The notes under the pieces were generated by a model. That model was given only the letters and a program-made list of their open reading frames with translations. It made no database searches and had not been told where the DNA came from. From contig NZ_RYFF01000015.1 in assembly GCF_004138165.1 (NCBI RefSeq), forward strand, positions 1 through 64,000: 64,000 nucleotides of DNA, read 5' to 3'. The position numbers and the translations under genes are program-made. How positions within the stretch are numbered: position 1 is the stretch's first letter; each line of letters starts with the position of its first letter. Positions 1-64,000 of this stretch are shown in pieces. The DNA is from Candidatus Chloroploca sp. Khr17. GTDB taxonomy: Bacteria > Chloroflexota > Chloroflexia > Chloroflexales > Chloroflexaceae.

Positions 1-1
1 C

Positions 2-305
2 GGCCCGTCCGCCACCCCAACCGTGGCCCCCTCCGCCACCCCGACGCCGTCGCCCGGCCCGTCCGCCACCCCAACCGTGGCCCCCTCCGCCACCCCGACG
101 CCGTCGCCCGGCCCGTCCGCCACCCCAACCGAAACGCCCTCTTCACCAGTGATCATCCTCCCCACCGAGGATGTCGTACCGAGCGCAACCCCCTCGGTGA
201 CCGCGATCACCTTGCCCACCGAGGATGTCGTACCGAGCGCAACCCCCTCGGTGACTGCGATCACCTTGCCCACCGAGGATCTCCTACCCACCGAAGAGGC
301 TATCC
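2..305 (+). repeat. 54-bp tandem coding repeats
   Basis: Two successive families of 54-bp units (18 codons) lie inside the surface-protein gene. The first (from the window edge to about 130) encodes GPSATPTVAPSATPTPSP-type units. The second (about 150-285) encodes ITLPTEDVVPSATPSVTA units. Neighbouring copies are nearly identical at DNA level, so copy number may vary by slippage or recombination. Confidence 0.8.
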
Positions 306-553
306 CAACGATCCTCTTACCTATCACCAATGTCCCGGCAACCTCAACGCCACAGGCAACGCCAACCCTTGCCACAGGATGGCAACCAACCGCCGAAGCG
401 GTGCCAACGTCTAGCACCGGCACAGGCGACCCCAACATCTCGGTCATTTTGCCCCATGCCGGTCTTGCGCACACAAACCCTGGCAGCCCAGGCCTCTATG
501 CTCTGGCGTTGAGTCTGATCGTGATCGGAGGAGTGCTACGGTGGCGGCGCTGA
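2..553 (+). CDS. Pro/Thr/Ser-rich surface protein with LPxxG-like C-terminal anchor (5' partial)
   Basis: The frame is open to the left window edge, so only the C-terminal 183 or so residues are visible. They are low complexity, built from SATPTPSPGP-type and LPTEDVVPSATPSVTA-type 18-residue repeats, which reads as a cell-wall-spanning or linker stalk. The end shows LPHAG, a hydrophobic stretch of about 16 residues (LYALALSLIVIGGVL) and the basic tail RWRR. This is the layout of a sortase sorting signal (LPxTG-like, with A for T). The stop lies inside the next gene (13-nt overlap), so the two are probably co-translated. The catalytic or adhesive part lies outside the window. No sortase gene is present here, so wall anchoring is inferred; the tail could also be a plain membrane anchor. 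Confidence 0.75.
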   Translation, partial: GPSATPTVAPSATPTPSPGPSATPTVAPSATPTPSPGPSATPTETPSSPVIILPTEDVVPSATPSVTAITLPTEDVVPSATPSVTAITLPTEDLLPTEEAIPTILLPITNVPATSTPQATPTLATGWQPTAEAVPTSSTGTGDPNISVILPHAGLAHTNPGSPGLYALALSLIVIGGVLRWRR

Positions 554-3021
554 TCAACAAACAGCGGCATTTCAGTCTACACCGCACCCTGCTTGCATTG
601 CTGGTTGTGCTGCTGGTCAGCCTGAATCGGCTAGGAGCAACCTCGATCCAGACGATCGTTCACGCATCCACCGCGACTGAAGCCCTAGTCATCACCGTGA
701 CCAAAGGGGGTATCCAGCACCTGACCGGGGCAACCTTGCTGGCTGCCGGCCTCGATCCTGCTGTTGATCCGAACCGCCTCTGGCTGCACTACGCCGGGCA
801 TATCATCCCGCTAGAAGTAGATGACGGTGGCGACCAGCGCCTTGATCCAACCGATAGCCTCCGCTTCTACGCACCACCACCGGGTGATCGCTGGAATCTC
901 ACCGCGCACTACTGGCTCACCGTCGAGGCGACCGCCGGGCCACGCTTCACCTCGCGGAACGTCGCTGAAGGCACGGCCCCTTCACGCACCGACGCACGCG
1001 AAACAGGCCGGATCTACACCCCACAACGCTACGACTCGCGCCGCGCCGGCCCTGACAACGACCACTGGTTTAGCGGCGACCTGCGCGCTGAACCGGGACG
1101 ACCCGATACCATTGTGCTCCCCCTGGGGGCAGCCCTCCCACCGGCCACGGGCCCACTGAGCCTGACCGTCACCGGCCAGAGTTACACTACCGGAGCCTTG
1201 CACCTCTATGTTGCCCTTGCTAACCAATCTGCAGTCATCACCTGGACGGGCATAGGCCTGTGGGAACATCAGTTGATGGTAGGGGAGGTGGGAACCAACC
1301 ACCAGATAGTGCTGGTGTCGCCTGCCAAAAACGCTCCGGTGCTACGAGCAAACTCCCCGCCCCTCTCGTGGGGGAGGGGCAGGGGGTGGGGGGCAAGCGT
1401 GGCTCCAGACTGTGGCGGTTTCGCCCTGGAACTTCCCGGCTTAGGCATCGTCTGTGAACCAGGGACAGAAAGTCAAACGCATCAGTTCAATGATCTGGCT
1501 CAATCCGACGAAATGCTCCAGGTGAGCCTCAGTGCCACAGAACAACCCGTCGGCACCCTGCTAGACACCATCACCTGGGAGCGTGCAGCACGGCTCGAAC
1601 TGGCCGAACAGGGCGTCCTCTTTGAGGGCATTGCCGGGAACTGGCGCTATCAACTCACTGGTCTCCCCCCAAACTGGAACCTCTACGACCTAAGCGAACC
1701 AGATGCACCGGTGCGGCTTCACCCGGCAGCTACCAGTTTTGTTGACGGCCCAGAGGCCCGAGCCTACCTAGTCACCGGCCCTGGCACCCTGCACGAGCCC
1801 ACCGTGACCGCATGGCACACAACGACCATCAACGAACCACAAAGCCTCGATGCCCTCTACCTTGCCCCAGAAGCATGGCACGCCACGCTGGAGCCACTGC
1901 TCGCGCATCGGCAGGCGCAGGGCTACCGCGCAGCCGTGGCCTCACTCGAAGCGATCTATGATGCCTGGAGCTACGGGGCGGTTGATCCCGAAGCGATCCG
2001 GCGTTTTCTCCGCCATGTCACGACAACCTGGCCTGATCCGCCCGCAACGATCATCCTCGTAGGCGATGGCAGCGTTGACCCGCACGACTGGACAAAACGC
2101 GGGAGCCTCAATCGCAACATCATTCCACCCTACCTGGCCTACGTTGACCCGTGGCTAGGCGAGGCGGCCTGCGATACATGCTATGGACGCCTTGCCACCG
2201 ACGACCCACGGGATCAACAAACGCCAACCCTCGCCATTGGGCGGCTACCGGTCAAAAGTGAAGCCGAATTGCAGGCGCTGGTGGGTAAGCTGATCGCATA
2301 CGATACCGCTCCTGTCGGCGACGGTTGGCGTCAGACCGTTGCGCTGATCGCCGACGACACCGATACCGCTGGCGATTTTGCCGCCGAGTCAGAAGCAATT
2401 GCCGAAGCTTTACCTGAACAGCTGCAAGTACGCCGCGTCTACTACGATCCCTCTGGCACCAACGGCTACGCCTCAGCGGTTGAGGCGCGTCAACACACGC
2501 TTGCCGCGTTCAACAACGGCGCGAGTCTGCTCGTCTACACTGGGCACAGCCACGCCTGGCAATGGGCCATTACCGACCCGAGTGCCGAATACTCGTGGCT
2601 CCTTGGTCTCTACGATCCTGATCAACTCACCAATCATGATCATCTGCCCGTGGTGCTAGCCATGACCTGCCTGAGCAGCGCCTTTGCCACCCCGGCCATG
2701 AGCGGCACGAGCGTTGACGAGCGCCTCGTCCTGGCCCGCGGTGGAGCGATTGCCGTCTGGGGGCCGGCTGGCTTTGGGGTCTCGTACGGACACAACCAGT
2801 TGCACCAGGGCTTCTTCGAAGCACTCTGGGCAACCCCGGCAAACCAGGCGAACCTCGGAACCCTCACCCTGGCGAGTCTGGGCAACCTCGCAAGCAGCAG
2901 CGACCTCAACAGCGGCCCGCTCTTCACCTATCTCCTGCTGGGTGATCCTCTCACACAGGTACGTCTTCATAATGACGAGGCCCCGCGCCATCTTCTCTTC
3001 TTACCGCTGGTGAACCGTTGA
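541..3021 (+). CDS. Secreted C25 (gingipain-type) cysteine peptidase family protein
   Basis: An 826-residue exported protein starting at GTG, with a GGAGGAG Shine-Dalgarno at 527-533. An N-terminal hydrophobic segment (TLLALLVVLLVSL) acts as a signal peptide or anchor. The C-terminal half (about residues 430-790) matches the peptidase C25 fold: YLAPEAW near the domain start, ILVGDGSVDPHDW, then the candidate catalytic His in VYTGHSHAW (H669 or H671) and Cys in LAMTCLSSA (C710). The protein ends LLFLPLVNR, a tail shared in degenerate form with two other secreted proteins here. About 14 residues near residue 275 are encoded by a G/C-rich inverted repeat and look like an in-frame insertion. The overlap with the upstream surface-protein gene suggests joint production. 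Substrate unknown. Confidence 0.82.
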   Translation: MAALINKQRHFSLHRTLLALLVVLLVSLNRLGATSIQTIVHASTATEALVITVTKGGIQHLTGATLLAAGLDPAVDPNRLWLHYAGHIIPLEVDDGGDQRLDPTDSLRFYAPPPGDRWNLTAHYWLTVEATAGPRFTSRNVAEGTAPSRTDARETGRIYTPQRYDSRRAGPDNDHWFSGDLRAEPGRPDTIVLPLGAALPPATGPLSLTVTGQSYTTGALHLYVALANQSAVITWTGIGLWEHQLMVGEVGTNHQIVLVSPAKNAPVLRANSPPLSWGRGRGWGASVAPDCGGFALELPGLGIVCEPGTESQTHQFNDLAQSDEMLQVSLSATEQPVGTLLDTITWERAARLELAEQGVLFEGIAGNWRYQLTGLPPNWNLYDLSEPDAPVRLHPAATSFVDGPEARAYLVTGPGTLHEPTVTAWHTTTINEPQSLDALYLAPEAWHATLEPLLAHRQAQGYRAAVASLEAIYDAWSYGAVDPEAIRRFLRHVTTTWPDPPATIILVGDGSVDPHDWTKRGSLNRNIIPPYLAYVDPWLGEAACDTCYGRLATDDPRDQQTPTLAIGRLPVKSEAELQALVGKLIAYDTAPVGDGWRQTVALIADDTDTAGDFAAESEAIAEALPEQLQVRRVYYDPSGTNGYASAVEARQHTLAAFNNGASLLVYTGHSHAWQWAITDPSAEYSWLLGLYDPDQLTNHDHLPVVLAMTCLSSAFATPAMSGTSVDERLVLARGGAIAVWGPAGFGVSYGHNQLHQGFFEALWATPANQANLGTLTLASLGNLASSSDLNSGPLFTYLLLGDPLTQVRLHNDEAPRHLLFLPLVNR
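1352..1394 (+). repeat. GC-rich inverted repeat inserted in frame in a coding region
   Basis: gcccctc and gaggggc form a 7-bp stem around a short loop, followed by a G-rich run (agggggtggggggc). Such elements normally lie between genes; here the element is translated without breaking the C25 peptidase frame. Confidence 0.6.
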
Positions 3022-3093
3022 CGCCAACACTTTGCTAACACATTGCTAGCACCCCTACAACATGGCCCTGCTATACTGACAAGCAGGCAGACA

Positions 3094-3124
3094 GACTTCA
3101 CAGGTCTTGAAGACCTGTGAAGTC
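3094..3124. repeat. 31-bp palindrome related to the AGACCT repeat family
   Basis: Perfect 15-bp arms (GACTTCACAGGTCTT and its complement) around one base, directly downstream of the C25 peptidase gene. It is a variant of the AGACCTCACAGGTCT palindrome clustered at 25131-25456. It may terminate transcription or be a mobile repeat remnant. Confidence 0.7.
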
Positions 3125-3181
3125 GCAAACGAGTAAGAGGGTTTCTCGCCTCCAGCAAGTCGCATATGAAAGGGTCGCGCA

Positions 3182-3565
3182 ATGAATATGTCATACACAT
3201 CTTCTGTCCGTCAGTGGGGGCAGTTCGCAGGCATCGGCCTGTTGCTCACTGCGGCTTTGATCATAACACTGGCCGTAATTCTTCCGGCAGCGGCGCTTGG
3301 GCTCGCTATTGCAGCCGTAGTTGTCGTAACAAGTCTGGTTGTTCGTCAGATGCAGGTACTCGGGCAGGCCGCTCGGCGGGTTGCCAGTGGCGAACCCGCG
3401 TTTGAAGAGCCGGTGCAGCCAACCCTGCGCGTCGAATTGCCGGATGGCGACGTGATGGTCGCTCGTCCTGTGTCCATCCCCCAGAACGATGAGCACACGA
3501 TGTTGCTTACCCGCAATGGCTATCTGATGGTGAACGGGCGGGGCGAGGTCTTTCATCGGTTGTAG
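3182..3565 (+). CDS. Small membrane protein of unknown function
   Basis: A 127-residue protein not recognised by family. AAAGGG lies 7 nt before the ATG. Residues about 15-55 are strongly hydrophobic and can form two transmembrane helices (IGLLLTAALIITLAVIL and LGLAIAAVVVVTSLVV). A soluble tail of about 70 residues contains a small beta-rich stretch (LRVELPDGDVMVARPV). A signalling or envelope role is possible but nothing in the sequence shows it. It stands alone between palindromic elements, and a hairpin covers its stop codon. Confidence 0.65.
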   Translation: MNMSYTSSVRQWGQFAGIGLLLTAALIITLAVILPAAALGLAIAAVVVVTSLVVRQMQVLGQAARRVASGEPAFEEPVQPTLRVELPDGDVMVARPVSIPQNDEHTMLLTRNGYLMVNGRGEVFHRL

Positions 3566-3581
3566 GGCCTTCGCCCTACAA
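3560..3581. terminator. Hairpin at the stop codon of the small membrane protein
   Basis: Arms of 9 bp (ttgtagggc / gccctacaa) with a cttc loop; the stop TAG is in the left arm. There is no clear T-run, so intrinsic termination is uncertain. Confidence 0.45.
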
Positions 3582-3687
3582 TCGATGATCACAAACTTTT
3601 CAGTTCATCCGACCCCTTGATCATACTTCTTGCCCCACTATGATGCCAAGCCCCCGTCTACACTAGGGGGCCTCTACATCTGCACAG

Positions 3688-3718
3688 CCACAAACGCCAA
3701 CTTCGCTGGCGTTTGTGG
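3688..3718. repeat. CCA-N7-TGG core hairpin between convergent genes
   Basis: 12-bp arms (ccacaaacgcca / tggcgtttgtgg) around acttcgc. It has the same CCA-acttcgc-TGG core as the hairpin at 42064-42096, but with different outer stem sequence. Its position just past the glycoside hydrolase stop suggests bidirectional termination. Confidence 0.65.
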
Positions 3719-3727
3719 CGCAACTCC

Positions 3728-5452
3728 CTAACGCCGCACGCAGGGCAAATAAACCATAGGCGTCAGCGCGTAAGGCTCGATCTCTGCCGGAACCTCTACT
3801 AGCGTGGCTGAAACCCGCTGAGGGCGTTCACGCAGCGGATCATCAAGCCCCAAGAGATACACCGACTGGGCCAGCGCTTCGGTCTGCACGAGGCTCGTCG
3901 GGGTGGCAACACTGGTCACCGTGACAAGATAGGAGCCTGGCAGCGCATCGGCCACTGTTTTGAGCAATACGCGGAACCGACCGTCGTCACCAACGGTGAT
4001 CGTCTCACCGAGCAACTCACCGTTGATCTGCAGCCGTATTGTGTGCCCCACAGGGAAAGACGTGCCCGTCAGCAGAAAGTAGCTGTCAGGCGCACCATCA
4101 GAATAGTTGAGCGTCAGGGTTACACCAGGCGCAGGGGTGCTAGTCGGCTGCGCGGTCGGCTGCGCGGTCGGCTGCGCGGTCGGCTGCGCGGTCGGCTGCG
4201 CGGTCGGCTGCGCGGTCGGCGTTGGTGTGCCGCCCGGCGAAGGTGGGGTGATACGGATCGTGCTCGCACGCGCCGCCGTAAAGGTCTCCATCGGCGCAGC
4301 AATGTCTTGCCATGAACCACTGCCATCAACGCCTTCATAGGTCCAACCCATCGCCCCAGCATAGCAGTTGGCGTAGATCGACTCAAGCAATTGCAAAGGC
4401 GCCATCCCTGAACCATCGGCATTCGCCGGAAATTCGCCAATCACGACTGGCTTATCGAAGCCACCCTGTTGCCAGCTTAAACGCATCGGCGAGAACGTCC
4501 AGGTATCATCACCATTCGCCCAAGGGTAATAGTGGATCTGATAATAATCGAGGTAGCCATCAGCATCATAAGGCGTCAAAGCGGCATCACTGTACCAGTT
4601 GCCCTCGGCCCCCGGAATCGTATCGCTGTTCCACTTCATCGCGGCGGCACCAACCGTAATCAACTGGTTCGAGTTGCGCCGGATGGCCCCCGTAACTTCA
4701 GCGATAAACCGCTGCATCTCAGCAAGTGACACCGGGTTGTCAATATTCCAGTGAATCGACCCCGACTCTCGAACTCCCCACTCGGGCTCATTGATAATTT
4801 CCCATGTGATCACATTGGGATGGTTCCCAATCGTATAGGACGTGCCAGGGATTGGGTAGCGCAGCATCGGGATGACGGCGTTGTCAATGAAGGCCTGGCG
4901 TTTGGTCGCATCAACCACCAGGTCACGCTGATTCTCGATAATTCCATTGGGGCGGGCCAGCATATCGAATGACCAGAGGGTAAAGACAATATAGATGTCA
5001 TGCTTGGCAGCAAGTTTGATGGCATCGGCCATGCTCGGAAGCGTATCGGCATCAAACCCGGTCGTCATGCCATTGGCAATCTCAGGGGCACCACGGCCAT
5101 CAGCAAAAATCCACCAGCGCACACTGTTTACCCCCCGTGCTTTCAAGGCAGCAAACATCTGATCGGCACTCTCGGTCGTGTACGTGTGTTGCCACCACTC
5201 CTCCACCGTGCCAAAATCAGCGCCGAAGCCCCCATCAAGCCAGGGCACATTCATGCCCGCCAAAAACCAGCGCCCGTCACGCCAGGGAACCAGATGGCTC
5301 TGATCAGCCGGACAAGCAGCAGCAGCACGGGCGCTCCGTATGACAGGACTCGCGCCTGGGCTCAGGCTCACGATCAAAAGCACAAGCAGCATGCAACACG
5401 ACAGGCCGAGCATGACGGTACGGGATGTACCAGAAGGGCTACGGCTCAACAT
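3728..5452 (-). CDS. Secreted glycoside hydrolase, GH5-like (cellulase/mannanase fold)
   Basis: The ATG at 5452 is preferred over an upstream in-frame start because GAGGAGG lies just upstream of it; this gives 574 residues. A signal peptide (LGLSCCMLLVLLIVSL) is followed by a TIM-barrel domain to about residue 395. Its markers are ARGVNSVRWW, VFTLWSFDML, the acid/base Glu in WEIINEPEW (E222) and the probable nucleophile in PVVIGEFPAN (E340), as in clan GH-A family 5. A linker of repeated QPTA units comes next, then a roughly 130-residue beta-rich domain. The end YLPCVRR resembles the LPLV-R tails of two other secreted proteins here. It should hydrolyse beta-1,4-glucan or mannan outside the cell; the exact substrate cannot be read. 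Confidence 0.85.
   Translation of the reverse strand: MLSRSPSGTSRTVMLGLSCCMLLVLLIVSLSPGASPVIRSARAAAACPADQSHLVPWRDGRWFLAGMNVPWLDGGFGADFGTVEEWWQHTYTTESADQMFAALKARGVNSVRWWIFADGRGAPEIANGMTTGFDADTLPSMADAIKLAAKHDIYIVFTLWSFDMLARPNGIIENQRDLVVDATKRQAFIDNAVIPMLRYPIPGTSYTIGNHPNVITWEIINEPEWGVRESGSIHWNIDNPVSLAEMQRFIAEVTGAIRRNSNQLITVGAAAMKWNSDTIPGAEGNWYSDAALTPYDADGYLDYYQIHYYPWANGDDTWTFSPMRLSWQQGGFDKPVVIGEFPANADGSGMAPLQLLESIYANCYAGAMGWTYEGVDGSGSWQDIAAPMETFTAARASTIRITPPSPGGTPTPTAQPTAQPTAQPTAQPTAQPTAQPTSTPAPGVTLTLNYSDGAPDSYFLLTGTSFPVGHTIRLQINGELLGETITVGDDGRFRVLLKTVADALPGSYLVTVTSVATPTSLVQTEALAQSVYLLGLDDPLRERPQRVSATLVEVPAEIEPYALTPMVYLPCVRR
4143..4214. repeat. Six perfect 12-bp tandem units in the glycoside hydrolase linker
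   Basis: The unit gtcggctgcgcg is repeated six times without change and encodes the QPTA linker on the minus strand. Perfect copies suggest recent slippage and a variable linker length. Confidence 0.9.
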
Positions 5453-5504
5453 ATGCGTACCTCCTCGTTTCAAATATCATAAATGACGTTTTTGTCATTG
5501 AGAG

Positions 5505-5533
5505 ACAATAGATCAGGCTTGTTCATCCGTCAA
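5505..5533 (-). promoter_or_regulatory. Promoter of the GH5-like gene
   Basis: Read on the minus strand, TTGACG (5533-5528) and TATTGT (5510-5505) are separated by 17 nt. Just downstream lies an inverted repeat AATGAC-N6-GTCATT (5482-5499), placed like a repressor operator. Confidence 0.6.
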
Positions 5534-5695
5534 ATATGACAATCCTGTAATATATGCAGGGTAGCACGCTGCAATTACGAGCGCATTACCAGTCGCACAC
5601 CCGCAAGAGCCCTAAGCTCAATCCCTTTCAAAGAAGCTCACACCAAGTCGCTAAGTAGTCTGTAACCTAAGTTTCTTGATATGCCTGCAAGCCTT

Positions 5696-5745
5696 GTCAT
5701 GCTGAGTACCAAGTGGCCCACGGGCCAGTGATGCCGCGATAACCT
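5696..5745. repeat. Dispersed repeat copy 1 (tgtcatgctgagta...)
   Basis: About 48 bp nearly matching 31145-31195 (tgtcatgctgagta, then ...gtggccc..gggccagtg-like text and gccgcgataac). It is non-coding in both places. Confidence 0.6.
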
Positions 5746-5927
5746 TCTCTTTTTTCCATAATACGAAAAACAAAACCACCAGGTGGATTTTGTAACCCTG
5801 ATGTAACTAAAACGGTATATAATAGATTTCAACGGGGTTGTGAATGACCCTCATTGATGGTGACAGTTTGTGGAGTAGAGTTGGAAAAGTAGTTGCGGAC
5901 TCATCGTCGAGGAAAGGATCTGAACGT

Positions 5928-7202
5928 ATGAATCGTGAGCAGCAGATCGCTCAAATTGCCGAGGTTTGGAATTCGCCACGTTTTGCCGGAATTGCACGTG
6001 GCTACAGCGCTGAGGAAGTCTATCGTTTACGGGGTTCGGTACAACCCGAGTCAACCCTGGCCCGCATGGGGGCCGAACGCCTCTGGGATCTTTTGCATAC
6101 CGAGCCCTTTGTCAATACCCTTGGTGCGCTCACCGGTAATCAGGCCGTGCAGCAAGTCAAGGCCGGCCTCAAGGCGATCTATCTGTCAGGGTGGCAGGTT
6201 GCCGCTGATGCCAACCTCGCCGGCCAGATGTACCCCGACCAGAGCCTCTATCCCGCTAATAGTGTGCCGATGGTCGTCAAGCGGATCAATCAGGCGCTGC
6301 AACGCGCTGACCAGATCCAGCACTCCGAGGGCACCGGCGATACCTACTGGTTCGCACCGATTATTGCCGATGGCGAGGCTGGCTTTGGTGGCCCGCTCAA
6401 TGTCTTTGAGTTGACCAAGGCGATGATCGAGGCCGGGGCCGCTGGGGTTCACTTCGAAGACCAGCTCGCCTCTGAGAAGAAGTGCGGTCACATGGGCGGC
6501 AAGGTGCTCTTGCCTACCCAGCAGGCTGTCCGTAATCTCGTGGCTGCCCGGCTCGCCGCTGATGTGATGGGTGTGTCAACCCTCATTATTGCCCGTACCG
6601 ATGCCAATGCCGCCAATTTGATCACGAGTGATGTGGATGAGCGCGACCATCCCTTCCTCACCGGCCAGCGCTCCCCTGAAGGCTTTTATTATGTCAATCC
6701 AGGCCTCGACCAGGCGATCGCCCGCGGTCTGGCCTATGCTGAATATGCCGATATGGTCTGGTGTGAGACCGCTGAACCGAGTATCGAGGAGGCGCAACGC
6801 TTTGCCGATGCGATCCACGCGAAATATCCCGGTAAGCTGCTCGCCTATAACTGCTCGCCAAGCTTCAACTGGAAGAAGAAGCTCAGTGATGCCGATATCG
6901 CTCGCTTCCAACGTGCGATTGGCGAGATGGGCTATAAGTTCCAGTTTGTGACCCTCGCTGGCTTCCATAGCCTTAATTACAGCATGTTTACCCTCGCTCA
7001 CGGCTATAAGGATCGCGGCATGGCTGCGTACTCTGAGTTGCAGCAGGCCGAGTTCGCCGCCGAAGATCAGGGCTATACCGCTACCCGCCATCAGCGCGAA
7101 GTCGGGACCGGCTACTTCGATGAGGTGAGCATGGTGATTTCTGGAGGTACCTCCTCCACCACTGCCCTCGCTGGCTCAACCGAGGCCGAGCAGTTCCACT
7201 AG
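5928..7202 (+). CDS. aceA: Isocitrate lyase
   Basis: Cleaves isocitrate to glyoxylate and succinate, the first glyoxylate-shunt step, in the cytoplasm. The ATG at 5928 is chosen because GGAAAGG lies 10 nt upstream and the family N-terminus begins [14 protein letters not shown]; an upstream ATG at 5844 adds 28 unlikely residues. At 424 residues it has the usual bacterial length. Family marks are [23 protein letters not shown], the catalytic KKCGHMGGK (C186), IARTDANAA and [11 protein letters not shown]. The malate synthase gene follows 126 bp downstream. Control may involve the TGTAAC direct repeat upstream. Identification is firm. Confidence 0.97.
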
Positions 7203-7244
7203 GCGCGGAAGAAGCCGCAGCCCTCACAAAGATCTCCGCTGACA

Positions 7245-7271
7245 CACGATGCAAGCAATGCTTGCATCGTG
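7245..7271. repeat. Hairpin between aceA and aceB
   Basis: Perfect 12-bp arms (cacgatgcaagc / gcttgcatcgtg) with an aat loop, 43 nt after the aceA stop. It may be a partial terminator or an mRNA-stabilising stem setting the aceA:aceB ratio. Confidence 0.55.
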
Positions 7272-7328
7272 CGTTAGCCGAAATCTGAAAACTATTTCCA
7301 CATAATGAAATAATGAAAGGACGGATCA

Positions 7329-8927
<1,599 letters not shown>

Positions 8928-8936
8928 GGCATCCTC

Positions 8937-9446
8937 ATGAAGACCGAAAACATGCTCTTGCTGGTCTATAGTTTCACCAGCGCCAGTCGGGCCAAAGCCG
9001 TCCGCTCTGTCATCGAAAGCCTCGACCGGCAGATTGGGGAACGAACCGGGCACTTTGCCGTGGTGATGAAGCGTGAGGATGGCTCGATCAGCCTCCGCGA
9101 ACCTCGCGATTTCGGCGAGGAACTGACCGATTTGACCACATCGCTGGTCGGCGGTCTCGCCTGGTTTGCTTATACGTTCGTTGGTCTGATGGGCACCCAG
9201 CCTGCGGCATTTGTCGAACGCGTGACCAGTGAGGCGACCCACCGGATGGTGCGCGAGACGGGTTTTCCCGAGCAGTCACTCTATGAGATCGGGGCGGAAC
9301 TTGATGCCGGCTCAGCCGCAATTGTTGGTCTGATCCCGGCTGATGAACGCGATGTCCTTGTCGCCGAACTCGAACGACTCGGCGGTAAGCTCTGGGAACA
9401 TCCGATCCCACCCGCCATTGCCGCCGAATTCCACACCGCTACGTAG
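8937..9446 (+). CDS. DUF1269-like protein, third gene of the glyoxylate operon
   Basis: A 169-residue protein; GAGG lies 7 nt before the ATG. It resembles the DUF1269 family: a beta-alpha start (LLLVYSFTSASRAKAVRSV), FAVVMKREDGSISLRE, a short central hydrophobic segment (TTSLVGGLAWFAYTFVGLMG) and a closing module with LDAGSAAIVGLIPADERDV and ELERLGGKLWEH. Function is unknown for the family. Tight spacing after aceB implies co-expression with the glyoxylate shunt, which is unusual context worth noting. The hydrophobic centre is weaker than in typical members, so a peripheral or soluble location is possible. Confidence 0.7.
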   Translation: MKTENMLLLVYSFTSASRAKAVRSVIESLDRQIGERTGHFAVVMKREDGSISLREPRDFGEELTDLTTSLVGGLAWFAYTFVGLMGTQPAAFVERVTSEATHRMVRETGFPEQSLYEIGAELDAGSAAIVGLIPADERDVLVAELERLGGKLWEHPIPPAIAAEFHTAT

Positions 9447-9458
9447 CCAAGAATCACC

Positions 9459-9481
9459 CCGGGGGGCCACTGGCCCCCCGG
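9459..9481. terminator. Hairpin between convergent genes
   Basis: Perfect 11-bp arms (ccggggggcca / tggccccccgg) with a single-base loop, between the DUF1269 gene and the minus-strand gene ending at 9511. Probably a bidirectional terminator, though no T-run follows. Confidence 0.5.
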
Positions 9482-9510
9482 AAGTATCAAGCCCGGTCGT
9501 ACGCCCGGAC

Positions 9511-9996
9511 TCAGACACGCATCTGGTGCTCACGACGAGCATGCACCAGGGTGCAGATCGCATGCGCCCCACAACGCGGGCATGTCTCACTCATCAGCAC
9601 CGGTGCGACGCCACCCTCCGACGCCATCGCACCAAAATCAAGGGCGAGTACGCGCTGCACGGTTACCCCCCTGATCTTCGCCAGTGCATGATCAACCTGT
9701 TCCATCAACGGCTTATCGAGCGTCCCCGCTACCGTAATGCCGTCAAGCGCAAGCACCAGTTCAATCACCGCTTGATCAAGCGCACCACACCCTACCGTCG
9801 ATAGATCAAGGGCAACGCGACGAGCAAGCGCAGCAAAACTCCGAATGGCGGCAAGACTCCACGCGCCACTCGCAATCGACTCCCACGCGACGGCGATCGA
9901 CCGAAAGGCTTCCACCGAGCGGTAGAGGTCATTAAGCTGAGCCTGACTAAAGCCTCGTTCTTGAGTCGTTGCAGAGGTTATTCTGCGAACTGCCAT
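9511..9996 (-). CDS. Hypothetical protein with C-terminal CxxC zinc-finger-like motif
   Basis: The ATG at 9996 has GGAGG 8 nt upstream, so this start (161 residues) is preferred over a longer frame. The family is not recognised. The body is mainly helical (FSQAQLNDLYRSVEAFRSIAV, SFAALARRVALDL, ALDQAVIELVLAL) and the C-terminus has CPRCGAHAICTLVHARREH, a Cys/His cluster that could bind one metal. It lies downstream of the NarX/NarL-type regulator pair on the same strand, so it could be an accessory or target of that system; this is speculation. Confidence 0.6.
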   Translation of the reverse strand: MAVRRITSATTQERGFSQAQLNDLYRSVEAFRSIAVAWESIASGAWSLAAIRSFAALARRVALDLSTVGCGALDQAVIELVLALDGITVAGTLDKPLMEQVDHALAKIRGVTVQRVLALDFGAMASEGGVAPVLMSETCPRCGAHAICTLVHARREHQMRV

Positions 9997-10183
9997 AATT
10001 CGCCTCCACGCTGGGCTTCTGCACTCAGTCAAGCTGTTACGACCGATGTATGCGTTGTCAGCAGCTCGCCAAAGGAACAGGAAAGGTCTCGATAGTTCTG
10101 GCAGAAGAACTGTCAGCCCCATTGCAGACAGTCCTTCCACTCATAGCCCTTAGCATACCATGCGGCAAATCCGAGCGCACTAC

Positions 10184-10219
10184 GTAGCAATACGGAATGA
10201 TGCTCTGTAGCAATGCGGA
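10184..10219. promoter_or_regulatory. Direct repeat GTAGCAATRCGGA upstream of the zinc-finger-like gene
   Basis: Two 13-bp copies (10184-10196 and 10207-10219) differ at one base and are 23 bp apart, about two helical turns. They lie between the response-regulator gene and the next gene on the same strand. This is a candidate regulator binding site. Confidence 0.4.
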
Positions 10220-10234
10220 GATGCCCGACGCACG

Positions 10235-10891
10235 TTAGCTATCGAGGCTCACGATGCCACGACGCACAGCATAGCGAATGAGGTCAAGTGGGGTATGCAA
10301 GCCAAGTTTGCGCATCATGCTGGCACGATGGGTGTCAACGGTACGCACGCCAATCATCAGACGCTCGGCAATTTCGGCGCTGGTCATGCCCTGGGCAGCC
10401 AGGTAGAGGATTTCGCGTTCACGGGCAGTCAGCGTTTCATAGAGATCCAGCGTCGTCTCAACCGTCTGTGAGGCATAGGCATCCAGGGCTTTCTCTGACA
10501 ACGGTGGGCTCAGATACCGACGGCCAGCAGCAGCCTGGTGCAAGGCATAGAGAAAATCATTCGAGAGGGCTTCTTTGAGCACATACGCGGTCACGCCGAC
10601 CCGTAAGGCCTCACGGACATACGATTCATCAGAATGCATCGAGAGAATGATGATCCGTGTGCCTGATGAGATCTGACGCGCCTGACGGGCGACTTCAAGG
10701 CCACTCAACCCCGGCATCATCAGATCAACCACCAGGAGGCTCGGTTGCAGGCGTTCAACAAGAGCAAGCGCCTCGAGGCCATTGCCAGCCTCACCGACCA
10801 CCGAGCAATCCATTTCATTCTCTAACAAGGCTCGCAAGCCAGCCCGTACGACCGCATGGTCATCGGCAAGCACAATGGTCAACACACCCAT
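10235..10891 (-). CDS. Response regulator, NarL/FixJ (LuxR) type
   Basis: A 218-residue transcription regulator. The receiver domain (1-120) shows the DDH acidic pair, the phospho-acceptor Asp in LLVVDLMMPGLSG and the conserved Lys in YVLKEA. A LuxR-type helix-turn-helix follows (LTAREREILYLAAQGMTSAE, then IAERLMIGVRTVDTH). The ATG overlaps the last base of the sensor kinase stop (TGATG) with GAGGAG upstream, so translation is coupled. It is expected to be phosphorylated by the neighbouring HisKA_3 kinase and to bind DNA as a dimer. Target genes are unknown. Confidence 0.93.
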   Translation of the reverse strand: MGVLTIVLADDHAVVRAGLRALLENEMDCSVVGEAGNGLEALALVERLQPSLLVVDLMMPGLSGLEVARQARQISSGTRIIILSMHSDESYVREALRVGVTAYVLKEALSNDFLYALHQAAAGRRYLSPPLSEKALDAYASQTVETTLDLYETLTAREREILYLAAQGMTSAEIAERLMIGVRTVDTHRASMMRKLGLHTPLDLIRYAVRRGIVSLDS

Positions 10892-12885
10892 CAAAAGCGC
10901 TCCTCTGGCGGCGTGAGTGGAATCTCAGCCAGTACCCGAACACCCTCGCCAGGGGTCGATTCAACCGTCAGGTAGCCACCCGCGAGGCGCACTCGTTCTT
11001 GCATGCCGATCAGTCCACTTGAGCTATACGCGGTCAAGGCAAGCTCTACATCAAAGCCAACCCCTTCATCCATCACTTGCACCGCCAGGATCGCATCGGT
11101 CGCCCAGACTTGCACCAGCGCCCGCGTCACCTTGGCGTGACGAGCCACATTCGTCAGCGCCTCTTGCACAACACGGTACGCGGTGGCCCCGACCGAGGGG
11201 GTGATGACCTGTTGATCGAGCCCGGCATGCTGCAATTGCACCTGAATGCCCGTCTGATCACCATAACGTCGGGTAAACCAGACCAGCGCCGGCAAGAGCC
11301 CCAGATCATCAAGCATCGCGGGCCGCAGATTCAACGAGAGCGTCCGCACCTGGGTGGTGAGTTGATTCACCTGCCGTTGTACCTGGGCGATCCGTTCGCG
11401 CAGCATCTCGACGGGCATGCGATCCGATACCGTCAGCGCAAGGCTCAAGCTGGTCAACATCTGGCCGATCTCATCATGGAGTTCGCGGGCCAGATGAGCG
11501 CGCTCGGTCTCTTGCACCGCCACGAGGCGCTCAGAAAGGGCGCGCATCCGTGCCCGGCCACTGGTTACCTCGCCAAAGAGTCGCGCATTTTGCAAGGCAA
11601 TCGCCGCAGGCATCGCCAGCAACTCGGCCATGTCAACGTGTTCCGGGGTAAAGAAATTGGCTTCGGCCTTATCAAGGCAAAAGACCCCGATCACTGTTTC
11701 GCCCGCCAGCAATGGCACGCCAAACCAGTTGCGGATATGCCCAAACCCCGGACGAACCTGCCAGCGGGTTGCATTGGCCGTATCCATCACGAGAAAGCTC
11801 CGCCGACGCTCAACAATTGGCTTGAGCACGGGATCAGCCCCAACATCCACCGACAAGCCGATGATGCCTTCAGCCGACCCAAAGCGTTCATAGCCGCGGG
11901 CAGCGCGAAAGACGAGCCGATCATCGCCTTCCAGCAAGAGTACCGCCGCACTATCGTACGGAACCAGGCTACTCAGATGCTCAAGCAGGGCGACCATCAC
12001 ATGATCGGCATCGAGACTCCGCGTCAGCGCAAGATTCGCCGAGTGCAGCACTTCGGCGACATGCCGCGCATGGCGTTCCGCCTCAAGCGCCTGGATCAAC
12101 GCCTCTTCGGTACGGCGACGATCCGTGACATCCCGCGCAATGCCCTCGATCGCGACCGGACGCCCAAGTGTATCGCGGATCAGGCGGTTCCGTTGCTCGG
12201 TCCAGACCAGGTTGCCATTGCGGTGCTGCCAGCGCAGCATGACTGGGTGGCCGCTATGGGCACCCGACAAGATGGTCTGTAACAAGAGCCGATCACTCGG
12301 ATGGACGATCTTGCTGCTCAGATGAGGATCTTGATAATGCTCTTCGGGGGTATAGCCGAGCATCGTGGTTGCGGCGGGGCTGACATACTCGAACCCCGGA
12401 TCAGGCGTGATCCGGTAGCGGTAGATCATATCAACCGCGTTTTCGGCGAGCAGACGAAAACGCTCTTCACTATTGATCAGTACCGAGGGGGCCTCGCTCT
12501 CGGCGGTATGTCTGATTTCCGTTGCCAACAGGCCATATCCAGGCCCGGCCTGCCCATCAAACAAGGGGTAAGCATGCAAGATCCAACGGTGCGAGCGCCC
12601 CTGAACCAGGATATCGAACTGGACTTCGCGTTTGCTTACCCCAGACGAGGCTGCCTGGGCGAGCAATTCAAGCACGGCAGGGGCGTGATCCCGAAAGACC
12701 TCACTCGCATGGTGCCTGACATACTCCAGTGATGTTAACCCGATCAGTTCGGCCATCAGGCTATTGAGCATCAACACTCGCATCTCGGGATCGAGCAATG
12801 CAATGCCCACTGGTGCATCCAATAACAGTGTCCAGAGCATCGGCATCGTCTCGGTCGAGCCACCCTGTGGCAGGTGCGAGTTCAT
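10891..12885 (-). CDS. PAS-PAS-GAF sensor histidine kinase, NarX/DegS (HisKA_3) family
   Basis: 664 residues, no obvious transmembrane helices, so probably cytosolic. Order: PAS (about 15-130, LLLDAPVGIALLDPEMRVLM), a second PAS with PAC (about 140-260, GYTPEEHYQDPHLSSKIVHP), GAF (about 285-430), HisKA_3 dimerisation helix with the phospho-His in LARELHDEIGQMLTSL, and an HATPase domain with VVQEALTNVARHAKV (N box) and DEGVGFD (G box). It is co-transcribed with the LuxR-type regulator. The signal may be redox, gas or a small ligand via PAS/GAF; no heme-binding or Cys-cluster signature is clear. Confidence 0.93.
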   Translation of the reverse strand: MNSHLPQGGSTETMPMLWTLLLDAPVGIALLDPEMRVLMLNSLMAELIGLTSLEYVRHHASEVFRDHAPAVLELLAQAASSGVSKREVQFDILVQGRSHRWILHAYPLFDGQAGPGYGLLATEIRHTAESEAPSVLINSEERFRLLAENAVDMIYRYRITPDPGFEYVSPAATTMLGYTPEEHYQDPHLSSKIVHPSDRLLLQTILSGAHSGHPVMLRWQHRNGNLVWTEQRNRLIRDTLGRPVAIEGIARDVTDRRRTEEALIQALEAERHARHVAEVLHSANLALTRSLDADHVMVALLEHLSSLVPYDSAAVLLLEGDDRLVFRAARGYERFGSAEGIIGLSVDVGADPVLKPIVERRRSFLVMDTANATRWQVRPGFGHIRNWFGVPLLAGETVIGVFCLDKAEANFFTPEHVDMAELLAMPAAIALQNARLFGEVTSGRARMRALSERLVAVQETERAHLARELHDEIGQMLTSLSLALTVSDRMPVEMLRERIAQVQRQVNQLTTQVRTLSLNLRPAMLDDLGLLPALVWFTRRYGDQTGIQVQLQHAGLDQQVITPSVGATAYRVVQEALTNVARHAKVTRALVQVWATDAILAVQVMDEGVGFDVELALTAYSSSGLIGMQERVRLAGGYLTVESTPGEGVRVLAEIPLTPPEERF

Positions 12886-12953
12886 GAGGGTCCCTTCCGT
12901 GAAGCTTATGGCTGGACTATAGTATACGATACTCTACGAGCGTACGTACAGTG

Positions 12954-12959
12954 TATAAT
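12954..12959 (+). promoter_or_regulatory. -10 box giving a leaderless mRNA
   Basis: TATAAT ends 6 nt before the ATG at 12966, so transcription would begin at or next to the start codon. No Shine-Dalgarno is visible. No good -35 box is seen. Confidence 0.5.
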
Positions 12960-12965
12960 ACATGT

Positions 12966-13301
12966 ATGACACTCTCGCTTGACTATCTCTGGTGGGCCGA
13001 ATGCCCATCGCACGAAGAAGGGCTGGCGCTGCTCCGTGCGGTGCTTGCCGCCGAAGGGATCGACGCGGTCATCCGTCTCGTTGAGGTACGCGACGAAGCC
13101 GACGCCCAACGCTTGCAGTTCATTGGTTCGCCTACGATTCTGGTCAATGGGCAGGATATTGACCCCCATCCTGTTGCAAGCGGTGCTGCCTCGATCTATG
13201 CGCTTACCTGTCGGGCCTACCGACGCGACGATGGGCGCATCGCCCCCTTGCCAACTCGTGAATGGTTGCGCAGCCGCCTGTCTGCGCTCAGTACCTCCTG
13301 A
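12966..13301 (+). CDS. Small thioredoxin-fold protein
   Basis: 111 residues from the ATG at 12966; a GTG 15 nt upstream overlaps the -10 box and is unlikely. It starts with a beta strand and a WWAECPSHEEG motif, where a thioredoxin would have its CxxC; only one Cys is present there. Later comes RLQFIGSPTILVNGQDIDP with the cis-Pro typical of the fold. Similar small proteins are often annotated as thioredoxin-like or related to the alkylmercury-lyase accessory domain. A second thioredoxin-fold gene follows 53 bp downstream. Redox or metal-related role likely; substrate unknown. Confidence 0.65.
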   Translation: MTLSLDYLWWAECPSHEEGLALLRAVLAAEGIDAVIRLVEVRDEADAQRLQFIGSPTILVNGQDIDPHPVASGAASIYALTCRAYRRDDGRIAPLPTREWLRSRLSALSTS

Positions 13302-13354
13302 GACGATCCATGCGATCTGTATCATCGGGAGCATTGCAAAGGAGCAACAACCAT

Positions 13355-13888
13355 ATGAGTCGACTACCAATTGGAGCGAGCGCCATCCCCTTTGAATTGC
13401 CTGGGATTGATGGACGCCACTACAGTCTCGAAACGTTCGCCGACCATCAGGTGCTTGGCCTGATCTTTAGCTGCAATCACTGCCCCTATGTGCAAGCCTG
13501 GGAAGAACGCATGATCCAGGTGCAGCATGAGTATGCTGAGCATGGGGTGGCGCTGGTCTTGATTAATGCCAATGACCCGCAGAAGTATCCGGTGGATAGT
13601 TTCGAGGCAATGCAACAACGGGCACACATGTTCAAGTACCCGTTCCCGTATCTGCATGACCAGCCGCAAACCACCGCACGCGCCTATGGGGCCGAACGCA
13701 CCCCCGAGGTCTTTCTCTTCAATCAGGCCAGAGAACTTGTCTATCACGGGGCGGTCGACGACCACCGCGAACCCGAGCATGTGCAGCAGCACTATCTGCG
13801 CAACGCCATTGAGGCCGTGCTGAAACATCAGCCACCGCCAATCAGTGAAACGCCCGCCGTTGGCTGCACGATTAAGTGGTCAGTTTAG
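13355..13888 (+). CDS. Thioredoxin-like / AhpC-TSA family redoxin
   Basis: 177 residues from the ATG at 13355, which has AAAGGAG about 10 nt upstream. The fold is of the peroxiredoxin/ResA type: IGASAIPFELPGIDG at the start, IFSCNHCPYVQAWEERM with CNHC forming a CxxC pair, VALVLINANDPQKYP, and ERTPEVFLFNQ carrying the cis-Pro (TPE). The CNHCPY context resembles the redoxin group found in many phototrophs and cyanobacteria, whose substrates are unknown. It may share a transcript with the preceding thioredoxin-fold gene. Confidence 0.8.
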   Translation: MSRLPIGASAIPFELPGIDGRHYSLETFADHQVLGLIFSCNHCPYVQAWEERMIQVQHEYAEHGVALVLINANDPQKYPVDSFEAMQQRAHMFKYPFPYLHDQPQTTARAYGAERTPEVFLFNQARELVYHGAVDDHREPEHVQQHYLRNAIEAVLKHQPPPISETPAVGCTIKWSV

Positions 13889-13896
13889 GTGTGGAG

Positions 13897-13987
13897 TGGC
13901 GGGGAGAGGGAGATTCGAACTCCCGAGGGCTTTTTACACCCTACTCGTTTTCGAGACGAGCACGTTCAACCGCTCCGTCATCTCCCC
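13897..13987 (-). tRNA. tRNA-Ser (anticodon CGA), CCA encoded
   Basis: Read on the minus strand, the acceptor stem GGGGAGA pairs with TCTCCCC, followed by discriminator G and an encoded CCA (13899-13897). The anticodon stem CTCGT/ACGAG holds the loop CTCGAAA with anticodon CGA. A long variable arm (TAGGGTGT...AGCCCTC region) marks a class II tRNA. The T arm is GGGAG-TTCGAAT-CTCCC. It decodes UCG. Confidence 0.96.
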
Positions 13988-14000
13988 GAGTGTCTGCTGT

Positions 14001-14028
14001 ATTATACGCCGATGTGCGAATGCGTCAA
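14001..14028 (-). promoter_or_regulatory. Promoter of tRNA-Ser
   Basis: On the minus strand TTGACG (14028-14023) and TATAAT (14006-14001) are spaced 16 nt, 13 nt before the tRNA 5' end. Confidence 0.75.
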
Positions 14029-14044
14029 GTGAAGGATGAGTACG

Positions 14045-14593
14045 ATGTCACAGCAACAAGAACGAGGACTCTTCTTACAAGGTGAGGATCTTGGCCGTGC
14101 GCTGGTCTTTTCGAGTTTCTGGGGTTCGATCTTTTATCTGCTTGCTTTTGTGAGTCAGTTGCTCGCCTTTCGTCGGCCACCAGCCGAGGTGCAGAGCAAG
14201 CCGACACTCACGGGGGCGGGCATCTTTGTGGGTGGCTTTGTTGGGTTGGGCACGCTTGGCATCGCTATCGTATCCCTCCTCAAAGGGAAATCGCCCGCCG
14301 AACAGGCCCGTGAGCAGCTTGGCACCGCCGGTGAAGGCGGAAGCAATAGTGTGTTTGGGACGGCCCTCGGGGCAGGTCTCGGCTCGGTTGTGCCCTTCAG
14401 TTTTGCTGTCGGCAGCATGCGCCTTGCCGAGCGGATCGCCGGTATACCCGCAGTGGGGCCGCAGGAACATGTCGATTTGCCGCGTGCCGCTGCGGTGAAT
14501 GCGCTGCTAACGGCCCTGATCGCTGCCGCCGTGACCCGGATTACCGGCTGGGTCGCGCGCGATGCCCGCGCCGCCGAACGGACACGGATGTGA
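14045..14593 (+). CDS. Hypothetical multi-pass membrane protein
   Basis: 182 residues from the ATG at 14045; GAAGG ends 9 nt before it, while an ATG at 14036 sits directly on that site. The family is not recognised. Hydrophobic segments at about 17-38 (ALVFSSFWGSIFYLLAFVSQ), 55-75 (AGIFVGGFVGLGTLGIAIV), 100-120 and near 150-165 suggest three to four membrane helices. A soluble stretch rich in Ala/Gly/Gln (SPAEQAREQLGTAGEGG) lies in the middle. It is followed 67 bp later by an E1-beta gene on the same strand, but no functional link is evident. Confidence 0.6.
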   Translation: MSQQQERGLFLQGEDLGRALVFSSFWGSIFYLLAFVSQLLAFRRPPAEVQSKPTLTGAGIFVGGFVGLGTLGIAIVSLLKGKSPAEQAREQLGTAGEGGSNSVFGTALGAGLGSVVPFSFAVGSMRLAERIAGIPAVGPQEHVDLPRAAAVNALLTALIAAAVTRITGWVARDARAAERTRM

Positions 14594-14660
14594 CCATCCT
14601 GGGCTGGCTGTGACCCCGCCTGGCCAGCCCGCTTGCCTTGATGTTGTTGAGGAGTGACCA

Positions 14661-15701
14661 ATGACCTGGGATCAGGGCCTGCACAAAGGTGTAACTACCC
14701 TCGCCGCCGAGCACGGCACCCAAACCGTACGCGAATTGACCTATCTCGAAGCGATCCGCGATGGCTTGCGTTTTGCCCTGCAACACGACCCGTCAGTGGT
14801 ATTGCTCGGTGAAGATATCGGTGCTTATGGCGGTGCGTTCAAAGTGACCCAGGGCTTGCTTGATGAATTTGGCGCCGACCGGGTCATTGATACGCCGATG
14901 GCCGAACTGGCGATGATCTATGCCGCCGTTGGGATGAGTTTCCAGGGTTTTCATCCGGTGGTTGAGATGCAGTTCGCTGATTTTATTTCGACTGGCTTTG
15001 ATGCAATTGTCCAATTTGCGGCGACAAACCATTATCGCTGGGGGCAGTCTGTCCCGATCACGATCCGCGCCCCTGGTGCGGGTGGCCTGCGGGCCGGCCC
15101 CTTCCATTCGCAGAGCAACGAGGCCTGGTTCGTCCACACGCCCGGCCTCAAGGTGGTTGCCCCGGCAACTCCGGCCGATGCGCGTGGCCTCCTGCTCAGC
15201 GCGATCCGCGATCCCAATCCGGTGATCTACTATGAAACCAAGTATCTCTATCGTTCGCTAAAGGGTGCCGTGCCCGAAGGCGAGGTGACGATTCCCATCG
15301 GCGAGGCGGCACTCCGTCATTCCGGTGAAGAGTTGTCGATCATTACCTATGGGGCCATGGTACACGAAGCAATCGCCGCCGCCACGCACCTCGAGCGTGA
15401 AGGCCACAGTATCGAGGTGCTCGATCTTCGTACGCTCAAACCCCTCGATGAAGCAGCGATCCTCGCCACGGCTCGCCGTACCGGCAAAGTGCTCATTGTC
15501 CACGAGGCCAACCGTACCTGCGGCGTTGGGGCCGAAGTCGCGGCGTTGATTGCCAATGAAGCCTTTGCCTTCCTCGATGGCCCGGTTAGCCGCCTCGCCG
15601 GCCCCGATACCCCCGTCCCCTATAGCCCACCGCTCGAAGACGCCCATCGCCCCGGGGCTAGTGCTATCATCACCGCTGCCCGTGAATTATTGGCCTATTA
15701 A
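14661..15701 (+). CDS. 2-oxoacid dehydrogenase E1 component, beta subunit
   Basis: 346 residues; GAGGAG lies 6 nt before the ATG. It is the thiamine-diphosphate-dependent beta subunit of a pyruvate or branched-chain 2-oxoacid dehydrogenase. Marks are LTYLEAIRDGL, VVLLGEDIGAYGGAFKVTQG (carrying the Glu that activates ThDP), RVIDTPMAELA, RAPGAGGLRAGPFHSQSNEA, and the C-terminal transketolase domain with VLDLRTLKPLD and VLIVHEANRTCGVG. The usual partners (E1-alpha, E2, E3) are not adjacent, so the complex is split across the genome or the subunit pairs with a distant alpha gene. Pyruvate versus branched-chain specificity cannot be settled from this subunit. Confidence 0.92.
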   Translation: MTWDQGLHKGVTTLAAEHGTQTVRELTYLEAIRDGLRFALQHDPSVVLLGEDIGAYGGAFKVTQGLLDEFGADRVIDTPMAELAMIYAAVGMSFQGFHPVVEMQFADFISTGFDAIVQFAATNHYRWGQSVPITIRAPGAGGLRAGPFHSQSNEAWFVHTPGLKVVAPATPADARGLLLSAIRDPNPVIYYETKYLYRSLKGAVPEGEVTIPIGEAALRHSGEELSIITYGAMVHEAIAAATHLEREGHSIEVLDLRTLKPLDEAAILATARRTGKVLIVHEANRTCGVGAEVAALIANEAFAFLDGPVSRLAGPDTPVPYSPPLEDAHRPGASAIITAARELLAY

Positions 15702-15802
15702 CATGGGGCGAGTCACAGCCTACCCGGTTGCGCTGGGGTACACGGCACGTGTGCCCCAGCGCAACCTAAAGCGAACGTAACCAGACTGTCACACTCAAGC
15801 TC

Positions 15803-15832
15803 TTGACCAGACCCTTCCTCATATGCTAGCAT
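15803..15832 (+). promoter_or_regulatory. Possible promoter of the M23/LamG gene
   Basis: TTGACC (15803-15808) and TAGCAT (15827-15832) are spaced 18 nt, about 42 nt upstream of the GTG start at 15875. Confidence 0.4.
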
Positions 15833-15874
15833 CACCATAACTGCGAAAAGTACCGTGCCTCGGGGGCCACCATT

Positions 15875-18076
15875 GTGCGTTATCTGCTTGCCATCCTCTG
15901 CCTCGTGAGTCTGCTGGTAAGCCTTGTGGCCCCTGGCAAGGTCGCCGCCCAACCCGGAGATGGCGGTGTCCAGCGTTTCCTTGAAACCCAACCCGGGCCA
16001 CTCAAGCAACTGCGGGAAAATGGACGTACGGCGGCAACCATCATCGAGAGTGCGGCCTTCTACTATGGCCTGAGCCCGCAAATTCACCTCGCCCTGCTCG
16101 AAACAACCGCTGGCTTGCTCAGCCAGACTGATCCCGGCGATGAGGCCTTGCAGTCCCCTTTTGGGCACACCGGGCCTCTGGGCTTTGCGGCGCAGATTGA
16201 CTGGGCCACCCGCGAGTTGCGGGCCGGCCTTGGCCCCTATAGCCGCCCACCCACCCTGCGTTTTACCGATGGCGTCACGCTGACGCTCACGCTTGACCAA
16301 TCCCCCGAGGGGGTCGCTGTCCAACGCTTTCTCGCCAATGGACGTACCTCTACTGAATGGCGCACAGCCGTGGAGCGGTTCGGTGAGGTCTTTGCTGCCT
16401 ATTTTGACAACCAACTGGTTCAGATCGACCCGTCGCGTCCCGCTGGACAGAACCTCCCGGCACCGACCGAGAGCGCACGCTATGGGTTCCTTTTGCAACC
16501 CTGGCCTGCCGGAACACCGGTCGAGCATCTCGCCTATTTTGACCATGTCTATCCCACGGTTGATACCGGCTTACCCGGCAATGGCTATGTAGTGAATTAT
16601 CTGGGGCAGGGGGGCGTGCAGTATGATGGGCACGATGGGCACGATTACCATTTCCCTGATCAGCCCATTGGCACACCAATCCTTGCGGCAGCCGCAGGGA
16701 TCGCCTATGCGCGTACCCATCGCGGCAATGGGGTCGTCATCCTCCATGACCACGGCTACGAGACGGTCTATTGGCATCTCGACGGCTTTGCCCAGATCTT
16801 TGCTGGTCTGATTGATCGCAATATCGGCGTTCCCGTCCAGGCCGGTGCTTTCATTGGGACAAGTGGGCGGAGTGGGTTTGTCCGCGGTACGCCGCACCTG
16901 CATTTTGAAGTGCGCCGCTATGGTCGCCAGGTTGACCCCTATGGCTGGTATGGCCCTGGCCCCGATCCTTGCAGTGCGTATGCCGGCTGTCTGCCGAGTG
17001 ACTGGTTGTGGCATGCTTCGCTCATCGGCACCTACCATTTCACGCCGCCCGATCTCCGCGCTGCCGTGCCACAACCGACGCAGGCGAACGACGCGCAGCA
17101 AGGCCCACCGGCAACCGTCACGCTCAATCCTCCCGCTGATCTGCTCTTCGCCGCGACGTTTGATGGTCACATTGTGCAGGAAGTTGGCCGAGGGTTTGCC
17201 GCCACCACAGGCACAGCCCAGTTCGAGCAAGGACGGGGGAGCGATCAGGCGCTGCTGCTCAATCGGTTCGAGCTCGATTATCCCACCGAAGGCAACCTGA
17301 ATCTCGCCCAGGGCACCATGAGCCTCTGGGTCAACGTGCCAGACAGGTACCCTCAGGGCACCATCCCACGGCACTATCTGCTGGCAACGAGTGCCAACCC
17401 CGGCGCAGCCCCGGTCTACCCAGGCACCCTGGCCATCCGGCGTGATCAGGTTGGGCCAGAAGGCGAGCCTGCCTGGATCTTCTGGACAACGGCGGACGAC
17501 GAGGCGAGCCGCGATCTCCTGGCCGCCCCAGATACACTTGCCCCAGGCTGGCACCATCTTGCTATCACCTGGGACGCCGCGACGGGCAGCAAGGCACTCT
17601 ATCTCGATGGAACGCTTGCGGCGGCCACGACCGGCATCACCCTGCCGAGCCAGGTTGGCTCACGGCTCGACATCGGTCGCTTCACGAGCGGTGGTGGCCC
17701 AAGCAATATGATCCTCGGCGAACTACAGATCTTTGACCACGCCATGGAAACTGAGGCGATCGAGCGGATAGCAACGGCGCTGCCTGAAGACCGGACGATG
17801 CCCGTCGTGCTCACCGAACGCACAATCCGGCTTGACACCAACGCCCTGTCCGCTGATGGCGGCATCGTCGCCGTGCAACTCGGGCTCAATGACCAGTTGG
17901 AAGACCCCCAGCCCTACTATGATGCCTATCGCTGGACGCTCGAAGCCGAACCTGGCCTGCACGAACTCTCGGTACGCTATACCGACCGGCTGAATCGCAC
18001 GACGATAATCACGCGCACGGTGCTGATCGAAGCCGAAAACCAACATCGTATCTTGATCCCGCTGATCGTGTGGTAG
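15875..18076 (+). CDS. Secreted M23 (LytM-type) metallopeptidase with LamG domain
   Basis: 733 residues starting at GTG with a clear signal peptide (YLLAILCLVSLLVSLVAPG, cleaved near KVAAQ). An M23 domain lies at about 250-360: YDGHDGHDYHFPD supplies the first zinc ligands, then VVILHDHGYETVYWHLDG and the HLHFEV signature. A concanavalin/LamG-like module (about 425-640) follows with TMSLWVNVPD, HHLAITWDAATGSKALYLDG and GELQIFDHAM. The protein ends RILIPLIVW, a weak version of the LPLV-R tail. It probably cuts peptidoglycan cross-bridges or other peptides outside the membrane. All M23 metal ligands appear present, so activity is expected. Confidence 0.88.
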   Translation: MRYLLAILCLVSLLVSLVAPGKVAAQPGDGGVQRFLETQPGPLKQLRENGRTAATIIESAAFYYGLSPQIHLALLETTAGLLSQTDPGDEALQSPFGHTGPLGFAAQIDWATRELRAGLGPYSRPPTLRFTDGVTLTLTLDQSPEGVAVQRFLANGRTSTEWRTAVERFGEVFAAYFDNQLVQIDPSRPAGQNLPAPTESARYGFLLQPWPAGTPVEHLAYFDHVYPTVDTGLPGNGYVVNYLGQGGVQYDGHDGHDYHFPDQPIGTPILAAAAGIAYARTHRGNGVVILHDHGYETVYWHLDGFAQIFAGLIDRNIGVPVQAGAFIGTSGRSGFVRGTPHLHFEVRRYGRQVDPYGWYGPGPDPCSAYAGCLPSDWLWHASLIGTYHFTPPDLRAAVPQPTQANDAQQGPPATVTLNPPADLLFAATFDGHIVQEVGRGFAATTGTAQFEQGRGSDQALLLNRFELDYPTEGNLNLAQGTMSLWVNVPDRYPQGTIPRHYLLATSANPGAAPVYPGTLAIRRDQVGPEGEPAWIFWTTADDEASRDLLAAPDTLAPGWHHLAITWDAATGSKALYLDGTLAAATTGITLPSQVGSRLDIGRFTSGGGPSNMILGELQIFDHAMETEAIERIATALPEDRTMPVVLTERTIRLDTNALSADGGIVAVQLGLNDQLEDPQPYYDAYRWTLEAEPGLHELSVRYTDRLNRTTIITRTVLIEAENQHRILIPLIVW

Positions 18077-18114
18077 GATACGGTAGCTTTGGCATTGAGG
18101 GCAAAAGGAACACC

Positions 18115-19626
18115 GTGAATATCGCATATCTGCAACGCATTCTGACCAGCCGGGTCTATGATGTCGCCATTGAGACACCTTTGCAGGCCGCACCTCGCCT
18201 AGCAACTCGCCTCGGCAATGAGGTCTTTTTCAAACGCGAAGATCTGCAGCCGATCTTCTCGTTCAAACTCCGCGGAGCCTATAATCGCATGGCGCATCTC
18301 TCGCCCACCGAGCGCGAGCGGGGCGTCATCACAGCGTCGGCGGGCAACCACGCCCAGGGGGTTGCCTTCTCGGGGCAACATCTCGACGTACGAACGGTCA
18401 TTGTGATGCCAGTGACGACGCCTGAAATCAAGGTTCAGGCATGTCGCACCCGTGGGGCCGAGGTGGTACTGCACGGCGACAGCTACAGCGATGCCGAAGC
18501 GCACGCCTATCTGCTGCAGGCCGAGCTTGGCCTCACCTTTATCCATCCCTACGACGACCCGCTGGTCATTGCCGGGCAGGGCACGATTGGCCTGGAGATC
18601 TCGCAGCAGATGCGGGCCGAAAACTATTATGTTTTTGTGCCCATCGGTGGCGGGGGCCTAGCCGCCGGCATCGCGGTCTTTCTCAAGAGCATCAACCCGG
18701 CCATTCGCGTAATTGGGGTTGAACCAGACGATGCCGATGCGATGTATCAGAGCCTGCAAGCCGGCACACGGGTGACGCTGAGCCAGGTTGGTATTTTTGT
18801 TGACGGTGTCGCCGTACGGCGCGTTGGTGAACACACATTTAAAATCGTGCAAGCCTATGTTGACGAAATTGTGCGCGTCACCACCGACGAAGTCTGTGCC
18901 GCCATCAAAGATGTCTTTGACGACACACGGGCAATCCAGGAGCCAGCCGGAGCCCTCGCCGTCGCCGGCATGAAGCGTTATGTCAATGAACGAGGCATCC
19001 GCAACGAGCATCTGGTCGCCTTGACGTGCGGGGCCAACATCAATTTCGGGCGCTTGCGCCATGTTGCCGAACGGGCCGAGCTTGGCGAGCAGCGCGAAGC
19101 CCTGATTGCAATCACTATCCCTGAGCGTCCGGGCTCTTTCAAGCGTTTCTGCCGTGATCTGGGCAACTACAACATCACCGAATTCAACTACCGCTATGCC
19201 CCGCGCACGGATGCCCGCATCTTCGTCGGCATTGAACTGGCGCATCCCGAGCAACGCCTTGCGATCATCGCGCACCTCACCGAGGGGGGCTACGAACTCG
19301 TTGACCTGACGAATAACGAACTGGCGATCGTTCACCTGCGCCACATGGTCGGAGGGCGCGCCCCAGAAGCCCTCAACGAACGGCTCTTCAGCTTTGAATT
19401 CCCCGAACGGCCCGGTGCCCTCCTTCAGTTTCTCGAAGCACTCGATGCGTCGTGGAACATCAGCCTCTTTCACTATCGCAACCACGGCAGTGCGCACGGG
19501 CGCGTACTCGCTGGCATCCAGGTGCCCGACAGCGACCTCGCGCGCTTCCGGGCTTCGCTCGCCCAACTCGGCTACCGCCACGCTGACGAGAGTGAGAATC
19601 CGGCCTATCGGGCGTTTCTCACATAA
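18115..19626 (+). CDS. ilvA: Threonine ammonia-lyase (biosynthetic threonine deaminase)
   Basis: Converts L-threonine to 2-oxobutanoate, the entry to isoleucine synthesis; PLP-dependent. The GTG at 18115 with AAAGGA upstream gives 503 residues, matching the biosynthetic type. The catalytic domain (1-325) has the PLP Lys in PIFSFKLRGAYNRM, TASAGNHAQGVA and the glycine loop PIGGGGLAAG. Two C-terminal ACT-like regulatory modules (about 330-503) carry ALIAITIPERPGSFKRF and FSFEFPERPGALLQFL, which give isoleucine/valine control. No other ilv genes adjoin it. The GTG lies 38 bp after the M23 gene stop. Confidence 0.95.
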   Translation: MNIAYLQRILTSRVYDVAIETPLQAAPRLATRLGNEVFFKREDLQPIFSFKLRGAYNRMAHLSPTERERGVITASAGNHAQGVAFSGQHLDVRTVIVMPVTTPEIKVQACRTRGAEVVLHGDSYSDAEAHAYLLQAELGLTFIHPYDDPLVIAGQGTIGLEISQQMRAENYYVFVPIGGGGLAAGIAVFLKSINPAIRVIGVEPDDADAMYQSLQAGTRVTLSQVGIFVDGVAVRRVGEHTFKIVQAYVDEIVRVTTDEVCAAIKDVFDDTRAIQEPAGALAVAGMKRYVNERGIRNEHLVALTCGANINFGRLRHVAERAELGEQREALIAITIPERPGSFKRFCRDLGNYNITEFNYRYAPRTDARIFVGIELAHPEQRLAIIAHLTEGGYELVDLTNNELAIVHLRHMVGGRAPEALNERLFSFEFPERPGALLQFLEALDASWNISLFHYRNHGSAHGRVLAGIQVPDSDLARFRASLAQLGYRHADESENPAYRAFLT

Positions 19627-19652
19627 GCCTATGCGCTGGCCCAGGCACGCTC

Positions 19653-19703
19653 TGCTTGCTTAACCACAACGCCAGCTACGCTGGCGTTGTGGTTAAGCAA
19701 GCA
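19653..19703. repeat. Long perfect hairpin with CCA-N7-TGG core (convergent ilvA/prs)
   Basis: 24-bp perfect arms at 19653-19676 and 19680-19703 with a tac loop; the core is CCA-gctacgc-TGG. It sits between the two gene ends, so it may terminate both. It belongs by design, not by stem sequence, to the set at 3688, 33962, 39346, 42064 and 59991. Confidence 0.75.
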
Positions 19704-19710
19704 AAGTTCC

Positions 19711-20715
19711 TCATCCAAAGGCCGAGTAGTGACGTTGTGAAAAGATCGTATCCACCGACACCCCACTGTGAATGCGCTGAATCACTTCGGCGAGCATCGT
19801 ACTTACACTCAGCACCGTCAAACTGGGCCAGCGCTGCTCGGGGGTCAGGGGCAGGGTATCGGTGGTCACCAGTTCGCGGAGACCACTCTGGCGGAGGCGC
19901 TGGACGGCGTTGGCGGCAAAGACAGGGTGGACACAGCAGGCATAGATCTCGCTCGCCCCTTCGCGGTTGAGCAGATCAACCACTTCGAGGATCGAGCCGC
20001 CCGTCGCGATTTCGTCGTCAACAATGATGCATCGTTTGCCAACCACATCACCAATCAGGTTCATAATCTCGGGTGAGGAGTAATTGCCATTGTTGTCACG
20101 ACTCGCGAGGTGTTGCACCCGGCGCTTCTCGGCAATCGCCAGCGGCGCACCAATCGCCTCGGCAAAGTTGCGCCCGCGCTTGGCAAAGCCCACATCAGGC
20201 GAAACGACAATCACATTGTCCCAACCCTTCTCAGACCAATAGCGCACCAGCAGATGCATCGCCGTCAATTCATCCATCGGGATGTTGAAGAAACCCTGGA
20301 TCTGCCCGGCGTGCAAGTCAATCGTCAAGACCTGTTGCGCACCCGCAGCCTGGATCATATCGGCGAGCAAGCGCGCCGTAATCGGCACGCGTGGCTGATC
20401 CTTCTTATCGGTACGCCCATACGCATAGTACGGAATAACTGCGGTCACGCGCCCGGCTGAAGCACGGCGGCAGGCATCAAGCAGGATCAGCAACTCCATG
20501 ATCCGGTCACTCAGGTTTGGTGTAGAGAGCGACTGGACGACAAAAACGTCCTTCTCACGCACGCTCTCGTTCAGTTTGGCAAAGATATTCTCGTTACTGA
20601 ACTTGACAATCGTTGCGTCACCAAGCGGGACGTTTAAGCGATCACAGATCAGTTCAGAGAGCGCACGATTGCCATTCCCTGAAAAGATCCGCATTTCGTC
20701 GAAGCGACTCCCCAC
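19711..20715 (-). CDS. prs: Ribose-phosphate pyrophosphokinase (PRPP synthetase)
   Basis: Makes PRPP from ribose 5-phosphate and ATP for nucleotide, His and Trp synthesis. GTG at 20715 with AAAGGAG 6 nt upstream; 334 residues. Visible motifs are RIFSGNGNRALSELI, the flexible loop YYAYGRTDKKDQPR, DLHAGQIQGFFNIPMDEL, VSPDVGFAKRGRNFA and the PRPP-binding IIVDDEIATGGS. The last motif reads DDEIATGGS rather than the DDMIDTAGT of classical class I enzymes, so allosteric behaviour may differ. Last gene of a minus-strand run with spacings of 15-56 bp starting at 23913. Confidence 0.95.
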   Translation of the reverse strand: MGSRFDEMRIFSGNGNRALSELICDRLNVPLGDATIVKFSNENIFAKLNESVREKDVFVVQSLSTPNLSDRIMELLILLDACRRASAGRVTAVIPYYAYGRTDKKDQPRVPITARLLADMIQAAGAQQVLTIDLHAGQIQGFFNIPMDELTAMHLLVRYWSEKGWDNVIVVSPDVGFAKRGRNFAEAIGAPLAIAEKRRVQHLASRDNNGNYSSPEIMNLIGDVVGKRCIIVDDEIATGGSILEVVDLLNREGASEIYACCVHPVFAANAVQRLRQSGLRELVTTDTLPLTPEQRWPSLTVLSVSTMLAEVIQRIHSGVSVDTIFSQRHYSAFG

Positions 20716-20731
20716 AGCAAACTCCTTTCAA

Positions 20732-21178
20732 TCACGAGGCAAGACTCGTCAGACGTTCAATCAATTCGGCCCGTTCAATCCGAATCCCAAGGGGTAACGC
20801 ACTGGCACGGAGGGCTTCCTGGTCTTCACTTGCAATCAACAACATGCTGATCCCAGGGCGTTGCATGAGGGCAGCCAGCATCTGGCTTAACGTCAGCGAC
20901 ACTAGGCGTGGTGAACGGCCAAGGCCATGGGTCTGCGCAAAGACCAGCGCCGAATCAGCACTCTGGAAGGCTACCAGAACTCGGGGGCGCGTTGTCTGAG
21001 GGGTTGGCGTCTTGTCACGCTCATGAACCGCAGGATCGCCGGTACGATAGAGATAGAAACGCTGTGTCTGATACCGGGCTTCCTGCAAACGTGTACGAAC
21101 CATCTCAAGGGTATCCTCGGCAGCCTCGCTGCGATACCCCTCCTGTCGAGCTACGTCAATGAAGAGTGTTTCGCGCAT
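20732..21178 (-). CDS. Hypothetical protein upstream of prs
   Basis: 148 residues, no family recognised. It is soluble and mixed alpha/beta, with no signal peptide. The N-terminal part (ETLFIDVARQEGYRSEAAED) is helical; a proline/threonine-rich link (DKTPTPQTTRPR) leads to a Rossmann-like C-terminal half (VLVAFQSADSALVFAQTHGL, ISMLLIASEDQEAL). The gene ends 16 bp before prs and begins 15 bp after the LGFP-like gene, so the three are likely one transcript. Confidence 0.65.
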   Translation of the reverse strand: MRETLFIDVARQEGYRSEAAEDTLEMVRTRLQEARYQTQRFYLYRTGDPAVHERDKTPTPQTTRPRVLVAFQSADSALVFAQTHGLGRSPRLVSLTLSQMLAALMQRPGISMLLIASEDQEALRASALPLGIRIERAELIERLTSLAS

Positions 21179-21193
21179 CTTGATCGCTCCTTT

Positions 21194-22435
21194 TCACGGC
21201 AAGGGTACCGGGGTAGGCACCGGCTGAAGCGTTGTCGGACGAGCCGCATTACTCAGCAAGGCCGAGCCAAGCAAACCTAGCTGGACTTCATACGGGGAAC
21301 CAGCATACTGCGGATGGTACTCCATGCGCACGCGCTCGAAGTATTGTACCCGATAGGCCAGACCATCAGGCATGACCTCATCAAACTCTTCGCTAATCGG
21401 CAGACCAAAGGCCAGCAGATCGCCATTCTCTTCCCAGAAGCGTAAAAATCGTCCGCCAACTCCATAGCCAGTCTCAGGAAAGTAGCGCAGATCGGGGCGG
21501 CTGACAAAAAACTGCTGCCGGGCAAAGGTACGGCCCTGGGTAAATTCAACGCCAAGCAAGCCCAATTGAACCTCAAAGGGGGTCCCGGTATGTTCAGGCC
21601 AATGTTCGAGGCGCGCCCGTTCAAACCACTGGATCTCGCGCCCATTGACCCAAACCGGCCCGGTGAGGGGCAACCCGAGGATGCGCAGGCCACCCAAGCG
21701 TTCATACGCCTGCGCAAAGGTCGGACCAGGCACCAACGACGGATCACCCGGCACCCCGAGCGGCGGGATATTGCCGCCTGGATCAAGGTTTCCAGACGGC
21801 CAACCCGATGTGCCGCTATCACCAAGCGGCGTAGAACTCAGAATCAATTCACGGGTCGGGATTGCCCCAGGCGAACCAGGTAAGTGCCAGAGCCCCAGGG
21901 AACTGTTGAGCAGAGCGAGAATGAGCAAGGCCACAAAGCCAAGCAGGATTAACAAGGGAAGATGCCAGCCGCGCACATCCTGGGGTGGATCGTCAGCATC
22001 AATGACCGTCTGAGACGGTTCCAGGCGAATCGTCTCCAGCGCGTCATCACCGGCAACCGAGGGGGTTCCAGCCAAAGCTACGTGATCGACCGGTTGAGTG
22101 CGCCCATCTGACGTGGGCGCGACGTTCTCGCTTCCAGCTTGCGCTTGAACGGTCACGACCGCAGCCGCCGCTGGTGGTGGTACGCTCTCAAGCTGCGCGT
22201 GGACAGTCTCATCCGCCGCCGCCGCCTCTGCGGGTGGTGCCTCAGGCTCTGGCGGCATGCTGGCGGCAGGTTGTGCAGACGATGAAACAACACCGTGATC
22301 AGCGTCTGATGATGGCGCAGCAGCTTGTGGTGCGCCCTGCGCGGCAGCCGACGGGTCAACCCCACCTTTGACAGGCAGCCCATCATCTACAATCGCATGG
22401 CCTTCAATTTCATCACCAGAGCGACCGTCGCTCAT
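21194..22435 (-). CDS. Membrane-anchored protein with LGFP-like repeats
   Basis: 413 residues; AAAGGAAAG precedes the ATG. The first 145 residues or so are disordered and rich in Ala, Pro and Glu. One transmembrane helix follows (LLILLGFVALLILALLN, about 160-180), so the N-terminus should be cytoplasmic and the rest outside. The outer part repeats units of the pattern RLGGLRILGLPLTGPVW, IQWFERARLEHWPEHTGTPF and EVQLGLLG, then a second copy with LAFGLPISEEFDEVM and VQYFERVRMEYHPQY. Such LGFP-type repeats are common on exported Chloroflexota proteins and may bind cell-wall polymers; binding is inference. Confidence 0.75.
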   Translation of the reverse strand: MSDGRSGDEIEGHAIVDDGLPVKGGVDPSAAAQGAPQAAAPSSDADHGVVSSSAQPAASMPPEPEAPPAEAAAADETVHAQLESVPPPAAAAVVTVQAQAGSENVAPTSDGRTQPVDHVALAGTPSVAGDDALETIRLEPSQTVIDADDPPQDVRGWHLPLLILLGFVALLILALLNSSLGLWHLPGSPGAIPTRELILSSTPLGDSGTSGWPSGNLDPGGNIPPLGVPGDPSLVPGPTFAQAYERLGGLRILGLPLTGPVWVNGREIQWFERARLEHWPEHTGTPFEVQLGLLGVEFTQGRTFARQQFFVSRPDLRYFPETGYGVGGRFLRFWEENGDLLAFGLPISEEFDEVMPDGLAYRVQYFERVRMEYHPQYAGSPYEVQLGLLGSALLSNAARPTTLQPVPTPVPLP

Positions 22436-22491
22436 ACGTGCTTTCCTTTAGGCGCGAAAACTCGCACCGTGTACGGTTGGGGAGCTTGCTG

Positions 22492-22908
22492 TCATTCCTT
22501 GCCAACCTGAGCCGCAATCAGGGCAGCTATGTCACGGAGATCAGACGGTGACGCCGCACCAGGGCGCCACGGGGTCAAGACCCGATCGCCACTCCAACGC
22601 GGGATAATATGGACATGGTAATGAAACACCACCTGACCGGCGGCACTTCCATTATTTTGTAAAATATTGAAGCCATCGGGCTCAAGGGCAGCCATCAGCG
22701 CCCTGGCGACCAGTTGGGTGGTGCGGGTTGTTGCGACCAGCAGATCCGGGGGAAGATCGAGCAAGCTCGGCAGCTCTGGCTTGCAAATAACGAGGGTGTG
22801 ACCACGTGAGGCCGGATTAATATCCAAAAAAGCAAGCGTCAGGTCATCCTCATACACTTTAGCCGACGGTATTTCGCCACTGACGATTTTTGTAAAAATT
22901 GATGTCAT
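22492..22908 (-). CDS. HIT family (histidine triad) hydrolase
   Basis: 138 residues; GAAAGGG precedes the ATG. The fold begins IFTKIVSGEIPSAKVYEDD, with LAFLDINPASRGHTLVICK in the middle and the triad in HYHVHIIPRW (H-x-H-x-H). It is a cytosolic nucleotide hydrolase or transferase acting on AMP-linked substrates, of the HinT/Hit group. It lies 15 bp after the flippase-like gene and 56 bp before the LGFP-like gene in the same direction. Exact substrate cannot be read. Confidence 0.93.
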   Translation of the reverse strand: MTSIFTKIVSGEIPSAKVYEDDLTLAFLDINPASRGHTLVICKPELPSLLDLPPDLLVATTRTTQLVARALMAALEPDGFNILQNNGSAAGQVVFHYHVHIIPRWSGDRVLTPWRPGAASPSDLRDIAALIAAQVGKE

Positions 22909-22923
22909 CCTGAGCCCTTTCAG

Positions 22924-23913
22924 CTATGCAACACTGCCCACACTTGCTTCGTGGTCGTGAGCGGGATAACGGCGGCCAAACCATGCGAGCGCCAGAATAC
23001 CGAGCAAGACACCAAACCAGAGCGTCCCAAAACGGATCAGTAGCGTCGCCGTTGTTGCTGTCGCCACACTCACCCCAACAAGCGCAACCAGCAGACCAAC
23101 ACTTGTCACCTCACTCACCCCAAGCCCACCAGGCAAAAACGAGACCAGCCCAAAGAGGGTGCTGGCCGCAAAAATAAACGTGGCCTGAAGCAAGAGTAAC
23201 CAGGTACCCTCAACCCCCAGACCCACGAGCACATAGTAAAAGGCAAGGCACTCAAACCCCCACGAGACGACACTGATCAGGGTCGCGATCAGCAACACAC
23301 GCCAATCAAGCAACTGAATCGTGCTCTCATAGATCGTTGCCAGGCGAGGAGCGATCCGTTCGCCCATGGGCAAACGACCAATGAAGGCAATGAGCCCCAA
23401 GGACCAGGTGCGTTGCTGCAAAATCAGGATCCCTACGAGCGTGCCGACCACCAGCAAGGCAAAGACCGGGCGGGCAGGCGGATAGAGCGTCAAACCAAGG
23501 CCCATCAGCAAAAGCATCGCCAGCCCATCGGTGAGGCGCTCGGCGAGCACAATCGGGGCCGAACGCGAGACGGCCGTGCCATTGACGCGGCGTAGCAGAT
23601 ACGACTTGAAGACCTCACCAAGCTTGCCGGGGGTGACGGCCATCACCATGCCTGAGGTGAAGATCAGCCCGCTATCAAATGAACTAACCCCATCACCACA
23701 GCGCAAGAAACGCAGGTAATATTCCCATTTGGCCCAGCGCAGGAGATAATTCAAGAGGGTGAGCCCAAGAATAAGGGGCATCAGCGCCCACTGAAAACTA
23801 CCCAGATCGCGGGCGACCTCACGCGCATCGCTAACTAGGCCAATCACGATCATCACCGCAAGGCCGATTAGCAACGATGCAAGCAATTTGCCCTGGAGCG
23901 TTTTAAGCGACAT
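22924..23913 (-). CDS. Lysylphosphatidylglycerol synthase/UPF0104-type membrane protein
   Basis: 329 residues from the ATG at 23913; a longer frame adds 36 residues that overlap the promoter. About eight hydrophobic segments are visible, including LLASLLIGLAVMIVIGLVS, WALMPLILGLTLLNYLLRWA and LLQATFIFAASTLFGLVSFLPGGLG. The segments VTPGKLGEVFKSYLLRR and SFLPGGLGVSE are the hallmark motifs of the UPF0104 / LPG-synthase transmembrane family. No soluble aminoacyl-transfer domain is fused, so it is likely a lipid or polyprenyl-sugar flippase-like protein, not a full MprF. Confidence 0.85.
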   Translation of the reverse strand: MSLKTLQGKLLASLLIGLAVMIVIGLVSDAREVARDLGSFQWALMPLILGLTLLNYLLRWAKWEYYLRFLRCGDGVSSFDSGLIFTSGMVMAVTPGKLGEVFKSYLLRRVNGTAVSRSAPIVLAERLTDGLAMLLLMGLGLTLYPPARPVFALLVVGTLVGILILQQRTWSLGLIAFIGRLPMGERIAPRLATIYESTIQLLDWRVLLIATLISVVSWGFECLAFYYVLVGLGVEGTWLLLLQATFIFAASTLFGLVSFLPGGLGVSEVTSVGLLVALVGVSVATATTATLLIRFGTLWFGVLLGILALAWFGRRYPAHDHEASVGSVA

Positions 23914-23950
23914 GGAGAATATAACCTGCGTGAAACAAGATCCTATGGCG

Positions 23951-23979
23951 ATTATACTCTTCTCATCGCATCTCTGCAA
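23951..23979 (-). promoter_or_regulatory. Promoter of the UPF0104-HIT-LGFP-prs run
   Basis: On the minus strand TTGCAG (23979-23974) and TATAAT (23956-23951) are separated by 17 nt, 37 nt before the start codon at 23913. Confidence 0.7.
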
Positions 23980-24010
23980 TTGAGCTTTGTTCACCCACAG
24001 CGTAGCATCC

Positions 24011-24122
24011 CACCAGGGCACCCGCCAGGGGTGCCCCTACACCGGATTCGGCCCCCGCCCCTGTAGGGGCACCACCCTGGCGGGTGCCCACCAGGGTGGT
24101 GCCCCTACACCGGGTTCGGCCC
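24011..24122. repeat. Direct and inverted repeat block upstream of fabI
   Basis: A 19-bp perfect inverted repeat (tgtaggggcaccaccctgg at 24062-24080 and its complement at 24091-24109) lies between two direct copies of gtgcccctacaccgg-ttcggccc (24031-24054 and 24099-24122). Non-coding, probably a dispersed repeat remnant. Confidence 0.65.
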
Positions 24123-24194
24123 TCACGTGATGCACAGACCCAGAAAAGTGGTAAGATAGCCCCAATTTCTCTGCCTAATGGATGGGAGACCGTA

Positions 24195-24977
24195 ATGGGT
24201 TTGATGGATGGTAAACGGGGGCTCATTCTCGGCGTGGCGAACGAGCGTTCAATTGCGTGGGGCATTGCGCAAGCACTTCACCGCGAAGGGGCCGAACTCG
24301 GGATTACCTATGTTGGTGAGACCCTGGAAAAGCGGGTGCGCCCTCTTGCCGAGAGCCTGGGGGCACCGCTGATCGAGTCATGCGATGTCAATCGTGATGA
24401 AGACATTGAGGCCCTGATGGTCAGGGCGGCCGAGGTGTTTGGCAAGCTTGATTTCTTGATCCACGCGATTGCTTTTGCCAATAAAGAGGAGTTGAGTGGC
24501 CCTTATCTCAATACGACGCGGGCCGGTTTCCTCCTGGCGATGGAGGTGAGTGCCTATTCGTTGACGGCACTGGTCAAAGCCGCCGATCCGCTGCTCAATC
24601 CGGGGGCTTCGATTATCACCTTGAGCTACCACGGCGCGCAAAAGGTGATGTCCAATTACAATGTGATGGGGGTCGCCAAGGCAGCCCTCGAAGCAAGTGT
24701 CCGCTATCTGGCTGCCGACCTCGGGCCGCGTGGCATCAAGGTCAACGCGATTAGCGCAGGCCCCATTCGTACCCTTGCCGCAAGTGGCATCACCGGGTTT
24801 CGTCAGTTGCACAAAGCCTTCGCCGAAGTGTCACCAATGCGCCGCCACATCACGATCGAAGAGGTCGGCAATACGGCCCTCTGGCTCTGCAGTGATCTGA
24901 GCTCTGCCGTGACCGGCGACATTATTTATGTTGATGGCGGCTTCCACGTGATGGGCGCACCCTCGCAAGAGGATTGA
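24195..24977 (+). CDS. fabI: Enoyl-[acyl-carrier-protein] reductase (NADH)
   Basis: Last reduction of the fatty-acid elongation cycle, in the cytoplasm. The ATG at 24195 with GGGAGA upstream gives 260 residues, the standard length. Motifs: [20 protein letters not shown] (FabI-type nucleotide binding), [14 protein letters not shown], and the active site with Tyr/Lys spaced by six in [13 protein letters not shown]. Also [20 protein letters not shown] and [15 protein letters not shown]. Single gene, no other fab genes nearby. A probable -10-like TAAGAT lies about 45 nt upstream. Confidence 0.96.
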
Positions 24978-25536
24978 ACGACCAGTGCGCCAAGCCAGTT
25001 CCCTTGTCATGCCCGCGCACGCGGGCATCCAGCAGTGGTGTTGTGCCCTTGGAGTGCCGGCTTTAGTCGGCTAATGGTCTTCTAGAAATGAATCCGCTAG
25101 CCGCACTACTTTTCAAATAAAGACGCGAAGAGACCTCACAGGTCTTGATGATGGCGTCCCAATGCCGACGCGTAGACCTGTGAGGTCTGGCCTTGTCTCG
25201 CCTTGCCGATCAAGGATTGCAAGGACGAGACCTCACAGGTCTTCCAGCCCCGATGAGGCCTCGACCAGACCTGTGAGGTCTGGCCGAGACCTCGCCTTGC
25301 TGATCAAGGATCACTCCATGGAAGACCTCACAGGTCTTCCAGCCCAGTGACGTCTCGTTCAGACCTGTGAGGTCTCTTTGCCATGCCGACGCGCCGAGAG
25401 ACCTCACAGGTCTTGATGCTGGCTTCCCAAGGCCAACGCGCAGACCTGTGAGGTCTGCTTTGTCGGCTTCCCGCTCAGCCGACTGAAGCCGGCACTCCAA
25501 ACGGTCAAGCAAGCATACCCCATGCTGAAACATGCC
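24978..25536. other. 559-bp intergenic region between fabI and the MoxR gene
   Basis: It begins with a small hairpin (atgcccgcg-ca-cgcgggcat, near 25010-25030), followed by the 452-bp composite repeat. No gene, tRNA or promoter is convincing. The genes on both sides end here. Confidence 0.6.
25049..25500. repeat. 452-bp composite repeat: palindrome array inside inverted ends
   Basis: The ends at 25049-25072 and 25477-25500 are 24-bp inverted repeats matching at 23 of 24 positions. Inside are eight copies of AGACCTCACAGGTCT (or its complement) at 25131, 25174, 25228, 25267, 25323, 25361, 25399 and 25442, alternating in orientation and so forming four hairpins. Hairpins 1 and 4 share one loop sequence, 2 and 3 another (A-B-B-A). 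No ORF of note. It fills most of the gap between fabI and the MoxR gene. Confidence 0.8.
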
Positions 25537-26484
25537 TTAACGAGGCACTTCGACGCGCGCAAGGATGCGCCCGAGCGCGGTGTCAGGGCTCATGCCTTCG
25601 ATTTCGGCTTCGGGGCGCAGGATGATGCGGTGGCGATAGACGGGCCGCACCAGTCCTTTGATGTCGTCGGGGGTGACGTAATTGCGCCCTTGCGCAGCAG
25701 CATAGGCTTTGGCGGTGAGCAAGAGCGCAATGCTCGCCCGCGTCGAACCACCCATGATCAGATCCGGGCTGCGCCGACTCTCCTGCGTGATGGCACCGAT
25801 ATAGCTGATAATGCCGTCTTCAACCGTGACCGCCCCAATCTCTTCGCGGCACGAGGCAAGATCGCCTGGCGCGATCACCGGCTGGAGATGCGCCGCCTCG
25901 AGCCGCCGCGCATCAAAGCCACGATGGTACCGCCGGAGGATCTCTAACTCTTGCTCGCCCGGCGGATAGTCAATCACCAGCTTGAAGAGAAAGCGGTCAA
26001 GCTGCGCCTCAGGCAGCGGGTAGGTGCCCTCGTATTCGATCGGGTTCTGCGTGGCAATCACAAAGAAGGGATCTGGCAAGGCCAGTCGTTCACCCTCAAT
26101 CGTCACCTGACGCTCTTCCATCGCCTCAAGCAACGCACTCTGGGTTTTGGCCGGGGCACGGTTGATCTCGTCGCCGAGCAGCACTTGGGTAAAGACCGGG
26201 CCACGACGCAGGCGAAATTGACCGGTCGAAGGCTCGAAAATCTGCGTCCCAATCACATCCGAAGGCATCAAGTCGGGGGTAAACTGCACCCGCTTGTACT
26301 CGGCCCGGACGAGCAGAGCCAGCGTTTTCGCCATCAGGGTCTTGGCCGTACCCGGCACACCCTCGATCAAGACATGCCCGCCAGCGAGCAAGGCAACAAT
26401 CAACAGCGTAAAGGGTTCTTCCTGGCCAACCAGCACTTTGCGAGCTTCAGCACGGACAGCTTCGACCACGGACTGCGTTTTCAA
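25537..26484 (-). CDS. MoxR-type AAA+ ATPase
   Basis: 315 residues starting at TTG (GAGGAG 6 nt upstream). MoxR signature: [20 protein letters not shown], Walker [16 protein letters not shown], Walker [32 protein letters not shown], sensor [20 protein letters not shown] and a C-terminal lid with [15 protein letters not shown]. It acts as a chaperone for vWA-domain proteins. The neighbours, a VIT-vWA protein and a DUF58 protein, are the classical partners. It lies 128 bp downstream of the vWA gene on the same strand. Confidence 0.94.
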
Positions 26485-26612
26485 AACGGACTCCTCAATT
26501 TGCAGGGAGGGGCACCTTAGGCAAGGATTTAGGAGCTAGAAAATAGGAAAGAGCCGAGCGCATCAGGACGCGATGGAGGCCTCCAAACTGTAAAGTAACC
26601 TGAAATCTTGCC

Positions 26613-29078
26613 TTACGGCCCAATCAGGATCGCGAGCGCGGCGGTCAAGGCGAGCGTCTCACGCGTTGGGCGAAGAAGCGAGCCCGCCCCACTCACCACA
26701 GCCCCATCGGTATCACCACCAATCGTCTGGCGCCCAGGCAGATCCTCGCCGCGTATGCCGGCGGCCAGGATGACATCGCGGGCAAGCGCTGCAGCAGCGT
26801 TCTGATCGCAAGGATCACCCCTGAGCACCTGCAACGCGAGGGCCACAGCGTAACCAGGTTCGCTACGCGCCGCCAACCAGGCGAGCGTACGGGTCAACTG
26901 GGGCCGAAAATCTCCGCTACGTGGCGTATGGCCGGCCAGGACAAAGGCCAGCACCGCCAGCGCCGTCACGACCTCGTCGCCGGCCCAGGCCCCATTGACC
27001 TCCTGCGTACGGGCAAGGAAACGCAATGCTGCCTCACGACGCATGGCCGGGCTAAGCGATGGTGCGGGTTGGCCCGCCACCCCAGTTCTGCGCACACCGG
27101 CCCGTTGCGCGGTACGGCTCTGCGGCGCATACGACGCCTTCATCTGGGGATACGGTGACGCTGCGAAAGCATCAAACTGGATTGCGCCTGTCAAGCCGCC
27201 AAAAGAAGCACCCCCACCCAGCATCGCATCAACGGGTTCAAAGGCTTCACGCCGGGTACCCGCAGGCAGGTGGACAGGTACCAAGACACGCGCCGTAGCG
27301 CGGCGACCTTCGGCATCAACTGGTGCCTCTTGCTCGGCGAGAAAGGCCGTATGAGCAGAAAGCAAGCCATACTCTACCGCCAACGCACGCGCCTGCGCCT
27401 CGAGCGCAGGGGCCCGCCGTGGGTCGAGCCGGGCCTGGCTCGCGAGGCGAGCCAGGTAAGCGCGTGCCCAGAGGCGCGGCAAGGCCCGCCAGACCCCCGT
27501 GCGCTCGGGGGTCGCCGCCGAAAGATCAAGCTCAAGACGCTCACGAAAGAGCCCACGGGGCGTACGCCCGCGCACAGTCACGGTCACTTGCTGTGTGCGT
27601 GGACCATAGTAGCGGAGCATCAAGATCAACGGTTGTCCGGCATACAGATCGGGTAACGGATCGGGAAGAAGATCGTCAACCTGGGCACCTCCCCAATCAA
27701 TGCTCAGATCACAGATCAGGGGCAGAGCCGCGCGGCGCTGAAACCGCTGCACGGCTGGCTCAATCGCCTCACCAGGCACAATATACTCAACACTGCCCCG
27801 CCCCACGGATGCCAGTTCATCAAGGAGAAAACGATTGACGGCGCTACCCACGCCAAACGCAAAGATCCGCGCCTCATTGAGCCGACTGGTGAGGCTGCGT
27901 AACACCTGATCCTCGTTCCCCACCGCACCATCGGTGAGAAAGACAACGATGCGCAGGCGTAACGGATCACGCGGCTGATCGAGCGCCGCAGTGAGTGCGG
28001 CCACAATCTCGGTACCGCCACGCGCCTGGATACTCGCAATGAAGGCATCGGCGGCATCAACCGAAGCCTGGGTAAACGGCAGAGGCACAGGGGCAAGCCG
28101 TTCGACATGATCATCAAAGGGAAAAATGTTGAACGTATCACCAGCATTGAGGGCGCGCAAACATGCGCGCAACGCATTGCGCGCCTGCACAATGCTATCT
28201 CCCCCCATCGAGCCACTTCGATCAAAGACAAAGAGGACTTCACGGGGCAAGACCTCATGTGTGGCCGGAGCAACCTGGGGTGTCAACATGATCAACGCCG
28301 CACCAGGATGCCCAGCCTCACGATAGGCAAAAGCTGCCGCACGGTACTGCTCACCTGCGGGCCGATAGCGGATCACCAGATCGCGATCAGGCACCGCTGT
28401 AGCGGCCTGCAAGCTCGCCGTCACCCGGCCACCGGGCTCATGCGTCAGATCAAACTTCGCCCCCTGGGTCTCAACCTCAGCCAGTCGGCCAACATCAAGG
28501 CTGATGCGCAGATCGAGCGTATGATCGGCCCCACCTTCAGGCAAAAGCGGCAAGACCCCATCCTGTGGCCGGGCCGGGTGACCCGTCGGCACATAGCGGG
28601 GCAAGACGACCGTTGGCATCGCCAGGCTAAACCAACCATCATCAAAAGGCACCTGGCTAAAAAAGACAAGGCAAGCCTCGACAAGCTCACCCGGCTGTAG
28701 ATTTGCCAGTTCAATCGTAAAGAGATTTGGCCGTTCTTGGGTCACGAGCGCTACATCGCCCCCCCGTGCTGCCGCCGCACGATACGCAGCCTCGGCCTCG
28801 GCCCGTTCACGCACCATGCTCCGAATAATGCGCTCACCAATGCGCAACTCAAAGCTGCTCACCGCCGCCTCGGTGGGCAGAGGAAAGACATAGAGTGCAT
28901 CAAGCGGTGACGCGTGACGATTACGGAAGCGTTGCACCACCTTCGTTTCAGCCAGAGGGCCAACCACCTCAATCATGATCGTCGTATGCTCAAGGGGGAC
29001 AGGCAACATGTTAGGATCGCGGGGTAACAGCATCCCACCACGAACAGGCGCATCAGGAGCAAGCTCAGGGCGAACCAT
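26613..29078 (-). CDS. VIT and vWA domain protein (inter-alpha-trypsin-inhibitor heavy-chain-like)
   Basis: 821 residues from the ATG at 29078, which has AAGGAGG 7 nt upstream. A VIT domain (about 10-150, PLEHTTIMIEVVGPLAETKV and ALYVFPLPTEAAVSSFEL) precedes a vWA domain (about 280-450). Its MIDAS is intact: VLFVFDRSGSMGG (DxSxS), RGGTEIVAAL and FLTDGAVGNEDQV. There is no signal peptide, so it is cytosolic. The last 170 residues (REAALRFLARTQEVNGAW onward) are helical and end with a pattern seen in alpha/alpha-toroid repeats; that assignment is tentative. Likely acts with the MoxR ATPase downstream. Confidence 0.88.
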   Translation of the reverse strand: MVRPELAPDAPVRGGMLLPRDPNMLPVPLEHTTIMIEVVGPLAETKVVQRFRNRHASPLDALYVFPLPTEAAVSSFELRIGERIIRSMVRERAEAEAAYRAAAARGGDVALVTQERPNLFTIELANLQPGELVEACLVFFSQVPFDDGWFSLAMPTVVLPRYVPTGHPARPQDGVLPLLPEGGADHTLDLRISLDVGRLAEVETQGAKFDLTHEPGGRVTASLQAATAVPDRDLVIRYRPAGEQYRAAAFAYREAGHPGAALIMLTPQVAPATHEVLPREVLFVFDRSGSMGGDSIVQARNALRACLRALNAGDTFNIFPFDDHVERLAPVPLPFTQASVDAADAFIASIQARGGTEIVAALTAALDQPRDPLRLRIVVFLTDGAVGNEDQVLRSLTSRLNEARIFAFGVGSAVNRFLLDELASVGRGSVEYIVPGEAIEPAVQRFQRRAALPLICDLSIDWGGAQVDDLLPDPLPDLYAGQPLILMLRYYGPRTQQVTVTVRGRTPRGLFRERLELDLSAATPERTGVWRALPRLWARAYLARLASQARLDPRRAPALEAQARALAVEYGLLSAHTAFLAEQEAPVDAEGRRATARVLVPVHLPAGTRREAFEPVDAMLGGGASFGGLTGAIQFDAFAASPYPQMKASYAPQSRTAQRAGVRRTGVAGQPAPSLSPAMRREAALRFLARTQEVNGAWAGDEVVTALAVLAFVLAGHTPRSGDFRPQLTRTLAWLAARSEPGYAVALALQVLRGDPCDQNAAAALARDVILAAGIRGEDLPGRQTIGGDTDGAVVSGAGSLLRPTRETLALTAALAILIGP

Positions 29079-29164
29079 CGCAGACCTCCTTTTCTTTTGC
29101 CAGGCACGCTTCACCTGCATTATGGCACGTCAGGGTCATCGTTTCAAGAGCAAGAAATTCACGG

Positions 29165-29170
29165 TACAAT
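29165..29170 (+). promoter_or_regulatory. -10 box giving a leaderless mRNA for the DUF58 gene
   Basis: TACAAT ends 7 nt before the ATG at 29178. A weak TTCAAG lies 16 nt further upstream (29143-29148). The only purine run (AGGGG) is too near the ATG to be a normal Shine-Dalgarno. Confidence 0.5.
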
Positions 29171-29177
29171 AGGGGCT

Positions 29178-30488
29178 ATGTTGCCAACACCACGCCTACT
29201 CACGCTGCTCTTGCTCGCCGCCCTGCCGATTGCGCTGAGCGCATTTGCGCCAGGGTTGCTCTGGATTGCGATGCTCTACCTAGGGGTCGTTGGAACCGTC
29301 GCGATCAGTGATCTGGTGCTGATGGCGCGGGCACAGCAGATTGAGGTGGAACGGCTGCACGATCCACAGCTCTCGCTAGGGGCCGAAAACCTGATCACCC
29401 TGCTGCTCGCCAATGCCACGCCGCGACCAATTGTCTTTACCTTACGAGATGAAAGCCCGCACGAGTTTCCTGTCGATCAACCGTTTCTCAGCGGAGCGAT
29501 CCCGCCGTACGATATCTACGAGGCACGCTACCATGTGCGTCCCCTGCGGCGTGGTGACTACCAGTTTGGGGCGGCAGTGATGCGGATCACCGGGCCAATG
29601 GGGATGCTCGTGCGCCAGATCCGCTATCCGCTTGCTGCAACCGTGCGCGTCTACCCGAACATCCTCGAACTCAAAAAATACGACTTGCTCGCCCGCAAAG
29701 GGCTGTTGCACGAACTCGGGGTACGAGTCTCGCGGGTACGCGGGCAAGGGGGCGAATTCGAGCGGCTGCGTGATTACACGACCGACGACGAATTTCGGCG
29801 GATCAACTGGAAAGCGAGCGCACGACGGGGCAAGCTGATCGCCGCCGAATATGAAGTCGAACGCAGTCAACACGTTATCTGTGTGATCGATTGTGGACGT
29901 CTGATGGCCCCGCCTGTCGGCGAACTGATGCGCCTCGACTATGCCGTCAACACCGCGCTGATGTTGAGTTATGTCGCAGGCCTCCGCGGGGATCAAGTCG
30001 GCCTGCTTGCCTTTGCCGACCAGGTACACCGGTACGTGGCCCCACGACGGGGCAAACCCCACTTTCAGCAGATCCTCGAAGCGCTCTACAATCTCCAGCC
30101 TGAACCAGTGGAGGCCGATCACGGGGTTGCCTTGAGCTACCTGGCCCGGCGGCAGCGGCGCCGCGCCCTGATCGTGCTCTTCACCGACCTTGCGACCCCC
30201 GAAGCGACCGGGCCACTCGTGACGCACCTGACCCGCCTGGCGCGGCACCACCTGCCCCTCTGTGTCACCATCAGTGACCCCTTCATCACCAGGGCAGCCG
30301 GGCGACCAGCCAACGACAGCAGCGCCTTGTACGAGCGCGCCGTTGCCGAGGGCTTGCTCGACGAACGGCGCGCTCTGCTTGATCGCCTCCAGCACAGTGG
30401 CGTAATGACCGTTGATGTCCCTGCGGATCGTCTCAGCGCCGGGGTGATCAACACCTACCTGCGCCTGAAAGCCCAGGGACGCCTCTAA
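29178..30488 (+). CDS. DUF58 (vWA-like) membrane protein
   Basis: 436 residues from the ATG at 29178. Two N-terminal transmembrane helices (LLTLLLLAALPIALSAF and LLWIAMLYLGVVGTVAIS) are followed by a beta-rich segment and the DUF58 core: RVRGQGGEFERLRDYTTDDE, FRRINWKASARRGKLIAAEY, then vWA-like VICVIDCGRLM with DQVGLLAFADQVHRYV. This protein is normally encoded next to MoxR and vWA genes; here it is divergent from them with 99 bp between the starts. The MIDAS Asp/Ser pattern is partial (DCGRLM), typical of the family. Confidence 0.92.
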   Translation: MLPTPRLLTLLLLAALPIALSAFAPGLLWIAMLYLGVVGTVAISDLVLMARAQQIEVERLHDPQLSLGAENLITLLLANATPRPIVFTLRDESPHEFPVDQPFLSGAIPPYDIYEARYHVRPLRRGDYQFGAAVMRITGPMGMLVRQIRYPLAATVRVYPNILELKKYDLLARKGLLHELGVRVSRVRGQGGEFERLRDYTTDDEFRRINWKASARRGKLIAAEYEVERSQHVICVIDCGRLMAPPVGELMRLDYAVNTALMLSYVAGLRGDQVGLLAFADQVHRYVAPRRGKPHFQQILEALYNLQPEPVEADHGVALSYLARRQRRRALIVLFTDLATPEATGPLVTHLTRLARHHLPLCVTISDPFITRAAGRPANDSSALYERAVAEGLLDERRALLDRLQHSGVMTVDVPADRLSAGVINTYLRLKAQGRL

Positions 30489-30498
30489 GACGGGATAT

Positions 30499-30575
30499 TT
30501 GACGCAAAGGCGCAGAGACGCAAAGGTTTGATGGATCTGCAGACGCAGCTTTGCGCCTCTGCGCCTTTGCGTCAA
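30499..30575. repeat. Long imperfect hairpin element (gacgcaaaggcgcagag)
   Basis: Left arm starts ttgacgcaaaggcgcagag and the right arm ends ctctgcgcctttgcgtcaa, about 27 bp each side. It lies between the convergent DUF58 and mscL genes and may terminate both. Similar GACGCAAAGGCGCAGAGACG text is a well-known kind of dispersed bacterial repeat. Confidence 0.65.
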
Positions 30576-30577
30576 CC

Positions 30578-30967
30578 CTACCGTTTCAGCGCCTCGAGCT
30601 GCTGCTTCTGCAGATCACGAATCTCGGTCAAGAGCACCACGTCAGCCGGGGTTGGGGCCGGCGGCGGCGGCGCAGCGGCCAACCGGGCAGCAAGGGACGA
30701 GAACGGACGCACAATAACGAAATAGATAACCGCCGCTTTCAAGATAAACGTCACCACCGCCGAGATAAAGACGCCGACGGGAAAGACCCCAACCTGGATC
30801 AACGCAAGATCTTCCCCTGCACTCCCCAGAATGATCGCCAGCAAGGGATCAACAAACGCCACAATGAACCCATCCACGACACTGTTAAACGCCGCCCCGA
30901 TCATTACCGCAACCGCCAAATCAACGACATTGCCCCGCAACAGAAAGTTCCGAAACCCTTGCCACAT
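30578..30967 (-). CDS. mscL: Large-conductance mechanosensitive channel
   Basis: 129 residues from the ATG at 30967, with GGGAGGAGG upstream. It is an inner-membrane homopentameric channel that opens under hypo-osmotic stress. The pattern is typical: FRNFLLRGNVVDLAVAVMIG (TM1), AAFNSVVDGFIVAFVDPLL, a periplasmic loop and TM2 VFISAVVTFILKAAVIYFV, then a charged cytoplasmic helix (EIRDLQKQQLEALKR). A Pro/Ala-rich link (AAAPPPPAPTPAD) joins TM2 and the bundle. Upstream frame extension to 31105 is not supported. Confidence 0.95.
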   Translation of the reverse strand: MWQGFRNFLLRGNVVDLAVAVMIGAAFNSVVDGFIVAFVDPLLAIILGSAGEDLALIQVGVFPVGVFISAVVTFILKAAVIYFVIVRPFSSLAARLAAAPPPPAPTPADVVLLTEIRDLQKQQLEALKR

Positions 30968-31067
30968 AGCGAATCCTCCTCCCAAACAGCTTCGCTTCGC
31001 TGGCTTGTGCGCCCAGCGAGGCCCCGGGTGCCCTAACGTCCACCAATGCCATAATGTGGTCTGTATT

Positions 31068-31132
31068 CCTGGGAGCGCGGGCCGCCCGCCCACTGGTGCG
31101 CCCAAAGCGGGCCGCCCGCCCGCGCTCCCAGG
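31068..31132. repeat. GC-rich hairpin with cctgggagcgcggg arms
   Basis: Perfect 14-bp inverted arms (31068-31081 / 31119-31132) and an internal direct repeat gcgggccgcccgccc at 31077 and 31107. Confidence 0.6.
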
Positions 31133-31137
31133 CTCGC

Positions 31138-31276
31138 AGTCTTGTCATGCTGAGTATCAAATGGCCCCCGGACCAGTGGCGCCGAGATAACATCCGGGGA
31201 TGTTATCAGGAGCGCAGCGGAGCATCTCTGCCATCTGAACGCCTGAGATCCTTCGCTGTGCTCAGGGTGACAAGAC
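31138..31276. repeat. Dispersed repeat copy 2 with imperfect inverted ends
   Basis: The left end reads tcttgtcatgctgag and the right end ctcagggtgacaaga (12 of 15 complementary). The left 48 bp match the copy at 5696. Inside is a small hairpin (gataacatcc-gggg-atgttatc). No coding content. Confidence 0.6.
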
Positions 31277-31487
31277 CCTAGAAAACGTACGTTACAGACT
31301 ATATCATACGTATGGGCCGCAGGCCCAATATCATAGGCCCCATCTCGCAAGCAAGCAAACGCAGAGCGAACAAATCTTAACGCATGGTTGTGGGCAGTTT
31401 TCACCGGAAGAGGCCTGCTTCTGGTATTATGAGCATAGTTTCACAATCTCAGAGTGTGAGAGCAACCCTGGACGGAAAGGCAGTTTC

Positions 31488-31793
31488 ATGGCCCGCCCGA
31501 AACGACCGCCACACCCAATGCTCAAAGTGGCACGTGACCATCTCGACAAGCTCGACGGCGAGCTACGTGATGCACCTATCCACTTGCGGATGCTTGACGG
31601 CCCCCCTGGTGCGCCACGCTATGCTGTCTACGTTGGTGCTTGCGAGCGCGAAGGCCCTTGTCCCTTCGGTGTTGAACATCAACATCCCTGCCCGGTACTT
31701 GATTGTAGTTTGCGTCATTCGCTGCGGATGCTCCTTGATCGCGAAGGTAATCTGGTGGAAGTCTTACGCAGCGGTGTGCAGTGGACCGCGTGA
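31488..31793 (+). CDS. Small cysteine-containing hypothetical protein
   Basis: 101 residues; AAAGG lies 9 nt before the ATG. The family is not recognised. The N-terminal 45 residues are basic and helical (HPMLKVARDHLDKLDGEL). The rest contains four Cys in VYVGACEREGPCPFGVEHQH and PCPVLDCSL, together with nearby His, which suggests metal binding. It is the first gene of a run with a CBS-pair protein (15 bp downstream) and a universal stress protein, so a stress or metal role is possible. A larger frame from 31384 is on a different phase and is not preferred. Confidence 0.65.
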   Translation: MARPKRPPHPMLKVARDHLDKLDGELRDAPIHLRMLDGPPGAPRYAVYVGACEREGPCPFGVEHQHPCPVLDCSLRHSLRMLLDREGNLVEVLRSGVQWTA

Positions 31794-31808
31794 TCGGAGA
31801 AGGTACAT

Positions 31809-32267
31809 ATGGACAGCGTTCGCGTCTGGATGAGTGCGCCCCCGGTGCTTGCCCGTGATACCATGACCCTGCCGGAAGCACGGCAGTTGTTAGCTGAACT
31901 CAATATTCGGCGACTTCCCGTCGTTGATAGCGAGGGTGATCTGCTGGGGATTGTGACAGAAGGGGATATTAACCGTATTTCCGACTCGGCCGAGGGCGAT
32001 CTCGCCGAGTACAGTATCTACTACCGGGTCAAAGATCTACCGGTACGTGAGTTTATGCGCCGCCCGGTGTTGACCGTGACGCCCGATACCTGTTTACGTG
32101 ATGCTGCGCAATTGATGATTACGCACCATATCCATGGCGTTCCTGTGGTACTTGGCAAACGGGTGATTGGGGTCATTACAGTGTCAGATCTGCTGCGGTG
32201 GATGGTCAACTCCGAAGAAGACTGCGATACGCCACCGCTGACTCCGAAGTCGCATGGACGTGACTAG
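31809..32267 (+). CDS. CBS-domain pair protein
   Basis: 152 residues made almost wholly of two CBS motifs: VWMSAPPVLARDTMTLPEAR with LPVVDSEGDLLGIVTEGDIN, then FMRRPVLTVTPDTCLRDAAQ with GVPVVLGKRVIGVITVSDLL. Paired CBS domains form a Bateman module that binds adenosine nucleotides and signals energy state. No catalytic domain is fused. It sits between the Cys-containing small gene and the universal stress protein, probably in the same operon. Confidence 0.9.
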   Translation: MDSVRVWMSAPPVLARDTMTLPEARQLLAELNIRRLPVVDSEGDLLGIVTEGDINRISDSAEGDLAEYSIYYRVKDLPVREFMRRPVLTVTPDTCLRDAAQLMITHHIHGVPVVLGKRVIGVITVSDLLRWMVNSEEDCDTPPLTPKSHGRD

Positions 32268-32323
32268 ATCGTCTGTGCTGCGCCAACCTCACTGATAACA
32301 ATGAGGTTGGTGTAAAGAGGTCT

Positions 32324-32782
32324 ATGATGTATAACCACATTCTCGTTCCACTTGATGGCTCACCTCTGGCTGAACAGGTGCTTCCGCATGTTCACGAACT
32401 GGCCGCGAATACGGGGGCAACCAGGATCACCCTGCTGCGGGCTGTTCCACCAATCTTTACCACCAGCGTTGATTATAGCGGGATGCTCGCCACGACCACC
32501 ACCGACACCCTTGAAACAATGGAGAACGAGGCCCGCGATTATCTCGAGCGCATTGCTGCTCAGTTTCGCGCCGAGGGCTATGCGGTACAGATCGAGCTTA
32601 GCTCACTGCCCGCCGCCGAAGCGATCCTTGACTATGTCGAGAATCAACACGTCGATCTGATTACCATTGCGACCCATGGCCGCAGTGGGATTAGCCGCTG
32701 GGTCTTTGGCAGCGTGACCCAGAAGGTTGTGCAGGTCTGTCCGGCACCGGTCTTTGTCTTCCGTCCCCAACACGACGATTAG
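32324..32782 (+). CDS. Universal stress protein, UspA family
   Basis: 152 residues. The USP fold begins YNHILVPLDGSPLAEQVLP and ends with the nucleotide-binding GRSGISRWVFGSVTQKVVQ (G-x2-G-x9-G-S/T type), so it is likely ATP-binding. AGAGG lies close upstream; the second ATG at 32327 has better spacing and may be the real start. It is the last gene of the CBS-USP run. A 38-bp palindrome follows its stop. Confidence 0.92.
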   Translation: MMYNHILVPLDGSPLAEQVLPHVHELAANTGATRITLLRAVPPIFTTSVDYSGMLATTTTDTLETMENEARDYLERIAAQFRAEGYAVQIELSSLPAAEAILDYVENQHVDLITIATHGRSGISRWVFGSVTQKVVQVCPAPVFVFRPQHDD

Positions 32783-32806
32783 ATCTGGCTTGCTGTGATG
32801 AGCCAC

Positions 32807-32844
32807 GCAAAGCGGCCCCGGGCGTACGCCCGGGGCCGCTTTGC
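32807..32844. terminator. 38-bp palindrome between convergent usp and M24 genes
   Basis: Perfectly self-complementary (gcaaagcggccccgggcgt and its complement). It probably ends transcription from both sides; no long T-run is present. Confidence 0.55.
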
Positions 32845-32858
32845 GGTGAGCCGAATGC

Positions 32859-33944
32859 TTACCGACGTAGTTTGGGCGCCTGCGACAAAACCTCGCATCC
32901 TCCATCGGTGATGAGGACCAGATCCTCGATCCGCACACCACCCCAACCTTCCAGATAGATACCTGGTTCAATGCTCGTGACCATCCCCGAGCGCAGCGGT
33001 TGGCTGGGCACCAGCGGATTCTCGCGGCGCAACCCCGGACCTTCGTGAATATCCAGGCCAACCCCATGGCCAAGGCCATGCCCGAAATGATCGCCATAGC
33101 CAGCTTCCACAATAAGATCCCGCGCAAGGGCATCGGCCTCGTGGGTCAAGAGCCCTGGACGAAGGCCCAGAAGGGCCGCTTCCTGTGCTTTCAGTACCGT
33201 CTCGTAGATCGCCCAGAAGCGCGCATCAGGCTCACCAAGCACAATCGTCCGGGTCAGATCAGCGTGGTAGCCATCGATTCGTGCCCCCATATCAATCACA
33301 ATTGGCTGCCCAGTGCCCAACGGGGCGTCACCAGGGGTTGCATGGGGCAGGGCGGCGTTGGGGCCAGCCGCGACAATGATCGGGAACGAGACCGCCTCGG
33401 CCCCGCCAACACGCATCGCCATCTCGAGCATCCAGGCTGCCTGACGCTCGGTGGTGTCAGGCGTTAGCCGCTCGATCACAGCCGTAATGGCCGCATCAGT
33501 CAACGCAATCGCCCGCTTCAGTGTGTTGAGCTCGGCGCTATCTTTGATTTCGCGCAGCGTCTCAACCATCCCTTCAACAGGCACCAGTTCACACGCTGCC
33601 CCGACTTCTTTCTGCAGACTCCGGTATTCAGCCACATGCATGTGCGCCGCCTCGATGCCGAGTTGCGTCAAGCCAAGCTCAACGACAGCGTCACGCAACA
33701 GCGTCGGAAACGGGCTGCCAGGATTGACGACTTGACGCACCGCAAAGGCCGGGGCTTGCTGCCCAGCTTGCAAAAGATACCGGCTATCGGTAAACAAGAG
33801 AGCTGTAGTCGGTGTGACCAGCAACCACCCGTACGTCCCCGTGAAGCCACTGAGATAGCGCCGATTCGTTGGCGCACTGATGAGCAACGCTGGCAGCTTC
33901 CGTTCCACAACCATCACCCGCACACGTTCGAGGCGGTGCTGCAT
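32859..33944 (-). CDS. M24 metallopeptidase (Xaa-Pro aminopeptidase type)
   Basis: 361 residues from the ATG at 33944, with CGGAGG 5-6 nt upstream; an upstream frame extension runs into a hairpin and is rejected. An N-terminal creatinase-like domain (1-125, LLISAPTNRRYLSGFTG) precedes the pita-bread domain. The five metal ligands are visible: D in VIDMGARIDGYHADLTRTI (two), H in GHGLGHGVGLDIHEGP, E in VTSIEPGIYL and E in GVRIEDLVLI. It removes N-terminal residues before proline in the cytoplasm. Standalone gene. Confidence 0.95.
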   Translation of the reverse strand: MQHRLERVRVMVVERKLPALLISAPTNRRYLSGFTGTYGWLLVTPTTALLFTDSRYLLQAGQQAPAFAVRQVVNPGSPFPTLLRDAVVELGLTQLGIEAAHMHVAEYRSLQKEVGAACELVPVEGMVETLREIKDSAELNTLKRAIALTDAAITAVIERLTPDTTERQAAWMLEMAMRVGGAEAVSFPIIVAAGPNAALPHATPGDAPLGTGQPIVIDMGARIDGYHADLTRTIVLGEPDARFWAIYETVLKAQEAALLGLRPGLLTHEADALARDLIVEAGYGDHFGHGLGHGVGLDIHEGPGLRRENPLVPSQPLRSGMVTSIEPGIYLEGWGGVRIEDLVLITDGGCEVLSQAPKLRR

Positions 33945-33961
33945 ACAACCTCCGTTGCTAG

Positions 33962-34018
33962 CGTGCTTGTGGTGCGCAAACGACCAGCGTTGCTGGTCGT
34001 TTGCGCACCACAAGCACG
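33962..34018. repeat. Long perfect hairpin with CCA-N7-TGG core (upstream of the M24 gene)
   Basis: 27-bp perfect arms at 33962-33988 and 33992-34018 with a gtt loop; core CCA-gcgttgc-TGG. It separates two genes on the minus strand and may terminate the BMP lipoprotein gene. Confidence 0.75.
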
Positions 34019-34064
34019 GGTTTTTCGTCGTCCATTGCGGGCCAAATGCCTCTCGCCGTTGTGC

Positions 34065-35201
34065 TTAAGGGGTGAAGGGATTGGGCTCAGGGATCTGATC
34101 AGTGAGCAGATCGCCACTCGCCGGATCAACCCCCGTATTCAAGCTGCCATCGGCCAGGGCCGCAAAGATCTCGTCGAGCTTGGCCTGCATCGCCGGGGTC
34201 ACCGAGTCAGCTGCCATGTGGAAATCGGCCAGGCCCACACCATCGCCAGCGGCATCGAAGAGCGCGATACCGTTACCCTCGAAGGTGCCGTCCACCACCG
34301 CCTTGACTTCATCGTAAACCGCCACGTCGACGCGCTTGATCGCGCTCGAGAGAATGCGGTCAGCCCCGGGTGAGGTGCCATTGGCAAACGTGGTCACAAA
34401 CTCGTCCTGGTCAACGCCAATCACATACGCGCCACGCTCAGCCGCAGCCTTGATGGCACCCGTTCCTGTCGGGCCACCGGCACCAAAGATGACGTCGGCG
34501 CCGTCACTGATCATCTGCTCGGCCGTCGAAGCACCAAGCGCCGGATCAATGAAGGTGGGCAGGTAGACACCTAGCAAGTTGATGTCGGGGCGAACATAGC
34601 GGGCACCATTGTCAAACCCGTTGCGGAACTTCTTGACCGGAGGAATCTCCTGACCAGCCACGATACCAATCGTGCCACTCGCGCTCACCATCGCCGCCAG
34701 GGCACCTGCCATGAAGCCGGCCTGGTCTTCACGGAACTGCAGACCAACCAGGTTGTCGGTCACGCCCCCAGGGACATAGAACTGGTCAACCCCGATGAAG
34801 ACAATCTCGGGATGGGCAGCCGCCGCCGCCTGCGTTGCATCGGCAATCAAGAAGCCAACGGTGATGATGACATCAAAGCCCTCATCAACAAACGTCTGAA
34901 TGTTGGCTTCGTAATCAGCCTGCGCCTGAGTCTCAATAAAGCGATACTCTAGCCCAAACTCCTGAGCAGCCCGCTCAGCGCCCTTGTGGGCAAACTCGTT
35001 GAAGGTACCGTCGTTGACTTTGCCCAGATCGGTGACCAGAGCAATCCGCGGTAGAGAATCTGCTGGTGGCTCAGGAGCAGTCGCTTCGGTCGCAGTCGGG
35101 GGAACAGCCGTGGGTTGCGTGGCAGTCTGACCACCACATGCAGCGAGCAAGGGAATGATCAAGAACAGCACTGCCAGCATCGAAACAAACGATTTACGCA
35201 T
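34065..35201 (-). CDS. BMP-family (basic membrane protein / PnrA-like) substrate-binding lipoprotein
   Basis: 378 residues from the ATG at 35201, with GGAGGAGG upstream. A lipoprotein signal peptide ends at the lipobox LLAAC (Cys about 21), followed by a Thr/Pro-rich spacer. The core matches the BMP family: RIALVTDLGKVNDGTFNEFA, ITVGFLIADATQAAA, VGLQFREDQAGFMAGALAA, VIFGAGGPTGTGAIKAAAE and YVIGVDQDEF. Relatives bind nucleosides for ABC importers. No cognate ATPase or permease lies in the window; the adjacent exporter is of another type, so this is an orphan binding protein here. Confidence 0.92.
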   Translation of the reverse strand: MRKSFVSMLAVLFLIIPLLAACGGQTATQPTAVPPTATEATAPEPPADSLPRIALVTDLGKVNDGTFNEFAHKGAERAAQEFGLEYRFIETQAQADYEANIQTFVDEGFDVIITVGFLIADATQAAAAAHPEIVFIGVDQFYVPGGVTDNLVGLQFREDQAGFMAGALAAMVSASGTIGIVAGQEIPPVKKFRNGFDNGARYVRPDINLLGVYLPTFIDPALGASTAEQMISDGADVIFGAGGPTGTGAIKAAAERGAYVIGVDQDEFVTTFANGTSPGADRILSSAIKRVDVAVYDEVKAVVDGTFEGNGIALFDAAGDGVGLADFHMAADSVTPAMQAKLDEIFAALADGSLNTGVDPASGDLLTDQIPEPNPFTP

Positions 35202-35258
35202 TGTCTTTTGTGCCTCCTCCATTATCAACGATGGCAAGAACGTTGCCTTGCCTGCCCG

Positions 35259-35264
35259 ATTATA
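35259..35264 (-). promoter_or_regulatory. Extended -10 promoter of the BMP gene
   Basis: On the minus strand TGC-TATAAT is an extended -10; the -35 region is weak. Confidence 0.45.
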
Positions 35265-35286
35265 GCATACCCTCACGACCCGCACA

Positions 35287-37170
35287 TCATGCGGCCTGTG
35301 GCTCTTCTTCCCCGTGGAACTGGCTCATATAGAGTGCATAATAGTCGCCGCGCAGGGCAAGCAGTTGCTCGTGGGTGCCTCGTTCGACAATCTGGCCATC
35401 TTTGACCATCAAGACCAGGTCGGCGTTGCGGATCGTGCTGAGGCGGTGCGCGATGACAAAGCTGGTGCGGCCTTCCAACAATTGGTCAAAGGCCTGCTGG
35501 ATCATCCGCTCGGTGCGGGTATCAACACTGCTCGTCGCTTCGTCCAAAATGAGGATGCGCGGATTGGCAAGCGCCGCACGGGCAATCGCGATCAACTGGC
35601 GCTGCCCCTGACTCAAACCCCCACCTCGCTCGCCAAGCACGGTCTGATAGCCCTCAGACAGACGTTCGATAAAGGTGTGCGCCGAGGCAAGTTGGGCCGC
35701 CGCGATCACTTCTTCATCAGTTGCCTCAAGCCGCCCGTAACGAATATTATTCATCACCGTGTCCGAGAAGAGAAAGGCATCCTGCAACACAATGCCAATC
35801 TGCGCACGCAGACTCGCCGCTGTCACCTTGCGCACATCGTATCCATCAATGCTCACCCGCCCGTTGAGCACATCATAGAAGCGCGGGATCAGATTAATGA
35901 TCGTCGTTTTGCCGGCGCCCGTTGGGCCAACAATCGCGACCATCTGCCCCGGTTTGGTCACAAAACTGACCCCTTTGAGCACCAGCGTATCTGCTTGATA
36001 GACAACCTGCACATCTTCAAAGACGACCCGTCCCTCAATCGGCGGCAACACAACGGCATCAGGGGCATCAACAATCTCGGGTTGTTCATCAAGCAGGCCA
36101 AAGATGCGCTCACCGCCGGCAATCGCACTCTGGATATTCGTCCAGAGCACAGCAATCTGTTGGATGGGCTGGTTGAAGCGTTGCACATACTGGATAAAAG
36201 CAAAGATCAGGCCTACCGAGATGATCGTCGTGCCAAAAAGGGGCTGGTTGCGGAGCAAACTGAGGCTGCCGACAACGACAACAATGGCAATCGCGACATA
36301 GCCGAGGGCTTCGAGTACCGGATTGAGGGCACTAGTGAAACTCGCGGCGCGCACATTGGCATCGCGGTTGGCCGCGTTGGCCCGCCGAAACGCCTCGATG
36401 CTCTCGGCTTCACGACTAAACGCCTGTACCTCGCGCACCCCCGAAATGCTCTCTTGCAGCCCGGCATTGACACTGCCCATCTCGCGGCGGCTCTTCCGAA
36501 AAGCCTTGCGCGCCTCACCCGAGAAGTAGAAGGTTGCCCAGGCCATCAACGGCACGATGCTCAGGCTTACCAGCGCATACGGCACATTTGCGACCAGCAT
36601 TGCGCTCATCGTAAAGACGATGCCCATAATGCCGCTCACCACGCTCAAGAGAGCAAAGCCGAGCACTTGCTGGATCGTGTCGGTATCGCTCGTGATCCGG
36701 CTCATGATATTGCCCGCTTCGTTGCGCGTGTAGAAGCCAAGCGAAAGCCGGTGGATCTGAGCAAAGGTGTCCTCGCGCAGGCGGCGCAGGGCGCGCTGAC
36801 CCGCCCAGTTCATCGAGTAGAAGGCAAGCCCTTGCAGCAACGAACCACCCACAAAGAGCCCGGTCAGTAACAGCACGATCACGCCGAGCCCTGCCGCACG
36901 ATCTTCGAGCGTCGCCGCCGGATCGACGGTGCCATACCAGCACGCGGTCGCATTGGGCAGCAAATAGCAATCAACCGCCTGACCAATTAGGCCGGGCGTC
37001 AGCACCTGCATCACCGTGCTGAGTACCAGCAGGATCAGGGTCAGAACCACCGCATACCACCAGGGCCGAAAATAGACCCAGAAACGTGCCAGGGTGACGC
37101 CAACTCGTTTTGGTTTCTCGGTTTCGGTATTGAGCATCCGTCCAGGGCCACCTGGTCCACCCATCATCAT
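35287..37170 (-). CDS. ABC exporter subunit with canonical catalytic Glu (TM288-like)
   Basis: 627 residues: six transmembrane helices, then an ATPase domain. It starts MMMGGPGGPGRML; its ATG overlaps the end of the upstream exporter gene by 4 nt. Walker A GPTGAGKTTIINLIP, Q-loop QDAFLFSD, signature LSQGQRQLIAIARAA (Q in place of the second Gly) and Walker B LILDEATSSVD with the catalytic Glu. With the partner below it forms a heterodimer in which one ATP site is degenerate, as known for TM287/288-type exporters. Probably exports lipids, drugs or peptides; cargo unknown. Confidence 0.93.
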   Translation of the reverse strand: MMMGGPGGPGRMLNTETEKPKRVGVTLARFWVYFRPWWYAVVLTLILLVLSTVMQVLTPGLIGQAVDCYLLPNATACWYGTVDPAATLEDRAAGLGVIVLLLTGLFVGGSLLQGLAFYSMNWAGQRALRRLREDTFAQIHRLSLGFYTRNEAGNIMSRITSDTDTIQQVLGFALLSVVSGIMGIVFTMSAMLVANVPYALVSLSIVPLMAWATFYFSGEARKAFRKSRREMGSVNAGLQESISGVREVQAFSREAESIEAFRRANAANRDANVRAASFTSALNPVLEALGYVAIAIVVVVGSLSLLRNQPLFGTTIISVGLIFAFIQYVQRFNQPIQQIAVLWTNIQSAIAGGERIFGLLDEQPEIVDAPDAVVLPPIEGRVVFEDVQVVYQADTLVLKGVSFVTKPGQMVAIVGPTGAGKTTIINLIPRFYDVLNGRVSIDGYDVRKVTAASLRAQIGIVLQDAFLFSDTVMNNIRYGRLEATDEEVIAAAQLASAHTFIERLSEGYQTVLGERGGGLSQGQRQLIAIARAALANPRILILDEATSSVDTRTERMIQQAFDQLLEGRTSFVIAHRLSTIRNADLVLMVKDGQIVERGTHEQLLALRGDYYALYMSQFHGEEEPQAA

Positions 37171-38963
37171 AGGTTTGTTTCCTTGACCAGCTGCGAATGA
37201 TAAATCTCAGCATAGATCGGGCTTTGTTCCATTAATTCGGCATGTGTGCCAGCCGCAGCAATGCGCCCCTGGTCAAGTACCAGGATCTGATCGGCACGCA
37301 AGACCGTGCTGATGCGCTGGGCGATCACAACGCTCGTGCGACCTTCCATCAACGTATCCAGCGCATGCTGGATTGTCGCCTCGGTTTGCAGATCAACACT
37401 GCTCGTCGAGTCATCCAGAATCAAGAGGCGCGGATTGAGCAAGAGCGCACGCGCAATCGCAATGCGTTGTTTCTGACCACCCGAAAGCGTCACGCCCCGC
37501 TCGCCAACCTTGGTTTGATACCCTTCAGGCATCGCCGCAATAAAGCTATGCGCCGCCGCCGCACGCGCTGCCGCTTCGACTTCGGCATCAGTCGCCTCAG
37601 GCCGCCCAAAGGCGATATTATCGCGCACCGTGCCACTGAAAAGGTTCGTCTCTTGCAGCACAATGCCAATCTGCGAACGTAGACTGTCAAGCGTTACGTC
37701 ACGCACATCGTAGCCGTCAATGAGGACAGCCCCCTCAGAGGCATCGTAAAAACGCGGCAACAGGTTGATAATCGTCGTCTTGCCGCTGCCCGTTGCCCCA
37801 AGCAGCGCAATCGTCTGCCCAGGTTCCGCCACAAAACTGACCTCCTTGAGCACCGGATCACCCGTCCCAAGATAACGAAAGGTCACGTTGCGAAACTCCA
37901 CCCGCCCACTGAGCAGCGGCAACGGCAGGGCACCTGGCTTATCCTCAATCTCGCTCTGCGCATCAAGCACCTCGAAAATGCGCCTCGCCGAGGCACTCGC
38001 CTGCGCAACAAGCGTAATAATGAACCCAAGCTGACCAAGCGGGACAAAGACGTAGGTCAGGTAGAGGCTGAACTTCTGATACCCCCCCAGTTCAAGCGTC
38101 CCGCCCAAAATCTGACGCCCTCCAAAGTAGAGAATTGCCACCTGACCAAGTTGCGCCACTAGAAAAATAACCGGGAAGAGGAAAGAAAAGACCTGGTTAA
38201 TCCGCAACTGCTGTGCCATCAAATTCGTGGCGGCAACATCAAAGCGCTGCTCTTCATACGGCTCACGGGCAAAGGCCCTGACCACCTTCAAGCCCGCGAG
38301 ATTCTCTTGCAGGATCGTATTGAGCGCCGACAACCGCTCTTGCACGACCGCAAAGAGCGGTTGGCTCACCCGCCCAAAAAAGATAAAGAGGGCCAGGGCA
38401 ATCGGCAGCAGGGGCATCACTACAAAGGTCAAGCGCAGATTGGTAAAGGCCAGGATAAGTAAGGCCCCGGTGAGCAACAGAAACGACGAGGCGGCCAGCA
38501 CAAGCCCCTGGGCAATAAAGGTACGGAGGCGTTCAACATCATCAGTCGCCCGGATCATCAACTGACCGGTCTGATTGCGATCGTAGTAGCTAAATGAAAG
38601 GCGCTGGATCTTGGCAAAGATCGCGTTGCGCAGATCAAAAGCCAGCCCCTGCGACGTTGTCTCAGCCATAAACGCCTGCACAAACGAAAAAGCCCCGCGC
38701 AAGAGGGCAAAGAGCAAGATCAAGCCCGCTGCATTAAAGACGAGACCCTCAGCCGTACGAATATCGCCTCCCGTCTGGCTTGCCAGCGTCACCGTATCGA
38801 TCATGTTTTGGACAAGCACAGGCACCACGAGTTGGGCCAGCGTTGCCACAATCAAAGCACTATAGGCAATCGCGGTAGTCCGTTTATGTCCGCCAAGAAA
38901 GCGGATGGCACGCATCAATGCCCCCGGTGCTCGTGGACGAGCAGCGGAACCCTGTTTCATCAT
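37167..38963 (-). CDS. ABC exporter subunit with degenerate catalytic site (TM287-like)
   Basis: 598 residues from the ATG at 38963 (AAGG 5 nt upstream); a GTG at 38975 is possible. Six transmembrane helices are followed by an ATPase domain with Walker A GATGSGKTTIINLLP, signature LSGGQKQRIAIARALL and Walker B LLILDDSTSSVDLQTE. The catalytic Glu is replaced by Asp (ILDD), as in TM287-type subunits, while the signature is intact. The partner has a good Glu and an LSQGQ signature. Together they give the classical asymmetric pair. Both genes overlap by 4 nt, implying fixed stoichiometry. Confidence 0.93.
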   Translation of the reverse strand: MMKQGSAARPRAPGALMRAIRFLGGHKRTTAIAYSALIVATLAQLVVPVLVQNMIDTVTLASQTGGDIRTAEGLVFNAAGLILLFALLRGAFSFVQAFMAETTSQGLAFDLRNAIFAKIQRLSFSYYDRNQTGQLMIRATDDVERLRTFIAQGLVLAASSFLLLTGALLILAFTNLRLTFVVMPLLPIALALFIFFGRVSQPLFAVVQERLSALNTILQENLAGLKVVRAFAREPYEEQRFDVAATNLMAQQLRINQVFSFLFPVIFLVAQLGQVAILYFGGRQILGGTLELGGYQKFSLYLTYVFVPLGQLGFIITLVAQASASARRIFEVLDAQSEIEDKPGALPLPLLSGRVEFRNVTFRYLGTGDPVLKEVSFVAEPGQTIALLGATGSGKTTIINLLPRFYDASEGAVLIDGYDVRDVTLDSLRSQIGIVLQETNLFSGTVRDNIAFGRPEATDAEVEAAARAAAAHSFIAAMPEGYQTKVGERGVTLSGGQKQRIAIARALLLNPRLLILDDSTSSVDLQTEATIQHALDTLMEGRTSVVIAQRISTVLRADQILVLDQGRIAAAGTHAELMEQSPIYAEIYHSQLVKETNL

Positions 38964-39110
38964 CTGGCCTTGCACACAAAATCTTTCTTGACCGTGGTGA
39001 TGCGATCAACCACCACCGTCATCAGCGAAGGTACGGCCCGGAGTCCCTTGCTCCGAGAACTATCTAATATGCCATTGTAGCACAACAACGCATGTAGAAA
39101 TAGTGGTATG

Positions 39111-39305
39111 CTGAATAAGGCAGGGCTGAGGCAACGTCCACCTGACCGGAGCACCGTCGGGCTGAAGCCTTCGGCGACGGATCGCGAAGGCCGCCTGCGC
39201 GGCCTCATCCAGCCCGCGCAGGCGGGCTTTGCCATCCGTAGCCGAGCCATTGACGGCGACGGCCACCCCGGAGAGCTGACGTTGCCTCAGCCCTGCTGAA
39301 TAAGG
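39111..39305. mobile_element. MITE-like element with 18-bp inverted ends and 10-bp target duplication
   Basis: Inverted termini cagggctgaggcaacgtc (39121-39138) and its complement (39278-39295) bound a 175-bp non-coding body. Both sides carry the direct repeat ctgaataagg (39111-39120 and 39296-39305). The interior folds into nested imperfect hairpins (for example gcctgcgcgg against ccgcgcaggc). No transposase is encoded, so it would be moved in trans. Confidence 0.85.
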
Positions 39306-39345
39306 AGCCTCCAACGTGGCTGTGGGCTATGCACATCTATGCTGA

Positions 39346-39388
39346 TGCTGGTGCAAACGGCCAATGAAGTTGGCCGTTTGCACCAGCA
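39346..39388. repeat. Hairpin with CCA-N7-TGG core
   Basis: 19-bp perfect arms at 39346-39364 and 39370-39388 with a tgaag loop; core CCA-atgaagt-TGG. It ends 18 nt before the FtsX-type start codon, so it could affect translation start. Confidence 0.7.
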
Positions 39389-39405
39389 CGGAGAGACCCT
39401 ACTCT

Positions 39406-41997
39406 ATGTCTCCTCTCTTGTGGCGTACATCGCTGCGCTATTTGCTCCGCCATCCGTGGCAGTTTGGGCTCTGCCTGCTCGGGGTGGCCCTTGGTGTCGC
39501 GGTGGTGGTCGCCATCGATCTGGCCAATGCCAGTGCTTCACGCGCTTTTGCGTTGAGCACCGAGAGTGTCACCGGGCGAGCTAGCCATCAGATTATCGGT
39601 GGCCCCTCGGGGCTTGACGATGACCTTTATCGGCAGATCAGGGTTGACCTTGGCATCCGCACCTCGGCACCGGTCGTCGAGGGCTATGCCCAATTACCGG
39701 CGCTGGAGAATCAGACGGTGCAATTGCTCGGGGTCGATCCGCTGGCCGAGGCACCCTTTCGGTCGTATCTGGCCCCTGACGGGGGCACTGCTGGCGATGG
39801 CACGTCACTGGTGGGCTTGCTTGCAACGCCTAACGGTGTCCTACTCGCGACAGAAACAGCCCAACGCGCTGGCGTTTCCCCCGGCGACACGCTGGTGATG
39901 CGCATTGGGTCGCGGACGGTTGATCTTCAACTGGTCGGTGTCCTTGAACCTTCCGATGATCTGAGCCGCCGGGCGCTCGAGGGTCTTGTCGTAGCTGATC
40001 TTGCGACGGCTCAGGAGTTGCTCGCTCTGGTGGGGCAACTCAGTCGGATTGATCTGATTCTGGGTGAAGAAGATCCGGCTTTCGCACGCATCGAAGCGAT
40101 CCTGCCACCAGGGGCCGATCTGGTGCCCGCAGCCTCCCGAACCAACGCCCTCGAACAGATGACCCGCGCTTTTGAACTCAACCTGACGGCGTTGAGTCTG
40201 CTGGCTCTGATTGTTGGGATGTTCCTGATCTACAATACAATCACCTTTAGCGTTGTCCAGCGCCGGATGCTGTTGGGGACGCTACGGTGCGTTGGCGTCA
40301 CACGGGGTCAGATCGCGACCCTGGTGCTCGGCGAGGCATTTGCGATCAGCCTCATCGGCTCGCTCGCCGGCCTGGTGCTGGGCACCATCCTGGGGCGTGG
40401 TCTGGTCGGCCTGGTGACCCAGACGATCAATGATCTCTATTTTGTGGTCACGGTACGCAACCTCAGCCTTGACCCGCTGGTGCTGCTCAAGGGATTTGTG
40501 CTCGGCGTCGTTGCGACGCTTGTGTCGGCGGCTGTGCCGGCCTTCGAGGCGATGCTGACGCCGCCGCGCACCGTCTTGCGACGCTCGAGCGTCGAAGAGC
40601 GCGCCCGTCGCATGGTGCCCCTGCTCGCCATGGTTGGCCTAGTGATGCTTGCCCTTGGCACGGCCTTGCTCTTCTGGCCTGCCGGGATCAATCAGCAACT
40701 CGGCGGGCTCTATCTCGCCTTTGCCGCCCTCTTTACGATCATCATTGGCACAGCCCTGTTGACCCCCTTGCTGACGGTAGCAATGATGCGGCTCGTGCGT
40801 CCTGCGCTCGGCAGGGTCTTTGGCTTGCTCGGGCGGATGGCCGCCCGCGATGTGGAAGCAACGCTCTCGCGTACCGCAGTGGCCGTGGCAGCGTTGATGA
40901 TTGCCGTCAGCGTAACCATCGGGGTTGGCCTGATGGTCGGCAGTTTTCGCCAAACCGTCATCGTCTGGCTCGAGCAGAGCCTTGGGGCGGATATCTACGT
41001 GGCCGCCCCAGGGGCAACAGCCAATCGGGTGGATACGGCACTCGAGCCAGCTCAGATTGATGTGCTCACTCGCGTCGAAGGGGTCGGCGCAGCGACGCGG
41101 ATGCGCAGTGTGCAAATTGACACCCCAACCGGGCCGACGACGGTCATCGCGATTGATGCTGAAGGTGAGCGCGGACGCGACTACCTGCGCTTCAAAGTCG
41201 GGGGCGATGCCGCGACCTGGACCGCCTGGGAAAACGGGGCCATCCTGATCTCTGAACCCCTCGCCTTTCGGACGGGCCTCGGTATCGGCGATCAACTGAG
41301 CCTCCGCACCGATCGTGGGTTGCGCGACTTTCCGATTGCCGGTGTCTACTATGACTACGCTTCGGATCGTGGTGTCATTCGGATGCACTACACAACCTAT
41401 CAAGCCAACTGGGACGATACGACCATCTCGTCGCTGGCGCTCTACGCCGCACCAGGCGTGCCGGTTGACGAACTGGTCACGCGGCTCCGCGCTGCCGTCG
41501 CCACACCCAATGCCGATGGTACGGCACCGCCCTTACTCAACATTGGCTCAAACGTGAGCCTGCGCGAAGGCACGCTCGCCATTTTCGACCGCACCTTCGC
41601 GATCACCGCCGTGCTGCAAGTCCTCGCCACCATTGTCGCCTTTATTGGCATTTTGAGTTCACTGATGGCCTTGCAACTCGAACGCGCCCGTGAACTAGCC
41701 GTCTTGCGCGCCAACGGCCTGACCCCGGGGCAACTCTGGGGGGTCGTGCTTGGCCAGACGAGTCTGATGGGCCTCACCGCCGGCCTCTTTGCCGCGCCGC
41801 TCGGCTTTGTCCTGGCGTTGATCCTCGTCTATGTCATCAACCAGCGTTCTTTTGGTTGGACGCTCGATCTCGCCGTCGACCCGGCCTTATTTCTCCAGGC
41901 CCTCTTCGTCGCCCTGATCGCCGCCATCCTGGCCGGGATCTACCCCGCACATAAAATGAGTCGTACCAACCCGGCGCTCGCCCTCCGTGAAGAATAA
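39406..41997 (+). CDS. FtsX/MacB-type ABC transporter permease, two-module
   Basis: 863 residues from the ATG at 39406; GGAGAG lies 10 nt upstream. Layout: N-terminal helix (WQFGLCLLGVALGVAVVVAI), an extracytoplasmic MacB_PCD-like region, three FtsX helices (about 260-400), a second long outer region (540-740) and a final set of helices ending near 850 with AILAGIYPAHKMSRTNPALA, the classic FtsX end. It moves lipoproteins, lipids or peptides by mechanotransmission. No ATPase gene is adjacent, so the partner must be elsewhere. Substrate unknown. Confidence 0.9.
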   Translation: MSPLLWRTSLRYLLRHPWQFGLCLLGVALGVAVVVAIDLANASASRAFALSTESVTGRASHQIIGGPSGLDDDLYRQIRVDLGIRTSAPVVEGYAQLPALENQTVQLLGVDPLAEAPFRSYLAPDGGTAGDGTSLVGLLATPNGVLLATETAQRAGVSPGDTLVMRIGSRTVDLQLVGVLEPSDDLSRRALEGLVVADLATAQELLALVGQLSRIDLILGEEDPAFARIEAILPPGADLVPAASRTNALEQMTRAFELNLTALSLLALIVGMFLIYNTITFSVVQRRMLLGTLRCVGVTRGQIATLVLGEAFAISLIGSLAGLVLGTILGRGLVGLVTQTINDLYFVVTVRNLSLDPLVLLKGFVLGVVATLVSAAVPAFEAMLTPPRTVLRRSSVEERARRMVPLLAMVGLVMLALGTALLFWPAGINQQLGGLYLAFAALFTIIIGTALLTPLLTVAMMRLVRPALGRVFGLLGRMAARDVEATLSRTAVAVAALMIAVSVTIGVGLMVGSFRQTVIVWLEQSLGADIYVAAPGATANRVDTALEPAQIDVLTRVEGVGAATRMRSVQIDTPTGPTTVIAIDAEGERGRDYLRFKVGGDAATWTAWENGAILISEPLAFRTGLGIGDQLSLRTDRGLRDFPIAGVYYDYASDRGVIRMHYTTYQANWDDTTISSLALYAAPGVPVDELVTRLRAAVATPNADGTAPPLLNIGSNVSLREGTLAIFDRTFAITAVLQVLATIVAFIGILSSLMALQLERARELAVLRANGLTPGQLWGVVLGQTSLMGLTAGLFAAPLGFVLALILVYVINQRSFGWTLDLAVDPALFLQALFVALIAAILAGIYPAHKMSRTNPALALREE

Positions 41998-42007
41998 CAA
42001 GTCTGGC

Positions 42008-42033
42008 CCACCCTGCTATAATGCAGGGTGGGC
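42008..42033. terminator. Hairpin with TATAAT loop
   Basis: 10-bp perfect arms (cccaccctgc / gcagggtggg) with the six-base loop tataat, 11 nt after the permease stop. It may be a terminator, or the loop could serve as a -10 box for the lipoprotein gene. Confidence 0.5.
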
Positions 42034-42063
42034 CTACGGCCCCCAAGCATTGCTTGTGCGCTA

Positions 42064-42096
42064 GTGCTGTTTGCCAACTTCGCTGGCAAACAGCAC
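42064..42096. repeat. Hairpin with CCA-N7-TGG core
   Basis: 13-bp arms (gtgctgtttgcca / tggcaaacagcac) with loop acttcgc, identical in loop to the hairpin at 3688-3718. Confidence 0.7.
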
Positions 42097-42161
42097 CAAC
42101 GTGACAACCCGGTTGAAGGGCTGCCGCCCTAAAAATGCCGGTCTTAGTTGGAGCAGAACGT

Positions 42162-43082
42162 ATGACCACATCCACCACCATCCGTATGTTCGTGCTGACG
42201 TTGCTTGTGCTAAGTTTGCTCACAGGCTGTGGGCAAACGCCAACGAGCAACCCAACAACCCCTTCGCGAGGTCAGGGGGCGATGGTGCCCGTCCTGGCGC
42301 TGTCAGAACTGGCCCCCGGGCCAAACCGTATCGCGGTGGGCGTGTTGCAAGATGGCAGCCCAATCAACGATCCCGAACTGAGCCTCCCGATGCGCTTTTT
42401 CTACCTCGATGGCGGCAACGCGGCTGAGGTGCGCAGCGAGTCAACCGCCGTCTATCGCGGCGAGGGCCTCCCCTTTGGTCTCTATGTCGGCTACGCGACC
42501 TTTGATCAGCCCGGGGCATGGGGCGTCGAGATCACGCTACCTCAGGCTGAAGGTGAGCCGGTTGTCTCACGGTTGCGGCTCGATGTGCTCGCCCAACCAC
42601 AGGTTCCTGCGGTCGGGATGGCGGCCATCCCGACGAATAACCTGACGATCCGCGATCAACCCGATCTGACCCGCTTGACGTCAGATGCGCGACCTGATGC
42701 CGATCTCTACCAGATGACGATCAGTGAGGCCATTGCCGCCGAAAAACCCTTTGTCGTCGCCTTTTCGACCCCTGGTTATTGCCAGACTGCCGTCTGTGCG
42801 CCCAATCAGATGGTGCTCAAACAACTGAAAGACCAGTACCAGGCAAGCACCAATTTCATTCACGTCGAAGTGTACGCCTACCCGTTTGGCGAAAACTTCC
42901 AGGCCCAACGGTTTGTCCCATCGATGCGCGACTGGAATCTACGTACCGAGCCGTGGACGTTCCTGGTTGATGCGAATGGCATTATTCAGGCCCGGTATGA
43001 AGGTGGCCTCACGTTTGCCGAACTGGAACCCGCCCTGGCTCAGCTTGCGGCTGGAGAACCGATTACCCCTCCTGGTGAATAG
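42162..43082 (+). CDS. Lipoprotein with C-terminal thioredoxin-like domain
   Basis: 306 residues from the ATG at 42162. The signal peptide ends at the lipobox LLTGC, so it is membrane-anchored and faces outward. A beta-sandwich-like middle (about 40-160) is followed by a thioredoxin-like domain (about 185-300): AAEKPFVVAFSTPGYCQTAVC, where the Cys pair is separated by four residues instead of two, then LRTEPWTFLVDANGIIQARY. The C-x4-C spacing makes oxidoreductase activity uncertain; Sco-like copper delivery is an alternative. Confidence 0.78.
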   Translation: MTTSTTIRMFVLTLLVLSLLTGCGQTPTSNPTTPSRGQGAMVPVLALSELAPGPNRIAVGVLQDGSPINDPELSLPMRFFYLDGGNAAEVRSESTAVYRGEGLPFGLYVGYATFDQPGAWGVEITLPQAEGEPVVSRLRLDVLAQPQVPAVGMAAIPTNNLTIRDQPDLTRLTSDARPDADLYQMTISEAIAAEKPFVVAFSTPGYCQTAVCAPNQMVLKQLKDQYQASTNFIHVEVYAYPFGENFQAQRFVPSMRDWNLRTEPWTFLVDANGIIQARYEGGLTFAELEPALAQLAAGEPITPPGE

Positions 43083-43091
43083 TCGCCCTGT

Positions 43092-43122
43092 GAAGAACGC
43101 AGGCCGAGGGGCTGCGTTCTTC
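43092..43122. terminator. Hairpin after the thioredoxin-like lipoprotein gene
   Basis: 11-bp arms (gaagaacgcag / ctgcgttcttc) with a nine-base loop, 9 nt downstream of the stop. Confidence 0.55.
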
Positions 43123-43155
43123 AGGTAGCCCAAGAAAGAAGAGAAGAGAACCCCT

Positions 43156-44184
43156 ATGATCGACCTGCGGAGTGATACCGTCACCTTGCCCAGTCCTGCG
43201 ATGCGTGCCGCGATGAATGATGCCGAGCTTGGTGATGATGTCTATGGTGAAGACCCGACCGTGAACCGGCTTGAGACGCTGGCTGCCGAGATGGTCGGCA
43301 AAGAAGCGGCCATGCTGGTACCCAGCGGAACCATGGGCAACCTGGCTGCGCTGCTTGCCCATGCGCAGCGCGGCCAGCGGGTGATTTGTGGCGATGAGAG
43401 CCATATTTACTACTACGAAGCTGGCGGGGCCTCGGCACTCGGCGGGCTTATCTATCATACCCTGCCAACGGCACACGACGGCAGTCTGCCGCTCGACGCT
43501 GTTCAGAAGGCCCTGGTCACGCTCAACGATCCCCACCGTGCCCCGCCCGGTGTCTTTTGCCTCGAGAATACGCACAATCGCTGTGGGGGCACCGTCCTAC
43601 CGGTACGCTATATGGAAGCCGCCTATCAGGCCGCACACGCCGCAGAGGTTCCTTTGCATCTTGATGGTGCCCGTATCTTTAATGCCGCTATTGCGCTAGA
43701 TGTTGAAGTTCGTACACTTACCCGCTATACTGATAGCGTGCAATTCTGCCTTTCAAAGGGTCTTGCGGCACCGGTTGGCTCAGTCCTTGCGGGAACAACC
43801 TCCTTCATCAGCAAGGCCCGCCGGGTACGCAAAATGCTGGGAGGCGGGATGCGCCAGGCAGGGGTCATTGCCGCCGCCGGTCTGGTTGCGTTGACCGAGA
43901 TGGTCGATCGCCTTGCCGAAGATCATGCCAATGCTCGCATGCTAGCCGAAGGTCTTGCCGATCTCCCCGGGCTGACCCTTGATCGCGGTCTGGTACAGAC
44001 CGCCATTGTGCGCTTTGAAGTGACGGCGATGGATGCGAGTACGTTCCTAAACAAACTTCGTAGCCATGGTGTATTGATGATCAGTATGGGTGGCACCACC
44101 ATTCGTGCCGTCACCCATTATGGTATTGGCGAGCAAGATATCCACACCGCGATCAATGCCGTTCGCGCCGTGCTCAAGCCGTAA
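43156..44184 (+). CDS. ltaE: Low-specificity L-threonine aldolase
   Basis: 342 residues; GAAGAGAAGAG precedes the ATG. A PLP enzyme of the threonine-aldolase/beta-eliminating-lyase fold cleaving L-threonine or allo-threonine to glycine and acetaldehyde. It starts IDLRSDTVTLPSPAMRAAM, has EDPTVNRLETLAAEMVGKEA, ENTHNRCGGTVLP, LHLDGARIFNAAIAL and the PLP Lys in FCLSKGLAAPVGSVL. It stands 73 bp after the lipoprotein gene and 16 bp before the GGDEF gene. Confidence 0.95.
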   Translation: MIDLRSDTVTLPSPAMRAAMNDAELGDDVYGEDPTVNRLETLAAEMVGKEAAMLVPSGTMGNLAALLAHAQRGQRVICGDESHIYYYEAGGASALGGLIYHTLPTAHDGSLPLDAVQKALVTLNDPHRAPPGVFCLENTHNRCGGTVLPVRYMEAAYQAAHAAEVPLHLDGARIFNAAIALDVEVRTLTRYTDSVQFCLSKGLAAPVGSVLAGTTSFISKARRVRKMLGGGMRQAGVIAAAGLVALTEMVDRLAEDHANARMLAEGLADLPGLTLDRGLVQTAIVRFEVTAMDASTFLNKLRSHGVLMISMGGTTIRAVTHYGIGEQDIHTAINAVRAVLKP

Positions 44185-44200
44185 CCCAGGGTGTAGATCG

Positions 44201-46036
44201 ATGACCATGACAGGTTCCGCCCAGATCTGGGCTCCCATTGTCGCGCAACTCTCCGAGGCTGCGCTGCTGCTTGATGCTGACGATTGCCTGGTCACGGCAA
44301 GTAGCGTGATCCAGACAGCCCTCGAACCAGACAGCTTGGTGCCTGGTACCCCCGTACGGCAGATCCTCGGGTTGCCCGCCCAAGCATCCCTGAGCGGAAC
44401 CATCACCTTTTCATTTGGTGATTGCGACTGTGAATTAACGCTCCAACCAGTACCACTCTATGATGCGCAGGGGAATTTTAGTGGAACCCTGCTGATCCTC
44501 AAGGGATGGCTCATCGAGCAAGCCGTCTATGCCCGTGAGCATAACCTCCGTGAAGTCTCGCTCATTATCAGTAGCGCCCTCGATATCGACCAGATCCTCG
44601 AACAGGTTGTCTGCCTCTCGATTGATCTGCTCAAGGCTGATGCAGGCTCGATGCCAATCTATGATCGCCAGCGCGATCGCCTGCTGCCAAGCTATGTCTT
44701 TGGCATCACGGCACCCATTCTCAAGCAACCGGTGCATCGTGGCACCGGGATCATCTGGCAGATGATTGATAGTGGACAGCCCTTCCTCAATAATACGTAT
44801 GCCGCCGAGCCACGAGCTATTCCTGAATTGCTCGCCCAGGGTGTCTGGAGCGTTCTGGCTGTGCCGATTATGGCCAGCAATCAGATCATGGGCACGCTGA
44901 ACCTCTATCGAATCAGCAATAAAACACCGTTCAACGAGCGTGATATCGAACTGCTCGAAATTATTAGTCGGCAGGCAGGGGTTGCCCTCCAGAATGCACG
45001 CCGCTACCATGCCGTCGTTCGGGAGTCCGAGCGGCGTGCGCTGCTCTACAAAGCAAGTCTCAGTTTCGGGGCGGCCCCCGATCTCGAACATCTCTATGAG
45101 GCGATCCACGAGGCGATCACGGAACTCGTTGCCTGTGATATTTGTACGATCGTCCGCTTTGATCGGGTGACACGCGAACTAGAGTATGTCTATCTTGTCC
45201 ATCAAGAGCAACGGGAACCGGTCTTTCGCCAAGCCCTTGACCAGAGTCTACTCAGCTCTATCGTGCAAACCGGCATGGCCCTGCGCATTACCAGTAATGC
45301 CGCAATGACCGAGCCAGTACCGCTCATCGAGCCAATGACGGTCGTTGAACATTCTTCGGGTTCATTGCTTGCGGTGGCCTTGCAAGTTGGGGAAACAACC
45401 ATTGGGGCGCTGAGTATTCGTTCACGCGAACCTAATATGTATGATGCGAGTGACTTGACCACCATCGAGACCCTGGCCGCCACTGCCGCCATCGCGATGC
45501 AAAAGGCCTATCTCTTCAACCAGGTGGAAGCACTCGCCACCATTGATGAACTGACCGGGATCGCGAATCGACGTTACTTTTTTGAAGAGGCTCGCTACGA
45601 GCTTGAACGAGCGCTGCGCTACAAACGCCCGGTGAGCCTGCTGATGCTTGACGCCGATTATTTCAAGCAGATCAACGACACCTATGGCCATAGCATCGGC
45701 GATCAGGTGTTGCAACAGATTGCGACGCGCTGCAAAGCAGTCCTACGCGAGGTTGATATCTTTGGGCGCTATGGCGGCGAAGAGTTTCTGGTGCTGATGC
45801 CCGAAACAGATCTCGCCGAGGCTGGCATCGCTGGTGACCGCCTACGTCAGATTGTCGCCAGCCAGCCCATTCTGACCGAAGCCGGGCCAGTAACAACCAG
45901 TATCAGCGTCGGCGTCGCCGCATTTGACGTTGGTAGCACCGGAACGATTGAACTCTTGCTTGACCGGGCCGATAAAGCCCTCTATGAAGCCAAAAACGCC
46001 GGGCGCAACCAGACCTACTATTACCGTGAAGCATGA
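44201..46036 (+). CDS. GAF-GAF-GGDEF diguanylate cyclase
   Basis: 611 residues from the ATG at 44201; no strong Shine-Dalgarno, so coupling to ltaE (16 bp upstream) is possible. A short N-terminal PAS-like region (1-100) is followed by two GAF domains (about 125-275 and 285-435) and a GGDEF domain (about 445-605). The active site is FGRYGGEEFLVLMP. A product-inhibition I-site RxxD (REVD) lies five residues before it. DADYFKQINDTYGHSIGDQV is also typical. It makes cyclic di-GMP from GTP in response to a GAF ligand. No membrane segment, no EAL domain. Confidence 0.94.
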   Translation: MTMTGSAQIWAPIVAQLSEAALLLDADDCLVTASSVIQTALEPDSLVPGTPVRQILGLPAQASLSGTITFSFGDCDCELTLQPVPLYDAQGNFSGTLLILKGWLIEQAVYAREHNLREVSLIISSALDIDQILEQVVCLSIDLLKADAGSMPIYDRQRDRLLPSYVFGITAPILKQPVHRGTGIIWQMIDSGQPFLNNTYAAEPRAIPELLAQGVWSVLAVPIMASNQIMGTLNLYRISNKTPFNERDIELLEIISRQAGVALQNARRYHAVVRESERRALLYKASLSFGAAPDLEHLYEAIHEAITELVACDICTIVRFDRVTRELEYVYLVHQEQREPVFRQALDQSLLSSIVQTGMALRITSNAAMTEPVPLIEPMTVVEHSSGSLLAVALQVGETTIGALSIRSREPNMYDASDLTTIETLAATAAIAMQKAYLFNQVEALATIDELTGIANRRYFFEEARYELERALRYKRPVSLLMLDADYFKQINDTYGHSIGDQVLQQIATRCKAVLREVDIFGRYGGEEFLVLMPETDLAEAGIAGDRLRQIVASQPILTEAGPVTTSISVGVAAFDVGSTGTIELLLDRADKALYEAKNAGRNQTYYYREA

Positions 46037-46205
46037 TCGCCCCTCAAGACCTGCGCCAGCATGCCCGGTCTTCTGTTTATGTGCGCCGCCAGGCTGGACA
46101 AACGAGACTCCTTGCGCTCAGCCCGTCGGCGCCATAGTCTTCCAGGGCATCATCTGCTTTGCTCCTGGTGTCGTGGGGCTGATGGCTTTTCAGCATGAAA
46201 TGTCG

Positions 46206-46211
46206 TATAAT
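46206..46211 (+). promoter_or_regulatory. Possible -10 box upstream of the membrane protein at 46303
   Basis: TATAAT in gtcgtataatcg, about 90 nt before the start codon; no good -35 box. Confidence 0.35.
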
Positions 46212-46302
46212 CGCTGCCAACATGTCGCCTACCGAACGTGTACGACATCGTATTTTTCTGTGCCGTAATGTGCGGCATAGCAGATGATCAGGAGTCGCAA
46301 CG

Positions 46303-46743
46303 ATGCACAGTTTCCTTCGCAAAGCTGGTTATGTCCTGGCAAATATGGTCGTCATGGTCATCTTGCATGGCAATAGCAAGCAGTTCTGGCCAAAAATCCC
46401 CTACCTCAGCCTGCGCAACGAGGGTACCCCCGAGCATATGCGTCTCCTGTTGCATACTACCACTATCGTTACCGCAGGCCAAGCTCTGATCGGGCAGATG
46501 CCACGTGAGCGGTGGCTGCCACGCGCCATTGTCCTCGGGCTGATCCCCGCTTCACTGCCCCTCTTGCTCTTCTTTGGGCAAAAGGTTCTGCGCCTGCAAG
46601 GCCAGGCCGCCGAGGTCTACAATCTGGCGCTGGTGCCGATCCTGCCCATTGCCTCAACCCTCCTCGAAGATGCGATCACTGGCTCGCTCGCCGCGATTGA
46701 CCACGCCCCCGAGGATCAGGCTGATTATTCGCACCTCGTCTAA
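46303..46743 (+). CDS. Hypothetical membrane protein
   Basis: 146 residues; AGGAG lies 9 nt before the ATG. Not recognised. Hydrophobic segments are near 8-25 (GYVLANMVVMVILHG), 48-62 and 75-97 (AIVLGLIPASLPLLLFFGQ), with a further amphipathic segment VYNLALVPILPIASTLLED. The start is basic and the end acidic (APEDQADYSHLV). Convergent with the FAD/Fe-S gene, from which two hairpins separate it. Confidence 0.65.
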   Translation: MHSFLRKAGYVLANMVVMVILHGNSKQFWPKIPYLSLRNEGTPEHMRLLLHTTTIVTAGQALIGQMPRERWLPRAIVLGLIPASLPLLLFFGQKVLRLQGQAAEVYNLALVPILPIASTLLEDAITGSLAAIDHAPEDQADYSHLV

Positions 46744-46775
46744 TTAGTCTGAGAACTACATGTCCCGGTAGCGCC

Positions 46776-46893
46776 GCCGACCACGAATACTGAGCACGAA
46801 GAAACGAATATGGGCTACCCCATGCGCTCTTCGTTCATTCGTGGTCGGCTGACGACGCCAGCAAACTTAGGGGTGTGTAACGTAAGTTTGCTG
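46776..46893. terminator. Two hairpins between convergent genes
   Basis: First: 13-bp arms gccgaccacgaat (46776-46788) and complement (46837-46849), with a nested stem. Second: 11-bp arms cagcaaactta (46859-46869) and complement (46883-46893). Probably bidirectional termination. Confidence 0.5.
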
Positions 46894-46952
46894 ACATGAC
46901 TGGGCTCGCAAGCAGGTCATGCTGAACGGAGCCGCTGCCGTTGGGACGCCTA

Positions 46953-46967
46953 AGACCTCACAGGTCT
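46953..46967. repeat. Single AGACCTCACAGGTCT palindrome
   Basis: One copy of the unit clustered at 25131-25456, 14 nt before the stop-side end of the FAD/Fe-S gene. Confidence 0.7.
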
Positions 46968-46980
46968 GCGATAACCCTGC

Positions 46981-48399
46981 TCACGGCGAGACCGCCGCCT
47001 GGACGGCGGCAATGATCTTGCGATACCCCGTGCACCGACACAGATTGCCACTCAACGCGGCCTGGATCTGCGCCAGATCCGGGGCAGGGTGCTCTTCGAG
47101 GAGTTTCGCCCCGGCCATCAGCATCCCCGGGATGCAGTAACCACATTGCACCGCACCTTCGGCAATAAAGCTCGCTTGCAAGGGGTGTAAAAACTGGCCG
47201 TCAGGGGCCGTCGCCGCCAAGCCTTCGATCGTCGTGACGTGACGCCCATGCGCCTGCCCAGCGGGCACCAGGCAACTCATCACCGCTTGCCCGTCAAGCC
47301 AAACGGTACACGCACCACACTCGCCTTCGGCACACCCCTCTTTGGTGCCTGTTTGCTGCACATCTTCCCGCAAGGCGTCAAGCAGGGTCTTGTGGGGCGA
47401 GAAGCGCACCGCGCTTCCGTTCACGATCGCCTCGACCTGCGCAAGCGGAACCAGCGGTTCCCCTCTGGTCGCCACCGCTTCCGGGGCCACGGTGCTCAAC
47501 AAGACCGGCGAGGCAGGCCAGTCAGCCGCATGCGTACCCGTCGCTAGCCGCTCGAGCACACGCTCCACGAGACCAACCACCACGGTGCGGCGATACTCAG
47601 CCGAACCACGTACATCGTCAATCGGGGCCATGGCCTGCAAGGTCAAGCGGGCCGCCTCTGCCATCTGTTCACGCTGCAACGGTTGACCCGCGAGCGCTGC
47701 TTCGGCGGCAGTGGCCCGAACAATCGTCGGGGCGACACAGCCGAGCGCGATCTTCGCACGCGCAACAACTGGCGTTTCCTGATCAAGTGGGGCCGCCAGG
47801 TCAAGGACAACAGCGACATTGACCACAGCGATCGCTTGCGCACGCCGCAACCCAAGCTTGAGAAACATGCCCCGCTGATGCGGCTGGAGCATCGGCACGC
47901 GCACTTCGCGCACCAGTTCACCAGGGCGCAACACGGTGCGTCGGACACCAGTATAAAAGGCCTCGCTTGACACCAGACGCTCACCGTCAGGCCCACATAC
48001 CACCAGTTCAGCCCCAAGGGCCATCAGCGCCGTAATCGTATCATTTGCCGGTGAAGCCGTGACCAGATTGCCGACAACCGTCCCGCGCGCCCGGATCTGC
48101 GGCGCACCAACCTCAAGACACGCCTGGGCCAGCGGCAACGCCGTGTGGGCACAAAGCGCCGAGGCCACGATATCGTTGTGCGTCGCCAGGGCCCCGATCC
48201 GCACCTGCCCCGCCTCTTCACGCACGTAACGCAGCGCCTCGATCCGAGTCAGATCAATCAAGGTTGCCGTCGGGCGCACCCCGTGATCCAGTTCAACCAA
48301 AACATCGGTGCCACCGGCAATCACCCGGGCCTCGGGCAGCGAGGCGACCAGGGCCAGCGCCTCGTCAAACGTGTGCGGCTGATAATAGGTCTTCCACAT
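46981..48399 (-). CDS. Fused FAD-binding and [2Fe-2S] subunits of a molybdenum hydroxylase (xanthine dehydrogenase/CO dehydrogenase family)
   Basis: 472 residues. The first 300 are a CoxM-like FAD subunit: VIAGGTDVLVEL, RARGTVVGNLVTASPANDT, VPMLQPHQRGMFLKLG. The last 160 are a CoxS-like Fe-S subunit with a plant-type [2Fe-2S] site (GCAEGECGACTVWL..SC) and a second cluster (QCGYCIPGM, LCRCTGYRK). The order FAD then Fe-S is the reverse of XdhA-type fusions. The molybdopterin-binding large subunit is not in the window, so the enzyme is incomplete here. The M20 amidohydrolase 11 bp upstream points to purine (xanthine) catabolism. Confidence 0.9.
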   Translation of the reverse strand: MWKTYYQPHTFDEALALVASLPEARVIAGGTDVLVELDHGVRPTATLIDLTRIEALRYVREEAGQVRIGALATHNDIVASALCAHTALPLAQACLEVGAPQIRARGTVVGNLVTASPANDTITALMALGAELVVCGPDGERLVSSEAFYTGVRRTVLRPGELVREVRVPMLQPHQRGMFLKLGLRRAQAIAVVNVAVVLDLAAPLDQETPVVARAKIALGCVAPTIVRATAAEAALAGQPLQREQMAEAARLTLQAMAPIDDVRGSAEYRRTVVVGLVERVLERLATGTHAADWPASPVLLSTVAPEAVATRGEPLVPLAQVEAIVNGSAVRFSPHKTLLDALREDVQQTGTKEGCAEGECGACTVWLDGQAVMSCLVPAGQAHGRHVTTIEGLAATAPDGQFLHPLQASFIAEGAVQCGYCIPGMLMAGAKLLEEHPAPDLAQIQAALSGNLCRCTGYRKIIAAVQAAVSP

Positions 48400-48410
48400 A
48401 GGCTTCGTCT

Positions 48411-49652
48411 CTACGCCTGGCTAAGGGCAGCCAGGCTATGGGCAAGCACCGCCACGCCCTGGCCGATTTGCTCAAGATCGCTATACTCGTCAGCACGATG
48501 GCTAATACCGCCACGACTCGGAATAAAGATCATCGCCGTCGGGCAGATGCGGGCCATAAAGAGGCTATCATGATAGGCACGACTGATCATGATCAGCCGG
48601 GGGAGACCGATGCGATCACAGACCTTGATGATCGTCTCGACCACCGCCGGATCACAGGTAGCAGGTGGATCAGCATTGAGTTCAATCAGATCATACGTGA
48701 CGTGACGACGAGCACAGATTGCTTCGGTCGAAGCCTTGATCGCCTGCAAGACATGATCGCGGCGTTCCAGGTCAATATCGCGCACATCAATCTCAAGGGT
48801 CGCCACATTCGGGATCGCATTGACCGCGCCGGGGCCAATCGTAAAAATGCCGGTGGTTGCAACCGTATCGCGGCTTCCCGTGCCAAGGGCCGCCGCTTCA
48901 ACCGCCAGCGCCAGTTCAGCCCCGGCCAGCAGCGCATCGCGCCGCTCGAGCATCAGGACAGATCCAGCATGACCACTCTGCCCTCTCATCGCGACGCGCA
49001 GCGCGGCTGGTGCCGCGATCGCCCGTACCACGCCGATCGGCAGGCCCTCAACTTCCAGTAATGGCCCCTGCTCAATATGCAATTCAACAAACGCGGCATA
49101 GGCCCCAGGTGCCAGGGCAACTTCTTCGAGCGGGGCCGTAAAGCCAGCGCTTGTGCGCCATTCATCGAGGCTCCGCCCTTGCCCATCGCGCAACTGGCGC
49201 AACTGGTCAGGCGTGAGCGACCCGATCATCGCCCGACTGCCCAGGCATCCCAGGCCAAACCGGGTCGGTTCTTCACTCGTAAAGAGGATCAGTTCCAGCG
49301 AGCGCTGCGGCTGAAAGCCGGCCCGCCGCAGCGCCCGCAAAGCTTCAAGCGCCCCGACGACCCCAACGGTACCATCAAAACGACCAGCATGAGGAAGCGC
49401 ATCAAGATGCGAACCACTCGCGACCGCAGGCAAATCGGGTTCACGCCCAGGCCAGCGGGCAAAGAGAGTGCCCAGGCCATCTTCGCGCACAACCAGACCC
49501 GCCTCGTCACACTGCTGACGCAGATAGGCCCGCGCACGCAGATCTGCCGGGCCATAGACCAGGCGAGTCACACCCGGAGGTTCATCATCTGAACAGGCCG
49601 CCAGCGCGTCGAGATCAACTCCTAGTGCCTCTACATCAATAATCAGTTCCAT
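48411..49652 (-). CDS. M20 allantoate amidohydrolase / N-carbamoyl-amino-acid hydrolase
   Basis: 413 residues; the ATG at 49652 is preferred to an upstream TTG. It belongs to the AllC/HyuC family: SGSHLDALPHAGRFDGTVGV and FTSEEPTRFGLGCLGSRAM carry metal ligands, FVELHIEQGPLLE and GQSGHAGSV follow, and the end has HDSLFMARICPTAMIF and GGISHRADEYS. It releases ammonia and CO2 from ureido compounds. Next to the molybdenum hydroxylase subunits, allantoate from purine breakdown is the likeliest substrate; a carbamoyl-amino acid remains possible. Confidence 0.9.
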   Translation of the reverse strand: MELIIDVEALGVDLDALAACSDDEPPGVTRLVYGPADLRARAYLRQQCDEAGLVVREDGLGTLFARWPGREPDLPAVASGSHLDALPHAGRFDGTVGVVGALEALRALRRAGFQPQRSLELILFTSEEPTRFGLGCLGSRAMIGSLTPDQLRQLRDGQGRSLDEWRTSAGFTAPLEEVALAPGAYAAFVELHIEQGPLLEVEGLPIGVVRAIAAPAALRVAMRGQSGHAGSVLMLERRDALLAGAELALAVEAAALGTGSRDTVATTGIFTIGPGAVNAIPNVATLEIDVRDIDLERRDHVLQAIKASTEAICARRHVTYDLIELNADPPATCDPAVVETIIKVCDRIGLPRLIMISRAYHDSLFMARICPTAMIFIPSRGGISHRADEYSDLEQIGQGVAVLAHSLAALSQA

Positions 49653-49710
49653 AAGGCTACTCAAAAAAAGGCGACGCTGAAGCTATTGTAACACAGGCAG
49701 CTGCTTTGGC

Positions 49711-51090
49711 TTAGCGTACCGCATCCGTCCCTAGCACCACCACCACCGGCGCAGAGCTCGCCACACCTTCGGGCAGTGGCCCATTCACCAGACGCGCCTT
49801 GAGCGTCTGAGCCACGCGACGGCTTGTTGTCGGCGCACCACCGGTATGGTACACGCTGGTCTGTTCACCAACAAGGGGGGCATTCGCTGCGGGAAGCATA
49901 CGGAAGCCGGCTTGCTCGAGATCGAGGCTGACCAGGCGAGCCAGGCCAGGCACATCAGTGCCATTGAAGACCTGCACCTCAACTTCTTCGACCACTTCAA
50001 CCGGGCGTTGCTGCCATGCATCAAGCAAAGCTTGAACCGCCGCCTGATCCCAGATCAGGTTCGTCCCATTGGTGGCGGCAAGTTGCACGGGGCCAAGCCC
50101 AAACTGGCCAAGCGCACCAGGCTCAACCGTAGCCGCCAGACGCGCCAGCGCAAACAACACATCGAGACGCGCCACCGGCAACGTTGTCACCACAGGCGAA
50201 ATTCCATCACCACTGCCACCAACCGCACGCACCAGGGCCGGCAACGTCACGACCTGCCCAAGCAAGCCGCGCTCACGCACTTCCTGCAGGATCGCCTGCA
50301 CAACTTGCTGTTGACGCTGCGCCCGGCCAAAGTCACTATCCTGATGGCGCGTACGTGCATAGATCAGCGCCGTGGCCCCATCCATCCTTTGCGGACCCGG
50401 GGCAAACTCGACGCGCATCACCCCAAAATCATCAGTTGGGTACGCTTCATCAATCAGGCGCGACGGCACATCAATTGTCACCCCACCGAGCGCATCAATG
50501 ATCTGGGCAAAGCCGGCAAAGTTGACTGTCGCCACAAAATCAACCCGCATGTTGCGCTCACGCAGCTGCAACAACGCCTCGACTGTCTCTGCGGCCAGCG
50601 CCATCCCGCCCTGCTGCGGCGTGGTAGTGTCACCATAGAGACTCGTCGCCCCGGCGTAGCCCTGACCATACGCGGCATTGATCTTGGTGACATCGAGGCC
50701 CACCGCCGGAATGGCAACCTGGCTATCACGTGGAATCGAGAGCAACGATACCCAGCGCCCCGCCGGATCAAGCCGAGCCAGCATCAAGGTATCGCCACGG
50801 ACACCCTCTTGCGGGAAGCCAGGGCGCTCGTCGGTACCAATAATCAGCAGGTTCGCCCCGATCAGCGGTGAGGCAAGCGGCGCATTGGGACGGGCATCGG
50901 CCAGCGTGATCGCCCGTGACAGGCTGAAAATCTGCCAGTAGATCAGCCCGATCACCAGCAGCACCAACCCGAACCCCAGACCAAGCCACAGCCGCACACG
51001 CGACCAGAAGGTACGACGAGGTGGACGTGACTGGGCCGGCTGAGCGGCACGTTGCTGGCGTTCAGGCATCACTGTTGTTTGCTTGCTCAT
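49711..51090 (-). CDS. LytR-CpsA-Psr (LCP) family wall-polymer ligase-like protein
   Basis: 459 residues from the ATG at 51090. One N-terminal membrane helix (WLGLGFGLVLLVIGLIYWQI) puts the catalytic part outside. The LCP domain (about 100-260) shows NLLIIGTDERPGFPQEG, RGDTLMLARLDPAGRWVSLL, SIPRDSQVAIP and TKINAAYGQGYAG. A LytR_C-like domain (about 365-455) follows with VEVEVQVFNGTDVPGLARLV. Such enzymes attach polyprenyl-linked polymers to peptidoglycan. It is followed by glutamate racemase in the same direction upstream, consistent with envelope work. Confidence 0.92.
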   Translation of the reverse strand: MSKQTTVMPERQQRAAQPAQSRPPRRTFWSRVRLWLGLGFGLVLLVIGLIYWQIFSLSRAITLADARPNAPLASPLIGANLLIIGTDERPGFPQEGVRGDTLMLARLDPAGRWVSLLSIPRDSQVAIPAVGLDVTKINAAYGQGYAGATSLYGDTTTPQQGGMALAAETVEALLQLRERNMRVDFVATVNFAGFAQIIDALGGVTIDVPSRLIDEAYPTDDFGVMRVEFAPGPQRMDGATALIYARTRHQDSDFGRAQRQQQVVQAILQEVRERGLLGQVVTLPALVRAVGGSGDGISPVVTTLPVARLDVLFALARLAATVEPGALGQFGLGPVQLAATNGTNLIWDQAAVQALLDAWQQRPVEVVEEVEVQVFNGTDVPGLARLVSLDLEQAGFRMLPAANAPLVGEQTSVYHTGGAPTTSRRVAQTLKARLVNGPLPEGVASSAPVVVVLGTDAVR

Positions 51091-51097
51091 GGGTGCT

Positions 51098-51103
51098 ATT
51101 GTA
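51098..51103 (-). promoter_or_regulatory. -10 box giving a leaderless mRNA for the LCP gene
   Basis: On the minus strand TACAAT ends 7 nt before the ATG at 51090. No Shine-Dalgarno is visible; -35 weak. Confidence 0.45.
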
Positions 51104-51132
51104 GCAGATCCATGCTGAAGGCAGGCCAACAA

Positions 51133-51918
51133 TCAGGTGATAGTGCCCTGCAGCGCCTGCCCAACGTCAATCGTTTCACCCCAGACACGCCAGAGGGCCG
51201 GGCGGATCAAGGCGGGGTCACCAGTGGTAAAGGCCTGCACCCGCCCCGAACCAGGCGCAAGCTCGAGCTTTGCCACCACACGGGCAGTCTGGGATGCCAC
51301 GGCCGGGCCAGTATCAATCAGCGTAGCCTCGGGGGCCACCGTCGCGATAACCGGGGCCAGCGGCGGAAAGTGGGTACATCCGAGCACAAACGTATCAACC
51401 CCATCAGCGAGCAAGGGGTTCACATAGCCGCGTACAACGGCCTCAGCCTCAGCGCCGTGCAACAACCCTGCCTCGACCAGTTCAACCATCGCCGGACACG
51501 CGACGGTACGCACCGTTACCCCATGCGCAAACTGCTCGACGAGACGACCAAAACGGTCGCCCTGCAGCGTCCCGCTCGTTGCCAGCACCGCCACCTTGCC
51601 CGTCTGGGTAGCCGCAACCGCCGGTTTGATCCCCGGTTCCATGCCCACCACCGGCACCTCAAGGGTCGCACGCAACACATCGAGGGCCGCCGAACTCGCC
51701 GTATTGCAGGCCACAACAACAACTGCCGCCCCGTGGGCGACAAGCCAGCGGGCACAAAACAAGGCCCGTTCACGCACCTGTGCGGTGGCAAGCGGGCCAT
51801 ACGGGCAATAGGCACTATCGGCGAGATAGATGAGATCGTGCCTCGGCAGCACCGCACGCACCGCACGGGCCACCGACAGGCCACCCAGACCTGAGTCAAA
51901 GAGACCAATCATTGCCAT
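51133..51918 (-). CDS. murI: Glutamate racemase
   Basis: 261 residues. Makes D-glutamate for peptidoglycan. Catalytic Asp and Ser in GLFDSGLGGLSVARA, first Cys in VVVACNTASSAALDVL and second Cys in FVLGCTHFPPLAPVI, with YLADSAYCPYG between. The ATG overlaps the stop of the upstream amidotransferase gene by one base (TGATG), so both are translated together. The second Met (51912) could equally be the start. The LCP gene follows 42 bp later. Confidence 0.95.
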   Translation of the reverse strand: MAMIGLFDSGLGGLSVARAVRAVLPRHDLIYLADSAYCPYGPLATAQVRERALFCARWLVAHGAAVVVVACNTASSAALDVLRATLEVPVVGMEPGIKPAVAATQTGKVAVLATSGTLQGDRFGRLVEQFAHGVTVRTVACPAMVELVEAGLLHGAEAEAVVRGYVNPLLADGVDTFVLGCTHFPPLAPVIATVAPEATLIDTGPAVASQTARVVAKLELAPGSGRVQAFTTGDPALIRPALWRVWGETIDVGQALQGTIT

Positions 51919-52646
51919 CAGTTCTGACAGGCAGCCACAAAACCCTCAAAGAGACGCAACCAACGTGGCTCGGCCTGCTGCCAAAGATGCTCGGGATGGC
52001 ACTGCACCCCCACCACAAAAGGCTCGCCGACCCCTTCGACCGCTTCGATCACCCCATCAGGCGCATGGCCAACAACCCGCAGGTCAGATGGCACGACCTT
52101 CAGCGCCTGATGATGCATCGTATTGGCAAGCACCTCGGTCGTTTGCAATTGCCGGGCCAACCAGCTATCGGCAGCCAAGTGCAACGGATGGCCAGCGACA
52201 TCATAGGTGCGCAGGTGCGTATTGTAGCGATGATCAAGCGTATCGGGCAACTGACTCGGGATATCCTGGTAGAGCGAGCCACCAAAGGCCACGTTCAAGA
52301 CCTGAATGCCCCGGCAGATCCCCAACAGCGGTTTGCCATCTTCGCGGCACCACCCGGCGAGCGCGAGTTCCACCGCATCGCGCTGCGCATCGACCAAGCC
52401 AAGCTCGGGCAGCGGCGTCTCACCGTAGCGCCTGGGGGCGACATCCTCCCCACCCGGCAACAGAATGCCGATGCACTGCTCGTAGAGTATTCGCACCAGA
52501 TCAAGCTTATCGGTCAAATGGATCAGCAACGGCACAGCCCCGGCAGCCTCCAGCGAGCGGAGATACTGCGGGCGCACGGCCATCAGCGCCCCCCCACTAG
52601 CAGCCGTATCATTCATACATGTGACGCCAATAATTGGCCGTCTCAT
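51918..52646 (-). CDS. Class I glutamine amidotransferase-like gamma-glutamyl hydrolase (PuuD-type), copy 1
   Basis: 242 residues; AAAGGA upstream. Gamma-glutamyl-GABA hydrolase family: RPIIGVTCMND at the start, LLPGGEDVAPRRYGE, nucleophile Cys in LLGICRGIQVLNVAFGG and the His-Glu pair in VVGVQCHPEHLW. It cleaves gamma-glutamyl bonds. It is directly fused in translation to murI and is paralogous to the next gene, so a role in glutamate or peptidoglycan-fragment turnover is likely, beyond polyamine catabolism. Confidence 0.9.
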   Translation of the reverse strand: MRRPIIGVTCMNDTAASGGALMAVRPQYLRSLEAAGAVPLLIHLTDKLDLVRILYEQCIGILLPGGEDVAPRRYGETPLPELGLVDAQRDAVELALAGWCREDGKPLLGICRGIQVLNVAFGGSLYQDIPSQLPDTLDHRYNTHLRTYDVAGHPLHLAADSWLARQLQTTEVLANTMHHQALKVVPSDLRVVGHAPDGVIEAVEGVGEPFVVGVQCHPEHLWQQAEPRWLRLFEGFVAACQN

Positions 52647-52663
52647 ACGCTACAATCCTTTGT

Positions 52664-53419
52664 TCAAGCAGCAAGCGCCGGCACCTGGCGCGTCGCACGA
52701 CAACGAGCGACAAACGCCGCAAAAACCGCCTGCCAGCGTGGATCAGCGTGCGCCTGCAGCGCCTCGGGGTGGCACTGCACGCCAACAACAAAGGCCTCAC
52801 CCGTACCCTCCAACGCCTCGACGACCCCATCGGGTGCCCAACCAACTGGGCGCAAGCCCGCACCAATCGTGCGCACCGCCTGATGATGCAACGAATTGAT
52901 CGCCAGTTGCTCGGTGCCAAGCAGGTAGGCCAATTGCGAATCAGGGGCCAGGCGCAACTCGTGGGCCATGTGGGTCCAATCTTCACGCGCATACGAGATA
53001 TCGTGCTGCAAATCCGTGGTCAACTCCGAAGGAATATCCTGGTAGAGCGTCCCGCCGCGGGCGACATTGAGCACCTGAATACCCCGGCAGATCCCAAGCA
53101 CCGGCTTGCCCTCGGCGAGCGCCCAGCGAGCCAGGGGCATCTCGGCCCCATCACGGAGCGGATCAAGCAAGCCCAATTTTTCATGTGGCTCGGCACCATA
53201 CAAGGCAGGGGAAAGATCGCCCCCACCAGCCAGAAGCAACCCATCTAACTGATCGTACAGGGTGCGCAAGACGTGCTCGTCTTGCACGGGCGGAATCAGC
53301 AGCGGAGCGCCGCCCGCCTTAAGCACCGCATCAACATAGGTCTGACGATGGCCGAATGACGGCGGGCACCAGGCCCGGTCGTGAAACGTGCCACACGAGA
53401 TGCCAATGAGAGGCTGCAT
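52664..53419 (-). CDS. Class I glutamine amidotransferase-like gamma-glutamyl hydrolase (PuuD-type), copy 2
   Basis: 251 residues from the ATG at 53419, with GGAGGAGG upstream. Same family as the next gene downstream: PLIGISCGTFHDRAW, LLLAGGGDLSPALYGAE, Cys in VLGICRGIQVLNVARGG and VVGVQCHPEAL. All three catalytic residues are kept in both copies, so both should be active. They differ enough to suggest distinct substrates. 17 bp separates the two. Confidence 0.88.
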   Translation of the reverse strand: MQPLIGISCGTFHDRAWCPPSFGHRQTYVDAVLKAGGAPLLIPPVQDEHVLRTLYDQLDGLLLAGGGDLSPALYGAEPHEKLGLLDPLRDGAEMPLARWALAEGKPVLGICRGIQVLNVARGGTLYQDIPSELTTDLQHDISYAREDWTHMAHELRLAPDSQLAYLLGTEQLAINSLHHQAVRTIGAGLRPVGWAPDGVVEALEGTGEAFVVGVQCHPEALQAHADPRWQAVFAAFVARCRATRQVPALAA

Positions 53420-53492
53420 ACTGCTTGTTCCTCCTCCATCTGCCACAGCAGATCACGCTGCCCCACAGGGCACAATAGATCAATATCTGCTT

Positions 53493-53517
53493 ATTATACC
53501 ATTTTATGCACGGCAGC
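53493..53517 (-). promoter_or_regulatory. Possible promoter of the amidotransferase-murI run
   Basis: On the minus strand TATAAT (53498-53493) with TTGCTG about 15 nt upstream, at the 3' end of the kinase gene. The leader would be about 70 nt. Confidence 0.35.
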
Positions 53518-56220
53518 AACGGCAGGCAGAATAAAGCTAAACGTTGAGCCAACCCCGACCTCACTCGTCACCCAGATCTGCCCCCCGAGCAATTCAACCA
53601 GTGGGCGCGTCAGCGCGAGGCCAAGACCCGCGCCCCCTCCCTCGACCTTCAGCGGATTGTCGGCACGGTAAAACCGGTCAAAGATCCGGGGCAGATCGGT
53701 GGGGGCTATGCCCACTCCGGTATCGGTAATGCGCAAGAGATTATACGGTTGCGCCTGGGGCACGCGATCACGCACCTCGACAGGAAGCTCGACAAGCGTG
53801 GCTTCCAGGGCTTCGACATGGATCTGCCCACCAGTGGGCGTGTACTTGATCGCATTGTTCAAGAGATGGTACAACACCTGGTGCAGGCAATGCGCATCAG
53901 CACGCACCAGCGGCAAGTGCGGGGCAAGCGTAATTGTCAAGCTATGCCCGCGTTCACGGAGCGGCAGCTTCAATTCAGCCATCACCCCACTCAAAACCTG
54001 GGCCAGATGCAACAGACGCCACTCGAGTTCGACGCTGCCCGCTTCAATCCGGGTCAGATCGAGCACATCGTTGATCAGGTTGATCATATGCTGTGTGTGC
54101 TTATCAATCGTCGTGACAAACTCGCGCTGGGTCACATTGAGGGCTCCGATTTCATCCATGGCGAGCAACTGCGTAAACCCCTTGATCGCCGTCATTGGGG
54201 TACGCAACTCGTGTGACATCGTGCCAATGAACTCATTCTTCATCTGATCGGCTTCGACCTCACGCGTGACATCACGCAGCACCAGCAACGCCCCGATCAA
54301 CGTATTCATCTCGGTCAACACAGGCCCGAGCAACAGGTGCAGCGTACGCACCCCGAGTTTGATACTCGCCATAAACCGTCGCGGCTGCTCATCCTCCAGC
54401 AGGGGATGTTCGAGCAACTCAACCAGCGGCAATTCGCGGGTTCGTTCGCCCATATAGCGCATCAAGATCTCGTGCAGATTCCAGAGCAGCAGTTCTTCAA
54501 GACTCCGGTGCATCATCGCCGCCGCCGCCGGATTCGCGACCAGAATCCGGCCAGACAGGTCACAGACAATCACGCCATCACTGAGACTCTGCAGGATCGC
54601 CTGAATCTGGGTCGCTTCTTTCTCTTGGCGATCAAGCAATTCAAAGCGACGAGCGGCTTCCTCACTAATCAGCGCAAAGAGATTGGCATTCTTGACGGCA
54701 ACCGCAATCGAACCAGCGGTTGCATTGAGCATCCGCAAATGATCTTCCTGGAAAAAGCCCACCTGGCGGTGCGACAGACTCAGCACACCCAACACCTCGT
54801 CCTGAACCACCAGCGGAACCGCGATCATCGCACCTTCACGTCGCCGTGTAAACAGCCCCGGAACCGAAATCCAGCGTGCATCCTGGCTAATATCATCAAT
54901 CACCACACCGACACAATGTTCGGCGACCCAACCGGCAATGCCAACCCCAATCGGGAAGCGCAAATAGTTTTTTGGGTCAGCAATCACCCCGAGCACGGCC
55001 CGCGTCACCATCAAACTACTATCATCCGGTTCTACCAGCATAATCGACCCATGCTCGGCATGCGTCAACTCGGCCAGCAGTTGCAACGACGTTGCCAGCA
55101 ACGCATCGAGATCGAGGGTACGACTCACTTCGGTCGAGATTTGATAGATCGTCGCGAGGCGATTCTTCTCGTCTTCCAACTCACGGGTACGGTCAGCCAC
55201 CCGTCGCTCGAGATCCTTATTCAGGATGCGTAGTTCGCTATAGAGCATCGCGTTTTGCAAGGCAATCGCCGTCTGGCTGACAATGCTCTGGATCAGATCC
55301 TGTTGCATACGGATCTGGTTGAATGGATCGGGATCTTGCAGCACCACTAGTGCCACAACCTGTTCACTGGCGATCATGGGCAACACCAAGACACCACAAG
55401 TCGGGTATAACCAGCGGCTTGGGCAACTCACCTCGGGCACGGGCAGAAACTGATTCTGCCGTGTCTGCCAGGCCCGGACGATCAGATCATCTGCTTGCGT
55501 CACGGCAACCTGGTGCTCCTCCCCAGCCTCGGCCAGCGGGTCAGAACGCTGCCGCAACACAAGCATCGTCCCATATGCCTCAGTCACAGGCTGCCACAGG
55601 GCAATATGGGCAATCGCCGTCAAGTGCTGAAGATTTTGAATCAACAGATCAATCAACTGATGCTCTTCAAGCGTCAGTGAGAGTTGACGTGAAATAACAT
55701 TCAGCGCCTGGAGTTGCAGCGTCTGTCGATCCGCAGATGCTGCGGCAGCATCGAGGCGTTCAGCAATAAATTCGTGCTCACGGATCAACTCGCGCTTGGT
55801 CGCTGACCAGTGCTCAGTCGCACAGAGCAGCACATCGTCAAAGAGCGCATCGAGCGCCGCAAAGAGCGCAAAGGCAGTCTGTAGTTCTGCCGCGGTGGCC
55901 TGCACCCGCTCAGACGTGATCCGGCGCACCTGCTGGACAAACCGAAGCACCGTCGTCAATGCAAACGACGTCTCGTTCTGCGTAAAGAAGGCCCTCAGCT
56001 GTGCCGCAAAGGGCTCACGGTCACCAGTTGCGGCAAGCACAGCGGTTGTGTAGAACGTCGCCAGATCAAGCTGTTGAGGAGAAAAAGCAGCCCCGGCAAC
56101 CGGGTTCTGATCAACTGCCCCGGTGTCTTCAGGTGACACCAGATGCGCCAACACCTCATACCAGCGTGGTAACAGGGTAGCACGCTCTTGCTCAAGCCAG
56201 GTTGCGAGGTTACCATCCAT
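53494..56220 (-). CDS. Large GAF-GAF-PAS sensor histidine kinase
   Basis: 908 residues with no clear membrane helix. A helical N-terminal region (1-165, QERATLLPRWYEVLAHLV) resembles the RsbR/RsbRD N-terminal module. Two GAF domains follow (about 190-340 and 370-535), a PAS domain (about 560-675, VIVCDLSGRILVANPAAAAM), the phospho-His in SHELRTPMTAIKGFTQ and an HATPase with LNNAIKYTPTGGQIHVE, ITDTGVGIAPTDLP and GGGAGLGLALT. No receiver domain and no adjacent response regulator. A PP2C-like phosphatase gene ends 6 bp upstream and is translated just before it. Confidence 0.9.
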   Translation of the reverse strand: MDGNLATWLEQERATLLPRWYEVLAHLVSPEDTGAVDQNPVAGAAFSPQQLDLATFYTTAVLAATGDREPFAAQLRAFFTQNETSFALTTVLRFVQQVRRITSERVQATAAELQTAFALFAALDALFDDVLLCATEHWSATKRELIREHEFIAERLDAAAASADRQTLQLQALNVISRQLSLTLEEHQLIDLLIQNLQHLTAIAHIALWQPVTEAYGTMLVLRQRSDPLAEAGEEHQVAVTQADDLIVRAWQTRQNQFLPVPEVSCPSRWLYPTCGVLVLPMIASEQVVALVVLQDPDPFNQIRMQQDLIQSIVSQTAIALQNAMLYSELRILNKDLERRVADRTRELEDEKNRLATIYQISTEVSRTLDLDALLATSLQLLAELTHAEHGSIMLVEPDDSSLMVTRAVLGVIADPKNYLRFPIGVGIAGWVAEHCVGVVIDDISQDARWISVPGLFTRRREGAMIAVPLVVQDEVLGVLSLSHRQVGFFQEDHLRMLNATAGSIAVAVKNANLFALISEEAARRFELLDRQEKEATQIQAILQSLSDGVIVCDLSGRILVANPAAAAMMHRSLEELLLWNLHEILMRYMGERTRELPLVELLEHPLLEDEQPRRFMASIKLGVRTLHLLLGPVLTEMNTLIGALLVLRDVTREVEADQMKNEFIGTMSHELRTPMTAIKGFTQLLAMDEIGALNVTQREFVTTIDKHTQHMINLINDVLDLTRIEAGSVELEWRLLHLAQVLSGVMAELKLPLRERGHSLTITLAPHLPLVRADAHCLHQVLYHLLNNAIKYTPTGGQIHVEALEATLVELPVEVRDRVPQAQPYNLLRITDTGVGIAPTDLPRIFDRFYRADNPLKVEGGGAGLGLALTRPLVELLGGQIWVTSEVGVGSTFSFILPAVAAVHKMV

Positions 56221-56226
56221 GTCAAC

Positions 56227-56808
56227 TTACTCGGTGATACGAATGACAACCACCGTCACATCGTCATTCGCTTTGCCATACTTCGCGAGAATCAGCTCAG
56301 CCAGTTGCTGCGACGGGCGATGGCGCTCAACGCAGGCATCAAGCTGAAAACTGTTCTCGACCCCATCACTGTACAGAACGAAGGTGTCGCCGAAATTGTA
56401 GGTATAATCGAGCCTGAGTAACGGAGGGAGGCGATGACCAACAATGCCATTTTTAGAGATCGGCTTGATAGGGGTCTGACTATCCACCTGCACACCAATG
56501 TTGCCAACCCCCACAAAGCTGAAATGACGCGCCAGCAAATCAAAGGTCAACAGGGCCATCACGGCCCCACGCGTCCCGTGAATAGCGGTATGCGCCTGTT
56601 TGAAGAGCGCGAGCGGATCACTTCCAGGCTTAGCGCGGAGCACTGCGGCAGCGCCAAGCGACGCATCAGAAGCATGCACACCACCGCCCAGACCATCAAT
56701 CACCGCAACCTGCAAACCGTGAGGCTCAAAGGTCTCAAGCACATATGTATCACCACTCACGCTCTGACCAAGCTTTGGGCGCAGCGCGGCACCCCAATCC
56801 ACTTGCAT
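56227..56808 (-). CDS. SpoIIE/RsbX-like PP2C serine phosphatase
   Basis: 193 residues from the ATG at 56808, chosen because AAGGA is 8 nt upstream. A minimal PP2C-type fold: VDWGAALRPKLGQSVSGDTY, the metal-binding Asp in VAVIDGLGGGVHASDASLGA and the end NDDVTVVVIRI. It lacks the GAF or receiver parts of RsbU/RsbP and is close in size to RsbX. It would dephosphorylate Ser/Thr on an anti-sigma-antagonist or RsbS/R-type protein. With the RsbR-like kinase in one transcript this suggests a partner-switching signal path; no anti-sigma or STAS gene is nearby. Confidence 0.82.
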   Translation of the reverse strand: MQVDWGAALRPKLGQSVSGDTYVLETFEPHGLQVAVIDGLGGGVHASDASLGAAAVLRAKPGSDPLALFKQAHTAIHGTRGAVMALLTFDLLARHFSFVGVGNIGVQVDSQTPIKPISKNGIVGHRLPPLLRLDYTYNFGDTFVLYSDGVENSFQLDACVERHRPSQQLAELILAKYGKANDDVTVVVIRITE

Positions 56809-56861
56809 GCACATCTTCCTTGCAAACGCATCTCAGCGCACCACCCAATGCTCTCTATACC

Positions 56862-56867
56862 ATTATA
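56862..56867 (-). promoter_or_regulatory. Extended -10 promoter of the phosphatase-kinase pair
   Basis: On the minus strand TGT-TATAAT; the leader is about 50 nt and the -35 is weak. Confidence 0.45.
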
Positions 56868-56900
56868 ACACCCGCTAGGACGAGCGCCAGCGTACGAGGG

Positions 56901-56974
56901 AGACCTGGCAGGTGGTGCCGGGCAACCCTTCCGCTACCCCCAGGATCCCTGCGGCGCCCACCTGCCAGGTCTCT
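56901..56974. repeat. Hairpin element with AGACCTGGCAGGTGG arms
   Basis: Inverted 16-bp arms (gagacctggcaggtgg and complement) around a GC-rich centre, between the phosphatase promoter and the dtd stop. The arm is a relative of the AGACCTCACAGGTCT unit. Confidence 0.6.
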
Positions 56975-56979
56975 TAGCT

Positions 56980-57432
56980 TCAGGATGGCGCAACAGGCGC
57001 TTCAAGCATAATCGTCACGGGGCCATCGTTCACCAGGGCCACCTGCATCATCGCACCAAAACGGCCCATCGCGACCGTCAGGCCAAGCGCACGCAGCGCT
57101 TCGGCATAGGCCTCAACGAGTGGTTGCGCCACCTCAGGGGCAGCAGCCCGCACAAAACTAGGACGACGCCCCTTGCGCGTATCAGCATAGAGGGTAAACT
57201 GCGAAACGACGAGCACACTCCCACCGCTCTCCTGCACCGAATGGTTGAACTTGCCAGCGGCATCACTGAAGATACGCAGACCTGCCGTCTTAGCGGCAAG
57301 GAATTGCGCCTCGGCAGGGCCATCGCCCTGCCCAACCCCAAGCAAAACCAGCAAACCGGGGCCAATCGCCCCGACCACGCTTCCTTGCACCGTGACCGAA
57401 GCCTCTGAAACGCGTTGAATCAGCGCACGCAT
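56980..57432 (-). CDS. dtd: D-aminoacyl-tRNA deacylase
   Basis: 150 residues; AAGAGG precedes the ATG, 13 bp after the PIN-TRAM stop. It hydrolyses D-amino acids (and Gly from tRNA-Ala) off tRNA. Family motifs [17 protein letters not shown] and [12 protein letters not shown] are complete. The short start [17 protein letters not shown] is standard. It is the last gene of the radA - PIN-TRAM - dtd run. Confidence 0.96.
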
Positions 57433-57445
57433 AGCCTCTTCTCAT

Positions 57446-58531
57446 CTAGCTTGTGGTTGTCTCCTCAACCACCGTCGCAAAGACCAACCGTCCCGACTGG
57501 GTTTGATGCAAGCGGGTCACGAGCACCTCCGTCGTCTGGCCGATCAAATGGCGCGCATCTTCAACAATCACCGGAGTTCCATCATCAAGATAGCCCACCC
57601 CTTGTTGCCGAGCATTGCCTTCATTGCGGATCAGCAGGCGCAGGCGCTGATCCTGGATCACCAGCGAACGAACCGCTTCGCTCAACACATTGAGGCTGAG
57701 CACCTTAACCCCCTGGAGGGCAGCGACCTTATTCAGATTGAAATCATTGGTAATAATCGGACAATTATACTGACGAGCGAGGGCGACCAGTTTATCATCG
57801 ACTCGTTGCAAATCTTCGACATCGACATTGACAACCTCGATCGGCAAGGGCGCGTGGTGTTGCATCTCATTGAGCAACTCAAGCCCACGACGACCCTTGC
57901 TGCGCCGCAGATCATCGGCCGAGTCGGCCAGTTGCTGCAATTCGGCGAGCACAAAGATCGGCACCAGCAGCGTCCCATCAAGAAAACCGGTGCGCGTCAC
58001 CGCATCAATCCGGCCATCAATAATCGCACTCGTATCAAGGAGGAGCCGTCGCTGGGGAGGCGTTTCAGGGGTTGTTGGCAATGCGGTTGACGCAATCGAA
58101 CGACGCCACCCCTCTTTGAGCAACTCGCCCAGATCGTGACGACGGGCCGCAAAGACAGCCCCCCCAAGATAGGCCAAGAGCGCCGCCGCAATCACGGGCA
58201 AGATCTGATTAAAAGGTGATGGCAAATTCGCCAGAGGAAAGGTCAGCAGAGCCGCAATAAAAAGGCCGAGCATCACGCCAGTACCGACAGCAAGGAGATC
58301 TGGTAACGGAACATAGCGCAACCGACGCAAGAGATTTTGCAAGGGATCGATCGTCAGGCGTGGCGTCACCAGCAGGCCCAGCCCTGCCCCGGCAAGGGTG
58401 AGCAACTGGGTGGCAAAGATCTCAGACTCATTGGGCACGGGAGTAGAGAGCGAAATACCCACATACCATCCAAGATAGCCGAGCCCCAGCATGCCAACAA
58501 TGCGTACCAGAAAATTCAAACTGACTTTCAT
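57446..58531 (-). CDS. PIN-TRAM domain membrane protein (YacL-like)
   Basis: 361 residues from the ATG at 58531. About four N-terminal membrane helices (GMLGLGYLGWYVGISL, LLTLAGAGLGLLVTP, LLAVGTGVMLGLFIAAL, ILPVIAAALLAYLGGAV) precede a PIN nuclease-like domain with RLLLDTSAIIDGRIDAV, VLAELQQLADS and NCPIITNDFNLNKVA, then a C-terminal TRAM domain (QGVGYLDDGTPVIVEDAR). The PIN Asp residues are present. In Bacilli the homologue yacL follows radA and disA; here disA is missing. RNA cleavage is presumed, not shown. Confidence 0.92.
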   Translation of the reverse strand: MKVSLNFLVRIVGMLGLGYLGWYVGISLSTPVPNESEIFATQLLTLAGAGLGLLVTPRLTIDPLQNLLRRLRYVPLPDLLAVGTGVMLGLFIAALLTFPLANLPSPFNQILPVIAAALLAYLGGAVFAARRHDLGELLKEGWRRSIASTALPTTPETPPQRRLLLDTSAIIDGRIDAVTRTGFLDGTLLVPIFVLAELQQLADSADDLRRSKGRRGLELLNEMQHHAPLPIEVVNVDVEDLQRVDDKLVALARQYNCPIITNDFNLNKVAALQGVKVLSLNVLSEAVRSLVIQDQRLRLLIRNEGNARQQGVGYLDDGTPVIVEDARHLIGQTTEVLVTRLHQTQSGRLVFATVVEETTTS

Positions 58532-58539
58532 CTGGAGCG

Positions 58540-58567
58540 ATTCTACACCCGTATCAGGCGTGTGCAA
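58540..58567 (-). promoter_or_regulatory. Promoter giving a leaderless mRNA for the PIN-TRAM gene
   Basis: On the minus strand TTGCAC (58567-58562), 16 nt, TAGAAT (58545-58540), then 8 nt to the ATG at 58531. It lies in the 3' end of radA. Confidence 0.55.
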
Positions 58568-59918
58568 GCAAATCAACCACCTCGGTCAGCGAGCGTGCAG
58601 GCGTCACGGTCAGGCCACTTACCTGACCAAGCTGGGCCGTAGCGGGAACAATTGCCCTCGTAAACCCGAGTTTGGCCGCCTCGGCGAGACGTCGTTCGAG
58701 TTGACTAGAGGTGCGCAATTCGCCAGACAAGCCTATTTCACCCACCAGCACCAGATCGGGGTCAATCCGCTGATTACGATACGACGAAGCAATTGCCAGC
58801 GCAACGGCAAGATCGGCGGCAGGCTCGGTAATCCGCAGCCCACCGACCACATTCACATAGAGATCCTGATTGAAAAGGGGCAAACCCACCCGTTTGGTCA
58901 AAACGGCGGCAAGCATCAAGAGACGATTCAGGTCAAAGCCATTCGTCGTCCGACGCGGCTGTGCACTCCCCGTCGTTGACGTCAACGCCTGGATCTCGAC
59001 GAGCAGCGGGCGCGTCCCTTCCATCATCACGGCCACGGTCGAGCCAGGGCTATTGAGGCTACGCTCGGCAAGAAAGATCAGCGACGGATTCGGCACCTCT
59101 TGCATGCCCTGGCCGCCCATTTCAAAGACCCCGACTTCATTTGTCGAGCCGAAGCGATTTTTGACCCCACGGAGGAGGCGGTACTGATGAAAGCGATCAC
59201 CCTCAAGATAGAGCACAACATCAACAATATGTTCGAGCACCCGAGGCCCGGCAATCGCGCCCTCTTTGGTCACATGGCCGACGAGAAAGATGGGCACCCC
59301 CAACTCTTTTGCCAATTGCATCAAGCGCAGCGCCCCCTCGCGAACCTGGCTCACACTCCCGGCGGCACTGGTCAACGCCTCGAGATAGACCGTCTGAATC
59401 GAGTCAACAATCACCAGACCGGGGCGCAGATTGCGGATCTGGTCAAGAATGACATCGAGCGACGTCTCCGAATAGACAAAAAGTTCATCACCCTGCAACG
59501 CGAGGCGTTCGGCGCGTAATTTAATCTGCTGGGCCGACTCTTCGGCACTAACATAGAGCGCCGAGCCGGAGGTAGCCGCAAAATGGGCCGCCACCTGGGT
59601 CAACAGCGTACTCTTGCCGACCCCCGGATCGCCGCCAATCAAGACGACCGAACCAGGCACCAGGCCGCCACCGAGCACCCGTGAGAACTCTTCGGCGTAG
59701 ACCGGCAAACGCTGGAACCCTCCCGAAGGCACCTCAGACAAGCGCACAGGGCGCACCCCGGCACTGCCACTCTCGCGCCCACCGCTACGATTTGTCGATC
59801 TAATTTCAGTCTGCTCAACAAGACTATCCCAGGTGTCACAATCAGGACATTTTCCCATCCACCTTGACTGCTGCGCACCACACTGTTGACAGACAAAAAT
59901 GGTTCGTGGTTTTGCCAT
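58554..59918 (-). CDS. radA: DNA repair protein RadA
   Basis: 454 residues from the ATG at 59918. The N-terminal zinc finger CQQCGAQQSRWMGKCPDC is followed by a RecA-like ATPase (Walker A LIGGDPGVGKSTLL, LYVSAEESAQQIKLRA, KNRFGSTNEVGVFEM) and a Lon-like C-terminal domain (DLYVNVVGGLRITEPAADLA). It aids branch migration in homologous recombination. It lies 22 bp upstream of the PIN-TRAM gene and downstream of clpC, matching the conserved clpC-radA-yacL order of Bacilli. Confidence 0.97.
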   Translation of the reverse strand: MAKPRTIFVCQQCGAQQSRWMGKCPDCDTWDSLVEQTEIRSTNRSGGRESGSAGVRPVRLSEVPSGGFQRLPVYAEEFSRVLGGGLVPGSVVLIGGDPGVGKSTLLTQVAAHFAATSGSALYVSAEESAQQIKLRAERLALQGDELFVYSETSLDVILDQIRNLRPGLVIVDSIQTVYLEALTSAAGSVSQVREGALRLMQLAKELGVPIFLVGHVTKEGAIAGPRVLEHIVDVVLYLEGDRFHQYRLLRGVKNRFGSTNEVGVFEMGGQGMQEVPNPSLIFLAERSLNSPGSTVAVMMEGTRPLLVEIQALTSTTGSAQPRRTTNGFDLNRLLMLAAVLTKRVGLPLFNQDLYVNVVGGLRITEPAADLAVALAIASSYRNQRIDPDLVLVGEIGLSGELRTSSQLERRLAEAAKLGFTRAIVPATAQLGQVSGLTVTPARSLTEVVDLLAHA

Positions 59919-59924
59919 AGGTCG

Positions 59925-59952
59925 ATTATACCACGCACTATCGTGTGTTGAA
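59925..59952 (-). promoter_or_regulatory. Promoter giving a leaderless mRNA for radA
   Basis: On the minus strand TTCAAC (59952-59947), 16 nt, TATAAT (59930-59925), then 6 nt to the ATG at 59918. No Shine-Dalgarno is visible. Confidence 0.6.
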
Positions 59953-59972
59953 TAAAATTCAAAGCTTGTTGG

Positions 59973-60039
59973 AAACGACCTGAGATGAGACAAAACCTGC
60001 CAGCAACGCTAGCAGGTTTTGCCTCATCCCAGGTCGTTT
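59973..60039. repeat. Two-tier hairpin between clpC and radA
   Basis: Inner arms caaaacctgccagc / gctagcaggttttg (59991-60004, 60008-60021; one mismatch), loop aac, core CCA-gcaacgc-TAG. Outer arms aaacgacctg / caggtcgttt. Likely a terminator of clpC and a variant of the CCA-N7-TGG hairpin set. Confidence 0.65.
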
Positions 60040-60051
60040 GCCGAGCTACCG

Positions 60052-62583
60052 TTACTCAACCAGGGCCGGGCTCTCTTCGGGATGGACTTCAGTGGCACCA
60101 TTTTCCCCGTCGATCTGGCGCTGCGAGCGAAGGCGCAACTCCTCGTCGTAGACATCGGCAATGATCGTATCACCCTCGGTAAAGCGTGCATCAAGCACAC
60201 CCTCGGCAAGGGGATCTTCGATCAGGTTGGTAATAATGCGGCGGAGTGGGCGTGCGCCAAACGCGGGATCGTAGCCACGGCGGGCGAGCAAGTCAAGCGC
60301 ATCCTCACGCACCTCGAGCACCATCTGATGCTCATCAAGCTGGTTCTGCACCCGACGAAGCATCAGCGTCGTAATCTGATGGATCTCTTCGGTAGTCAGC
60401 GGATGGAAGATGATCGTCGCATCAATCCGGTTCAGGAACTCGGGGCGGAAGAGCACCTTGAGGGCATCATCAACCTTGCGGCGCATATCCGTCTGATCAA
60501 TCTCATCGGCATTGCCCCCGAAGCCAATCCGGCTTGCCCGACGGATATGCTCGGTGCCAACATTCGAAGTCATGATGATAATCGTATTGCGGAAGTCAAC
60601 CTTGCGGCCCTTGCCATCAGTCAGATTGCCATCTTCGAGCACCTGGAGGAGCAGGTTAAAAGCATCGGGATGGGCCTTCTCGATCTCATCAAAGAGCACC
60701 ACGCTATAGGGTTTGCGGCGCACCGCATCGGTCAACTGACCACCCTCGCCATACCCGACATAGCCTGGAGGCGAGCCGACCAGACGCGAGGTCGTATGGC
60801 GTTCCTGGAACTCAGACATATCAATCTTGATCAGACTCTCTTCCGAGCCAAACATAAACTCGGCGAGCGTCTTAGCAAGTTCGGTCTTGCCCACCCCAGT
60901 CGGCCCGAGGAAAATAAAGCTCCCGATGGGGCGCTTGGGATCCTTGAGGCCAGCGCGGGCACGGCGCACCGCCTTGGAGATCGTCACGATCGCCTCTTGC
61001 TGCCCAACGACCCGATTATGGAGGAAGTTCTCCATCTGCATCAGGCGCATCGTCTCATCGCCCTTGAGGCGGGTAACGGGAATGCCCGTCCACATCCCAA
61101 CCACCTCAGCAATATCTTCATCGGTGACATAGGGGCGTTCAGCGACCCGCTCATCACCGCCCGCGGCCGCGATATCAGCCTCAATCTGAACAATGCGGTT
61201 CTGCATACGCTCTTCGCGCTCGCGGAGATCGGCGGCCAGATCGAACTGCTTATCTTCGAGGGCGGCCTCTTTCTCCTTACGGAGTGCCTCAAGGCCACGG
61301 AGAGCATCGCGAAGCTGAGGAGGCGTCGCCGAGCGATACATGCGCACCCGACTAGCGGCCTCGTCAATCAAATCGATGGCCTTATCGGGCAACTGGCGAT
61401 CGGGCACATAGCGCGCCGAGAGCGCCGCGGCGGCCTTAATCGCCTCATCGCTAATCTGGAGTTGATGGAAATCCTCATAGCGCGACTTGATCCCACGGAG
61501 GATCTGCACCGTATCTTCGAGGGACGGCTCATCAACCATCACGGGCTGAAAGCGGCGTTCGAGGGCGGCATCACGCTCGATATACTTACGGTACTCATCG
61601 AGCGTCGTGGCCCCAATGGTCTGGAGCTCGCCGCGGGAAAGAGCGGGCTTGAGAATATTGGCCGCATCGAGCGTACCCTCAGCCCCACCGGCACCGATAA
61701 TCGTATGAAATTCATCAATAAAGAGAATGCAGCGGGTCTCTTTAATTTCATCAATCACCCGTTTGAGGCGTTCTTCAAACTGACCACGATATTTCGTCCC
61801 AGCGACAAGTGCCCCCATATCGAGGGTCACCACCCGTTTGCCTTTGATACTATCGGGGACATCGCCTTGAATAATGCGCTGCGCGAGGCCCTCAACAATC
61901 GCCGTCTTGCCGACACCGGGTTCACCAATCAACGCCGGATTATTCTTGGTACGGCGCGAAAGAATCTGGATCACGCGCTCAATCTCGTGTTGACGGCCAA
62001 TAATCGGATCAAGGCGGCCGGCCTCGGCCATCTCGGTCAAATCGGTTCCGAGGGCATCGAGGTACGGCGTCTTGGACTGGCGCTGGGCCGCGGACTGACT
62101 CCCGCCGGCTCCGCGCTGTTCAGGCGCAGTGCCAGTGGTACCGTGGCGCAGGACGCGCATCACCTGATTGCGCACCTGTTCAAGGCTCACGCCCATAATA
62201 TCGAGCACACCCGTCGCCACACCTTCGCCATTGCGCACGAGGCCAAGGAGCAAATGTTCGGTGCCAATATAGTGATGATAGAGGCGGCCTGCCTCTTCAA
62301 TGGCATACTTAATCACTTTCTGGGCGCGGGCGGTCAACTCCTGATCGGTGACGGGGGTACCCTCACCTGTCCCAACAATAAACTCAACCGCGCTACGGGC
62401 CTGGGCGAGTTTGACCCCCAGATCATCAAGAACGCGTGCGGCGATGCCCTCACTCTCGCGAATCAAACCGAGGAGGATATGCTCGGTCCCGATATACGGG
62501 TGGTTAAACGAGCGGGCCTCTTCGTGCGCAAGCTGGAGAACCTGCTTGGCGCGCTTGGTAAACTTACTATAGAGGTCAGACAT
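60052..62583 (-). CDS. clpC: ATP-dependent Clp protease ATP-binding subunit ClpC
   Basis: 843 residues from the ATG at 62583, with GGAG six bases upstream; a GTG at 62595 is rejected. Two Clp_N repeats (1-150, [20 protein letters not shown]) lead to AAA-1 ([18 protein letters not shown]), a UVR-like middle ([17 protein letters not shown]) and AAA-2 ([20 protein letters not shown]). It unfolds proteins and feeds them to ClpP. The clpP gene is not here. Upstream neighbour rpsA is 47 bp away in the same direction. Confidence 0.98.
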
Positions 62584-62630
62584 GGTATTCTCCACTAGCT
62601 ATCGCTGGCAAGTCACGAGCTTGCCGAGAC

Positions 62631-63839
62631 TCACTCGCCTTGCTCACCGCTCTCAGCATCATCTTCACCAGACTCACGGTTCACACGCAGGCTCAGGCCC
62701 ATTCGCTTGCGGGTTGGATCGATGCGAATAATGCGTGCCTGCACCACAGCCCCTTCTGCGAGCAACTCGCGCGGAGATTGCATCGGCTCATCGCCCATTT
62801 CTGAAATATGGATCAAACCCTCGACCCCATCTTCAATGCGGGCAAACGCGCCAAATGACGTAAGCTGTGTAATAACCCCTTCAACCACCTGACCCAGTTG
62901 ATAACGTTCACCGACACGGGACCAGGGTTCGTGCTGTGTCCGTTTGATCGACAGCGCAATACGTTTACGCTCGTGATCAATGCTCAAGACCATCACTGGC
63001 AAGTGATCGCCAACATTGAGCACCTCACCAGGATGTTTCACCCGGCTCCACGAAATTTCGGACATATGGACAAGGCCATCAGCACCACCGATATCAACAA
63101 ATGCCCCGAAATCACAGACCGAGCTAATCGTACCCTCACGCACATCACCTTCGCGCAGCGACGCAAGCAATTCATCTTTCTTGCTCTCACGCGATTCTTG
63201 CATAGCCTGGCGCTCTGAGAGGATCAGGCGATTGCGATTACGGTTCAGTTCAATTACTTTCAGCCTCAGGTCAGTATTGACCATCCGCGCCATATCAGAC
63301 TGCTTCTGGGTCTCGGGGCCGCGACTAATGCCCGAAACCTGCGAAGCCGGAACAAAACCACGGACGCCCTCTAAATTGACGAGCAACCCACCCTTATTGT
63401 AGTTCACCACCCGGGCCGAGATGACCTCGCCCTTCTCATAGGCAGCCTGAAGCAAGCGCCAACTCCGTTCTTGACGCGCCTTATCAATCGAGAGGATTGC
63501 CCGCCCCTCTTTGTCTTCAGACTGGACAACAAAGACCAGCAAAGGAGCGCCGACGTGCAAAGCAGCGCGATCTTCTGCCGCCAACGATTGCATCTCGCGT
63601 GACGGAACGATTCCTTCAGCCTTGGAACCGATATCAACGAGGATTTCATCACGTTCGACACGCATGATCAGCCCATCGACCGTGTCACCATATTTGAGGT
63701 TACGGTAGTCGTGGGCCGGATCATTGAGGAACTGCTCCATCAGAGCAAGATCCTCAGCCTCGAAGGCGTTGCCATTCTCAACGTGTGCGGGTGTGGGTTG
63801 TGCCTCAGACTCGGCAGTGTTCCCCTTCAATTCTTCCAT
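62631..63839 (-). CDS. rpsA: 30S ribosomal protein S1, four-domain
   Basis: 402 residues; AAGGACGG precedes the ATG. Four S1 RNA-binding domains follow an acidic N-terminus: GDTVDGLIMRVERDEILVDI, GEVISARVVNYNKGGLLVNL, GDVREGTISSVCDFGAFVDI and GQVVEGVITQLTSFGAFARI. E. coli S1 has six domains; four fits the group seen in Chloroflexota and Firmicutes. It helps mRNA docking on the ribosome. The acidic C-terminus (ESGEDDAESGEQGE) may be a disordered tail. Confidence 0.95.
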   Translation of the reverse strand: MEELKGNTAESEAQPTPAHVENGNAFEAEDLALMEQFLNDPAHDYRNLKYGDTVDGLIMRVERDEILVDIGSKAEGIVPSREMQSLAAEDRAALHVGAPLLVFVVQSEDKEGRAILSIDKARQERSWRLLQAAYEKGEVISARVVNYNKGGLLVNLEGVRGFVPASQVSGISRGPETQKQSDMARMVNTDLRLKVIELNRNRNRLILSERQAMQESRESKKDELLASLREGDVREGTISSVCDFGAFVDIGGADGLVHMSEISWSRVKHPGEVLNVGDHLPVMVLSIDHERKRIALSIKRTQHEPWSRVGERYQLGQVVEGVITQLTSFGAFARIEDGVEGLIHISEMGDEPMQSPRELLAEGAVVQARIIRIDPTRKRMGLSLRVNRESGEDDAESGEQGE

Positions 63840-63908
63840 GCGCCGTCCTTGAGTACACAGTGAAAGACTCTACCGAAGATGGGACAGGAAGCAGAAACAG
63901 TCGTTTGA

Positions 63909-63937
63909 ATTATACGCCCGTCCTGCACAAAGCGCAA
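63909..63937 (-). promoter_or_regulatory. Promoter of rpsA
   Basis: On the minus strand TTGCGC (63937-63932), 17 nt, TATAAT (63914-63909); the leader before the rpsA start at 63839 is about 65 nt. Confidence 0.65.
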
Positions 63938-63945
63938 GGGTATGC

Positions 63946-63974
63946 TTGCTGATCACGTACGGGCTTGTTATACT
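63946..63974 (+). promoter_or_regulatory. Divergent promoter facing the right edge
   Basis: TTGCTG (63946-63951), 17 nt, TATACT (63969-63974). It drives whatever gene begins at the right end of the window. Confidence 0.6.
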
Positions 63975-63983
63975 ACAAGAGCA

Positions 63984-64000
63984 ATGTGTACCCCACCTAA
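63984..64000 (+). CDS. Possible start of a leaderless gene running off the right edge
   Basis: An ATG 9 nt after the TATACT box opens a frame (Met-Cys-Thr-Pro-Pro) to the window end. Only five codons are visible, so the call rests wholly on the promoter spacing. Confidence 0.3.

Follow-up and report, generated by a model that had tools for sequence, protein, structure and literature searches.

The cluster of short palindromes that lies at positions 25049-25500 of the window (the whole stretch of 64,000 nucleotides analysed here, from the photosynthetic bacterium Candidatus Chloroploca sp. Khr17) is probably a lineage-specific, non-autonomous mobile repeat, i.e., a REPIN in a MITE-like shell that was inserted and then expanded by tandem duplication. 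A gene-less element of mobile origin, grown by duplication of hairpin units, is what the original prediction had proposed. It now finds support in the 221 exact copies of the unit in the genome, in empty sites of sister species and in arrays with a period of 93-96 bp at other loci.

Architecture of the array

The array occupies the gap between two convergent genes: a fabI-like enoyl-ACP reductase ORF transcribed towards it (24084-24977, plus strand; assigned from the ORF list and orthologue identity) and a MoxR-type AAA ATPase ORF (25537-26484, minus strand), a name that rests on its sequence. It holds eight exact copies of the palindrome AGACCTCACAGGTCT, a 15-mer with a stem of 6 bp and a loop of 3 nt, in alternating orientation (plus at 25131, 25228, 25323 and 25399; minus at 25174, 25267, 25361 and 25442). 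With up to two mismatches, 11 matches to the 15-mer are found in the window, compared to 0.08 expected in shuffles. These copies form, on the plus strand, four pairs of a 15-mer, a loop and an inverted 15-mer: A1 (25131-25188, loop of 28 nt), B1 (25228-25281, 24 nt), B2 (25323-25375, 23 nt) and A2 (25399-25456, 28 nt). Units and loop order A-B-B-A are found at the positions originally given.

The pair A2 is a second copy of A1 (repeat family D2), the two being 89% alike across 66 nt. In the same way, linker 2 (25282-25322, plus strand; repeat family D5) is a copy of linker 1 (25189-25227, plus strand; GGCCTTGTCTCGCCTTGCCGATCAAGGATTGCAAGGACG), which is partly common to arrays at other loci. The tandem periodicity within the array is 94 bp. 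The array folds much more stably than its shuffles (z-scores of -15.4 as DNA and -16.6 as RNA), and single REP pairs, in which inverted REPs form a hairpin unit, also do so (z from -4.4 to -7.5). The array had been described as devoid of any ORF. A mechanical ORF of 107 aa (25210-25533, minus strand) does span it; nothing marks this ORF as a gene.

The 24-bp inverted repeats that were taken for the ends of the element (25049-25072 and 25477-25500) do match at 23 of 24 positions (96% complementary). They are nevertheless not its ends, since both belong to another repeat, the E family, which has 90 near copies in the genome, and their contexts differ; a single element bounded by them was rejected on this ground. 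The left one belongs to an E-family arm (25049-25096, plus strand) that runs on into AATGGTCTTCYAGAAATGAATCCG with the continuation AATGGTCTTCTAGAAATGAATCCG; this piece recurs at five other loci of the genome. The right one is the right arm of an E-family dimer (25463-25536, minus strand; GTCGGCT-TCCCGCTC-AGCCGACTGAAGCCGGCACTCCAA, followed by its usual flank AACGGTCAAGCAAGCATACC...), whose left arm is truncated to the remnant GTCGGCT just beyond A2.

The E-family element at 25049-25096 is interrupted by a shell whose left inverted end, CACTACTTTTCAAATAAA (25104-25121, plus strand; consensus CAATACNTTNCAAANAAG), is the true left boundary of the hairpin element, whose right boundary has been lost. 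Several single copies elsewhere in the genome match the window from exactly base 25104. The 10-mer CCGCTAGCCG (25094-25103), which fits the shell consensus NNNYTAGNNN, is presumably the left copy of a target duplication. Further to the left, the sequence includes a short palindrome absent from the sister species (TGCCCGCGCACGCGGGCA, 25010-25027).

Three relatives of the 15-mer had been reported elsewhere in the window. The one at 46953 (46953-46967, plus strand) is a true single copy. The second is not single: it is a bare inverted pair starting at 3093 and 3111 (3093-3125, plus strand) with a 3-nt spacer, both copies being degenerate. The third, near 56901, belongs to a different palindrome family, AGACCTGGCAGGTGGTGCC...CACCTGCCAGGTCT.

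The array is not a CRISPR, which is ruled out by the alternating orientation, the near-identical linkers and the lack of any Rfam match at the locus; the same search gave no known RNA family there. A single Rfam match to CRISPR-DR28 is seen in the window at 39210-39233 (37 bits for a cut-off of 35).

Distribution of the 15-mer in the genome

The genome carries 221 exact and 308 near copies of the 15-mer, while the reversed control gives 0. Some of the copies form bare inverted pairs with a 3-nt spacer and others form pairs with a 28-nt loop; tandem arrays and pairs within a shell of about 101 bp are also found. The tandem arrays found elsewhere have up to about ten units with a period of 93-96 bp. 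The A-to-B junction and the linkers of the window array recur at other array loci, and this indicates that the expanded form, or parts of it, occurs elsewhere too. The censuses rest on the listed places and on 288 loci.

The regularity of these arrays, including the 94-bp periodicity of the one in the window, would be expected if a palindromic seed had simply grown by slippage at its site. As the sole mechanism, such local growth is contradicted by the empty sites described below and is very unlikely, since the hundreds of dispersed copies, the empty sites and the target duplications require dispersal too. It remains a part of the best explanation, in which the interior of an inserted copy would have expanded by local tandem duplication from A to A-B-B-A, as in the arrays of 93-96-bp period.

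Two further arrangements of the 15-mer were encountered. The locus L043 (G000:C68:2000-5500, G000 being the studied genome) contains at about 1275-2162 some 25 15-mers of mixed orientation with a 36-bp period and the linker CACATGTCCCACAGGCTCAGC; this array differs in kind from those with a 93-bp period. At positions 1132-1281 of L045 (G000:C51), a 150-bp MITE-like combination has inverted ends of about 30 bp that open with the 15-mer (AGACCTCACAGGTCTTGATGGTCTTCCAG).

Like REPs, the 15-mer is abundant and mainly intergenic, 28 of 29 clusters being intergenic according to a rough coding score. Known tags of REPs are almost absent: within the 8 nt located 5' of the palindrome, GTAG is found in 3 of 149 copies of the studied genome and in 0 of 21 copies of G024, a genome of another genus, and CGTC in 2 of 149 copies. 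The repeat was thus assigned neither to the GTAG-tagged REP superfamily nor to the CGTC-tagged one, whose stem of 8-9 bp and loop of 4-5 nt also differ from the 6 bp and 3 nt seen here.

Comparison with the sister species

The FabI encoded beside the array is 99% identical to that of Candidatus Chloroploca asiatica and 98% identical to that of C. mongolica, which places the window in a third Chloroploca-like species. In both sisters, the fabI-moxR gap is short and has a strong, perfect hairpin in place of the array, so that the comparison of related genomes that had been suggested reveals an empty site in each of them. Furthermore, the 116-kb contig that carries the array aligns with its counterpart in C. 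mongolica from 3,653 to 72,025, and the two 15-mer sites within this range, the array and the copy at 46953, are both alignment gaps, the latter lying in a segment missing from C. mongolica. Parsimony, which is not proof, favours a gain of the array in this lineage over its loss in both sisters.

The same absence is seen at most of the other loci tested. Nine shell copies were taken, and their flanks, joined as if the element were not there, were compared with the genomes of both sisters. For four copies (L168, L169, L170 and L173), each sister has the two flanks directly next to each other and no element. For L049, the element is also missing in both, with a less clean alignment. For L047, L048 and L166, the 15-mer pair is not at the site in the sisters and other differences are present, and L171 matches on one flank only. 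The cleanest empty site, that of L173 in C. asiatica, reads CAGGTC|TAGGTTC and has the duplicated target in single copy.

In the two sisters, 17 and 37 copies of the 15-mer are present although a close RAYT is lacking, which implies that the presence of the REP needs no current RAYT. A 15-mer pair with a 28-nt loop lies at what appears to be the same site in C. asiatica (L190, G002:C40) and C. mongolica (L195, G001:C127); this suggests that the repeat is probably older than the split of the sisters.

The hairpin found in both sisters and missing here also bears on the idea that the array has been domesticated, i.e., that it is a structure under selection between convergent genes, acting on both strands as a transcription end, stabilising mRNA or binding proteins. 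The array may have replaced this hairpin, its flanking genes are convergent and its RNA fold is very stable (z of -16.6). However, the units lie between genes of the same direction (10 cases) or divergent genes (5 cases) as well as convergent ones (8 cases), the array is not conserved between species, and it contains only one weak terminator-like site, on the minus strand. Domestication is thus unlikely, and an intrinsic terminator was rejected as the primary function on account of this single weak site. A protein-binding role, the second possibility raised originally, is not needed to account for the pattern. The array probably has no essential role between fabI and moxR; should it influence where the convergent transcripts end, this would be secondary.

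The MITE-like shell and its target duplications

In single copies, the REP pair is enclosed by 18-bp inverted ends of consensus CAATACNTTNCAAANAAG, which delimit a shell of about 101 bp. The 10-bp flanks agree at 7 or more positions in 26 of 31 shells, as against 8% of mismatched pairs; the mean agreement is 7.8 of 10 in these 31 shells and 4.4 for mismatched pairs. The target consensus is NNNYTAGNNN, with duplications of about 10 bp around CTAG. The shell copies therefore have the features of MITEs: they are short and non-coding, with terminal inverted repeats and a target-site duplication.

The window copy retains the left end only (25104-25121), and its own insertion is deduced from its relatives because the right shell end and the second target duplication are missing. 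Under the preferred reading, the REPIN (a pair of inverted 15-bp REPs), housed in the short shell with CAATACNTTNCAAANAAG ends, would have been inserted at a CTAG-containing site within an older repeat between fabI and moxR, and the right shell end would have been lost beside another repeat family.

Target duplications of this sort suggest that the shell is moved by a DDE-type transposase, although a search around 20 further sites of the draft genome, mostly unpaired shell ends, revealed neither this enzyme nor any autonomous element with shell ends. Judging by IS200/IS605 elements in general, such duplications would not be produced by single-strand HUH enzymes. In a rival explanation, a single-strand HUH/Y1 RAYT would move everything, and the shell would merely form the outside of a long REPIN. 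This would match the abundance of the REP and its linkage to a RAYT in two genera (see below), and RAYT genes with neighbouring tandem clusters of REPINs have been described (PMC3116915). The shell duplications of about 10 bp are nevertheless unexpected for single-strand HUH transposition and make it less likely that a RAYT moves the shell element as a whole. Furthermore, shell ends, found in 15 of 41 genomes of the family, are common in some that have no close match to the RAYT (31 in G035, 15 in G009 and 12 in G014), and they surround different interiors. Movement of the whole by a RAYT is thus rather unlikely, and a shell moved by a DDE-type transposase, with a HUH/Y1 RAYT acting on the REP pair, would fit better.

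At least five interiors are found under the same ends. Besides the 15-mer pair, the shells of Chloroploca enclose GACGCAAAGGCGCAAAGG repeats, and those of G012 and G023, from another genus, enclose CCCTCTCCC, CACGAATA and CTGAGCGnAGCGAAG palindromes. These interiors other than the 15-mer pair, at least four in number and all palindromic, were seen in the same CAATAC-type shell with target duplications at L249-L253 in G012, L261-L263 in G023, and L229-L244 and L272 in G000. Since the loci were picked because they had the one or the other, the numbers of interiors inside and outside shells do not represent frequencies. It can be tentatively proposed that one shell, with CAATACNTTNCAAANAAG ends and NNNYTAGNNN duplications of about 10 bp, takes up unrelated palindromic repeats as swappable interiors, and that a DDE-type MITE might in this way spread several REP families without a RAYT of its own.

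The RAYT gene and its link to the 15-mer

The contig C70 carries a gene encoding a Y1 transposase of 200 aa, whose HxH and Tyr motifs are intact (RNHLHLL and VVYIHRNPQKHG). It matches the profiles PF01797 (29.2 bits for a cut-off of 23) and REP_Tyr_transpos, scores below the cut-off with NCBIfam NF047646 (63.5 bits for 80) and matches TnpArep in the PDB (4er8, E-value of 4.9e-5). A 15-mer array ends exactly at the stop codon of this RAYT gene, and a further 15-mer is located 24 nt outside the 5' end of the gene. The contigs C58 and C70 both open in the same array variant (L040 and L034, respectively); they may adjoin each other in the genome and have been separated in the assembly within a RAYT-adjacent array.

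The closest RAYT among 60 related genomes is that of G024 (67% identity), and the two group together in a small tree (support of 0.85). A 15-mer pair is found just past the G024 gene (contig C71), so that the REP and the RAYT are physically linked in two genera. Moreover, G024 has 247 copies of the 15-mer; among 158 genomes of the class, it alone exceeds 100 copies besides the studied one. More distant RAYTs adjoin other repeats. That of G012 (64%) lies beside a different palindrome, which has 74 near copies in G012 and 0 in the studied genome. That of C. mongolica (56%) adjoins a repeat present just four times in its genome, which indicates that the association of a RAYT with an abundant REP is not universal. 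This last locus (L137, G001:C32:2340-4585) carries CGACCTGGCAGGTGGGCC repeats, and a related inverted pair of AGACCTGGCAGGTGGTGCC is found in the window at 56900-56975. Two more Y1 genes occur in the studied genome; they encode ordinary IS200/IS605 transposases, and no 15-mer was found within the 3-6 kb around them. Judging by correlation and linkage, the REP pair may be the substrate of the HUH/Y1 RAYT.

Relation to known systems

The repeat resembles the REPINs and RAYTs of Pseudomonas fluorescens SBW25 (PMC3116915) and the TnpAREP/REPtron systems (PMC8266576) in its inverted pairs of short palindromes, which are extragenic and of high copy number, in its tandem clusters, one of them beside a RAYT gene with HxH and Tyr motifs, and in that different RAYTs adjoin their own REP types. 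However, the Chloroploca REPs have no 5' GTAG tag, and their pairs also reside in a duplication-making shell. As in the GTAG-15 repeats of Anabaena variabilis and CGTC-1 of H. neapolitanus (PMC3733652), a REP dimer is nested in a larger conserved palindrome which is not seen alone. Unlike these, the shell and the REP pair are here missing as a unit at syntenic sites, with duplications of about 10 bp, and one shell holds several unrelated palindromes.

Clustered REPs are also known as the GTAG-23 repeats of T. roseum (PMC3733652). These are GTAG-tagged and gathered in few large blocks, whereas those of Chloroploca are untagged and dispersed. T. roseum (Thermomicrobium) also belongs to the Chloroflexi. 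The literature on RAYTs and REPs in Chloroflexus and Chloroflexi provided one relevant mention, of GTAG repeats, and none of this repeat. In TIRtrons, a RAYT-like gene is flanked by long TIRs, and the untagged, partly self-complementary TIR repeats can form genome families, as here (PMC3733652). The flanking repeat of Chloroploca is however a perfect 15-bp REP. Finally, the BIMEs of E. coli likewise consist of inverted REPs that alternate in mosaic arrays (PMC8266576), although the palindrome sequence is unrelated. To our knowledge, the Chloroploca array has none of the y/z motif types of E. coli BIMEs.

REPs that are untagged (neither GTAG nor CGTC) yet linked to a RAYT, together with a shell of changing interiors, are thus a variant of the REPIN/RAYT and REP-in-palindrome arrangements (PMC3116915, PMC3733652, PMC8266576). 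This adds an untagged, RAYT-linked REP in the Chloroflexota, at a time when the mechanisms of REP dissemination are called poorly understood (PMC8266576). The genus provides three close genomes in which sites are either filled or empty, a RAYT that accompanies its apparent REP in two genera, and a duplication-making shell that carries REPs. The single-strand RAYT route and the double-strand MITE route are separable here by genome comparison and simple assays.
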